A stretch of DNA of 39,206 nt, taken from NCBI GenBank assembly GCA_938010615.1, contig CALLUY010000040.1, positions 1 through 39,206 of the forward strand. Reading direction: 5' to 3'. Shown in pieces: positions 1-39,206 of this stretch; the first letter of the stretch is position 1; every line of letters starts with the position of its first letter. The translations under genes were made by a program, and so were the position numbers. Below the pieces are notes generated by a model that saw only the letters and a list, made by a program, of their open reading frames with translations, was not told the DNA's origin and searched no databases. Source of the DNA: an uncultured Pirellulaceae bacterium (GTDB taxonomy: Bacteria > Planctomycetota > Planctomycetia > Pirellulales > Pirellulaceae).

Positions 1-142
1 AATCGCGAAGCGTTTCAATGCGAGCCCGACGCGCGAGCGAGGAATCCCGAAACCCTCGGAAATATCCGCTCGCTTGCGCGTCTGGCTTGTATTTGTGCAA
101 CTTCAAAATTCGCGCCTCGGGCTTGTATTGGTGATGAAAAAC
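1..142. repeat. Intergenic GC-rich dispersed repeat, left window edge
   Basis: No gene is visible here. The segment holds a long imperfect inverted repeat: an arm around 20-41 (containing GAGCCCGACGCGCGAGCGAG) opposes an arm around 69-90 (CTCGCTTGCGCGTCTGGCTT). A third related piece, around 112-130, reads CGCCTCGGGCTTGTATTG in the same orientation as the second arm. Closely related sequence lies in inverted orientation near the other edge of the window (39034-39095), so this is a dispersed repeat family, not unique DNA. Function unknown. Confidence 0.6.
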
Positions 143-1324
143 CTACCTTGGTTTGACCGTTGGAGACCGGTAGGGGTTCACGGGTTGATTTGAATCTTCC
201 TCATTATCAACGGAAGCCACCGTTTGGGTATCCGTTTCTTGCTTCGATTTCTTTCGAAGCCAGTTCTTTTTCAACCGAACCGCCCGATCGAGGAACTGCC
301 AAACCCCGTCCGATCCCTGAAACGCTCGCTTCGGCATCACATGTATCAATCCCAAGTCCGTGCGAACTCCGATGAATTTTTCAGCCAGAAAAAAGATCGA
401 TCTTTCGCTCCAACCGTTAAACGCGACGATGTCTTCGTTCCCGATCGCCCAACCTCCCTCGAGCAATCGAATCGAATAACTCTCCGCGGGAAACCGTGGC
501 ACGCCTTTAACCGCTTGCCATCGAATCCACAGGCTCATCGCGACTAGCAGAATGATTGGATTGAGGCAGATAAAAATAACCAGCGGTCCAAGGCTCATTC
601 GATTCGGCGGCAACGACATAAAAATCATCACCAAGGACACTTTTAAAATCAATCCGATCACAAGCATCGAGAGCATCGAGAGCCATCGACTTGACTTCTC
701 TGTGGCCACAACATCCTTGTAACTAAACGTGGAATCGTGAACCAATCGAATCCGAGACTTAGTGGCCGTGACCAAATCTTCGCGATGCAAGTCAAACTGC
801 CATTTCTGCACAGGTTCGGATTGCTGGAAAAGGTTGCGATACATCTCCGTCGGTTCCGTTGCATCAGCCGGCTCGTTGCGCCAGCGTCCAATTTGTTCGC
901 GAAGTGACTGAAACTGCTCGTCGTCAATCACACGTTTGGGAAGCACTGAGAATCGATGGTTGCGTGAAAACAGAAAGTCGTACTTGGTCTCAATAATTTC
1001 GTCGACGTGATTCCATTTCACGAACGTCATCGAAGTTCCACATTTCTCACGTTTGCCAACCGGCGTTAGTTCAATCTGCCGCGAAAACTCTTCTGGCGCT
1101 GCGGCTCGAAACCTTACAATCGCCGGCACAAGGCTGGCAGCAACCACCAACCCGATTCCCGCTGTCACAACTGACCACATTTGCAACCACAGCAAACACA
1201 ACACGGTCGGAATGAAGCAGCAACACCACAGAAACGCGAACTTGGCAGGGCCAACGGCAAATGGCAAATTCAAACGATCGATTCGTTTTCGTTCGGCTGC
1301 GTTATACTGGAATTCAAAATTCAT
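143..1324 (-). CDS. Membrane protein with two YcxB-like halves
   Basis: A 393-residue protein, starting at the ATG at 1322-1324. An in-frame upstream extension adds 11 residues but reaches into the neighbouring gene's start region. Layout: a hydrophobic pair of segments at about residues 27-65, a soluble domain at about 75-150, a second hydrophobic pair at about 218-275, then another soluble domain at about 280-360. Both soluble domains carry the pattern seen in YcxB-like domains: an aromatic-rich strand followed by a LPKR or MPKRAF motif. The C-terminus is charged and low in complexity. It is transcribed away from the cyclase gene, with only 38 bp between the two starts. Family assignment is by pattern recognition, and the cellular role is unknown. 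Confidence 0.6.
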   Translation of the reverse strand: MNFEFQYNAAERKRIDRLNLPFAVGPAKFAFLWCCCFIPTVLCLLWLQMWSVVTAGIGLVVAASLVPAIVRFRAAAPEEFSRQIELTPVGKREKCGTSMTFVKWNHVDEIIETKYDFLFSRNHRFSVLPKRVIDDEQFQSLREQIGRWRNEPADATEPTEMYRNLFQQSEPVQKWQFDLHREDLVTATKSRIRLVHDSTFSYKDVVATEKSSRWLSMLSMLVIGLILKVSLVMIFMSLPPNRMSLGPLVIFICLNPIILLVAMSLWIRWQAVKGVPRFPAESYSIRLLEGGWAIGNEDIVAFNGWSERSIFFLAEKFIGVRTDLGLIHVMPKRAFQGSDGVWQFLDRAVRLKKNWLRKKSKQETDTQTVASVDNEEDSNQPVNPYRSPTVKPR

Positions 1325-1362
1325 ATGGCTAATTGTACCCGCACGTGAATCGAGCATTCGAC

Positions 1363-2208
1363 ATGAAGATCACTTTCTCGCATCAGTCCAAACAATTCGA
1401 AGTCGACATGTCGCAGGGCCATGACATTTCACGACCCGTTTACTTTCTTGGCGAAGCTGAATCTGAACCTGCCTTCGTCCCCAAGGCTACCCGGAAACCT
1501 TTTTCGTCTGGCGACTTTGTCGGCGCTGTCGAACGAGGTGGACCATGCAACGTTGACCGGCTGGACTGGATCCCTCACTGTCATGGAACGCACACCGAAA
1601 CGGTCGCCCACATCCTGAAGTATCCTTGGGACGCGCTGGCAAAACAACAGGCTCACTCGGTTCCTGTCGTTAGCGACGTATGCCCAAAAGAATTTTTGAA
1701 AGCTGCCCTAATCACCGTTGAACCGGTCAAGGCCAGTGAAGCGAACGACACTTACCGTCCCAACTTTGAGGATTCGGATCGAATCGTAACAGGGCAGGGC
1801 GTCGAGAAAGCTCTTTCCGCGATCGGCGTCGGCAACGTCGATGCGGTAATTCTGCGAACCGACGAGAAGCTTTACAACTTCAACAGCGGCGCCGAAACAC
1901 CATTCCTCTCCGTCGAAGCGATGCAAGCCATCGTGAAATCCGGCGTGGAGCATTTGTTGTTGGATCTCCCGTCCGTTGATCGACTTAATGACGATGGACA
2001 TTTAACGGCTCATCATATTTTCTGGAACGTCCCCGAACACGAATCGGTAGCAACGAAAGATAGTTGGTTGCAGAAGACGATCACCGAAATGGTGACGATT
2101 GAAAGCAAGCTAAATGACGGCCTCTATTTACTAAACCTTCAGTGTGCTCCGTTTGTCTCCGACGCAGCCCCATCACGAGCCGTAATCTATCCGGCAGCGG
2201 AAGCCTAG
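1363..2208 (+). CDS. Cyclase family protein (kynurenine formamidase-like metal hydrolase)
   Basis: A 281-residue protein starting at ATG 1363. A TTG at 1333 would add ten residues with no family resemblance. Residues 74-83 read HGTHTETVAH, the metal-binding signature of the cyclase family (PF04199), which includes bacterial kynurenine formamidase. The family normally has HxGTHxDxPxH, so here Glu replaces the Asp and Val-Ala replaces the xP. Such enzymes hydrolyse amide or ester bonds using a Zn or Mn pair held by these residues. No tryptophan-degradation genes are nearby, so the substrate cannot be named. A TATACT hexamer at 1303-1308, inside the 5' end of the divergent gene, could be its -10 element, but no convincing -35 was seen. 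Confidence 0.75.
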   Translation: MKITFSHQSKQFEVDMSQGHDISRPVYFLGEAESEPAFVPKATRKPFSSGDFVGAVERGGPCNVDRLDWIPHCHGTHTETVAHILKYPWDALAKQQAHSVPVVSDVCPKEFLKAALITVEPVKASEANDTYRPNFEDSDRIVTGQGVEKALSAIGVGNVDAVILRTDEKLYNFNSGAETPFLSVEAMQAIVKSGVEHLLLDLPSVDRLNDDGHLTAHHIFWNVPEHESVATKDSWLQKTITEMVTIESKLNDGLYLLNLQCAPFVSDAAPSRAVIYPAAEA

Positions 2209-2238
2209 AGAACGAAACTTCAAGTTTTGACACGTAGC

Positions 2239-2255
2239 ACGGCGGTCTCCGCCGT
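2239..2255. repeat. Mini-palindrome, 7-bp stem with TCT loop
   Basis: ACGGCGG-TCT-CCGCCGT is a perfect 7-bp stem with a three-base loop. It lies between the cyclase and nucleotidyltransferase genes. The same core (GGCGG-TCT-CCGCC) occurs in both copies of the tandem repeat at 6049-6224. No T-run follows, so it is not a classical terminator. Confidence 0.7.
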
Positions 2256-2353
2256 CACTTTCCCCTTTGGTACCCACGGAACTGAGCTGCAAACCGTAGT
2301 TTGTCGTAAAAAGCTGCCTTTGCGAACTTGGCTACTGAAGTAGAATTGCCTGC

Positions 2354-2965
2354 ATGGAAACGACTTCGGGGAAAGCGAATCTGGTTCGAGAAGAGACTTC
2401 GGTCTTTGAAAGGATGTTTGGCGCTGTGGAAAAAGTAAAAGAACGCCTTAATCGATCGTGTGCTGCCTTGGAAAAAGCGAACGTCCCGTACGCAATCATC
2501 GGTGGTCATGCTGTCGCGGCATGGGTCGCCACAATCGACGATGGAGCCGTTCGCAACACGCGAGATGTCGACTTGTTATTGCGGGAAGAAGACTTGGACC
2601 GCGCCGAACAAGCGCTTTCTTCCGTCGGCTTTGTCAGGAACAAAGCCATGGACGTGCACGTTTTTCTCGACGGCAAAGACGGCAAACCGTCCCAAGGAAT
2701 ACACATCCTGTTGGCGGGACAAAAGGTCAAAGCGTCTTACGCCACAGCGACGCCAACGGTTGATCAAACGCAAGCGATCGATGACAAACGCGTGATTGAG
2801 CTAACGGAGTTGGTTCAAATGAAACTCAATAGTTATCGTGACAAAGATCGAACTCACTTGCGAGACATGATCGGAGTCGGGTTGATCGATAGCTCGTGGC
2901 CAACGCGATTCGAATCTTCGCTCGGCCAGCGGTTGCAGGAATTATTGGACGACCCGGACGGGTGA
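2354..2965 (+). CDS. Nucleotidyltransferase-fold protein, stand-alone
   Basis: A 203-residue cytoplasmic protein. Residues 45-78 carry the minimal nucleotidyltransferase signature: a Gly-Gly pair (IIGGHAVAAW) followed by DVDLLL, whose two Asp residues would hold the catalytic metal. The protein resembles small nucleotidyltransferases of the AbiEii/DUF6036 type, which add nucleotides to RNA or protein targets; many act as toxins. There is no HEPN or AbiEi-like partner on either side, so an orthodox toxin-antitoxin role is not supported. A TAGAAT hexamer ends eight bases before the ATG, which suggests a very short or leaderless transcript; no Shine-Dalgarno is visible. Function beyond the fold is unknown. 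Confidence 0.65.
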   Translation: METTSGKANLVREETSVFERMFGAVEKVKERLNRSCAALEKANVPYAIIGGHAVAAWVATIDDGAVRNTRDVDLLLREEDLDRAEQALSSVGFVRNKAMDVHVFLDGKDGKPSQGIHILLAGQKVKASYATATPTVDQTQAIDDKRVIELTELVQMKLNSYRDKDRTHLRDMIGVGLIDSSWPTRFESSLGQRLQELLDDPDG

Positions 2966-3134
2966 GTTGCTCAGGCGCGTTCGCATTCGACGCGGCGACA
3001 TGCGATCCGCAATGACGTCGCGACGAAGTTTGACATTTACAACGACGGTCTCATTACTGAGTATGAAGCTTCGTTGCGATCAACCGCCAAACGGTAGAAC
3101 CCTGCAACTCCAGACGAAATGCGATGCCAGATGG

Positions 3135-3413
3135 CTATTTGATGAAGCCAAACCAAATTCCGATCACCACTCCGACGTGGCAAACGACGGTGAACCAGAA
3201 CGTAATCCGAAAGGACTGCTTTTGCGTTTTGTGTCGAAACACTTTTTGGCCCGTCAACGCTCCCGGCCAGCCGCCGAGTAACGACAACAGGTGCAGATTC
3301 TTTTCCGGCACGCGCCAACCTTTGACTTTCGCTTGGCGCTTGTCCCATCCGTACATTCCAAAGCTGATGACGCTAAGCACCAGCACGGCAATGACGTAGT
3401 TCAGTATCGTCAT
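3135..3413 (-). CDS. DUF1294 small membrane protein
   Basis: A 92-residue protein. The start chosen (ATG 3411-3413) overlaps the ilvE stop by ATGA, which implies translational coupling; a longer in-frame start at 3518 would lie deep inside ilvE and adds a tail not typical of the family. It has a hydrophobic N-terminal segment, then the recognisable DUF1294 core (GMYGWDKRQAK, then RVPEKNLHLLSLLGGWPGAL and FRHKTQKQSF) and a final membrane segment. DUF1294 proteins are small inner-membrane proteins with no assigned function; some members are fused to cold-shock domains, but this one is not. Confidence 0.8.
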   Translation of the reverse strand: MTILNYVIAVLVLSVISFGMYGWDKRQAKVKGWRVPEKNLHLLSLLGGWPGALTGQKVFRHKTQKQSFRITFWFTVVCHVGVVIGIWFGFIK

Positions 3414-4333
3414 ACTGGAACCGAATCGAGCCAACCCCATTGGTCTTCTGTCGAGCCGTCGAACAAACCGAAGAAAGCCGATTGAAGCTTCTCCGTGATT
3501 GGGCCGCGACTTCCGCAACCTACTTCGATGCCATCAACGCTGCGGACAGGAGTCACTTCTGCGGCTGTTCCCGTCAGGAACATTTCATCCGCGGTGTACA
3601 TCAATTCTCGCGGCAACGCCTGTTCGACGACTTCGATGCCCATCGATTTCGCCAACGTCATCACCGAATCGCGCGTGATGCCTCCAAGGATCGCAGCTGC
3701 CAATGGAGGCGTGTAGACAACGCCATCGCGAATCAGGAAAACGTTCTCCGCCGAACCTTCGCTGATCATGCCTTTATCGGAAACAGAAATACCTTCGACA
3801 TAGCCATGGCGTCTTGCTTCACCACCGATCAACATCGCATTCAAATAATGTCCGCCAGCTTTGGCCAAAACCGGAATCGACGAACTCGTCGTGCGACTCC
3901 AAGAAGAAACACAAACATCGATGCCGTTCTTCATTCCTTCTTCGCCAAGATACGCTCCCATTTCAACCGCAATAATCACGGTCTCGATTGGAGCATCTGC
4001 ACTTGGAACAACGCCGAACGATCCAGCACCATAAAACGTTAGCGGTCGAATGTAAGCGGCGTACAAATCGTTATCAGCGATCGCGTCACGACAACCTTGC
4101 ATCAACTCTTCTTGCGTGTGATCGAGCGTAATGCGATACATTTTTGCCGATTCACAAAAACGTTTCATGTGTGCACCCAGCCGAAAAATCGCTCGACCGT
4201 TCTGCGTCTTGTAACTTCGAATGCCTTCGAAAATGCTCGACCCGTAATGCAGTGCGTGTGACATGACGTGGACGTTGGCACTGTCCCAAGGGACCAGTTT
4301 TCCGTTGGTCCAGATTGATTTGCTTTTGTTCAT
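3410..4333 (-). CDS. ilvE: Branched-chain amino acid aminotransferase
   Basis: A 307-residue class IV PLP-dependent aminotransferase that catalyses the last step of Ile, Leu and Val synthesis (2-oxo acid plus glutamate) and the first step of their breakdown. The PLP Schiff-base lysine is K158, in the VLAKAGGHYLNAML stretch. The family signature EARRHGYVEGISVSDKGMIS and the SEGSAENVF phosphate-binding region follow. The N-terminal HALHYGSSIFEGIR matches the substrate-side region. The start at 4331-4333 is supported by an AGGG six bases upstream and by the normal family length; an upstream extension to 4411 has no family similarity. It is transcribed with the DUF1294 gene, overlapping it by four bases, and divergent from the MOSC gene. 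Confidence 0.93.
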   Translation of the reverse strand: MNKSKSIWTNGKLVPWDSANVHVMSHALHYGSSIFEGIRSYKTQNGRAIFRLGAHMKRFCESAKMYRITLDHTQEELMQGCRDAIADNDLYAAYIRPLTFYGAGSFGVVPSADAPIETVIIAVEMGAYLGEEGMKNGIDVCVSSWSRTTSSSIPVLAKAGGHYLNAMLIGGEARRHGYVEGISVSDKGMISEGSAENVFLIRDGVVYTPPLAAAILGGITRDSVMTLAKSMGIEVVEQALPRELMYTADEMFLTGTAAEVTPVRSVDGIEVGCGSRGPITEKLQSAFFGLFDGSTEDQWGWLDSVPV

Positions 4334-4488
4334 TTCGCACCCTGAAATCTGTGGCTGAGGTGGGTAAGATACTCTCGGACGTCGTATCCAAGATACGCCT
4401 GATAGCAGCATAGTTCAAACGGCTTGGTTCACACACCTTACCGATTTAAAACCCTTAACCAATCAAACCCTTAACGAGTATCGTCGCG

Positions 4489-4977
4489 ATGAGTCTGGAA
4501 ATGAAAGAGCTTTTGAATACGATCCCACAAGTTGGAACAGTAAATTGGATCGGGGTTCGCCCAAGCCGCGAAGAGTCCATGAATTCGCTCGAATCCGTTG
4601 AAGTTTGTCTGGAAAATGGGCTCGTTGGAGACCGTTTTTCCGGAACCGTCGGAGCCAAACGACAGGTGACGCTGATCCAAAAAGAGCACTTGCCTGTGAT
4701 TCAGGCAATTTTAGGATGCGAGGAAATCCCGCCGGCAACCCTTCGTCGAAACATTTTGGTCTCTGGCATCAACCTACAGTCGCTGAAGGAAAAGAAATTC
4801 TCGATCGGCGGAGTTGTATTACTGGGCACAGGCAATTGCCCTCCGTGTGCGAAAATGGAAACTGCGCTCGGTCCCGGGGGTTACAATTCCATGCGAGGCC
4901 ACGGTGGCTTGACGGCAAGCGTTGTGACGGAAGGTAAAATTTCGGTCGGCGACGAAGTAAAACTAATTCTTGAATAG
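4489..4977 (+). CDS. MOSC domain protein
   Basis: A 162-residue single-domain MOSC protein (molybdenum cofactor sulfurase C-terminal type). Hallmarks are the KRQVTLIQ strand, the LRRNILVSGINL motif at about 85-96, and a Cys pair in GNCPPCAKME (C117, C120), one of which corresponds to the conserved MOSC cysteine that handles sulfur. MOSC proteins bind or modify molybdenum cofactor or carry sulfur for metal clusters; stand-alone ones such as YiiM reduce N-hydroxylated compounds. The leader contains two copies of AAACCCTTAAC, 17 bases apart. A second ATG at 4501 is possible. It ends 18 bp before the transglutaminase-like gene and may be cotranscribed with it. Confidence 0.85.
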   Translation: MSLEMKELLNTIPQVGTVNWIGVRPSREESMNSLESVEVCLENGLVGDRFSGTVGAKRQVTLIQKEHLPVIQAILGCEEIPPATLRRNILVSGINLQSLKEKKFSIGGVVLLGTGNCPPCAKMETALGPGGYNSMRGHGGLTASVVTEGKISVGDEVKLILE

Positions 4978-4995
4978 CATTTTGATTCTGAACGT

Positions 4996-6039
4996 ATGAA
5001 AACCAGCACAACGATTTTATTGGCCATGATTCTGGCCAGCTTTAGCAACATTGCATTCGCCCAAACGACGACTCTCGACGCCGAAGCGGCAAAAGAATTT
5101 AAGCCCGGCGTGGCCTCAGATGATTCGTCGATCAAATCCCGCGCCTTTCGATTTGTCTACGGCGCAACGCTGACCGAACTTGAAACGGGCGCGAAAGTCC
5201 GCGTTTGGATTCCGATGGCGACCAGCAATCACGAGCAAGATGTTGCACTAGAATCGACTTCACTCCCTGGCAGGTTTCAGGAAACGAAAGATGCAAAATT
5301 CGGCAACACAACGATCTACTTCGAGGCAGTTGCCAACGAAAAGGGCGAAGTCCCGATGGAAGTTTCCTATCGAATCATTCGCAGAGAACTGACGGAGCTC
5401 AATCGCGAAGTCATCGGCCAAGACAACGATGCGTGGCTGCAAGCGACAGCAATGGTTCCCAATGACGAGAAGCTTCGCAAAGCTGTGCTCTCTGACGACG
5501 ACACAAAAGGCGAGACAATCGACGTCGCAAAACGGCTCTACCTTGGCGTTGGCAAGCACATGAAATACGACAAACCTGCTGACAAACCTGGCTGGGGACT
5601 GGGCGACTCGCAATTCGCTTGCGAAAAGTGCTACGGAAACTGCACTGACTTTCACAGCCTGTTCATTTCGGCAGCCTTGAATCTGAAGATTCCGTCACGG
5701 TTCGAAATTGGATTCCCAATCCCGGAAGAAAGGGGCTCTGGTGTCGTCGGTGGCTATCACTGCTGGGCCAAGTTCCAATCTGACAACCAATGGATTCCGG
5801 TCGACATTTCCGAAGCCGACAAGAACCCGGACATGGAAGAGTACTACTTCGGCAATCTCACTGCTGATCGAGTCACGTTTTCGGTCGGTCGCGATCTAGA
5901 ATTGAACCCAGCTCCCGCGGCTGGCAAGATTAACTATCTCGCCTATCCGTACGCTGAAGTTGACGGCAAGCCTCACAAAAAATTCCGCAAAGAGTTTCGC
6001 TATGAGGACATCGACGTGAAGCCTTCCGACAAATCATAG
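4996..6039 (+). CDS. Secreted transglutaminase-like protein
   Basis: A 347-residue protein with a Sec signal peptide (hydrophobic residues 6-20, cleavage expected after AFA at about 22). The transglutaminase-like papain-fold domain occupies about residues 175-290. Its catalytic triad is visible as Cys216 (GNCTDFH), His255 (GGYHCW) and Asp270 (PVDIS). The N-terminal 150 residues form a beta-rich domain typical of secreted transglutaminase-like proteins. Such enzymes act as cysteine proteases or amide-forming enzymes on peptides or cell-wall material. Three further cysteines (C209, C212, C256) cluster around the active site. It follows the MOSC gene closely. The substrate is unknown. Confidence 0.85.
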   Translation: MKTSTTILLAMILASFSNIAFAQTTTLDAEAAKEFKPGVASDDSSIKSRAFRFVYGATLTELETGAKVRVWIPMATSNHEQDVALESTSLPGRFQETKDAKFGNTTIYFEAVANEKGEVPMEVSYRIIRRELTELNREVIGQDNDAWLQATAMVPNDEKLRKAVLSDDDTKGETIDVAKRLYLGVGKHMKYDKPADKPGWGLGDSQFACEKCYGNCTDFHSLFISAALNLKIPSRFEIGFPIPEERGSGVVGGYHCWAKFQSDNQWIPVDISEADKNPDMEEYYFGNLTADRVTFSVGRDLELNPAPAAGKINYLAYPYAEVDGKPHKKFRKEFRYEDIDVKPSDKS

Positions 6040-6048
6040 GATTGTGGT

Positions 6049-6224
6049 CACCCTCCCAACGTAGCTCGGCGGTCTCCGCCGTGGACATGCAGCAAACGGT
6101 GGAGACCACCGTTCCGCGAACAGAAGGCCCATTAAATTCCGCCATCACCCTTCCAACGTAGCTCGGCGGTCTCCGCCGTGGACATGCAGCAGACGGTGGA
6201 GACCACCGTTCCACGAACAGAAGG
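6049..6224. repeat. Tandem duplication of a 79-bp palindromic element (97-bp period)
   Basis: Two copies, 6049-6127 and 6146-6224, differ at about three positions and are spaced 97 bp apart. Each copy holds two short hairpins: CGGCGG-TCT-CCGCCG (6067-6081 in copy 1) and AACGGTGG-AGA-CCACCGTT (6095-6113). These two are themselves imperfect reverse complements, so each unit can also fold into one long stem. The element lies between a plus-strand and a minus-strand gene end, so it could affect termination or mRNA 3' ends, but there is no T-run. The core recurs at 2239-2255. Confidence 0.85.
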
Positions 6225-6313
6225 TCGCAGAGGAAACAGAGTTCAGCTAAATGAATTTCTCTGTTGGCTTTGTTTCCTTCTGTTCAAGTGCTGAACTATT
6301 TCAACGGCAATTT

Positions 6314-6805
6314 CTACTGCTTGAAACTCGTCCGAATCTTCTCGATCCGTTTTCGGTTCGTTCCCATGTCCGAATGTCCGACGCGTGAACCGCTGCGAAA
6401 GTCAATCACGTTTTGTTCCTCGTCGAGCAAAAATTCGCCGTCGTCGACAAAGCGGAAAAGAAGGCTCGTGAATTCATAGTGCAGATAGTTACCGTCTTCG
6501 GTCACCAGCTTCGATCGCGGAATTGCAGATTCAATCGCCAATTTGAGTTTCTCTATCGGCTGCTCAACGCCCGCAACGTCGATCGGATCGGCCTTGAAAG
6601 CTTCCTTTTCGGTCATCGAGGCAACACAGTTGGGCGAATCAGGAACACGGGTCAGCTTGCCTCCGTGAACCCCAAGATGCGCAGGCCTGGCTGCAGTCAT
6701 CGACATAACGAGGAGCCCCGCAACGAATATTAGGGATAACACGATGACCTTGCGAACAATACGCCGCACCAATCCGTTTGAAATTTTTGACTCGCCTGAG
6801 CTCAT
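6314..6805 (-). CDS. DUF1499 family protein with N-terminal membrane anchor
   Basis: A 163-residue protein. The start at 6803-6805 is preceded, after six bases, by AAGGGA (6812-6817), a good Shine-Dalgarno; an upstream in-frame extension to 6955 lacks this. One hydrophobic segment at about residues 20-37 anchors the protein. The rest is a complete DUF1499 domain: PDSPNCVAS near the start, a helix with IEKLKLAIESAIPR, then the YLHYEFTS strand, the FVDDGEFLLDEEQNVIDFRS strand pair and the ending SRVGHSDMGTNRKRIEKIR. DUF1499 proteins have no established function. It diverges from the Nudix-like gene across 193 bp. Confidence 0.85.
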   Translation of the reverse strand: MSSGESKISNGLVRRIVRKVIVLSLIFVAGLLVMSMTAARPAHLGVHGGKLTRVPDSPNCVASMTEKEAFKADPIDVAGVEQPIEKLKLAIESAIPRSKLVTEDGNYLHYEFTSLLFRFVDDGEFLLDEEQNVIDFRSGSRVGHSDMGTNRKRIEKIRTSFKQ

Positions 6806-6811
6806 CGATTG

Positions 6812-6817
6812 TCCCTT
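6812..6817 (-). promoter_or_regulatory. Shine-Dalgarno site for the DUF1499 gene
   Basis: AAGGGA on the minus strand, six bases before the ATG at 6805. It decides the start over the longer in-frame alternative. Good matches like this are rare in the window. Confidence 0.6.
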
Positions 6818-6998
6818 GGTTGTGTTTCTGCGTTGCCGAGATTGCAAACGTGCCTGTATTGTGCGTGTAAACTTACGTGTTATTGCCCGGTTGACCAGCG
6901 GCAAACGGCGGTTCCACAATTTAGACTGTAATTGGTTGGATATGTCCGCGTCCAATTTGCGGTCTTAATCATCGGTAACTTAACAGGGTAATGAACTG

Positions 6999-7472
6999 AT
7001 GGAAAAAATTGAACTCGGCGTAGCACTCGTTCGGAAGCTCGAACGGCAAGTTCTGTGGCTCGGCAAATTCAACGAAGCCAAACAACAGATTGATTTCGTG
7101 ACCGCACAACGATTGGAGAAAGAGACCTTTCGGGAAGCAGTCACCCGAGAAGTTGCTTGGGAATTGGAGATCGATCGACGAAGCGATTTCGTCGTCTCAA
7201 GTATGGCTCAACTGAACATCAACTTTGTCACGACCCTGCCCGGCAAAACTGATAAGACACAGATCGCTGCTGCGTTTTACAATGTCGAACTGTATCGCCA
7301 AGCGGTCATCAAAAAGATTGGTGAATCTCCCGAACTCGTTTGGCTGACCTCGACCGAAGTCTGTAACGGAAAATCAAGGCAGGGCATCCAACTGGACCCT
7401 CTGCTTGTCCGACTTAATCAGGAAGCCCACGTGATCCAACATTGGGAATCTGACGTCACGGGCGATGGCTAG
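6999..7472 (+). CDS. Nudix-like protein with degenerate Nudix box
   Basis: A 157-residue cytoplasmic protein. Residues 44-58 (ETFREAVTREVAWEL) followed by EI align with the Nudix box GX5EX7REUXEEXGU: the REV and one Glu are kept, while the leading Gly, one of the paired Glu residues (now Trp) and the final Gly (now Glu) are lost. The flanking beta strands also look Nudix-like. Loss of these residues suggests weak or no pyrophosphohydrolase activity and possibly a binding or regulatory role, as in other non-catalytic Nudix proteins. The start is the ATG in TGATGG; an AGGG lies ten bases before it. It diverges from the DUF1499 gene. The family call is my reading of the motif. Confidence 0.6.
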   Translation: MEKIELGVALVRKLERQVLWLGKFNEAKQQIDFVTAQRLEKETFREAVTREVAWELEIDRRSDFVVSSMAQLNINFVTTLPGKTDKTQIAAAFYNVELYRQAVIKKIGESPELVWLTSTEVCNGKSRQGIQLDPLLVRLNQEAHVIQHWESDVTGDG

Positions 7473-7643
7473 ACTTCGGTTGACCCGTTTTGCTAGCGAA
7501 CTTCTATTCTCAACGAAATTTAGGAATTCGTTAAAGCAGTGCTGTTTACGCACGACTCGTGGCTTGCTACTCTCCGCCGCCCAAAAAGCATAAGCGTACC
7601 CCCAGTTTGCGGAGCGCGGACGATGCCGATCATGGACGACGGA

Positions 7644-8864
7644 ATGACAAACAGAACCGTATCAACTCGAATCTCCAAATCGCTATCCGCGTTTTGCGTT
7701 TTCTTGCTACTTGCGTCAACCGGTTGCCAACCCCAAGCCAGAACCGGCGGCGGACTTTTTGGATTCGCGAACCGCACAAACCTAAACAACAACTCAGCTT
7801 TTAATAGCTCCGCGTTTAACAATCCATTCGGCGGTTTCGCTGGCAACAGCACCGCGACGTCGAATCAATCGGGAACGTTCAGCCCAAGTTCTCCTTTCGG
7901 CAATTTCGTGCAAAGCGGCGGTTCTGTGCAACCTCGCAACTTGATAACTGACGGAACAGGACAACTTCGCCAACCACTGGGACAACTTCCGCAACCGGGA
8001 ATGTCGCAAGAATTCAGCCGAATCAATCAACAGCTCGGCGCCTACGACGCAGACAACCAGCTTTTGAATACGGAAGTCGCGACGCTGAAGCAAAAGCTCG
8101 AATTAGCGAATCAATACAACCAAACACTGAAGCAGCAACTGACTGACACCTCCGACCGAATCACGCAATCGGGCAATCAACAAAAGATCACCCAGCAACA
8201 ATTCGCGAGCATGCAGCAGCAGATTGACCAGTATCGACGTCGGATCGCGGATCAGGATCGCTTATTGGCACAACGTGCCACGAACAATTCGCAGCCAAAT
8301 AATTGGCAAGGAAACGGCACGGCAAACAACGGCAACTTCCGAAACAGCACGTTTCAAAGAGGAGCCGGAACGTTTAGCAACACGGGCTTTAGCTCGCCTA
8401 ACGGATCAGCGACGATTCGAGCCAACAATGGCTTGATGCAAAAACTTAACTCGATCAACATCCCTGGCGGCGACGCTCGTATGGATGGTGACATCATCCG
8501 GGTTGAGTTTCCGACGGATCGACTTTTTACCAGCGGCAGCTATCGAGTCCAATCGGCTCAGCTGCCTGTGCTACAGAACATTGCGTCCACGATTCGTGAA
8601 TCGTTCCCAAGGCAAATCGTCGGAATCGAAGCACACTGGGACGGAACTCCTTTGAATCCGCCCGGCACCACGGATCATCAGCTAACGGCAACGCAGTCGC
8701 TGGCAGTCTTCGACGAACTCGTTCGGCTTGGCCTCCCGGCGAAACAGTTATTCACGATGGCGATGGCGAGCAATCGACCTCGGCACCGACAGCAGAGCGT
8801 TGGCGGCGTGAGCCCGAATCGCAGAATCGAACTGGTGATCTATCCGGAAAGCTACGACCGTTAG
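7644..8864 (+). CDS. OmpA-like lipoprotein with coiled coil
   Basis: A protein of about 406 residues from the ATG at 7644; ATGs at 7623 and 7632 and a GTG at 7539 are also in frame. I chose 7644 because it gives a clean lipoprotein signal peptide: basic N-region, hydrophobic AFCVFLLLAS and Cys after STG. After the lipobox comes an Asn/Gly/Ser-rich stretch, then a Gln-rich coiled coil at about residues 115-200, another Asn-rich linker, and a C-terminal OmpA/MotB-type domain at about 280-400. The domain ends VSPNRRIELVI, matching the conserved peptidoglycan-binding NRRVEI region. It probably tethers the outer membrane or an envelope complex to peptidoglycan. It stands alone with no Tol-Pal or motor genes nearby. 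Confidence 0.78.
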   Translation: MTNRTVSTRISKSLSAFCVFLLLASTGCQPQARTGGGLFGFANRTNLNNNSAFNSSAFNNPFGGFAGNSTATSNQSGTFSPSSPFGNFVQSGGSVQPRNLITDGTGQLRQPLGQLPQPGMSQEFSRINQQLGAYDADNQLLNTEVATLKQKLELANQYNQTLKQQLTDTSDRITQSGNQQKITQQQFASMQQQIDQYRRRIADQDRLLAQRATNNSQPNNWQGNGTANNGNFRNSTFQRGAGTFSNTGFSSPNGSATIRANNGLMQKLNSINIPGGDARMDGDIIRVEFPTDRLFTSGSYRVQSAQLPVLQNIASTIRESFPRQIVGIEAHWDGTPLNPPGTTDHQLTATQSLAVFDELVRLGLPAKQLFTMAMASNRPRHRQQSVGGVSPNRRIELVIYPESYDR

Positions 8865-8912
8865 TCCAGTCACCAGCAGTACGAAGCCGCACTGGCGACA
8901 GAGTTCAACGCA

Positions 8913-8977
8913 CGATCTATCGGTGCGCAGTAAACCAAATCAAAATTGCGATGCCATAACCACGCACTGATAGATCG
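8913..8977. repeat. 15-bp inverted repeat upstream of the ADP-ribosylglycohydrolase gene
   Basis: The arms are 8913-8927 (CGATCTATCGGTGCG) and 8963-8977 (CGCACTGATAGATCG), complementary except for one position and separated by 35 bases. The right arm ends 24 bases before the ATG at 9001. The spacing and position fit either an operator-like pair of half-sites or a long-loop hairpin in the leader. It could also serve the end of the preceding gene, but no T-run follows. Confidence 0.55.
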
Positions 8978-9000
8978 CAATTCGTTATTCCGCTTGTCAA

Positions 9001-9900
9001 ATGAATCCACTAGACCGATCACTGCTCACACTCGATGGAGTTTCGTTGGGCGACTCGTTTGGTCAAACGTTCTTTGATGCTGAGGCGGCTGCAACTGAAC
9101 GCATATCAACGCGGACGCTGCCCGACGCGACGTGGTACCTCACAGACGACTCGATAATGGCTTCAGCCGTTCACTCGACCCTTGCTTCGCAAGGAAGCAT
9201 TGATCAATCCGAACTAATTTCTAGGTTTGTACAGCTATACGAACACGACCGCTCCAGAGGATACGGAGCTACTATGGCTCGAATGCTTCGCTTGGTGGCT
9301 GATGGTTCCGATTGGCGTGGAGTTTCAAGTGGTGCTTTCGACGGAATGGGATCTTTCGGGAATGGTGCTGCAATGCGAGTTGCCCCAGTGGGTGCTTATT
9401 TTGCAGGTGACGACCAGAAAATCGCGGAGCAGGCCCGACTTTCTGCGGAAATCACACACACACACGTCGAAGGGATCGCCGGCGCGATCGCTGTCGCAAT
9501 CGCGTGCGGCTGGGCGGTCATTCACGGTGCCTCAAACCTTCAGTCACCTCAGGCTTTCTTGACTCATGTTGCTGAACACACGCCCCAAAGTATCACGCGA
9601 GACCAAATTTTCCGGGCTGCCGAACTTCCCGCCTCGTATGACGTGCGTACTGCTGTTGCGGTATTGGGCAATGGCATTAATCTATCGTCGCAGGATACTG
9701 TTCCTTTTTCACTTTGGTGTGCCGCTAAACACATCGAGAGCTTTACCTCTGCAATGTGGACAACCGTGAGTGGACTTGGGGACCGTGACACGACATGCGC
9801 AATCGTCGGTGGTGTGGTTTCGCTTGCCGTGGGTGCGGATGGCCTGCCACCTGAATGGCTCAAACGCAGGGAAGCTCTCACTCAATGGCTGGGATGCTAA
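9001..9900 (+). CDS. ADP-ribosylglycohydrolase family protein
   Basis: A 299-residue protein of the ADP-ribosyl hydrolase (ARH/DraG) family, all-helical enzymes that remove ADP-ribose from proteins or small molecules using two Mg ions. The metal-binding motifs are present: GDSFG (17-21), LTDDSIM (47-53), the central GSFGNGAAMRVAP, HTHVEGIAGA, and the late GDRDTTCAIVGG, which carries the two conserved Asp ligands. The length matches the family. Related members are often close to nitrogenase regulation or phage defence genes, but none is seen here, so the target is unknown. The AT-richer gap on its right and the inverted repeat on its left suggest it is a single transcription unit. Confidence 0.9.
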   Translation: MNPLDRSLLTLDGVSLGDSFGQTFFDAEAAATERISTRTLPDATWYLTDDSIMASAVHSTLASQGSIDQSELISRFVQLYEHDRSRGYGATMARMLRLVADGSDWRGVSSGAFDGMGSFGNGAAMRVAPVGAYFAGDDQKIAEQARLSAEITHTHVEGIAGAIAVAIACGWAVIHGASNLQSPQAFLTHVAEHTPQSITRDQIFRAAELPASYDVRTAVAVLGNGINLSSQDTVPFSLWCAAKHIESFTSAMWTTVSGLGDRDTTCAIVGGVVSLAVGADGLPPEWLKRREALTQWLGC

Positions 9901-10251
9901 CCGCGGAATATCATTGCGTATCGAGATAGGGGCCCGGTTACCCGGGATCCCTCTCACATCACCTCAATTTCATCTTCGCCGCGTCTTGGCGCGTTCCGAC
10001 TGGTGATTGTGCGAACGACTAAGGCGAAACACGCGGGCGATTAGTATCGAAAGAAATTTCACTGAATCGTATCGTTCGACAGCAAGTGATTGATGGCGTC
10101 GCTTGATCATCGACATGACAGTTTCTGAAACTTTTTCGTTCTCCCGTTCTTCAAGTACAGCTTTCTACCCGCGTGGGTTTTGCATCTGCAATATTGGCAC
10201 GGTACAATCAACGTCGCGTTCATTTTCGCATTTCCGCTCGAAAGAATAGTC
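9901..10251. other. 351-bp gap with promoter, otherwise empty
   Basis: No coding region is convincing here. It holds a small stem CCCGG-TTAC-CCGGG at 9933-9946 just after the ADP-ribosylglycohydrolase stop, without a T-run, and a sigma70-like promoter near its right end (10180-10208). Confidence 0.6.
10180..10208 (+). promoter_or_regulatory. Sigma70-type promoter for transglutaminase-like gene
   Basis: TTGCAT (10180-10185), a 17-bp spacer and TACAAT (10203-10208). The expected transcription start is near 10215, giving a leader of about 37 bases before the ATG at 10252. Confidence 0.5.
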
Positions 10252-11358
10252 ATGACAAAGCCTCTTGCTTGTTTCATCGCAAGTCTAATCTTTATTGGTA
10301 CGCTTGGTTTGAATTCCCAAGCTCAAAATTTAGAGACAACTGAAACGTTAGAGACAGAATCATTTTTCAATGCCAGTATTGCTACGTCTGCCAAGAAAAC
10401 GAGAATCATTCGACTAACAGCTCATTTGGCTGCCATCAACAAGAGCTCGACGCCGGTCGACAAGTACATTTACCGATTGACCATTCCACCAAATACAGAA
10501 TCTCAACATTCAATTCTCGAATCAAGCACGACTCCTGTTGCAGCCATCAAGGATCACAAAAACGGGTGCAATCAATACGTAGAGTTTCACTTTCCAGTCG
10601 AATCTCAAGCTGATCACAAAATCGATGTTTCCTTTTTGGTACTGCTCCGGCCAGTGGACTATCTAAAAGTAAAGTCTATTGACCATGAGAAAGTTGACTC
10701 TGAGGGGATGGCTCGCTGGCTTGAACCGTCCAAACTGATTGAGACCGATTCAAAAGAAGTCGCACTTGCAGCTTCAGAGGCTTTTGCCAAAGTTCGCGAA
10801 AGTCAATCCAAAGAATTCGTCGCCAAAATTGCCTACAAATATCCGCGAAGTAAATTGAAGTTTAAATTGCAGAAGGCCAGCCTCGGGGCAAAAAAAGTGC
10901 TGAACACTGGAGTGGGAGACTGCACGGATTTCACCTGCTTGTTTGCTGCCCTTTGTCGGACGAAAGAGATTCCTGCCCGAAAGATTTCTGTCTTCAATTT
11001 TGGAAAGAACACATCGATCGAAAAGAACGTTCCAAACCACCACATTGCGGAGTGCTATTTGGACACTCATGGTTGGATTCCAGTCGATCCAACATTGGGA
11101 AAAGGAAAATTTAATAAGCCAGTTGGTTTCGGAAAACTGAGCAACTACTTCGTGATTATTAACCGAGAAGGCGCTTGGGTCTGGCAAACCAAGATGCCAA
11201 AGAGCGGGTACGATCGCTCCAAGCCAAAGCCAAAAATGGACTACACCATCTCATGGAGCGGAGAAGTGATTATCGAAGGAAATACCGGTAAAGTAATGTC
11301 CGCTTACTCAGACATGGTCGGCAAAGTCATCAAAACTTCTGCCGGATCGAATGACTGA
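10252..11358 (+). CDS. Secreted transglutaminase-like protein (second)
   Basis: A 368-residue protein from ATG 10252; a TTG-type extension to 10180 would overlap the promoter. The signal peptide is residues 1-24 (MTKPLACFIASLIFIGT..., AQA at the cleavage site). A beta-rich N-terminal domain (about 40-150) is followed by a transglutaminase-like domain with Cys224 (GDCTDF), a His at 263 or 264 (NHHIAE) and Asp279 (PVDP). The C-terminal part after about 300 is Lys-rich. It shares architecture with the gene at 4996 but is clearly divergent, and it is more AT-rich than its neighbours. The papain-like fold implies a protease or amide-forming activity in the periplasm. Substrate unknown. Confidence 0.85.
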   Translation: MTKPLACFIASLIFIGTLGLNSQAQNLETTETLETESFFNASIATSAKKTRIIRLTAHLAAINKSSTPVDKYIYRLTIPPNTESQHSILESSTTPVAAIKDHKNGCNQYVEFHFPVESQADHKIDVSFLVLLRPVDYLKVKSIDHEKVDSEGMARWLEPSKLIETDSKEVALAASEAFAKVRESQSKEFVAKIAYKYPRSKLKFKLQKASLGAKKVLNTGVGDCTDFTCLFAALCRTKEIPARKISVFNFGKNTSIEKNVPNHHIAECYLDTHGWIPVDPTLGKGKFNKPVGFGKLSNYFVIINREGAWVWQTKMPKSGYDRSKPKPKMDYTISWSGEVIIEGNTGKVMSAYSDMVGKVIKTSAGSND

Positions 11359-11560
11359 AACGGCAGGAGAAACTATACGATTCACTCCAACGACCTGCTC
11401 AGATCTGCCGCGGGACGCCTCGTCCGGTGAAAAAGTTCGCCATCAATGTTGACCATCAAGCTTTCGTTTCGCGGATCAAATTTTTGTAGCATGGCTTTCG
11501 AGTCAATCTAGGTTTTGGTCAGATAAGAACTCCCCAACCATCTTCAATATCGGCAAAAAA

Positions 11561-12010
11561 GTGCGAGCGGTTATCCAGCGAGTCCTTGAATCACGAGTCG
11601 ACGTCGACGGAAAAACCGTTGGATCGATCTCTGCGGGCTTGCTGGTTCTTTTGGGCGTAGAAAAAGGCGACGCAAAGTCCGACTTTGATTACGTCCTGAA
11701 CAAAACATTGGGCCTGCGGATATTCGAAGACGAAGACGGGAAGATGAATCTGTCAGCTTCCCAAGTCGGCGCAGAAATCCTGATCGTCAGTCAGTTCACA
11801 CTCCTAGGGGATGTTCGGCGAGGAAAACGGCCAGCGTTTACGACGGCGGAAGATCCAGCAATTGCTGAGCCGACGTACCTCAGGTTCGTGGAAGCGATTC
11901 GCGACAAAGGCTTGGCGGTCGCGACCGGCGTGTTTGGTGCCGACATGAAAGTTCACCTCGTCAACGACGGGCCGGTCACAATTCTGCTCGATAGTCGCAA
12001 ACTGTTTTAG
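11561..12010 (+). CDS. dtd: D-aminoacyl-tRNA deacylase
   Basis: A 149-residue protein starting with GTG at 11561. It hydrolyses D-amino acids from mischarged tRNA and glycine from tRNA-Ala, a cytoplasmic proofreading role. The family signatures are all present: N-terminal [24 protein letters not shown] (77-84) and NDGPVT (135-140), whose Gly-cisPro gives chiral selection. The length is typical (about 145-150). Its stop codon overlaps the stop of the convergent DUF885 gene by four bases, so the two transcripts must overlap in their 3' regions. Confidence 0.95.
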
Positions 12011-13722
12011 TCTGCAAATCGCCATGATGTTTCGAAGTCTGGCGTCAATTTCTGCTTCGTAAACCGAGCTCGAATCAATTCGATCGGAATCGAATTCTGC
12101 TGCAAGATGGCATCATGGAAATCTTTTTCCGCAACCTTGCCTGTTTCAACCAGCTCTTTGTACATCGCTCGAATTTGCAATCCGCCCAACATGTAAGCCG
12201 CCTGATACAGCGGACCGTAGCCGCCTTGAACGGAGCGTCGAACTTCACCAGTCGCATTGTTGCGTTCATGTCCGACGCGTTCGACAAGGAAATCGATACA
12301 TTCTTCTGGCGTCATCTTGTTCAGATGGTAGCTGAGAGAAAAGATGATTCGGGCACATCGATGCTTGCGCCAAAACAACATTCCAACTCGATCTTCTGCA
12401 GATCGTGCGAAATCCAAATCCCACAAACGCATCTCCCAGTACAGCGCCCAACCTTCCATCCAAAATGGCGTACCGAACATCCGACGATACGAACGATGTC
12501 TATCTTGCATGAAGCCTTGTAGATGATGTCCCGGAATCAATTCGTGATGCACAACGGCACGAGAAAAGTGCGGATTGTTTCCTCGCAAGCTCATCAACTT
12601 ATCGGAGTGTTCCATGTCGTCCGTTGGATAGGAAACCAAAATCGTGTCGCCGCCTAGAAAATACGGACTAACGCGTTGGCGTTCTGGAGACATCATTCGC
12701 ATCCGCCAAGTTTCCTTGCATAGCCTTGGGACGGTCACGAGGTCGCGTTTTTCGATGAATTCAACGGCTTCAATTGCCATATCGCGGATCAGTTTCGGCT
12801 GCTGCCCGGGCTTAACGAATTTTCGTTTCACGGAATCCTGAGCCGCTCGCCAATCATCCTTGAACCCCAACTCTTGTGACGCCTTAAGCATTTCCTTTTC
12901 ACACCATTCGAACTCGCGATTTGCAATTTCGATCAACTCCGCAGGCGAGTAAGGAATGTGTTCGAACTTGAGCGCTTTGATTAACGCTTCGTTTCCGATC
13001 GGTTCGCCAACAATTTTTGACTTGTCACTAACGTCAACTTTGGCCAGTTTTCGTTTCAGGAGAGCCGCATACTGGCCGAGGACTTCGTTCGATTTCTTGT
13101 ACGGAGCTTTGCACCACCACGTAAACATTGGATCGTAGCCATTGTAAAATCGATACCAATCGCCAAGCGACCGTTGCAGTTGATAGACTCGCCGCGAAGC
13201 GCGGATCGCGTTGGTGGCATCGGCAGTCGAAAGCGTCCCTTCATTGATCCATGAGGTCAGTTCATCAATTTCACCGGAGAGCTGTTCGAGCGTTTCAGCA
13301 GACTTTCGCCCTTCGATGTCGTCGCCGTTCTCTTTGGCTTCTGAAAGACCGACGATCGTATCGGCAAACGGAATCAGGTCGCCGATCTGCTGATCTTTCT
13401 TGCGGTCAATCTCAAGCTGATCCAATTCGTGTTGCAGCTTGTTCTTGAGCAGTAGATAGTCGACTTTTCCGTCGATCGAAAGTTCGTCGAAGTTGACGTC
13501 GGCCAACTCCTTGAGTTTCCTCTGGTAGAAATCGATGAAGCGATCTGATTGCGATTTTGACATCGGAATCGCGTACTTGAATCGCAGACTCTCATAGTCC
13601 GCTTGGTAGGCGCGGATCATTGGTTCAAGGTTTTGCGATTGAGCGAATACAGTTTGATCAAACAGAAGCAAACTGGACAAAAGGAACAGCGACAGAAATC
13701 GACAGGAACGATTCGCAATCAT
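12007..13722 (-). CDS. DUF885 family secreted metallopeptidase-like protein
   Basis: A 571-residue protein with a signal peptide (hydrophobic residues 9-21, AFA-QS cleavage at about 27). The DUF885 domain covers most of the rest. The zinc-peptidase-like signature is [11 protein letters not shown] (H393, E394, H399), with a downstream EGWALYWE (Glu423/Glu430) that provides the likely third ligand. DUF885 proteins resemble M1/M32-type metallopeptidases and are usually exported. Its stop overlaps that of the convergent dtd gene. Upstream, only 40 bp separate it from the end of cysS on the same strand, so it may be transcribed with cysS. Activity is inferred from the motif. Confidence 0.85.
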
Positions 13723-13762
13723 GGTCGTGCACTAAATTGATAATGAAATAGCAGCTGCTACT

Positions 13763-15286
13763 TTACACCAACTTTTTGCGGATCGTGACGTCGTCCTTGC
13801 CAATTTCGACTTCGTAGCCCGCATCAATCAGCTTGTCGCGGTACTCGTCGGAAGCGGCATAGTCCTTGTCTTGCCGAGCCGTGATCATGGCTTGTCGCCA
13901 TTGTTCGGCCTGATCATCGCCGCCGTTTGGCTCTGACGATACTTGGGCGCCGTCGATGCCCTCGTTCAGCGGCGCCAATTGCAGCACGCTGTTCATTGCT
14001 TTCCAAACCGCCAGCGATTCCTGCGGATTTGGATGATCGCCGCGAACCCAAGGATGCATCACGCCGAGAGCCTCCGCGATGTTTAAGTCATCAGCCAATG
14101 CATTAGCAAACGCGCCCAACACGGGATGGTTAAGATCGACCTCTGCTGTTTCACCGCCGGTTTTCGATTCCAATTCCGCACGGAATTTCATCAATCGCTG
14201 AATGGTGCTCGCTGAATCGACCAGGCCCTTGGATGTGAAATTCAAGTTGGTTCGATAGTGCGACTTGATCAACTCGAAACGCAACACGGCTGGGTGAACG
14301 GGCTTGCCCATCGGATTGCCATCGCCGTCTTTGACTTTTCCTTCGAAGACATCGCGAGCAGTGTAAAAATTGCCCAGCGATTTGGACATCTTCTCGCCTT
14401 CAACGAAGAGGAACCTCGCATGGATCCAGAAACTCGCAAACGAATCCTTCCCGCTGCATCCGCAACTCTGTGCGATTTCGCACTCGTGATGCGGAAAGAT
14501 CAAATCTTCGCCCCCGGTGTGAATGTCGATCACATCACTGCCGAGAATTTTCGAAGCCATCACGCTGCACTCAATGTGCCAACCCGGATACCCAATGCCC
14601 CAAGGAGAATCCCATTTCATGAGATGAGTCTTGTCGGCTTTCCAAAGCAGAAAGTCCGCGGGATGTTTTTTGGTTGATTGATTGGCATCGGAAACACGAC
14701 CACCAGCACCACTTTGCAATTCGCTCATCGAGTTGCCGCTGAGCTTGCCGTATTCGGGAAAGCTCTCGGTACTGAAATAAACCGCATCGCCGGCGATGTA
14801 AGCGTGGCCTCGTTCGAGCAAACGCTGGATCATTTCGATCATGCCGTCGATGTGCTGCGTCGCTCGCGGAACTTTCTCCGGATACTCAAACGCAATCTTG
14901 TAGCCCAACTTTCGACTGTCGTCCATGAATGCATTGGTGTAGTAGTCCGCGATTTGCCACGGATCATTTGGATCGTCGATTTCTCCCTCGGCAACGCGGC
15001 CTGACTTTTTGTTCTCTTTGACGCGGTCGCCGGCCTTCTTCATTTTGTCTTCTTCGCCTTCGACCATGTGACCGACGTCAGTGATGTTCATCACATGATC
15101 AACGGTGTAGCCACCGAGTTCGAGGGAGCGACGCAACAAATCCCCGAATAGGAAGGAACGAAAATTTCCGATGTGTGCAAAGTCGTAGACAGTTGGGCCG
15201 CAGGAGTACATCCGTACATGATTTGGCTCAAGTGACTTGAACTCTTCAGTGGTGTTTGTCAGCGAGTTGTAGAACTGGAATTTCAT
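13763..15286 (-). CDS. cysS: Cysteinyl-tRNA synthetase
   Basis: A 507-residue class I aminoacyl-tRNA synthetase that attaches cysteine to tRNA-Cys. The zinc site that selects the cysteine thiol is visible as C29, C240, H266 and E270. The HIGH motif appears as HIGN (38-41) and the second signature as KMSKSLGN (299-306). It is somewhat longer than the E. coli enzyme (461 residues), mainly through an insertion at about residues 80-105 and a charged region near 460-480. The C-terminal anticodon-binding region is present. ATG at 15284-15286. Confidence 0.95.
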
Positions 15287-15620
15287 GGCGTTTGGTTCTT
15301 GGGCCGAATTGGGGGAGTGAGATCGACGAGTTCATTTCGTAAAACGTATCATTTACGGTGATTTTTCTCGATAGCGATCAAATCCACCCCAGTGTCTTCT
15401 TCGAGAATGCAGACCGTTTCAATTGTGAGGAAGAATAATCCGCAGAATCGGAATAATCGGATCAACAGTCACGCAATTTGTAGAATTTACAGAGATTGAA
15501 ACCAGATCGCCTTACTCCTCAGTTAAATTTCTTTGCAGTGGTCAATGTGGCGATTACTCTTGTGATAGCCACATAACCCTTTCGATTAAGCCCCCAGACT
15601 GTCAAGCCCCAGATTGCACC
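15287..15620. other. 334-bp intergenic region, no recognised element
   Basis: Divergent promoter region between cysS and the PEP-CTERM gene. It is AT-richer than the coding parts and has repeated AATCGGAATAATCGG words near 15440-15460. I found no clear promoter, riboswitch or hairpin. A T-box for cysS would be expected only in Firmicutes, and none is seen. Confidence 0.5.
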
Positions 15621-16274
15621 ATGAACGTCCGCACCACACTCTCCCTCCTACTGTTTGCACTTCTAGCCGTCGGCACATCGCAAGTCAGCGCTCAAACCTA
15701 CACATTGGGGTTTGATCAAGCTCAATACAACGTCAATCCTGGAGCGACCGTTGATTTAACGCTTGTTTTGACAGAGGAAATCACAGGAGCTGAGACATCA
15801 CGTCTGGGAACTCCGGGTAGCGGCCTATTTGCATTCGGACTTGGCGTTGACTATTCGTCGTTCTCAGGTGCTGCAAACGGCTCAACGTTCAGCTCATTGA
15901 TCTTCAATTCTAATTTCCTTCAAAGCGATCCGGATTTCACGAACGTTGACGATAGCAATAACATTATCTCATTCGAAACGTCGGAAACTTCGGGAGCAGG
16001 CGTCAACGGAACTCAATTGTCGGCCAACCTTTTTGAGCTTGACCTCGCAACACTTACGTTTAACGCAGGCGACCTTGGCTCAATCACAACCCTACAAATT
16101 GGAAATGGTCGATCACCGATTACCAATCCTCCTCTCTTCTTTGCAGACGCAACCACTCCTCCTGTCGAATTCGGCAGCGGTCAAATCACTGTCGTCGCGG
16201 TTCCTGAGCCGGGCAGCGTAGCGATGTTGGGAATCTTTGCTTGTGCAGGCTTCATGACGCGACGTCGCAAGTAA
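15621..16274 (+). CDS. PEP-CTERM sorting signal protein
   Basis: A 217-residue exported protein. The signal peptide is residues 1-24 (cleavage after VSA). The mature part is rich in Ser, Thr, Asn and Gly and begins with a beta-rich segment (YNVNPGATVDLTLVLT) similar to cohesin-like surface domains. The C-terminus has the PEP-CTERM tripartite signal: VPEPGS at 194-199, a hydrophobic stretch, then RRRK. In bacteria with exosortase (EpsH family) this tail is cut and the protein is sorted to the surface or exopolysaccharide. No exosortase is in the window. A strong terminator follows at 16300-16328. Confidence 0.88.
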   Translation: MNVRTTLSLLLFALLAVGTSQVSAQTYTLGFDQAQYNVNPGATVDLTLVLTEEITGAETSRLGTPGSGLFAFGLGVDYSSFSGAANGSTFSSLIFNSNFLQSDPDFTNVDDSNNIISFETSETSGAGVNGTQLSANLFELDLATLTFNAGDLGSITTLQIGNGRSPITNPPLFFADATTPPVEFGSGQITVVAVPEPGSVAMLGIFACAGFMTRRRK

Positions 16275-16299
16275 GCAAACGACTACGGACAAAAGAAGA

Positions 16300-16328
16300 A
16301 AGCACGGCATGACGACCGTGCTTTTTTT
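16300..16328 (+). terminator. Rho-independent terminator after PEP-CTERM gene
   Basis: AAGCACGG (16300-16307) pairs with CCGTGCTT (16316-16323), and the T-run extends to 16328. Confidence 0.85.
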
Positions 16329-16354
16329 GTGCGCTTTTGAGATTTAGATTTGAG

Positions 16355-17653
16355 CTACCGGGCGATCATTGCTTTGTCAGCAATATCCTTGCGGCACCAA
16401 GCACCATCCCAGCGAATACATTTGACTGCTTTGTAAGCCTGAAGCTTCGCTTGGGCGACCGTATCGCCCATTGCGGTGACTCCCAGAACACGTCCGCCGG
16501 TCGTGACAACATTGCCTTCGTTGTCCATTTTCGTTCCCGCGTGAAAGACTTTCACATCGGGAATCTTTGCTGCTTCTTCCAGACCGCGAATCACCTTTCC
16601 GGTTTCGTATTTGTCGGGGTATCCGCCGGAAGCCATGACGACACAGACGCTGGGCCGGTCGTCCCATTCGAGGGGGCCGATCGAGGAGAGCCGACGCTCG
16701 CAAGTCGCTTGAATGATATCGACAAGGTCCGTCTTGAGACGAAACAGCAACGGTTGGCATTCCGGATCGCCGAAGCGAACGTTGTACTCGAGCACTTTGG
16801 GGCCATGCGGCGTCATCATTAAGCCCGCATAAAGGATACCGAGAAAAGGAGTTCGCTGTCGCTTCATCGCATGGACGGTGGGCACGAATACGTTTGACTC
16901 AACCCAACGCAATGTTTCATCGTCGATCGATGGCGTCGGGCAATAAGCACCCATGCCGCCGGTGTTTGGACCTTCGTCGCCATCGTGGGCTCGCTTGTGA
17001 TCTTCGGCTGGCGGCAAAGTTAAAATTGTCTTGCCATCGGTGATGGCGAGGATGCTGGCCTCGAAACCTTCCAGCCGATCTTCGATGATCAGTTTGTCGC
17101 CCGCACTGCCGAATTGCTTTTGCCGAGCGATCACATCAATCGCCATCAATGCTTCATCGCGAGTCGAACATACGATCGCTCCTTTTCCGGCAGCGAGTCC
17201 ATCTGCTTTGACGACCAGTGGCACATCTTCGGGCGTTTCGAAGTAGCGTTCGTTAATGAACCGCTCAGCACCCTCGGCGTCACGGAACTCGTGATAGTCG
17301 GCCGTCGGTACGTCTGCGTTCCGCATCACTTTCTTGCAAAAGGCTTTGCTGCCTTCGAGTGCTGCAGCTTCTTTTGAGGGGCCGAAGACCAGTAAGCCTT
17401 CTTTCTTGAAAGCGTCAGTGAGCCCATCGCACAACGGAACTTCTGGGCCCGCTATCGTGAACGCGATTTCGTTTTGTTTGGCAAACTTGACCAAGGCCGG
17501 AATATCTGTCGCCAAAATATCGACATTTTCGGCATCCTGCAGCGTACCGGCGTTACCAGGAGCCACGAAAACTCGATCGACCTTGGGGCTTTGAGCAACT
17601 TTCCATGCGAGGGCGTGCTCACGTCCACCGTTACCGACAATCAATATGTTCAT
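16355..17653 (-). CDS. purD: Phosphoribosylamine--glycine ligase
   Basis: A 432-residue ATP-grasp enzyme for the second step of purine synthesis: phosphoribosylamine plus glycine plus ATP gives GAR. The N-terminal MNILIVGNGGREHALAWK is diagnostic. KADGLAAGKGA is the ATP-binding loop, GDEGPNTGGMGAYCPTP and LEYNVRFGDPECQ are the family signatures near the metal and substrate. The length is typical (about 425). It is monocistronic here, facing the PEP-CTERM gene and divergent from the cupredoxin gene. Confidence 0.95.
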   Translation of the reverse strand: MNILIVGNGGREHALAWKVAQSPKVDRVFVAPGNAGTLQDAENVDILATDIPALVKFAKQNEIAFTIAGPEVPLCDGLTDAFKKEGLLVFGPSKEAAALEGSKAFCKKVMRNADVPTADYHEFRDAEGAERFINERYFETPEDVPLVVKADGLAAGKGAIVCSTRDEALMAIDVIARQKQFGSAGDKLIIEDRLEGFEASILAITDGKTILTLPPAEDHKRAHDGDEGPNTGGMGAYCPTPSIDDETLRWVESNVFVPTVHAMKRQRTPFLGILYAGLMMTPHGPKVLEYNVRFGDPECQPLLFRLKTDLVDIIQATCERRLSSIGPLEWDDRPSVCVVMASGGYPDKYETGKVIRGLEEAAKIPDVKVFHAGTKMDNEGNVVTTGGRVLGVTAMGDTVAQAKLQAYKAVKCIRWDGAWCRKDIADKAMIAR

Positions 17654-17760
17654 TTGCTGAGGTCCGACCTTGGAGGTTCGGGGTTTAAGTTTTAGGCATC
17701 AAGCGCCGCAAATTCTAAGGCCATCGGCAACGAAAGTCACGGCCTTAAACTGGTGTCGTG

Positions 17761-17769
17761 TGCTATACT
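17761..17769 (+). promoter_or_regulatory. Extended -10 promoter for respiratory cluster
   Basis: TGCTATACT at 17761-17769 is an extended -10 (TG-n-TATACT). No good -35 was found at the normal distance, which extended -10 promoters tolerate. It lies 33 bases before the cupredoxin ATG. Confidence 0.45.
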
Positions 17770-17802
17770 GTTGACGCTGGATCTACTTACGAGAGAACGA
17801 AC

Positions 17803-18636
17803 ATGAAATCGAATTTCACATTGGCCCTTTTGCTGGCCGCAATCATCCTGCCCCAATCTTTGACGGCTCAAGAGGCTGCCACGGAATCAAAACCCGCGGC
17901 CGCTGCCGATCAAGGCGAATGGGGTCACTTGACAGGAACCGTCACAGTCGACGGAGACGTTGCAGCTGCTAAAGAAGAAGCCGTCGGTGATCACGCCGAC
18001 AAAGCAGCTTGCTTAGTCGATGGCAAGGTTCCACTGGATGACAATGTTCTGGTCAACTCTGAAAACAAGGGCCTCGCTGACGTTTATGTCATCATGTACC
18101 TGAAAAAGAAAAAGGATCCTGCGATTCATCCGTCCTACCTGGCAAAGAAAGCCGAGCCAGTTGTTTTGGACAATGTCAATTGCCGGTTCGTGCCTCACGC
18201 GACTTTTGTCAGAACAGGCCAAAAGCTGATCTTGAAGAACTCGGACGCGGTCGGGCACAACTGTCACATCACCACGTTCAACAACGAGCACAATCCGAAC
18301 ATTCCCGCGAACTCGGAAACCGAAGTCAAATTCGACACCGAAGATTCTCGCCCAGGCAATGTCACTTGCGATCTGCACAAGTGGATGGATAGCGTCATCT
18401 TCATTCGCGACAACCCTTACGTCGCAATCACCGATGCCGATGGAAAGTTCACGATCGAGAATCTTCCTGCTGGCGAATGGGATTTTCAGTTCTGGCACAA
18501 GAAAGTTGGCTACTTGAAAAAGCTCAGCATTGAAAACCAGAAAGTCAGCAAGAAAGGCGTTACCACCGTGACGATCGCTGCTGGCGAAACCGCTGACTTG
18601 GGCACGATGAAGCTGCCGGCAAAGGCGATAAAGTAG
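17803..18636 (+). CDS. Periplasmic plastocyanin-like cupredoxin
   Basis: A 277-residue exported protein starting at ATG 17803, preceded by GAGAG; the signal peptide ends after LTA at about 22. After an Ala-rich segment, a central cupredoxin domain occupies about residues 85-205. Its type-1 copper ligands are visible: a His in GHNCH (152 or 155), then Cys189, His192 and Met195 in CDLHKWM. A carboxypeptidase-regulatory-like beta domain at about 205-275 follows (DADGKFTIENLPAGEW). It resembles plastocyanin/azurin-like proteins annotated in methylamine utilisation. It sits 37 bp before a dihaem cytochrome c and coxBA, so it probably carries electrons to or near the oxidase. Its partner is inferred only from gene order. 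Confidence 0.8.
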   Translation: MKSNFTLALLLAAIILPQSLTAQEAATESKPAAAADQGEWGHLTGTVTVDGDVAAAKEEAVGDHADKAACLVDGKVPLDDNVLVNSENKGLADVYVIMYLKKKKDPAIHPSYLAKKAEPVVLDNVNCRFVPHATFVRTGQKLILKNSDAVGHNCHITTFNNEHNPNIPANSETEVKFDTEDSRPGNVTCDLHKWMDSVIFIRDNPYVAITDADGKFTIENLPAGEWDFQFWHKKVGYLKKLSIENQKVSKKGVTTVTIAAGETADLGTMKLPAKAIK

Positions 18637-18673
18637 ACTAGCCCGCGACAATTTGAACCTCGACGATTCACCA

Positions 18674-20068
18674 ATGTTGGCCGAAAATAGAAGCGTAAGG
18701 TTTTCTTTCCCGAACGTGATTCAATTGGTCAAACTAAACACATCTGTTTTCGTCCTAGCCCTCTGCTTGGCTCTTTGCCTGGCTTTCGGCGGTTGCGAGA
18801 AATCTCCGGCGCCGAAGTTTCGACTCAACGAAGTCGAAATATTGAAACAGGAGAAAGCCTCGCTGCCTCAAGACGAACACTTTGCGGAATCGTACGACGA
18901 AGAAATCAACGCGGTTCTTACGTCGCTCTTCGGCACACCAGAATCACCAAAGTTTCCATACTTGGAAGGCGATGAAGATGAGGCCCACGAATTCGTCAAC
19001 TTTGACGATCTGAAGTGGGCGGCCGGACGGGTGCACAGCGATCGTGAAGGCCGGCCAATCAGCGGACTGTATCGCGAACACTGTTCGCATTGCCACGGAA
19101 TAACAGGTGACGGTGCGGGACCAACGGCAGCATTCTTGAATCCGTACCCGCGGGACTTTCGGCTTTCAAAATTCAAATTCAAATCGACTCCGCTGCGGCG
19201 ATCTCCAACCGATCACGACATGGAGATGATTCTGCGAAACGGAATCCCGGGCACTGCAATGCCTTCGTTCCGGACACTACCCGATGACGAAATCAAAGCT
19301 CTGATTCACTACGTCAAATATCTGACGATCCGCGGACAGCTGGAACGCATGTTGATTTCCGAATTGAGTTCGCTCGAAGGTGAACCGTTGATGGACATGA
19401 GCTTCGTTCCTGATGGCGATCTGGTCGCCGCGTTGGTGAAGCTCGAAGCGGATGAAGATTCAGACGATGAAGAAGAGGTCGAACCGACCGAAGAACAGGA
19501 AGCGTTTGAAGAGCAGCTGGACTATGTGTTAAACGAATTGCTACTCGAAGGTCCACTCACGCGTTGGAGCGACCCGGAAGATTCAGTCACAGAAATTCCT
19601 GAAGTTCCAGAGGCGATTGCTGCGAGCCATCCGGATCATGCGGCTTTGGTCGACAAAGGACGTGAAGTCTTCTTCGCGAAAGGAAACTGTGCTCAGTGTC
19701 ACGGGGAGACGGCGATGGGCGATGGACAAACGGCAAGCTACGACGACTGGACCAACGACTGGATTAAATCTGCCGGAGTCGATCCGACCGACAAAAAAAC
19801 TTACAAGGACTTCACTGACGCAGGTGCCCTTAAGCCACGAGCAATCCGTCCGAGAAATCTTCGACTCCCCGTCTATCGTGGTGGCGGTCAGCCTCAAAAC
19901 TTGTATTTGCGGATACTCAATGGCATCGAAGGCACTCCGATGCCAGCCGGAGCGACGCTGACCGAAGAAGAGATTTGGGCTCTGGTCGCGTACGTAAAAT
20001 GGTTACCTTACGAGCACGCTGATAAAGTCAAGCCGAAGATGGTTAATAACAAGGCAATCGCAAGGTAA
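18674..20068 (+). CDS. Dihaem cytochrome c lipoprotein
   Basis: A 464-residue protein from ATG 18674 (a TTG at 18653 is less likely). The N-terminus is hydrophobic with a lipobox AFGGC (Cys41), so it should be anchored to a membrane by lipid. Two class I c-type haem sites are present: CSHCH at 137-141 with the axial Met in GTAMPSF (196), and CAQCH at 339-343 with the Met in GTPMPAG. Between them is an acidic low-complexity linker around residues 258-282. As it lies between the cupredoxin and coxB, it is likely to deliver electrons to the CuA centre of the oxidase. Confidence 0.88.
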   Translation: MLAENRSVRFSFPNVIQLVKLNTSVFVLALCLALCLAFGGCEKSPAPKFRLNEVEILKQEKASLPQDEHFAESYDEEINAVLTSLFGTPESPKFPYLEGDEDEAHEFVNFDDLKWAAGRVHSDREGRPISGLYREHCSHCHGITGDGAGPTAAFLNPYPRDFRLSKFKFKSTPLRRSPTDHDMEMILRNGIPGTAMPSFRTLPDDEIKALIHYVKYLTIRGQLERMLISELSSLEGEPLMDMSFVPDGDLVAALVKLEADEDSDDEEEVEPTEEQEAFEEQLDYVLNELLLEGPLTRWSDPEDSVTEIPEVPEAIAASHPDHAALVDKGREVFFAKGNCAQCHGETAMGDGQTASYDDWTNDWIKSAGVDPTDKKTYKDFTDAGALKPRAIRPRNLRLPVYRGGGQPQNLYLRILNGIEGTPMPAGATLTEEEIWALVAYVKWLPYEHADKVKPKMVNNKAIAR

Positions 20069-20103
20069 CAGGCGTCCGCAAACATTGCGTACATGCACAA
20101 AAC

Positions 20104-20901
20104 ATGAATCGATTCTGGAGCATCCTTTTTTTCTCGGTCCCGATCCTCGCGATCGTCACGTTTTTGCTGACGCAATTCGCGATTTGGCCGTTTGAAGAGG
20201 TTTGGTTCGGTGATTCGTTCTCCGACGCCGGCAAAACCATTGATGGGATCTTCAACGGAATCCATTTGCTTTCTGCGGCGATCCTGTTGGGCACGGTTTT
20301 GACGATTGGCCTCATCATTTGGAAGTTCGACCATCGTCGATACGAGCCGAATTCAAAGGCCACTTACTTTTCGCACAACACGAAACTGGAGCTGATCTGG
20401 ACCGCGATCCCAGCCGTGATTCTGGTCGCGTTGGCATTCGTTCAGATGAACGCTTGGTCCGAAAACAAAATGGATCGGCCAATGACGAACGTCAATGGAA
20501 CGATGGTCGAAACACCGCCAACGGTTTTAGTCAAAGCCAAACAATTCGGTTGGGAGTTCTATTATCCTGGTGCCGATGGAATCCTCGAAACCGAAGACGA
20601 CCTGTACATTGAAAACCTGATGGTGGTTCCTGAACAGACCGACATCGTAATGCAGCTTGAAAGTCGTGACGTCATTCACAGCTTTTTCGTTTCCGACCTG
20701 AGACTAAAGCAGGACGTTGTACCCGGCATGGTTCAGTTTGCCTGGTTCAACGCGAACCGAACCGGAGACTTGCAAATCCTGTGCACAGAACTCTGCGGCT
20801 GGGGCCATTACAAAATGAGCGCCAAACTGCGGATCGTCCCCCAAGCCGAATATGATCAATGGCTCGCCGATCTCCAAAGCGAGTACTATCCCTCCGAGTA
20901 A
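20104..20901 (+). CDS. coxB: Cytochrome c oxidase subunit II (CuA)
   Basis: A 265-residue subunit with two N-terminal membrane helices (about 7-28 and 55-74; a further hydrophobic segment at 98-115) and a periplasmic cupredoxin domain. All CuA ligands are present: His192 (VIHSF), Cys227, Glu229 and Cys231 (CTELC), His235 and Met238 (GHYKM). It accepts electrons from a c-type cytochrome and passes them to haem a in subunit I. It is not fused to a cytochrome c domain. The coxA ATG begins two bases after the coxB stop. Confidence 0.93.
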   Translation: MNRFWSILFFSVPILAIVTFLLTQFAIWPFEEVWFGDSFSDAGKTIDGIFNGIHLLSAAILLGTVLTIGLIIWKFDHRRYEPNSKATYFSHNTKLELIWTAIPAVILVALAFVQMNAWSENKMDRPMTNVNGTMVETPPTVLVKAKQFGWEFYYPGADGILETEDDLYIENLMVVPEQTDIVMQLESRDVIHSFFVSDLRLKQDVVPGMVQFAWFNANRTGDLQILCTELCGWGHYKMSAKLRIVPQAEYDQWLADLQSEYYPSE

Positions 20902-20902
20902 T

Positions 20903-22672
20903 ATGGTTCCCAACACCGCCGACAATCTGTTGACCGCCGAACCGCCACGACGAAACGCGCTGGTCAGGTTTTGGACGACTTACGTTTTTGCGACCGACCA
21001 CAAAATCATCGGCCTGCAGTTTCTGTTTTCGTCGCTGATCTGGTTTGCGATCGGAGGCTTCTTTGCTCTGGCCGTTCGCTGGCAACTGGCTTGGCCTTGG
21101 AGCGACATGCCGATCGTCGGTCCCGCTCTATTCGCTGAATCCGGCGGGCAGATGCCGCCCGAGTTTTACAACATGCTCTTTACGATGCATGCCACGATCA
21201 TGATTTTCTTCGTGGTCATCCCGATCCTGTCTGGAGCGTTTGGAAACTATCTGATTCCGCTGATGATCGGCGCCGAAGACATGGCGTTTCCGCGACTCAA
21301 CATGTTTAGCTATTGGTTTATGTGGCCCGCGTTTGGCTGCATGATCCTGAGCTTCTTCATGCCTGGCTACGGACCGGCAGCAGGATGGACGTCGTATCCA
21401 CCGCTCAGCGTGCTGGCCAGTTCCGCACCAAGCAGCGGAGGAGCACAACAGCTCTGGGTTCTGTCGCTGCTGTTTGTCGGAATTTCGTCGATGATGGGAT
21501 CGATCAACTACATGACAACGATCCTCCAAATGCGTGCCCCCGGAATGAAGATGTTCCGAATGCCGATGACCGTTTGGGCACTCTTCATCACTGCGATCAT
21601 GCAAGCGTTTGCATTGCCAGTCCTCACAGCCGCACTGCTGATGCAGCTTTCAGATCAAACTTTCCAAACCGGTTTTTTCATCCCCGAACAAGCGACCGCG
21701 AACAACTCGACCGCGGCCAGCGGGGGCGGACAAGTGCTCCTGTGGCAGCACCTGTTCTGGTTCTATTCGCATCCTGCGGTCTACATCATGATTCTGCCAG
21801 CGATGGGCATGGTCTCCGATATGCTTTCGTGCTTTTCCCGCAAGCCACTTTTCGGTTATCGCCCCATGGTCTATTCAATCACCGCCATCGCGGGGCTTGG
21901 GTTTGTCGTTTGGGGACACCACATGTTTATCTCGGGCATGAATCGAATTCTGGCTGTGTCCTTTATGGTTTCCACCATGCTGATCGCGCTGCCCAGCGGA
22001 ATCAAAGTATTCAACTGGATCGGAACGATGTGGGGCGGACGACTGCATTTGACGACACCGATGTTGTTTAGCATCGGTTTCGTTTCGATGTTCGTTATTG
22101 GTGGACTTTCCGGAATCGTGATGTCGGCACCACCGGTCGACATCGTCATTCACGACACGTATTACATCGTGGCTCATTTGCATTACGTGCTCTTCGGCAG
22201 CAGTATCTTGGGCGTGTTCGGAGCGATCTACTTCTGGTTCCCGAAAATGTTCGGCCGGATGATGAACGAGACTTTGGGAAAGCTGCACTTTTTGTTGACC
22301 TTCATTTTCCTGAACTGCACATTCTTTCCGATGCACTTCCTTGGACGCATGCCTCGGCGTTATGCGGCCCCTTACGTGAATGAAAGCCTTGAAGGTCTAC
22401 ATGACATCAACGTTTTCATTACTTGGTCTGCGATGCTGATGGGCGCGGCCCAGCTGATATTCGCCATCAACTTCTTCGGCAGCCTGTTTTTCGGAAAGAA
22501 ATCTGGACGCAACCCGTGGCGATCCAATACCCTCGAATGGACAGCTCCCAGCCCTCCGCAGCATGGGAACTTTGAATCGCAACCGTTAGTCTATCGTGGC
22601 CCTTACGAGTACAGTCATCCTGATCGCGAAGATGATTACTGGCCTCAGACGGATCCCGCGACCGAAAAGTAG
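20903..22672 (+). CDS. coxA: Cytochrome c oxidase subunit I, A2 type
   Basis: A 589-residue polytopic membrane protein (about 12 helices) starting at ATG 20903, one base after the coxB stop; a start at 20852 would overlap coxB. Haem and copper ligands are all visible: His96 and His427 (haem a), His425 (haem a3), His290, His339 and His340 (CuB), with Tyr294 as the cross-linked Tyr. In helix VI the sequence is FYSHPAVY. The D-channel glutamate of A1 enzymes (HPEVY) is absent and the Tyr-Ser of A2-type oxidases is present. It reduces oxygen to water and pumps protons. No subunit III gene follows. Confidence 0.93.
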   Translation: MVPNTADNLLTAEPPRRNALVRFWTTYVFATDHKIIGLQFLFSSLIWFAIGGFFALAVRWQLAWPWSDMPIVGPALFAESGGQMPPEFYNMLFTMHATIMIFFVVIPILSGAFGNYLIPLMIGAEDMAFPRLNMFSYWFMWPAFGCMILSFFMPGYGPAAGWTSYPPLSVLASSAPSSGGAQQLWVLSLLFVGISSMMGSINYMTTILQMRAPGMKMFRMPMTVWALFITAIMQAFALPVLTAALLMQLSDQTFQTGFFIPEQATANNSTAASGGGQVLLWQHLFWFYSHPAVYIMILPAMGMVSDMLSCFSRKPLFGYRPMVYSITAIAGLGFVVWGHHMFISGMNRILAVSFMVSTMLIALPSGIKVFNWIGTMWGGRLHLTTPMLFSIGFVSMFVIGGLSGIVMSAPPVDIVIHDTYYIVAHLHYVLFGSSILGVFGAIYFWFPKMFGRMMNETLGKLHFLLTFIFLNCTFFPMHFLGRMPRRYAAPYVNESLEGLHDINVFITWSAMLMGAAQLIFAINFFGSLFFGKKSGRNPWRSNTLEWTAPSPPQHGNFESQPLVYRGPYEYSHPDREDDYWPQTDPATEK

Positions 22673-22865
22673 AGATCTTCACGCTGGGATCGAACGATTA
22701 GCTGACTTCTGAGGTTGCCGGACGACGCAAACTGGAGAATGTGAGCTTTTTCCTCGGGCTACTTTGAAGAATTGAACTTTGCGAGCATAATGTGCGTACC
22801 AGAAGTTTTGGCCAATCCATTCACGCATTTTCCCGTCCGTAAAGCGATCCGACGGGCTCATCTCC

Positions 22866-24626
22866 ATGATCGAGAACTTTTCCTTTCCCCTCATTTTGGC
22901 TCAGGATATCCGCGTCACCTATTGGCTGACTCCTGTCTGGATCCTATCCGCGGGAATCACGCTTGGATTTCTGCTGGTTCTGTTGAGCTATATCAAGATC
23001 GCGCTTCTTCAGCGGATCCCCGTGCTCAATTCAGTCGCCTCAAATCGAAGCTCGTTCATTGTCGGCGGCATCATTTTGACGCTGGTCTACTTGGGCCTCT
23101 ACGGTGCTTTTCTTTTTTGGATGAACGGCTCGTTCTCTATCGACAGAGATCTGCAACCGCTGATCTATATGCTGCCGGTGTGCGCAATTTTTGGATTCGG
23201 TGCTTGGACACTCATTTCCAAAAAGTTTGCAGGTGAGTTTTCGACTCAGTTCAATGAAGGCCTGCTTCGTTGGTTGAATCGGATTTGCGTTGGGTTTGTG
23301 ATTTTCTTTGTCATCGGATTCCCATTGGCGAAATTCAATGGCTTCGGAGTCATCGAACCGGTTGAAGAGCCGGTTGAATTAATGAAGTCCTTGGCGCGAT
23401 TGCCATTCGCTGGAGTGACCACCAAGACGTTCACGATCGAACCAAGCGATGAAGATCACTCAGGTGATCCTGCTGCCGTTAGCTTCGACGGACGCGAACT
23501 AAAGCGTATTCGAGTCACAACAACTGAGCCAATCGAAATCGGATCCGAACCGATTCGAGGTGACTCTGCCTACCTGCTACGGGTCAATCCATCTGAAGAC
23601 TTCATGTCTTACCGACCTCGCAGTGACGGTAGAGGAATGTTCAAACATGAAGCTTATTCAGAAGTATTCATCAACAATTTGGGCAATGAGCCGGCGGTCG
23701 TTGAGTTCTCTTGGGGCATAGGACCGTTTTACAATGAGGTCACGGTTATCCCCGTGATTGCCGGTCTGGTTCTGATCGCTTATCTAATTCCGCTGATGCT
23801 GGCGAGTGCTTTGCCGAAGATTTCCGCGATCGCACTTTCAACTTTCAAAACAGAAGTCTCCCAGCCGCTGTTTCTGTTGGTGTTGCTGGTTGGCGCCGCG
23901 TTTATCGTGACGGCGATCTATATCCCGTACAACACCTTCGGCGAAGATATCAAAATGTACAAAGACTCGGGATTGAACCTCCTTCGAGTCATGGCGATTT
24001 TTACTGCCGTTTGGGCTGCCAGTAAATCTGTGGCCGAAGAAATCGAAGGACGCACCGCGCTCACGGTTCTGTCGAAACCAGTCAGCCGCCGACAGTTCAT
24101 CTTGGGCAAATTTTCTGGCATTTCGATGTCGGTCGCGTTAATGTTCTTGATCCTTGGCCTGTGGTTCATGATCTGGGTTGCTTACAAGCCCGTGTACGAC
24201 GGTCAGGAGAGTGCAGATAAACTCACCGACTGGGCTCAACCATTCATTGAATCTTTCAATATCGCTCCTGGGTTGTTTTTGTGCTTTCTTGAGATCGTGA
24301 TTTTCGTCGCGATCAGTGTTGCGATTTCAACACGGATGGGAATCCTCGCGAACTTTCTGATTTGTGCTTCCATCTACGTGCTTGGTCACCTGACTCCAAT
24401 GATTGTTCAGTCTTCGTTCGCGGAGTTCGAACCGGTCGTTGTGTTTGGACAACTGGTCGCCACGGTGCTGCCGGTGCTGGACCACTTTGATATTCAGGCT
24501 GCGATCAGTCGTAATACGACGGTGCCCATTGCTTACATGGCAGAGATGCTGCTGTATACCGCGTTGTACTCGGCAGTTGCGATGTTGCTCTCGCTAGTAT
24601 TCTTTGAAGACCGCGACTTGGCCTAG
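22866..24626 (+). CDS. ABC-2 type transporter permease
   Basis: A 586-residue membrane protein. It has an N-terminal group of helices (about 20-165), a periplasmic beta-rich domain at about 175-295, and a C-terminal helix group (about 300-585). The region with EEIEGRTALTVLSKPVSRRQFILGK is the characteristic cytoplasmic coupling loop of ABC-2 permeases, where the ATPase docks. No ATP-binding subunit is adjacent, so it must use one from elsewhere. It is separated from coxA by 193 bp. Such permeases are common in planctomycetes, sometimes linked to gliding or export complexes; the substrate is unknown. Confidence 0.82.
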   Translation: MIENFSFPLILAQDIRVTYWLTPVWILSAGITLGFLLVLLSYIKIALLQRIPVLNSVASNRSSFIVGGIILTLVYLGLYGAFLFWMNGSFSIDRDLQPLIYMLPVCAIFGFGAWTLISKKFAGEFSTQFNEGLLRWLNRICVGFVIFFVIGFPLAKFNGFGVIEPVEEPVELMKSLARLPFAGVTTKTFTIEPSDEDHSGDPAAVSFDGRELKRIRVTTTEPIEIGSEPIRGDSAYLLRVNPSEDFMSYRPRSDGRGMFKHEAYSEVFINNLGNEPAVVEFSWGIGPFYNEVTVIPVIAGLVLIAYLIPLMLASALPKISAIALSTFKTEVSQPLFLLVLLVGAAFIVTAIYIPYNTFGEDIKMYKDSGLNLLRVMAIFTAVWAASKSVAEEIEGRTALTVLSKPVSRRQFILGKFSGISMSVALMFLILGLWFMIWVAYKPVYDGQESADKLTDWAQPFIESFNIAPGLFLCFLEIVIFVAISVAISTRMGILANFLICASIYVLGHLTPMIVQSSFAEFEPVVVFGQLVATVLPVLDHFDIQAAISRNTTVPIAYMAEMLLYTALYSAVAMLLSLVFFEDRDLA

Positions 24627-24662
24627 CGGTCTGTCAGGACGGACCAATAGATTTCCGATATC

Positions 24663-24697
24663 CTGACTCGCGCAGTCAGCCTGTTTTGTCAGTTTTT
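24663..24697 (+). terminator. Possible terminator after ABC-2 permease
   Basis: CTGACT (24663-24668) pairs with AGTCAG (24674-24679) and is followed after a few bases by T-rich DNA ending in GTCAGTTTTT. A smaller hairpin (GGTCTGT-CAGG-ACGGACC, 24629-24646) lies just after the stop codon. Moderately weak. Confidence 0.4.
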
Positions 24698-24792
24698 ATT
24701 GCGATTTGCTCAATAAAAAAAATCGTAACGCATCGTATACGTAGCGATGTAAAATATCGTCCTACACACCAACCCTTTGTTAAGGCCATTCC

Positions 24793-25605
24793 ATGCAAAA
24801 AAAACTTCCGGTCATCCTCGCACTGATTTGCACGTTGTGTTTCACAACGGGCTTGTCCGCGCAAGACGCGACTCAAGAAACCACAGACAAAACGGTTCAG
24901 AAACAGAATCGCAAACAGAAAAAAGGCGACGCGAAGAAAAAGACTCGACTCGCCAAACGAGCCATCAAGGGCATTGAATCCATCGAGTTGACGGAAGATC
25001 AGCAAAAGCAACTTGCTGGATTGATCGATGAGAATTTCGAAACTCTGCTGTCAATGCAAAGCAAAATCGACGGCTTGATCGGTAAAGATGAGCGTAAGAC
25101 GATGAACGCAGCAGTAAAAAAAGCTCGCGGAGAAGGCGTCAAGTGGCCGGAAGCCATGAATATCGCTTACGAAGAAATTGGGCTCTCTGATGAAGACCAA
25201 AAATCTGTAACGGCGTTGAACACCGAACGCAACAAATTGATGGACAAGATCAAGAAAGCAGTCACCGACACTTTCTCTGACGATCAAAAGAAAGCTCTGG
25301 CTGCCTTAAAAGGTAAAGGCAAGGGAAAAGGGAAAGGCAAAGGTAAAGGTAAAGGGAAAAAAGACAAGAAAGCTGATGCTGACACGACTTCGGTTTCAGT
25401 TAGCCTACCCGGCATGACTTGAGGCGGCTGTGCGCGTTCAGTTAGGAACGCTTTGACAGAAGAAGCTGGTTTTTACAATGTGAAGACCAACGTTGGCGAC
25501 AACTCAGCGACGTTTGAAGTGAAGGCTGGCTTTGATTTCGAAGCCAAGCTCAACGAAATTGCAAAAGACTCGAAGCACGTTATGGGATGGTCCAAGAGCG
25601 AATAG
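24793..25605 (+). CDS. Predicted selenoprotein: exported protein with Sec-containing HMA domain
   Basis: A 270-residue protein if the in-frame TGA at 25420-25422 is read as selenocysteine (U210). Residues 1-23 are a signal peptide. Residues 55-172 are helical, with LTEDQQKQL and LSDEDQ words like the LTxxQ motif of Spy/CpxP proteins. Residues 173-190 alternate Gly and Lys. Residues 200-270 form a heavy-metal-associated (HMA) domain: PGMT-U-GGC, then a helix (SVRNALTEEAG), two strands, a second helix and a last strand. The canonical first Cys of GMTCxxC is replaced by Sec; Cys213 is kept. The TAG is followed by a terminator. A SECIS-like hairpin follows the TGA. Without Sec insertion the product would be 209 residues and lose the HMA domain. 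The alternative is a nonsense mutation or sequencing error. Sel genes are not in the window. Confidence 0.8.
25309..25362 (+). repeat. Hexanucleotide repeat encoding Gly-Lys linker
   Basis: About nine imperfect six-base units (GGTAAA, GGCAAG, GGGAAA, GGCAAA) inside the selenoprotein gene give the alternating Gly-Lys run at residues 173-190. The mix of codons suggests it has been kept for its protein sequence, though unit number could vary by slippage. It makes a positively charged flexible linker before the HMA domain. Confidence 0.8.
25428..25459 (+). promoter_or_regulatory. Candidate bacterial SECIS element
   Basis: A hairpin starting 11 bases after the TGA: GCGTTC (25434-25439), loop AGTTAG (25440-25445), GAACGC (25446-25451), a perfect 6-bp stem. 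A lower stem CTGT (25428-25431) with ACAG (25456-25459) extends it across an asymmetric internal loop. The apical loop begins 17 nt after the TGA and has G as its second base followed by T. Bacterial SECIS rules ask for a loop 16-37 nt after the UGA with a G among its first two bases, so it fits. SelB would bind it. Confidence 0.7.
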
Positions 25606-25630
25606 TTCGTTCGAATAAGCACACACGATT

Positions 25631-25660
25631 GGCGGCAGTGGTTCACTGCCGCCTTTTTTT
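25631..25660 (+). terminator. Strong terminator after selenoprotein gene
   Basis: GGCGGCAGTG (25631-25640), loop GTT, CACTGCCGCC (25644-25653), then seven T residues. A perfect 10-bp stem. It lies 26 bases after the TAG at 25603-25605 and about 210 bases after the TGA, so it marks the end of the longer reading frame. A partial copy of its right arm and T-run (CACTGCCGTCTTTTTT) follows at about 25663-25678. Confidence 0.92.
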
Positions 25661-25701
25661 GTCACTGCCGTCTTTTTTGTGCATCTTGGCTTGGGACTGA
25701 T

Positions 25702-26817
25702 TTAGGCAGCGCGGCGAATTTCAGTTGGCGTCGAGAAAAACTCTGCCGGAATTGTATCGTCAGCATTGGAAGCGGCGACAAAGGGCAGGGGACCTGAAGA
25801 ATCGACAGCCTCTGATTGCCAACGGTGGCTGGAGAGTGAATCAATCACGCTTTGAGCAACTTCGACCGCCAAAGCGCCGTGGCTTGCCGGCACCCGAGGC
25901 TGCAAATCGTCTCGAATCGCAGCGATAAAATCCGCCTGCTCCTGCAAGATGGCATTGCTTCGTTCGACGACGACTTCTTCCATCGGCAAAACGTTTTCAA
26001 ATAGTGTTTCGCGTACGAATTGTTGCTGTGATTCCGTCAGATGGAAAAAATCAATCTCACGATTCCTCATCCACGAAGGCACTCGCACAAACGTGACTTT
26101 ACTTTCGGCGAAATCAATCTTTGCGAAACCGTCAGTCCCAAAGATCTGCATACTTCGCTCAGGCGAAAAGCTACACCTTGAAGCGGTCAAGTTTGCAACC
26201 GCACCACAAGAGAACTGCAGTCGAGCCTGAGCCATATCTTCGTTGCCGCCGAACATTGAGAAACCGATGGCACGCGTATCGACAAGCGACCCGGCAACCA
26301 TTGAGTTCACCAAATCGATATCGTGAATCATCAGATCATGCACGACGCCGATGTCCGTTGATCGAAACGTGTAAGTGCTGTTTCGCGCTGCTTGAATGAA
26401 TTTCGGTGTGCCAACTTTTGCGATCGCGGTTTCGAAAGCTGGATTGAATCGCTCGACATGTCCAACCTGAACCACGCAGCCAGCTCGATCGGCGCGTCTG
26501 ACGATATCCTGAGCCGTCGACACGCTATCGGTCAGTGGCTTTTCAATGAGCGTGTGGATTCCGTGTTCGAGCAGATCGCTGGCAACGTCGTGATGAAACC
26601 GAGTCGGTGTCGCAACGATGGCTGCATCAATGTGACCGATCAATTCTTGATAGTTGTCAATCGTTTTCGTATCAACCGTTTCCGCAATTCGATTGCAGGC
26701 TTCCGGAGAAGGATCCGCGACGGCAACGAGGTTGACGCCTCGATGCTCGCCCAGCAATTTGGCATGAATTCGGCCGAGGTTTCCGGCTCCAATAACGGCA
26801 ACTCGCAACTGGCTCAC
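25702..26817 (-). CDS. Gfo/Idh/MocA family oxidoreductase
   Basis: A 371-residue NAD(P)-dependent oxidoreductase. The Rossmann start is VAVIGAGNLGRIHAKLL; the family EKP motif appears as LIEKPLTDS (about 92-100), holding the catalytic Lys. The C-terminal domain follows, with a poorly conserved tail after about 340. The ATG overlaps the end of lpxA (26814-26817, ATGA), so it is translationally coupled to it. GnnA, which oxidises UDP-GlcNAc in making 2,3-diamino lipid A, belongs to this family and is often next to lpxA. The matching aminotransferase GnnB is not seen here, so the GnnA identity is only suggested. Confidence 0.85.
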   Translation of the reverse strand: MSQLRVAVIGAGNLGRIHAKLLGEHRGVNLVAVADPSPEACNRIAETVDTKTIDNYQELIGHIDAAIVATPTRFHHDVASDLLEHGIHTLIEKPLTDSVSTAQDIVRRADRAGCVVQVGHVERFNPAFETAIAKVGTPKFIQAARNSTYTFRSTDIGVVHDLMIHDIDLVNSMVAGSLVDTRAIGFSMFGGNEDMAQARLQFSCGAVANLTASRCSFSPERSMQIFGTDGFAKIDFAESKVTFVRVPSWMRNREIDFFHLTESQQQFVRETLFENVLPMEEVVVERSNAILQEQADFIAAIRDDLQPRVPASHGALAVEVAQSVIDSLSSHRWQSEAVDSSGPLPFVAASNADDTIPAEFFSTPTEIRRAA

Positions 26818-27623
26818 GCTGCTTTTCTCCTACGTTCGCGACCACGACCATGACGACCCGCTTGAGACACAGACAACTTGTCCATCAGCAGCTCAATGTC
26901 AGGCAACATGTCGCCTTTGTTATTCATAATCTCGCGAGCGCTATCCAATCCAACGCGTGCTCGATAGAGCAATCGATACGCTTCGTTGAGCGCGTCGATG
27001 ACTTCTGATTTGAAATTGTTTCGCTTTAATGCCACGATGTTGATACAACGCGGGCGAGCCGGATTTCCGTCGGCCAACATGAATGGAGCAATATCCTGCA
27101 GCACTCGACTGGCACCGCCAACGAAGGTGTAGCTGCCGATAGCTCCGTAATGCGTCACCGCGACTGATCCGGAAAGTGTTGCGTGATGATCGACGTGTAC
27201 ATGACCGCCAAGCAACGATCCATGTCCGATGATGACGTTATCGCCAATCCGACAATCGTGAGCGATGTGAACGCTTCCCATGAAGTAGCAATCGCTACCA
27301 ACACGAGTGTAGCCATCCTCCTTGAGCGTCGCTCGATTGATCGTGACGCATTCACGAATGACATTCCTGTCGCCAATCACGACTTTCGTTTCGGCCCCGC
27401 GATAGCTGGTATCTTGAGGAGCACCGCCGATGACGGTGTTGGGTGAGATCACGTTGTCTTCGCCGATCTCAACATCGCCATCAATCGTGACGTTGTTCAT
27501 CAGAACTGTGCCGCGCCCGATTTTTGCTTTTGGGCCGACGACGCAAAAGTGGCCTATTTCGACATCGTCTGCAATTTGAGCTCGCGGATCGACGACAGCC
27601 AAGTTGGATATTTTCGGTGACAT
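26814..27623 (-). CDS. lpxA: Acyl-ACP--UDP-N-acetylglucosamine O-acyltransferase
   Basis: A 269-residue protein of the left-handed beta-helix family. It transfers a hydroxyacyl chain from ACP to UDP-GlcNAc, the first step of lipid A synthesis. The hexapeptide repeats run from about residue 12 to 185 (VVDPRAQIADDVEIGHFCVVG onward), with HIAHDCRIGDNVIIGHGS containing the catalytic His, and GNPARPRCINIVALKR in the helical C-terminal part. I use ATG 27621-27623, since LpxA proteins begin a few residues before this first repeat; a GTG at 27677 would add 18 residues. It lies downstream of lpxC and upstream of the oxidoreductase in one operon. Confidence 0.92.
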   Translation of the reverse strand: MSPKISNLAVVDPRAQIADDVEIGHFCVVGPKAKIGRGTVLMNNVTIDGDVEIGEDNVISPNTVIGGAPQDTSYRGAETKVVIGDRNVIRECVTINRATLKEDGYTRVGSDCYFMGSVHIAHDCRIGDNVIIGHGSLLGGHVHVDHHATLSGSVAVTHYGAIGSYTFVGGASRVLQDIAPFMLADGNPARPRCINIVALKRNNFKSEVIDALNEAYRLLYRARVGLDSAREIMNNKGDMLPDIELLMDKLSVSQAGRHGRGRERRRKAA

Positions 27624-27683
27624 GGGCTTTCTCTGCCTGGCTTCCCGAGCTTTTTTATCGAAAGGAATAATGTCCACAGGTCT

Positions 27684-28628
27684 CTATGCTGAAAAACGGT
27701 TGATGTTGTCAAGGCTGTCGCAGTCGAAAGCCTGGTGAAGGATTGCAAACGCAAGCTGGGAGTTAAGTCGATGTCCACTTTTGTGGCCGTGCACTCTTCC
27801 GATTATGTCGTAGCCGGTCAATGCCAGATCTCCGATCATGTCCAGAATCTTGTGCCGTCCGCATTCGTCTTCAAAGTGGAGTGTATTGTCAATTGGTCCG
27901 TTGTCGTCGAACACCAACAGGTCTTGGTAGGAAACCCGTTTCCCCAAACCTTGCTGACGCAAAAGTTCGGCTTCGTGTTCAAGAACAAACGTCCGTGCCG
28001 GAGCGATCTGCTGTTGGTAAGTCGATCGATCAAGCTTGTATCGTGTGTGCTGTTTTCCAATGGCGGCACAGTCGGGGTAGTCCACGTCGTAAACCAATTC
28101 GAAACATTCGTTCGCCGTTGGCATCGCTTCAACCCAAGAACCTTTTTCCTCGATGCGGATTGGCGTGTGAAGCACAATCTGTTTCCGAGGTTGATCCTGT
28201 TCAACACGTCCTGCCGATTGAAGCGCTCGCGTGAAAGCGATGCTCGATCCGTCCATGCCAGGCATTTCAGTTCGATCGACTTCGACAATGCAATTGTCAA
28301 TTTGCAATCCAACCAGTGCCGACAGGATATGTTCCACCATCTCCACCGAATGTTCGCCGAAAACCAGCTTCGTACGACGGGGACTTTGGACTCGGTTGTG
28401 AACCAGTGCCGGAATCTTTGGATGGCCTTCGATGTCAGTCCGAACAAACACGACTCCCGTGCCGACTTCGGCAGGTCGAAAGTTAACGATCACATCCAAT
28501 CCGCCCCAGTATCCGATTCCAGATACTGAAACTTCATTCGCAATCGTCGTTTGAAGTCGTGATGTCGTTTCCAAAGATGCTCTCCGACGGAAAATCAGGT
28601 CAAGGCATTCGCTGATCGCGAATGCCAC
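27684..28628 (-). CDS. lpxC: UDP-3-O-acyl-N-acetylglucosamine deacetylase
   Basis: A 314-residue zinc enzyme for the committed step of lipid A synthesis, removing the acetyl group from UDP-3-O-acyl-GlcNAc. Zinc and catalytic motifs visible: MVEHILSAL (a His ligand), MPGMDGSS, then HFEDECGRHKILDMIGDLAL (a His and an Asp ligand) and GRVHGHKSGHRLN with the catalytic His. It is not fused to FabZ, unlike some lpxC genes. The start is a GTG at 28626-28628, 17 bp after ompH; there is no ATG near the N-terminus, so the exact start is uncertain. Confirms an LPS-type outer membrane. Confidence 0.93.
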   Translation of the reverse strand: MAFAISECLDLIFRRRASLETTSRLQTTIANEVSVSGIGYWGGLDVIVNFRPAEVGTGVVFVRTDIEGHPKIPALVHNRVQSPRRTKLVFGEHSVEMVEHILSALVGLQIDNCIVEVDRTEMPGMDGSSIAFTRALQSAGRVEQDQPRKQIVLHTPIRIEEKGSWVEAMPTANECFELVYDVDYPDCAAIGKQHTRYKLDRSTYQQQIAPARTFVLEHEAELLRQQGLGKRVSYQDLLVFDDNGPIDNTLHFEDECGRHKILDMIGDLALTGYDIIGRVHGHKSGHRLNSQLAFAILHQAFDCDSLDNINRFSA

Positions 28629-28645
28629 ACAAATGCGCGACCGCG

Positions 28646-29233
28646 TTAGCGGCGGCGTTCGGCACCGGCACTTTGTGCAACGATGGCAACGATTTGCTGA
28701 GTGATTTCATTGTTCGGTTGATGGAACACAATCTTTCCGTTGACCTTTTGCATGATCGCACTTGGCTGATCCGCTTTCATCGGAGTTGCGTCGTGTCGCA
28801 TCACGAGCTGAATGCCACGTTGCTCACAGTAAGTCGAAACCGCGGACTTGATCTGCATGTACGTGTCGTAGTGTAGTTTTGCTTCGCGTTCCATGAGCGT
28901 ACGCAGTTTGCTGCGTTGCTGGACTTCCAGAGCGGCCGATTCTTTGGCCAATTCGGTTTCCGCTTGGCGAAACTCATCAGAATCGGGCTGGTAGTTCTTG
29001 AGAACTCCCGCCTTCTCCATCAAAGCCGCCTGCATTTGACGCGTTTCTTCCTTGAACTTGTCCGCTTCAGATTTGAGCGACTCAAGCTCTTGCGAGAAAC
29101 TCGGATGGTTTTTGAAAACCATTCCAACATCGACAAGCGCGACTTTGGTTTGAGCGTTTAAAGAATTAACATTCAATACGAGGACCATTAGGCCCAAAAT
29201 CATGAATGAGGTAAAGATACGTTGAATCGTCAC
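28646..29233 (-). CDS. OmpH/Skp family periplasmic chaperone
   Basis: A 195-residue protein. The start is a GTG at 29231-29233 with a clear AAGGGAG (29242-29248) eight bases upstream; the ATG at 29284 is in frame but gives a poor signal peptide. The signal peptide is residues 1-27 (cleavage after LNA). KVALVDVGMVFKNH is the family's first strand, followed by a long coiled coil at about 40-125 that forms the Skp tentacles. Skp holds unfolded outer-membrane proteins in the periplasm. It leads the lpxC-lpxA operon, the standard setting for this family. Confidence 0.88.
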   Translation of the reverse strand: MTIQRIFTSFMILGLMVLVLNVNSLNAQTKVALVDVGMVFKNHPSFSQELESLKSEADKFKEETRQMQAALMEKAGVLKNYQPDSDEFRQAETELAKESAALEVQQRSKLRTLMEREAKLHYDTYMQIKSAVSTYCEQRGIQLVMRHDATPMKADQPSAIMQKVNGKIVFHQPNNEITQQIVAIVAQSAGAERRR

Positions 29234-29241
29234 TTTCAGCA

Positions 29242-29248
29242 CTCCCTT
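29242..29248 (-). promoter_or_regulatory. Shine-Dalgarno site deciding the ompH-like start
   Basis: AAGGGAG on the minus strand, eight bases before the GTG at 29233. It favours this GTG over the upstream ATG at 29284. Confidence 0.65.
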
Positions 29249-29380
29249 GCTGGCGTGAATGAATCCTGACGGGTTGAACGACATTCCTTTGCCGAGATAC
29301 CTTCAGGGTTTATTTTTCGTGATTGGTATTCTGTCGATCGAGGGGGAAATAGTAAATAGCGATATGTGCTGGCATATGAG

Positions 29381-29490
29381 CCGGAATTATTCACGACGAC
29401 GGGCTAAATCAATCCTCGTCAAAATTTCTAGAATTAAAGTCGCCCACGCCTCGTGAATAATCCGGCATTGTTCACGACGGGCGAAATCAA
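29381..29490. repeat. Composite inverted and direct repeat between ompH-like gene and coiled-coil gene
   Basis: CCGGAATTATTCACGA (29381-29396) is inverted at 29451-29465 (TCGTGAATAATCCGG, one base shorter). The same left arm is also repeated directly, with changes, at 29462-29490 (CCGGCATTGTTCACGACGGGCGAAATCAA versus 29381-29412). So one word occurs three times in alternating orientation in 110 bp. Predicted to fold as a long hairpin with a loop of about 54 bases. No gene is seen in it. Confidence 0.6.
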
Positions 29491-29492
29491 AT

Positions 29493-31121
29493 CTAAACGG
29501 TCGCAGTAAATGTTTCTCTTAGTTCGTCAGCAAGTTCCTGATACCGACTGTAGAAGCCTCTCGAAATCGCCCAGAGGTACAGATTCAGTCCAACAGAACA
29601 AAGCAACATCAACCACAGCAACAACATCTCATTGGACCAAGTGCTGCTACGTTTCGTTTCAGGTTCACCCGCACCGGCGCCGGCACGATTAACATCATCG
29701 TTGCCTGAACGTTTGTTTCCGCCCATTGCCATCAAGGGACGATTCATGGCAGGAGCTTCCGCTTCGGTTCGCCGACGCTGAATGGTGGAATCGTTGCGAG
29801 TAAGGTCATCACGATAATCAAATCGCTTGTTGACTGATTCGCGGTTCCCAGAATTGACGTTTCGCATCTCACTTTTGAGAAATTGATTTTCACTGCTCAT
29901 CTGTGCAACTCGATCTTCCATTTGCTTCATTCTTTGATTCTGAATTTGCAAATAAGCCGCCGTTGCGGAGGCGTTAGGATCGACTGTCGGATAAACCGGA
30001 TTCACCGGTTGAGGGAAAGGTGTGTAGCTACCGGCTGGCACAACAGGAATTGGTGTTTGACCGGCTTGATATCGCTGGTCAGCGTATCGAGGATGTTGTG
30101 GATACAGATTCGGCTGTGGTTGCGTCGCCAACGGCTGTTGCACTTGCTGTCGCTGCTGCTCTAAACGCATTCGAGCAACTTCGTTTTCATACCACTTCGC
30201 TTTCTGTGCGAGTTCCGCCTTCTCAGCCGCCTCTTTGTCGCGTGTCCACTGCTCTCGTTGACGATCGAGTTCTCGTTGATATTCAGCAGCCGCATTGCGC
30301 TGGTCGTTCTGGAATGAATCCGTTCGTACTGGATCACGCGGATCGGTTGCACCGGCAAGCCGCCACCGACTATCGTCAGACTGAAAAGTAGGATTTCCAG
30401 TCGCTTGCGACTCAGGTGCTCTGTTCGCGAGACGATCAAGGGCCGGCGGATACTCGATCGTCGCAGATCGGTATCGACCTTTCAAAGACGGTGGAACATC
30501 AAACTCATAAGAGTACTCTGCGATTTCGGAAAGCTCTTTCGCATCGAATTTGAATACAAGCGTGTCGCCTCGCAACTCTGGCGTAATGTGTCTGATCGGA
30601 CCAACCTTGGGCACGTTGCGATCAGAAATTCTGATTTGATCAATAAAGCGACTTTCAACAGGAGCTTTCACGCTGCCGTATTTTTGTAAGTCGCTGATCG
30701 CTTTGGCAGGCAAGCCAAGGTAAGCGATCGGCTGTTTCGGAGCCAATGCCTTGTCAACAATTCCAGAGTTAAATCTGGACGCTGGATTTGCCGATTCCGT
30801 TGTCCGAGTCGGAAAACTGTCGCGGACGGTTTTTTGTGAGTCCAACATCGAATTGGTGCCCGACGTTGGCTGTGTTCGGCCTTGCGTAGGAAACGCACTG
30901 CGAGCGCGCGAGTTCTGACGATCATTCCTTTGACCAAAATCACCGCCGGTTCGGCTGGAATCATCGCCCGACACAATCGGAACCATCGGAGCTTCACCGC
31001 CACCGAATGGACGTGCGTCCGACGCTCCGCTTTTGGGCTGAAATCCGCTATCATTGTTGTCTTGAGCCACGACCATCCCGGTCCATGTCAACAAGAGTAG
31101 AGTTACCATCAATTCCTTCAT
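29493..31121 (-). CDS. Secreted Gln/Arg-rich coiled-coil protein with C-terminal membrane anchor
   Basis: A 542-residue protein starting at ATG 31119-31121, preceded by TGGAGCAG. The signal peptide is residues 1-20 (VVA-QD). The N-terminal 120 residues are disordered and rich in Gly, Ser, Thr and Arg. A small domain at about 125-225 ends with strands (DTLVFKFDAKELSEIAEYSYEF). A coiled coil with Gln and Arg runs from about 280 to 335, a Pro/Gln-rich part follows, then another heptad stretch (QIQNQRMKQMEDRVAQMSSE). One membrane helix lies at about 495-518 (EMLLLWLMLLCSVGLNLYLW). Family unknown to me. It may span or anchor to the envelope. Confidence 0.65.
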   Translation of the reverse strand: MKELMVTLLLLTWTGMVVAQDNNDSGFQPKSGASDARPFGGGEAPMVPIVSGDDSSRTGGDFGQRNDRQNSRARSAFPTQGRTQPTSGTNSMLDSQKTVRDSFPTRTTESANPASRFNSGIVDKALAPKQPIAYLGLPAKAISDLQKYGSVKAPVESRFIDQIRISDRNVPKVGPIRHITPELRGDTLVFKFDAKELSEIAEYSYEFDVPPSLKGRYRSATIEYPPALDRLANRAPESQATGNPTFQSDDSRWRLAGATDPRDPVRTDSFQNDQRNAAAEYQRELDRQREQWTRDKEAAEKAELAQKAKWYENEVARMRLEQQRQQVQQPLATQPQPNLYPQHPRYADQRYQAGQTPIPVVPAGSYTPFPQPVNPVYPTVDPNASATAAYLQIQNQRMKQMEDRVAQMSSENQFLKSEMRNVNSGNRESVNKRFDYRDDLTRNDSTIQRRRTEAEAPAMNRPLMAMGGNKRSGNDDVNRAGAGAGEPETKRSSTWSNEMLLLWLMLLCSVGLNLYLWAISRGFYSRYQELADELRETFTATV

Positions 31122-31175
31122 GGAACTGCTCCAGATCACTATATTTTTTCTGACAGCAGTTAATCTAGTCGTTTA

Positions 31176-31205
31176 TTGACCTTTCAGGAAATAGCGAATT
31201 ACAAA
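31176..31205 (+). promoter_or_regulatory. Possible promoter for the GT2 gene
   Basis: TTGACC (31176-31181) with TACAAA at 31200-31205, spacer 18 bp. The -35 is five of six; the -10 is weak. It lies 63 bases before the ATG at 31269. Confidence 0.35.
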
Positions 31206-31268
31206 AGCGCCAGCATCGGCAACCGATCGCACCAGAGATTCGATCCCGGCATTTCACGAGAATAACCC

Positions 31269-32222
31269 ATGAAGCAAGCCATTTCGTTCGTAATCCCGGC
31301 CCTCAACGAAGAGGAGTCGATCGAGCAACTACACCGCGAAATCCTTGAAAACTGCGAAAAAAATGGCTACGACTTCGAAATCGTATTCATTGACGATGGC
31401 TCAACGGATCAGACTTGGCCAAAGATTCAACAGCTTTGCCGCGACCATCAGTCGACACAAGCGATTCGTTTCCGATCGAATTTTGGTAAAGCCGCGGCGC
31501 TGCGTGCGGGAGCTCAAGAAACGAAAAATCCGCTGATCGTGACGATGGATGCGGATCTCCAGGATGATCCAACAGAAGTTCCCAACTTGCTGGCGAAGCT
31601 GGATGAAGGGTTCGACGTGGTGAGTGGTTGGAAGAAAGTTCGCAACGACCCACTCGGTAAAACGCTTCCATCAAAAGTATTCAACAAGCTCGTTAGCTGG
31701 CTGACGGGAGTCAAACTTCAGGACCACAATTGCGGCTTCAAGGTTTATCGACGCGAAGTCTTCGATGAAGTGAAGCTCTATGGCGAGATGCATCGGTTCG
31801 TACCCGTCCTCGCCGCCTCACGCGGATTCAAGATCGCACAAGTCGCCGTCAATCATCGGGCTCGTCAGTTCGGAGAATCGAAATACGGTTTGAAACGTCT
31901 TCCGAAAGGATTCCTAGATTTGCTGACCGTCAGCTTTTTGACCGGATACAACAATCGCCCTCAACACCTGTTGGGATTTGCTGGGCTGATTTCGTTTTCG
32001 CTGGGCTTCATGGGCGTGGTTTGGATGTCGATTTATTGGGTCTTGCGGATGACGATGTTTGAGGACTGGGATCCCGTCCACAAACGGCCCGTATTGCTCT
32101 ATTCGCTTGGTGGAGTCCTGCTGGGAGCCCAACTATTATGCATGGGATTCCTTGCTGAATTGATCGTTGCCAAGAATACGGAAACCCAAACGCCCTATTC
32201 GATTGCCGAACGAGAAGAATAG
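31269..32222 (+). CDS. Family 2 glycosyltransferase, polyprenyl-phosphate type
   Basis: A 317-residue protein of the GtrB/DPM1 type. The catalytic domain (about 1-210) has the opening VIPALNEEESIEQL, the GSTDQTW loop and the metal-binding DADLQDDP. The segment KVYRREVFDE and the RQFGESKYG region are typical of enzymes that move a sugar from UDP- or GDP-sugar to a polyprenyl phosphate. Two membrane helices close the protein (about 238-262 and 278-305). The next gene is a polytopic protein, which suggests a lipid-linked sugar pathway such as surface glycan or protein glycosylation. The actual sugar is unknown. Confidence 0.88.
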   Translation: MKQAISFVIPALNEEESIEQLHREILENCEKNGYDFEIVFIDDGSTDQTWPKIQQLCRDHQSTQAIRFRSNFGKAAALRAGAQETKNPLIVTMDADLQDDPTEVPNLLAKLDEGFDVVSGWKKVRNDPLGKTLPSKVFNKLVSWLTGVKLQDHNCGFKVYRREVFDEVKLYGEMHRFVPVLAASRGFKIAQVAVNHRARQFGESKYGLKRLPKGFLDLLTVSFLTGYNNRPQHLLGFAGLISFSLGFMGVVWMSIYWVLRMTMFEDWDPVHKRPVLLYSLGGVLLGAQLLCMGFLAELIVAKNTETQTPYSIAEREE

Positions 32223-32229
32223 AGTAACC

Positions 32230-32299
32230 GAGTACCGAGTACCGAGTACCGAGTACCGAGTACCGAGTACCGAGTACTGAGTACTGAGTACTGAGTACT
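32230..32299. repeat. Heptanucleotide tandem repeat, 10 units
   Basis: Six units of GAGTACC (32230-32271) followed by four units of GAGTACT (32272-32299), with no other changes. It starts eight bases after the GT2 stop codon and ends 72 bases before the next gene. Seven-base units shift reading frame when they change number, but no gene runs through them here. Similar repeats could expand or contract by slipped-strand pairing. Confidence 0.95.
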
Positions 32300-32341
32300 G
32301 AACATCGATCTTTGACTACATTCCCCCACAAAAACCGCACA

Positions 32342-32362
32342 CCGAAAACCGAAAACCGAAAA
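32342..32362. repeat. Second heptanucleotide repeat, CCGAAAA x3
   Basis: Three units of CCGAAAA flanked by two copies of CCGCACACC (one partly overlapping the first unit). It ends ten bases before the ATG at 32372, so it lies in the leader or Shine-Dalgarno zone of the next gene. Confidence 0.85.
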
Positions 32363-32371
32363 CCGCACACC

Positions 32372-34012
32372 ATGCCCAACTCCTGCCCAACTGAACTTCC
32401 AGCGTTTTGCCAACAGCGACATTGGTCGATCTACTGGATCTTCATTGCGTGCTCGCTCGTGATGGTTGGTGGACGCGTAATGACCGTTCAAAACTGGCGT
32501 GCCGAAGGAGACACTGTCTTTCATAGCGCCAACGATCGCAGTCGCTGGGCTACCGTTCGAGCACTCGGCGATCACAACGTCTACGAAATCGATGAAGTCT
32601 CCGCCGCGGGACAACCAATCAAATGGAGCACGATCGATCAAGTCCGACACATCGGCGCTGATGATTCCATGCACACGTACTCCAGCAAGCCCACGTTGTA
32701 TCCGACGATGGTCGCGGGAGTTTACAAGGCAATCAAAGCCACGACTGGAATGGAGATTACCCAGCATCCGCTGTGGGTGCCGCGAATCATTTTGCTTTTC
32801 ACCAACGTTTTACCGTGGGGAATATTCCTGTTCTTTCTGGCGAAGCTAATTGATCGCGTTCCGGTTCGAGATTGGAGTCGCTACTACATATTGGCAGCGG
32901 CAGGATTCGGCACCTATCTTTCGACGTTCAGTGTGACGCTGAACAATCATTTGCCCGCGGCGATCAGCGTCATGATCGCGTCCTACTTCCTTTGCCGGAT
33001 CCTTTGGAAACAACGCACCGACGGGCTCTGCTTTTTTCTATGCGGCCTGTTTGCTGCGTTTGCAGCGGCGAACGAACTTCCGGCGTTGTCATTTCTGGCA
33101 ATCGTTGGCGCGTTCTGTCTGGTGCGATCGCCCATCCAGACAATCGTCGGCTTCGTGCCTGGTGTCGCGGTCGTTGTCGCAGCTTTCTTCGGCACCAATT
33201 TCCTCGCACACGGCGAGTGGAAGCCTCCCTATCTGCATCGCGGTGATGGAAATATCGTGTGCACGATTTCTGGAGAACACCAAGAGGCTCTGCAAGCAGG
33301 AAAACTTCCGGATGAATTCCGAAACGCGATTGCCGCGTCGGATCCTGAATTGAATTTCACATTACCGATCATCGTCGAGGGCGACTGGCCTAGCACTCCA
33401 GAAAGCATCGATCGCTGGGTCGTGCGGGACAGAGAAAGCGATGCTCAATACGCGATCCAACACGAACAAGGATCCGATGAGTTCTCGGTGCATCAGTGGA
33501 GTAACTGGTACGAGTTTCCCGGCAGTTACTGGTTGGCGTCACAGGCCGAATTCAAATCGGAAGTCGACCGCGGCCAACCAGACCAAATGCTTTACGCGTT
33601 TCATTGCCTATTCGGTCACCACGGTGTTTTCTCTCTAACCCCAATCTGGATCCTTTCATTCGCAGGAATGTTTTGCCTTTTGGGAAATACGCGAATGACT
33701 TTGCGGCTGTTCGCTTTGATGACCATCGTGCTAACCGCTGTCGTGATTTCGTTTTACATCATCTACCGACCCGCGATGGACCGAAACTACGGAGGCGTCA
33801 CAAGCGCCCTTCGTTGGTTGTTCTGGCTGGCACCGCTATGGTTGGTTTGCATGCTGCCAATCGTTGAGTGGTTGGGGCGGACTCGCAACGGGCGATTCAT
33901 TTGCATTGCACTTTTGGTGCTGAGCGGATTATCGGCTGCATATTCGATGGAGAATCCGTGGGTGCAACCGTGGTTGTATGAAGCTTGGCAATGGACAGGT
34001 TTGCCAAAGTAG
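32372..34012 (+). CDS. Polytopic membrane protein, GT39/ArnT-like (tentative)
   Basis: A 546-residue protein from ATG 32372, immediately after the CCGAAAA repeat; a TTG at 32312 would read through the repeat and is unlikely. It has one helix at about 20-38, several from about 135 to 300, a large soluble domain at about 300-415, and further helices from about 425 to 530. The pattern, and its position after a polyprenyl-phosphate GT2 gene, fit lipid-linked glycosyltransferases of the GT39/GT83 type, which use an Asp/Glu pair in the first periplasmic loop. I see candidate acidic residues (for example in YEIDEVSA) but cannot assign them. Tentative. Confidence 0.5.
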   Translation: MPNSCPTELPAFCQQRHWSIYWIFIACSLVMVGGRVMTVQNWRAEGDTVFHSANDRSRWATVRALGDHNVYEIDEVSAAGQPIKWSTIDQVRHIGADDSMHTYSSKPTLYPTMVAGVYKAIKATTGMEITQHPLWVPRIILLFTNVLPWGIFLFFLAKLIDRVPVRDWSRYYILAAAGFGTYLSTFSVTLNNHLPAAISVMIASYFLCRILWKQRTDGLCFFLCGLFAAFAAANELPALSFLAIVGAFCLVRSPIQTIVGFVPGVAVVVAAFFGTNFLAHGEWKPPYLHRGDGNIVCTISGEHQEALQAGKLPDEFRNAIAASDPELNFTLPIIVEGDWPSTPESIDRWVVRDRESDAQYAIQHEQGSDEFSVHQWSNWYEFPGSYWLASQAEFKSEVDRGQPDQMLYAFHCLFGHHGVFSLTPIWILSFAGMFCLLGNTRMTLRLFALMTIVLTAVVISFYIIYRPAMDRNYGGVTSALRWLFWLAPLWLVCMLPIVEWLGRTRNGRFICIALLVLSGLSAAYSMENPWVQPWLYEAWQWTGLPK

Positions 34013-34294
34013 CAACTCGGTCTTGAGCGAACGCAACGTCTGCTTCCCAGAGGGAGGATGATGAAGTCTCGCTCACAGCGCCGCAAGCTTCCGCTTGATC
34101 AACGTCAACGTAGAACAGTCGATGGGTGGCTCGCGATAAACAAACATAAACTTGGCCATCTATGTTTCCTGTTGAATGATTCACGCCACGCATGTGACGC
34201 ATTATATGAATGACGAGCAGACTCCTCGTTTGGGGACAACTCTTTTGGCAGATTTTCCACCCATGATTTGAAGCCAAATTGGCGTCCCATCGCC

Positions 34295-34322
34295 TTGAAT
34301 TGGCTCCCCCCGCTGGTATGCT
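34295..34322 (+). promoter_or_regulatory. Promoter for TIGR03000 gene
   Basis: TTGAAT (34295-34300), a 16-bp spacer and TATGCT (34317-34322). The expected transcription start is near 34329, giving a leader of about 70 bases. Confidence 0.45.
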
Positions 34323-34387
34323 GGGTGGCTTGGGCAACCTGATCGGTTCCCAAATTTTGCCACGGACAGCCGTCCAAAAATCAACTT

Positions 34388-34393
34388 GAGGAG
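34388..34393 (+). promoter_or_regulatory. Shine-Dalgarno site of TIGR03000 gene
   Basis: GAGGAG, five bases before the ATG at 34399. One of the strongest ribosome-binding sites in the window, pointing to high expression. Confidence 0.75.
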
Positions 34394-34398
34394 CCAAA

Positions 34399-35889
34399 AT
34401 GAGTGATTCTTCGCGAATGAAGAATTGGATCTTGATCTTTGCCATTACCTGCTTGTTTACTTTCGCCAACGGCGAGGTTGCCAACGCCGACGGTAGTTGG
34501 GGTAGCTCGCGAGGAGGCTGGGGTAGCGGTGGTGGATCCGGCGGAAGCTTGGGCGGATCTGGTGGAAGTATGGGCTGCCGCGGTGGTCTGTTCAGTAACG
34601 CGCCGATCAGAAGCCTTCTGGCAAGAGTCGGCAGCCGAGTTGGCGACGGACTTGCCAATCTTGGAGGCGGACTTGCTGACATTATTGATCGACGGCCTTT
34701 GCGGTCAGCACTGTTCGGTGGATCAAACGGCGGCAGTGTCGGCGGTTCCCATGGTGGCTGGGGCAGTCGAGGAAGCTACGCTTCAACGGGCGGTAATGCT
34801 GGCTGGGGTAGCAACGGTGGCTGGGGCAACGCAGGCGGAAGTTTTGCTTCGACGCCTTCTCTGTTGTCAGACCAATCTTACATCTCCGCTCCAGCAACTT
34901 ACGGCGGTGGATCAGATTTCATTTCATCTGCTCCGCTTGTTGACTCGGGATCGTTTTCTGGCTTCACCAACCTGCTGGACCAACCAATCATCACTGCCGA
35001 GAGCTATGGCTCCGCAGGAAGCGTCTCTGCATATATTGATTCAGGGTTCGCGATCGGAAGTTTGCCTGTCGAACCTTCGTACATGAATTCCGTTCCCGTC
35101 TCCCAATTCGAAACCAGCGCTCCGGTGCTGGACTACGGCTACTACGGTTCGCAGTCCGGGCAACTTGGGATTTCAACCGATGCGACGATGATGGACGGCG
35201 CGATGATTACGGGGCCAATGCTGGAGCCTACTCCGATGGGACTTCCAGTCGACCTAGATACTGGTGGAGGTGACATCGATTTATCGCCAGACACATTCAA
35301 TCTTCCCGGCGGCAACGATTCCGAACCGACTCCTGCTGACGCCTTCGGCGCCGATGATGAAGATGATTCAGCTTACATGCCACGTGGAAAGGCGATTCTT
35401 AGCCTTGACGTTCCGGGGGATGCTCGGGTCTACATCAACGACAAGCTGACCAAAACGAAAGGAACACTCCGCAGCTACGTCTCCCGCAACCTGATTCGCG
35501 GCCAAGAGTATCGCTACCGCGTCAAAGTTGTTTCGGACGTCGCTGGAAAAGAAGTCACCAAGACACGTGTCGTCACGATGCGAGGTGGTGAGTCAAACGA
35601 TGTCGCGTTCAACTTCGATCCAATCGTAACGCGAGTCGTTGTGAATGTTCCTGACGACGCAAAAGTCATCATCGATGGCAAAGAAACGTCGACCAAGGGA
35701 AGCTACCGTTCGTTTTCGACGCAGAAATTGAAGTCCGGAAAATGGGATGACTATTCCGTTGAAGTTTCGGTAGTTCGCAACGGAAAAACGTTGACTCGCA
35801 AGGAGAAGTTCGATCTCGCCGCTGGCGAATTTCGCTTTTTCGATTTCGATTTCGACAAGCCATCTGCGAGCAGTGTGGCAACGAAGTAA
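34399..35889 (+). CDS. Secreted Gly/Ser-rich protein with two TIGR03000 domains
   Basis: A 496-residue protein. The signal peptide is residues 1-30 (ending in VANA). Residues 31-165 are rich in Gly, Ser and Trp, with repeated GGWGS words, and look disordered or fibrous; 165-320 is a low-complexity Ser/Tyr/Gly region followed by an acidic stretch. Two tandem domains follow, about 330-403 and 405-480, each with the pattern of a V.VPxDA strand, an I.D/DGK turn, KGT/SxRSxxSxxL and a Y strand. This matches the planctomycete domain TIGR03000. A strong Shine-Dalgarno and terminator suggest an abundant envelope or surface protein. Function unknown. Confidence 0.8.
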   Translation: MSDSSRMKNWILIFAITCLFTFANGEVANADGSWGSSRGGWGSGGGSGGSLGGSGGSMGCRGGLFSNAPIRSLLARVGSRVGDGLANLGGGLADIIDRRPLRSALFGGSNGGSVGGSHGGWGSRGSYASTGGNAGWGSNGGWGNAGGSFASTPSLLSDQSYISAPATYGGGSDFISSAPLVDSGSFSGFTNLLDQPIITAESYGSAGSVSAYIDSGFAIGSLPVEPSYMNSVPVSQFETSAPVLDYGYYGSQSGQLGISTDATMMDGAMITGPMLEPTPMGLPVDLDTGGGDIDLSPDTFNLPGGNDSEPTPADAFGADDEDDSAYMPRGKAILSLDVPGDARVYINDKLTKTKGTLRSYVSRNLIRGQEYRYRVKVVSDVAGKEVTKTRVVTMRGGESNDVAFNFDPIVTRVVVNVPDDAKVIIDGKETSTKGSYRSFSTQKLKSGKWDDYSVEVSVVRNGKTLTRKEKFDLAAGEFRFFDFDFDKPSASSVATK

Positions 35890-35912
35890 GGGTTTTAAAT
35901 CGAAAACCACAG

Positions 35913-35949
35913 GACGCAAAGAGCGATCAGTTCTTTGCGTCTTTTTTTT
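35913..35949 (+). terminator. Rho-independent terminator after TIGR03000 gene
   Basis: GACGCAAAGA (35913-35922), a nine-base loop, TCTTTGCGTC (35932-35941), then eight T residues. Confidence 0.92.
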
Positions 35950-35955
35950 GCGCCG

Positions 35956-36894
35956 TCATCCATCAAGGCTTTTGTCGACTAAGGCTCTTGCGGCTTCGCT
36001 CCAATTCGAAAACTGAAACTCGAAACCCGCATCCAGCAATCGTCCGGGAACAACGCGACGGCTTTTGAGGATCAGTTCAGTGTCCGTCTTCATGAACACG
36101 GCCCCGAGCTCTGCCATCCACTTCATAGCCGGCAAACCGAACGGAACGCCCAGACTCTTTCGCAACACAGCTTGAAAATCAGACTGCGGCAACGGACTGG
36201 GAGCCGAAAGATTGACCGGACCAGAAATCGAATCGTGTTCAATTAGAAAACGAATCGCGTTTACAAAGTCCGTTTCATGAATCCACGAAACGTATTGCTT
36301 TCCAGATCCGATTCGCCCACCGAGAAATTTTCGAGTCAGCCCGCAAAGCACATCGAAGACTCCTTCTTTGTCGGGCGACATCACCATCGCGGTTCGGAGA
36401 GCAACCTTTCGCGTGCTGGGCGTTCCAGCAGCCTCCAGCTCTAACTCCCAAGCTTTCGCAATGTCGATACTTCTGGCCCAATACGCTGGCGCATCCGGTT
36501 CGTTGCCTCCAATGATTCCGCTGGCTTCGTCGTTGGCAGCGTCAAAGCGATGAGCGTAAATCGTAGCCGTGCTCATCTGTAACCAAACCTTCGGTGGTGT
36601 TTCTGAACTGGCAATCGCCTCTCCGACAATTCGCGTCGAGTCGACTCTTGAGTCCATCATCTGTTTCAGGTTCTCTTCGGTGTAGCGACAGTTCACCGTG
36701 CGACCGGCCAAGTTGATCACAACGTCAGCTGAATCGATGTGCTTTGTCCATGGACCCAGCGTCTCCCCATCCCATCGCGCCGATTCATTATTCGCACCGC
36801 GGCTGAGCACAACGACTTCGTCGCCATGCGATTCTAACGCTCGTTTGAGAACTTGCCCGACCTGACCGCTACCACCTGGAATCAAAACTTTCAT
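35956..36894 (-). CDS. TIGR01777 family epimerase/oxidoreductase
   Basis: A 312-residue SDR-type protein of the YfcH/SDR39U1 family. The Rossmann start is MKVLIPGGSGQVGQVLKRAL. Other family words are VINLAGRTVNCRY, MSTATIYAH, the YWARSIDIAKAWE region (the catalytic Tyr region), SWIHETDFVNAIRFLIEH, LSAPSPLPQSDF and a C-terminal part with KSRRVVPGRLLDAGFEF. The family binds NADP, and its reaction is not established. No partner genes are next to it. ATG at 36892-36894. Confidence 0.9.
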   Translation of the reverse strand: MKVLIPGGSGQVGQVLKRALESHGDEVVVLSRGANNESARWDGETLGPWTKHIDSADVVINLAGRTVNCRYTEENLKQMMDSRVDSTRIVGEAIASSETPPKVWLQMSTATIYAHRFDAANDEASGIIGGNEPDAPAYWARSIDIAKAWELELEAAGTPSTRKVALRTAMVMSPDKEGVFDVLCGLTRKFLGGRIGSGKQYVSWIHETDFVNAIRFLIEHDSISGPVNLSAPSPLPQSDFQAVLRKSLGVPFGLPAMKWMAELGAVFMKTDTELILKSRRVVPGRLLDAGFEFQFSNWSEAARALVDKSLDG

Positions 36895-36913
36895 CAGCTA
36901 ACCCTTCATTTGT

Positions 36914-36988
36914 TCCGCGTAGGTCAGGCTTTGCCTGACAACCAACCAGCAACGCTCCGCGTAGGTCAGGCTGTGCCTGACAGCCAAC
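36914..36988. repeat. Two tandem GTCAGGC/GCCTGAC mini-palindromes (42-bp period)
   Basis: Copies start at 36914 and 36956 with the common word TCCGCGTAGGTCAGGCT. Each holds a 7-bp stem with a three-base loop: GTCAGGC-TTT-GCCTGAC (36923-36939) and GTCAGGC-TGT-GCCTGAC (36965-36981). There is no T-run. They belong to the same kind of three-base-loop element as those at 2239 and 6049. Confidence 0.85.
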
Positions 36989-37123
36989 AAATAACATCCC
37001 CATAAGAGAAACCCAAAGCCCCAAAGCCTCGCTTTACCTTAACTACGCCTACGCCAACTTCATGCTTAAAATCGAAAGATAAGTTCTCTTTTTAACCGCA
37101 AAAACGAAGTTCGGCGAAAACGA

Positions 37124-37129
37124 TATAAT
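37124..37129 (+). promoter_or_regulatory. Possible -10 element upstream of DUF819 gene
   Basis: A perfect TATAAT at about 37124-37129, without a good -35. It overlaps an in-frame ATG at 37128, so if it is the -10 the gene must start at the next ATG (37164). Confidence 0.35.
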
Positions 37130-37163
37130 GTCGCAACTGAACTTCTTGGCGTGGAACCTACGA

Positions 37164-38744
37164 ATGAAAAACTGCTCAAAAAAGCGAACCCCTTTTCTAC
37201 CATTTTTTGCATCGTTAGTCGCGTTCGTTCTTTCGACCGCCTCCTTGCCTGTTTTCGCTCAGGATTCGCCGACTGGAGAACCACAACAAACAAACACTGA
37301 ACAGGTTCAGGCGGAAGAGGTAGAACCGCATGCCGAAGAAATTGGGATACTCAAAGAAGCATTCCCCGATGACAAAGCATTGGTTAAGGAACTGACGAAG
37401 ACACTCAAAAAAGAGAAGTCCCAAGCCCCTATCAAAAACGACGCGATCGTTTTCGGAATCCTGATGGTGATGCTGGGCCTAATCTTCTGGACGTCCCACA
37501 GTGAATTCCGACCGTTCAAGCTGTTCTACAAAGTGATACCGATGCTGCTGGTTTGCTATTTCCTGCCATCGCTGTTGACTTTCTTCCACTTGATCGACCA
37601 TGAGAACAAAAATCTGTACTACGTCGCAACGCGGTTCTTGCTGCCAGCAACATTGGTGTTCCTCACGCTGTCGATCGACCTGAAAGAAATTTTCAAACTT
37701 GGCCCGAAAGCGTTAATCATGTTCCTAACCGGAACCATTGGCGTAGTCATCGGCGGCCCGATCGCCGTTCTGATCGTCTCGCACGTAAGACCAGACATCG
37801 TCGGTGTTGACGGACCAGATGCAGTCTGGCGAGGACTGAGCACGGTTGCCGGAAGCTGGATCGGTGGCGGAGCAAACCAGGCCGCGATGCAAGTCGTCTA
37901 CATGAGCCCCGAAAATCCAACGCCTGCAATGGAAACGAGCCTGAACAAACTTTTCAGCGTGATGATTGCTGTGGACGTGATCGTGGCGGAAGTTTGGATG
38001 ATGTTCCTGTTGCTGGGCGTCGGTAAAGCCGATGCGATCGATCGAATGTTCAAAGCGGACTCGTCGAGCATCAAACGGCTTCAGGACAAGATGGAAACGT
38101 TCAGCAAAAAGGTCGCTCGAGTTCCGACATCAACGGACTACATGGTCTTGGGAGCGATTGGTTTCGGAGCGACGGCGATATCACACTACCTCGGAAGCGA
38201 AATCTCCAGCTACGTTGGCGACTTGATCTCGCGGACAACACCAGAATCAGGGGTTGCTCAGGAGTCACCGTACTATTTCCTGAAAGACCTAGGTTTGGGC
38301 AGTGCATTTTTCTGGTTGATCGTGATTTCGACAACGATCGGCGTCACTCTTTCGTTCACGCCGCTGCGAAACTATGAAGGGGCAGGGGCCTCCAAGATCG
38401 GGACGGTATTTATTTTCATTCTGGTCGCGGTCATCGGCATGCAGATGGACATCAATGCACTGCGTGAGTATCCGGGCTACTTTCTGGTCGGCGGCATTTG
38501 GATGCTGATTCACGTTGGGCTAATGTTTCTGGTCGGCTGGCTGATTCGGGCTCCATATTTCTTCCTTGCGGTGGGCAGCAAAGCCAACATTGGCGGTGCG
38601 GCGAGTGCTCCGGTTGTGGCCGCGGCCTTCCATCCGTCGCTCGCTCCGGTCGGCGTATTGCTGGCTGTGCTTGGTTACGCTTTGGGAACGTATGGTGCGA
38701 TGCTTTGTGCGTTGCTGATGAAAGCAGCAACGCCGGGAGGATAG
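37164..38744 (+). CDS. DUF819 family membrane protein
   Basis: A 526-residue protein. I use ATG 37164, giving a signal-peptide-like start (KKRTPFLPFFASLVAFVLS..., cleavage at AFA) and leaving the TATAAT upstream; an ATG at 37128 is also in frame. After an acidic periplasmic stretch (about 35-85), some ten membrane helices follow. The core is recognisable as DUF819 (YjcL-like): the GSWIGGGANQAAM region and the late KANIGGAASAPVVAAAFHP region both look like transporter re-entrant parts. DUF819 is related to ion/organic acid transporters, but the substrate is not established. The fused exported N-terminal segment is unusual for the family. Confidence 0.85.
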   Translation: MKNCSKKRTPFLPFFASLVAFVLSTASLPVFAQDSPTGEPQQTNTEQVQAEEVEPHAEEIGILKEAFPDDKALVKELTKTLKKEKSQAPIKNDAIVFGILMVMLGLIFWTSHSEFRPFKLFYKVIPMLLVCYFLPSLLTFFHLIDHENKNLYYVATRFLLPATLVFLTLSIDLKEIFKLGPKALIMFLTGTIGVVIGGPIAVLIVSHVRPDIVGVDGPDAVWRGLSTVAGSWIGGGANQAAMQVVYMSPENPTPAMETSLNKLFSVMIAVDVIVAEVWMMFLLLGVGKADAIDRMFKADSSSIKRLQDKMETFSKKVARVPTSTDYMVLGAIGFGATAISHYLGSEISSYVGDLISRTTPESGVAQESPYYFLKDLGLGSAFFWLIVISTTIGVTLSFTPLRNYEGAGASKIGTVFIFILVAVIGMQMDINALREYPGYFLVGGIWMLIHVGLMFLVGWLIRAPYFFLAVGSKANIGGAASAPVVAAAFHPSLAPVGVLLAVLGYALGTYGAMLCALLMKAATPGG

Positions 38745-38820
38745 AGTTGGTATTGAATCCCGTTCAGATTTGGCTTGCATCGTCTGGCGATTCGCGTAAA
38801 ATTCGCGTCGTCAGACACAC

Positions 38821-38904
38821 GGGGGCGTGGCGGAACTGGCAGACGCGCTAGATTTAGGATCTAGTTCCTTTATTGGAGTGCAGGTTCGATTCCTGTCGCC
38901 CCCA
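38821..38904 (+). tRNA. tRNA-Leu (anticodon TAG)
   Basis: An 84-nt tRNA. Acceptor arm GGGGGCG (38821-38827) pairs with CGCCCCC (38897-38903), discriminator A38904. Anticodon arm CTAGA-TTTAGGA-TCTAG with anticodon TAG at 38855-38857, reading CUA. A long variable arm, typical of class II tRNA-Leu, precedes the T arm GCAGG-TTCGATT-CCTGT. CCA is not encoded. Confidence 0.95.
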
Positions 38905-38916
38905 CTTGAGAAAACT

Positions 38917-38953
38917 AGGGACTTATGACGATTCAGTCATAAGTCCCTTTTTT
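38917..38953 (+). terminator. Strong terminator after tRNA-Leu
   Basis: AGGGACTTATGAC (38917-38929), loop GATTCA, GTCATAAGTCCCT (38936-38948), then T residues to 38953. A perfect 13-bp stem only 12 bases after the tRNA. Confidence 0.95.
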
Positions 38954-39033
38954 CGTGCAATGTGCCGTGGGACATTTTGGGGACAAAGTTGAGTTTGCGT
39001 TGCTTTTGAATCGCTGGTTTTTTTCTTAAACCA

Positions 39034-39095
39034 CTCGCTTGCGCGTTTGGATGTTGCCCAAATACAAGCCCGACGCGCAAGTTTTGAAGTTGCAG
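39034..39095. repeat. Dispersed GC-rich repeat, right window edge
   Basis: CTCGCTTGCGCGTTTGG (39034-39050) faces AAATACAAGCCCGACGCGCAAG (39060-39081). This is the same arm pair, inverted, as at 69-130. Nearby TTTTGAAGTTGCA also matches the reverse complement of the left-edge copy. A repeat family, with no gene seen. Confidence 0.65.
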
Positions 39096-39107
39096 TGTTT
39101 GCGTTTA

Positions 39108-39190
39108 GGGGCAAAGCCCCGTTTCTTGCCTAGCCCAGCCCATCGGGCTGGGACTTAGATTCCCCCGATTATTTTAGGACCAAAGGTCCG
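39108..39190. repeat. Three mini-palindromes in 83 bp
   Basis: GGGGC-AAA-GCCCC (39108-39120), CCCAGCCC-ATC-GGGCTGGG (39134-39152) and GGACC-AAA-GGTCC (39178-39190), each with a three-base loop and no T-run. No coding region is visible between them. Confidence 0.75.
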
Positions 39191-39206
39191 GCAAGTTGCT
39201 TCGGTT

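Follow-up and report, generated by a model that had tools for sequence, protein, structure and literature searches.

The window analysed here is a 39,206-nt stretch of DNA from an uncultured Pirellulaceae bacterium and corresponds to one contig (C40) of a 4.70 Mb assembly that is 84% complete. On its forward strand lies a reading frame with a single in-frame TGA at 25420-25422 (residue 210), beyond which 60 codons stay open to a TAG at 25603-25605. Conventional ORF prediction stops at the TGA and yields 209 aa; the read-through product has 270 aa, with the local sequence SLPGMT-Sec-GGCARSV at a heavy-metal-associated (HMA) motif. A sequence-only reading of this DNA had claimed that the TGA stands at the first Cys of the HMA motif, that the frame continues for 60 codons to complete an HMA domain, and that a terminator follows the TAG. 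Translation of the frame (MTUGGC), Pfam and the structure model described below bear out the position of the TGA, the 60 open codons and the HMA domain, and the claimed terminator corresponds to a terminator-like hairpin. The features of the locus are as follows.

24793..25605, + strand: complete frame of the predicted selenoprotein from ATG to TAG, 270 aa including one Sec; relatives carry TGA at the same codon
24793..24864, + strand: N-terminal hydrophobic stretch, probable signal peptide ending near AQ/DA, from the sequence; A23, Q24 and D25 are invariant in nine sequences
24865..25326, + strand: all-helical N-terminal domain, possibly LTXXQ-like (CpxP/Spy type), with LTEDQQ at residues 66-71; model helices and weak profile leads
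25327..25383, + strand: Lys/Gly-rich linker, from the sequence; low confidence in the AlphaFold2 model
25384..25602, + strand: HMA domain with motif M-T-Sec-G-G-C; Pfam, AlphaFold2 and PDB fold match to MerP 1osd
25420..25422, + strand: TGA predicted to encode Sec at the first Cys of the HMA metal site; frame, relatives, SelB co-occurrence and hairpin
25434..25451, + strand: bSECIS-type hairpin GCGTTC-AGTTAG-GAACGC; 6 bp, 6-nt loop, G at loop position 2, loop starting after 17 nt from the TGA
25631..25660, + strand: intrinsic-terminator-like hairpin with T run; 10 pairs at 25631-25653, then the T run

With C standing for Sec, the Pfam HMA model (PF00403) matches residues 203-256 of the window protein at 33.0 bits (cut-off 24.8), and the HMA domain thus spans the TGA. 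The CxxC metal-ligand pair of this model is altered, the first ligand being UGA (Sec) and the second Cys. The AlphaFold2 model of the protein (mean pLDDT of 86, pTM of 0.55) shows confidently predicted helices in the N-terminal half and an HMA fold arranged as strand-helix-strand-strand-helix over residues 198-259, with block means of 91-97 from residue 201 on and two further strand residues at 267-268. When the modelled HMA domain is compared to the PDB, the best fold match is MerP 1osd (E 2.1e-4), which is the sole match at E<=0.001, followed by copper-ATPase metal-binding domains, CopZ and ATX1 (E 0.001-0.02). By sequence profile, the same domain matches ATP7B, CopA, MerP and ATOX1. The motif ATGACNTGANNNNNNTGY occurs once in the window, and 2 of 100 shuffles reach one match.

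The N-terminal half is less easily placed. Modelled alone, it gives confident helices, and a fold search against the PDB returned no significant match; its best PDB sequence matches are to CpxP (E 0.02 and 0.06) and then Spy (0.26). As in the CpxP/Spy group, the domain is helical and carries an LTxxQ motif, but the similarity is weak: Pfam LTXXQ (PF07813) matches 5 of the 22 members of A3 (best E 1.9e-5) and Metal_resist (PF13801) matches 2 of them, while the window protein matches neither model. We take an LTXXQ-like (CpxP/Spy type) domain as a lead. In the openly licensed literature searched, as far as its accessible text goes, we found no description of a fusion of a CpxP/Spy-type domain to an HMA domain with Sec (Sec-HMA). 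The hydrophobic N-terminus makes the protein a candidate for export.

Conservation of the TGA and the selenocysteine machinery

A search with the window protein across 60 genomes, the window genome included, gave matches in 28. The full LTXXQ-linker-HMA architecture recurs in eight other loci at 34-39% identity over the length, with TGA at the same codon in all eight; one additional full-length match (L146) has 32% identity and the motif MTUGGC. A profile built from 12 Sec-HMA domains (A1) matched 158 of 241 family genomes at E<=0.001. Among the 76 matches listed at 50 bits or more in these genomes, TGA is found in 70, with exactly one TGA in 69 and a TGA plus a TAG in one; the six without a stop have Cys at the site, and none has TAA or TAG alone. 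One Sec-HMA stretch with both an in-frame TGA and a TAG (G119:C275:24897-25091) has probably decayed. When only translated loci are counted, the first ligand is TGA in 56 of the 60 distinct domains scoring at least 50 and Cys in the other 4.

Broader searches extend the pattern. At the order level (396 genomes), 27 genomes match at E<=1e-10, TGA is present in 34 of the 37 matches listed, and 6 of those genomes come from other families of the order. At the phylum level (392 genomes), 217 match at E<=0.001; those listed are mostly weaker matches that lack a stop. Script assignment of motifs in 107 distinct domains at E<=1e-4 gives 60 U..C, 33 C..C and 14 other or unassigned, with U present in 71. 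The sequence-only reading had proposed checking whether homologues have TGA or a Cys codon at this position, and both are found: all eight full-architecture relatives have TGA, and Cys relatives exist, including a pair within one genus that is near-identical around the site (L141 with TGA, L087 with TGT). A second such pair consists of CUEGC (L029) and CCEGC (L069). We also observe UxxxC spacing (MTUGVGC and the like) in lipoprotein-like, HMA-like proteins of other planctomycetes (L138, L139, L135, L124, L125, L141 and L145), and one lipoprotein-like HMA protein (L143) has two TGAs in the motif HUGFSU (Sec-x3-Sec).

These data bear on whether the TGA is simply a nonsense mutation or an assembly error in an ordinary CxxC HMA gene, with a dead remnant downstream. 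TGA is one base from TGC and TGT, and it terminates 5 of the 27 window ORFs in a picked set of at least 200 aa, so that it is also an ordinary stop in the window genome. Decay of the downstream part in homologues would have spoken for such an origin; instead, the TGA codon recurs in dozens of separate assemblies with the downstream domain conserved, no lone TAA or TAG appears among the matches listed above, and a single ORF described below contains four TGAs, all at the same motif position. The earlier argument was that a random nonsense mutation could fall anywhere and need not hit precisely this Cys. On the TGA-only pattern across separate genomes we rule out a pseudogene or random nonsense mutation, and we regard error of any such kind as having almost negligible probability.

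The sequence-only reading had also proposed a check for selA, selB, selD and tRNA-Sec, and all four are present in the window genome. The tRNA-Sec scores 65.9 bits (cut-off 47) and is called tRNA-SeC with anticodon tca by ARAGORN, SelA scores 552 bits (cut-off 268), and SelB scores 349.8 bits (cut-off 242, TIGR00475) over model positions 2-579 of 581. No match to SelB-wing_2 (PF09106) was found in this genome, where the full-length SelB model is matched. SelD scores 262.6 bits (cut-off 125) inside a 741-aa frame (L045), the N-terminal part of which resembles, by eye, an NADH-dehydrogenase-type flavoprotein.

Across the family, SelB is above cut-off in 113 of 241 genomes. Among the 50 genomes whose TGA-HMA match reaches 50 bits, 46 have SelB, versus 67 of the 191 others (Fisher p 7.6e-14), and a hand tally of the first 60 genomes gives the TGA form in 17 of 42 genomes with SelB versus 1 of 18 without (p 0.006); both tests ignore kinship. 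The four TGA-HMA genomes in which SelB was not found above cut-off are G004, G102 and G120, which are 78-84% complete, and G202, which is 98% complete. The last, with a Sec-HMA gene at L114, stands as an exception. Two genomes without SelB (G063 and G064) have the motif CGGC, and two others (G078 and G104) have the Cys form yet contain SelB.

Bacterial SECIS (bSECIS) elements follow published rules: a loop of 3-9 nt, a stem of 4-16 bp, a G in the first two loop positions, a distance of 16-37 nt after the UGA and an MFE of at most -7.5 (as given in the text of PMC13188914). The window hairpin agrees with all of these, with a 6-bp stem, a 6-nt loop, a G at position 2 followed by U, a spacing of 17 and -12.6 kcal/mol. 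Taken alone, it stands only weakly above shuffled sequences: against dinucleotide shuffles its z is -0.84, with 36 of 200 as stable, and against synonymous-codon shuffles, which keep the protein sequence fixed, p is 0.082 in the general test and 0.013 when the position is fixed from the alignment.

The signal is clearer across the family. In the general scan, 20 of 35 non-redundant Sec members have a hairpin beyond synonymous-codon expectation (p<=0.05) versus 3 of 32 Cys members, a control set whose taxonomy is not matched to that of the Sec set (Mann-Whitney p 2.3e-8). With a fixed register, the counts are 24 of 35 and 2 of 32, respectively; the general scan is the fairer test because the register had been chosen with the sequences already in view. 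The loop, stem, G and spacing rules are satisfied by 34 of 35 Sec members and by 18 of 32 Cys members. In the commonest register, pairs 17-29 and 18-28 occur as C-G, T-A and G-C among 22 sequences, which were chosen for at least 4 pairs, so that universal pairing follows from that choice; what counts here is that the type of pair varies. A GT in the loop is weak evidence because GT codes for Val and is common in Cys members (27 of 32). When wider stretches are folded, the signal is weak: mean z for Sec members is -0.62 (nt 0-42), -0.76 (3-48), -1.56 (9-36) and +0.22 (30-66), compared to -0.16, -0.23, -0.36 and -0.25 for the Cys controls over the same stretches.

That the UGA is read by ordinary read-through or by a code change, for example as Trp, would also account for a stop that is read through in frame. 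The TGA, however, sits at a Cys position, UGA ends other ORFs of the window, which rules out a TGA=Trp code, the Sec machinery co-occurs with the gene, and most Sec members have a SECIS-type hairpin. We consider decoding as anything other than Sec highly improbable. Judged from sequence comparison, this planctomycete gene very likely reads UGA as Sec at the HMA Cys position. Specifically, SelB and tRNA-Sec would read the UGA at 25420-25422, directed by the hairpin just downstream, and we hold this route of decoding to be nearly certain for the window gene.

Architectures, hosts and gene neighbourhood

We distinguish four Sec-HMA architectures: the LTXXQ-like domain, linker and HMA-Sec of the window gene, lipoprotein-HMA, YceI-HMA and a four-HMA lipoprotein. 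Short lipoprotein-like proteins with HMA-Sec, their lipobox assigned by eye, are the commonest form among translated loci. The YceI form is represented by L026 (Pfam YceI, 105.6 bits) and by a second Sec-HMA gene of the window genome itself (L042, C107:44259-44477), in which YceI (111.8 bits) is followed by MSUTGC. The four-domain form is a lipoprotein-like ORF of 450 aa in an uncultured Pirellulaceae bacterium (CAJQQR010000092.1; L183:4533-5885, + strand, also L108 and L063). It encodes four HMA domains, and one of its four in-frame TGAs stands at the site of each. Its HMA repeats are mutually 78-86% identical, and a Cys-rich insert lies between the first two. In the text of PMC13188914, which counts 119 selenoprotein families and subfamilies, a small subset in prokaryotes has 2-3 Sec; a lipoprotein with four would exceed this. 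The window gene is thus a member of a mainly planctomycete family in which Sec-HMA domains are carried on lipoproteins, on YceI proteins and, in one case, on a four-domain lipoprotein with four Sec.

The variety of forms also bears on the possibility that the UGA acts as a selenium-sensitive switch, by which the long LTXXQ-HMA-Sec form would be made when selenium is present, and a functional 209-aa LTXXQ protein ending in a Lys/Gly-rich tail when it is absent. Stand-alone LTXXQ-like proteins of relatives (L018, L019, L021, L022 and L028) end in a similar Lys/Gly-rich tail where the UGA product would, but the lipoprotein and four-domain forms leave no obvious useful truncated product. A switch appears distinctly unlikely and, if real, would be compatible with an exported Sec-HMA selenoprotein, the reading that we prefer, rather than exclusive of it.

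Beyond the family, we searched 84,980 species in genome_contigs with the DNA pattern P-[G/N-like]-M-T-UGA-GG-x-C, which fixes MTUGGC and so misses other motif forms. The pattern occurs in 52 stretches, 51 of which encode the Sec-HMA domain; the remaining one (L197, Actinopolyspora) does not. Planctomycete titles account for 48 of the 51, with the other three belonging to Sulfobacillus harzensis DSM 109850, another Sulfobacillus and a Lentisphaerales bacterium. The two Sulfobacillus loci (L162 and L179, one from the DSM strain) are small CopZ-like Sec-HMA genes with SECIS-type hairpins of 5-6 bp, and SelB is present in both genomes. All seven host genomes of pattern loci that were checked, including these two and the Lentisphaerales bacterium, have SelB above cut-off. 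The closest proteins among named records have titles of Mariniblastus, Pirellulaceae or Planctomycetota. Searched at the protein level, genome_contigs yielded no relative of the window protein, and tblastn against plasmids had no match.

The window gene adjoins an ABC-2 permease, and downstream of it lie a Gfo/Idh/MocA oxidoreductase, an acyltransferase and LpxC. Genes for a cytochrome c, COX2 and COX1 are found 2 kb upstream (window 18653-22672); apart from these oxidase genes, no metal-handling gene is seen among the annotated neighbours. We do not use the cytochrome oxidase genes as a sign of copper delivery. They were not found beside the relatives searched. When the 31 ORFs of the window were searched in 21 relative loci, the Sec-HMA gene itself and a weak oxidoreductase match (26%, L151) were all that was recovered, and the neighbours of the relatives' Sec-HMA genes differ from those in the window. 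Pfam identifies ten recurrent neighbours as PNPase, ribosomal S15, an SRP54-type GTPase, Gfo/Idh/MocA, amine oxidoreductase, xylose-isomerase-like, DAHP synthase and SBP56 proteins, with one lacking a match. Gfo/Idh/MocA recurs in 9 loci in addition to adjoining the window gene, and its recurrence was not used as evidence because this family is very common in planctomycetes.

SBP56 (PF05694, 690 bits) lies on the same strand as a lipoprotein Sec-HMA gene and 0.4-1.1 kb downstream of it in 5 of 51 loci: L181 (974-2392, - strand), L169, L180, L186 and L191, all from one close clade. In L180, an opposite-strand ORF lies between the two genes. SBP56 was not found in the other loci with several kb of downstream sequence. 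The SBP56 of Hyphomicrobium is described as a copper-dependent, probably periplasmic methanethiol oxidase, often with adjoining SCO1/SenC copper-chaperone genes (PMC5739008; see also the account in PMC10277263). As a lead from one clade, the SBP56 neighbour points to a role in copper handling.

Probable role of the Sec-HMA site and relation to known proteins

The predicted product would comprise an LTXXQ-like helical domain, a flexible basic linker and an HMA domain with a Sec-Gly-Gly-Cys metal site, in which Sec and Cys would capture or hand over a soft metal outside the cytoplasm, with Cu(I) as the first candidate and otherwise Hg(II), Ag(I) or Cd(II). We favour a soft-metal role because Sec should be the stronger soft-metal ligand, which would give Sec-Gly-Gly-Cys a higher affinity for such metals. 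Capture or hand-over of this kind is the most likely job of the protein and a probable one. Considering decoding, export and function together, we put the probability of an exported Sec-HMA selenoprotein with a soft-metal role at roughly 0.7.

The main competitor accepts Sec insertion and treats Sec-Gly-Gly-Cys as a selenenylsulfide/dithiol redox pair, in an oxidoreductase or in metal reduction, rather than as metal ligands. A redox pair had also been suggested in the sequence-only reading. UxxC is a usual redox motif of bacterial selenoproteins, and uncharacterised ones are expected to be mostly redox proteins in the text of PMC13188914; the second Cys is also well kept, with U..C in 60 of the 65 U-first domains by script motif assignment. 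The fold, however, is that of HMA, whose solved relatives MerP, ATP7A/B, CopZ and ATOX1 are metal carriers, and the UxxxC or UxxxU spacing in some members (L138, L139 and L143) would be unusual for a redox pair. We judge a redox pair unlikely, yet the likeliest of the alternatives to soft-metal binding by this site.

Among known systems, the window protein resembles MerP (TIGR02052, PF00403) in its single HMA domain, its GMTC..C-type site and its best PDB fold match. MerP has a Cys-x-x-Cys site and is located in mer operons, whereas the window protein has Sec-x-x-Cys, an additional N-terminal domain and no mer gene among its annotated neighbours. Its match to TIGR02052 covers the motif and, at 23.2 bits, falls far short of the cut-off of 92.55. 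Two NCBIfam models are also similar. NF041115 (UxxU_metal_bind) describes an HMA-like site with Sec and is weakly matched, at 20.7 bits by the window protein and at 38.8 by a lipoprotein member, its cut-off of 95 being reached by none of the four proteins tested; it is a UxxU family with two Sec (Table 1 of PMC13188914), while the window protein is UxxC. NF045683 (MerT/CopZ fusion-like heavy metal transport selenoprotein) shares a CopZ/HMA-type region within a selenoprotein-named model and weakly matches three of the four proteins tested, below its cut-off of 375, with no listed match for the window protein; unlike NF045683, the Sec-HMA proteins described here have no reported MerT-like part. 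The four Sec-HMA proteins tested all stay below the cut-off of every NCBIfam model listed.

Metagenomic data have also yielded Sec versions of proteins that carry or are related to HMA: in the GOS survey, MerP is listed with 2 sequences, and a cation ATPase with UxxC is listed with 1 (PMC2398784). These cases differ from ours in comprising two and one sequences, and the main text of that survey makes no mention of planctomycetes. Selenoproteins in planctomycetes from Porphyra have been described (PMC4807772), and the main text of that paper mentions neither HMA nor heavy metal. The whole of Table 1 in PMC13188914 has no entry matching the Sec-HMA architecture reported here, and a description of the family was not found in the openly licensed main texts searched on selenoprotein, HMA and planctomycete topics. 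The sequence-only reading had called the protein a new selenoprotein. This holds for the Sec-HMA family described here and not for Sec in an HMA-type site as such, which is already known from NF041115, NF045683 and the MerP and cation ATPase rows in the tabulated results of PMC2398784. What appears to be new is the family of LTXXQ, lipoprotein, YceI and four-domain Sec-HMA proteins, which looks real and is apparently undescribed.

A thioredoxin-like fold with a redox motif is found in the majority of characterised selenoproteins (as summarised in PMC13188914). The Sec-HMA family, with its predicted Sec in a classic metal-carrier site, offers a way to test if selenium serves as a natural metal ligand in small proteins that bind metals. 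A standard annotation pipeline would end such genes at the UGA and miss their HMA domain, as in the 209-aa ORF of the window. The occurrence of a small Sec-HMA gene together with SelB in the named strain Sulfobacillus harzensis DSM 109850 places the question within experimental reach. More broadly, and at a little less than even odds, planctomycetes and a few unrelated bacteria may have evolved selenium-tipped metal traps outside the cytoplasm, mounted on varied exported scaffolds and bearing up to four Sec. Copper enzymes, SBP56 among them, might be supplied or protected by such traps, and the UGA of the LTXXQ form might additionally switch, depending on selenium, between a scaffold-only and a metal-binding product.
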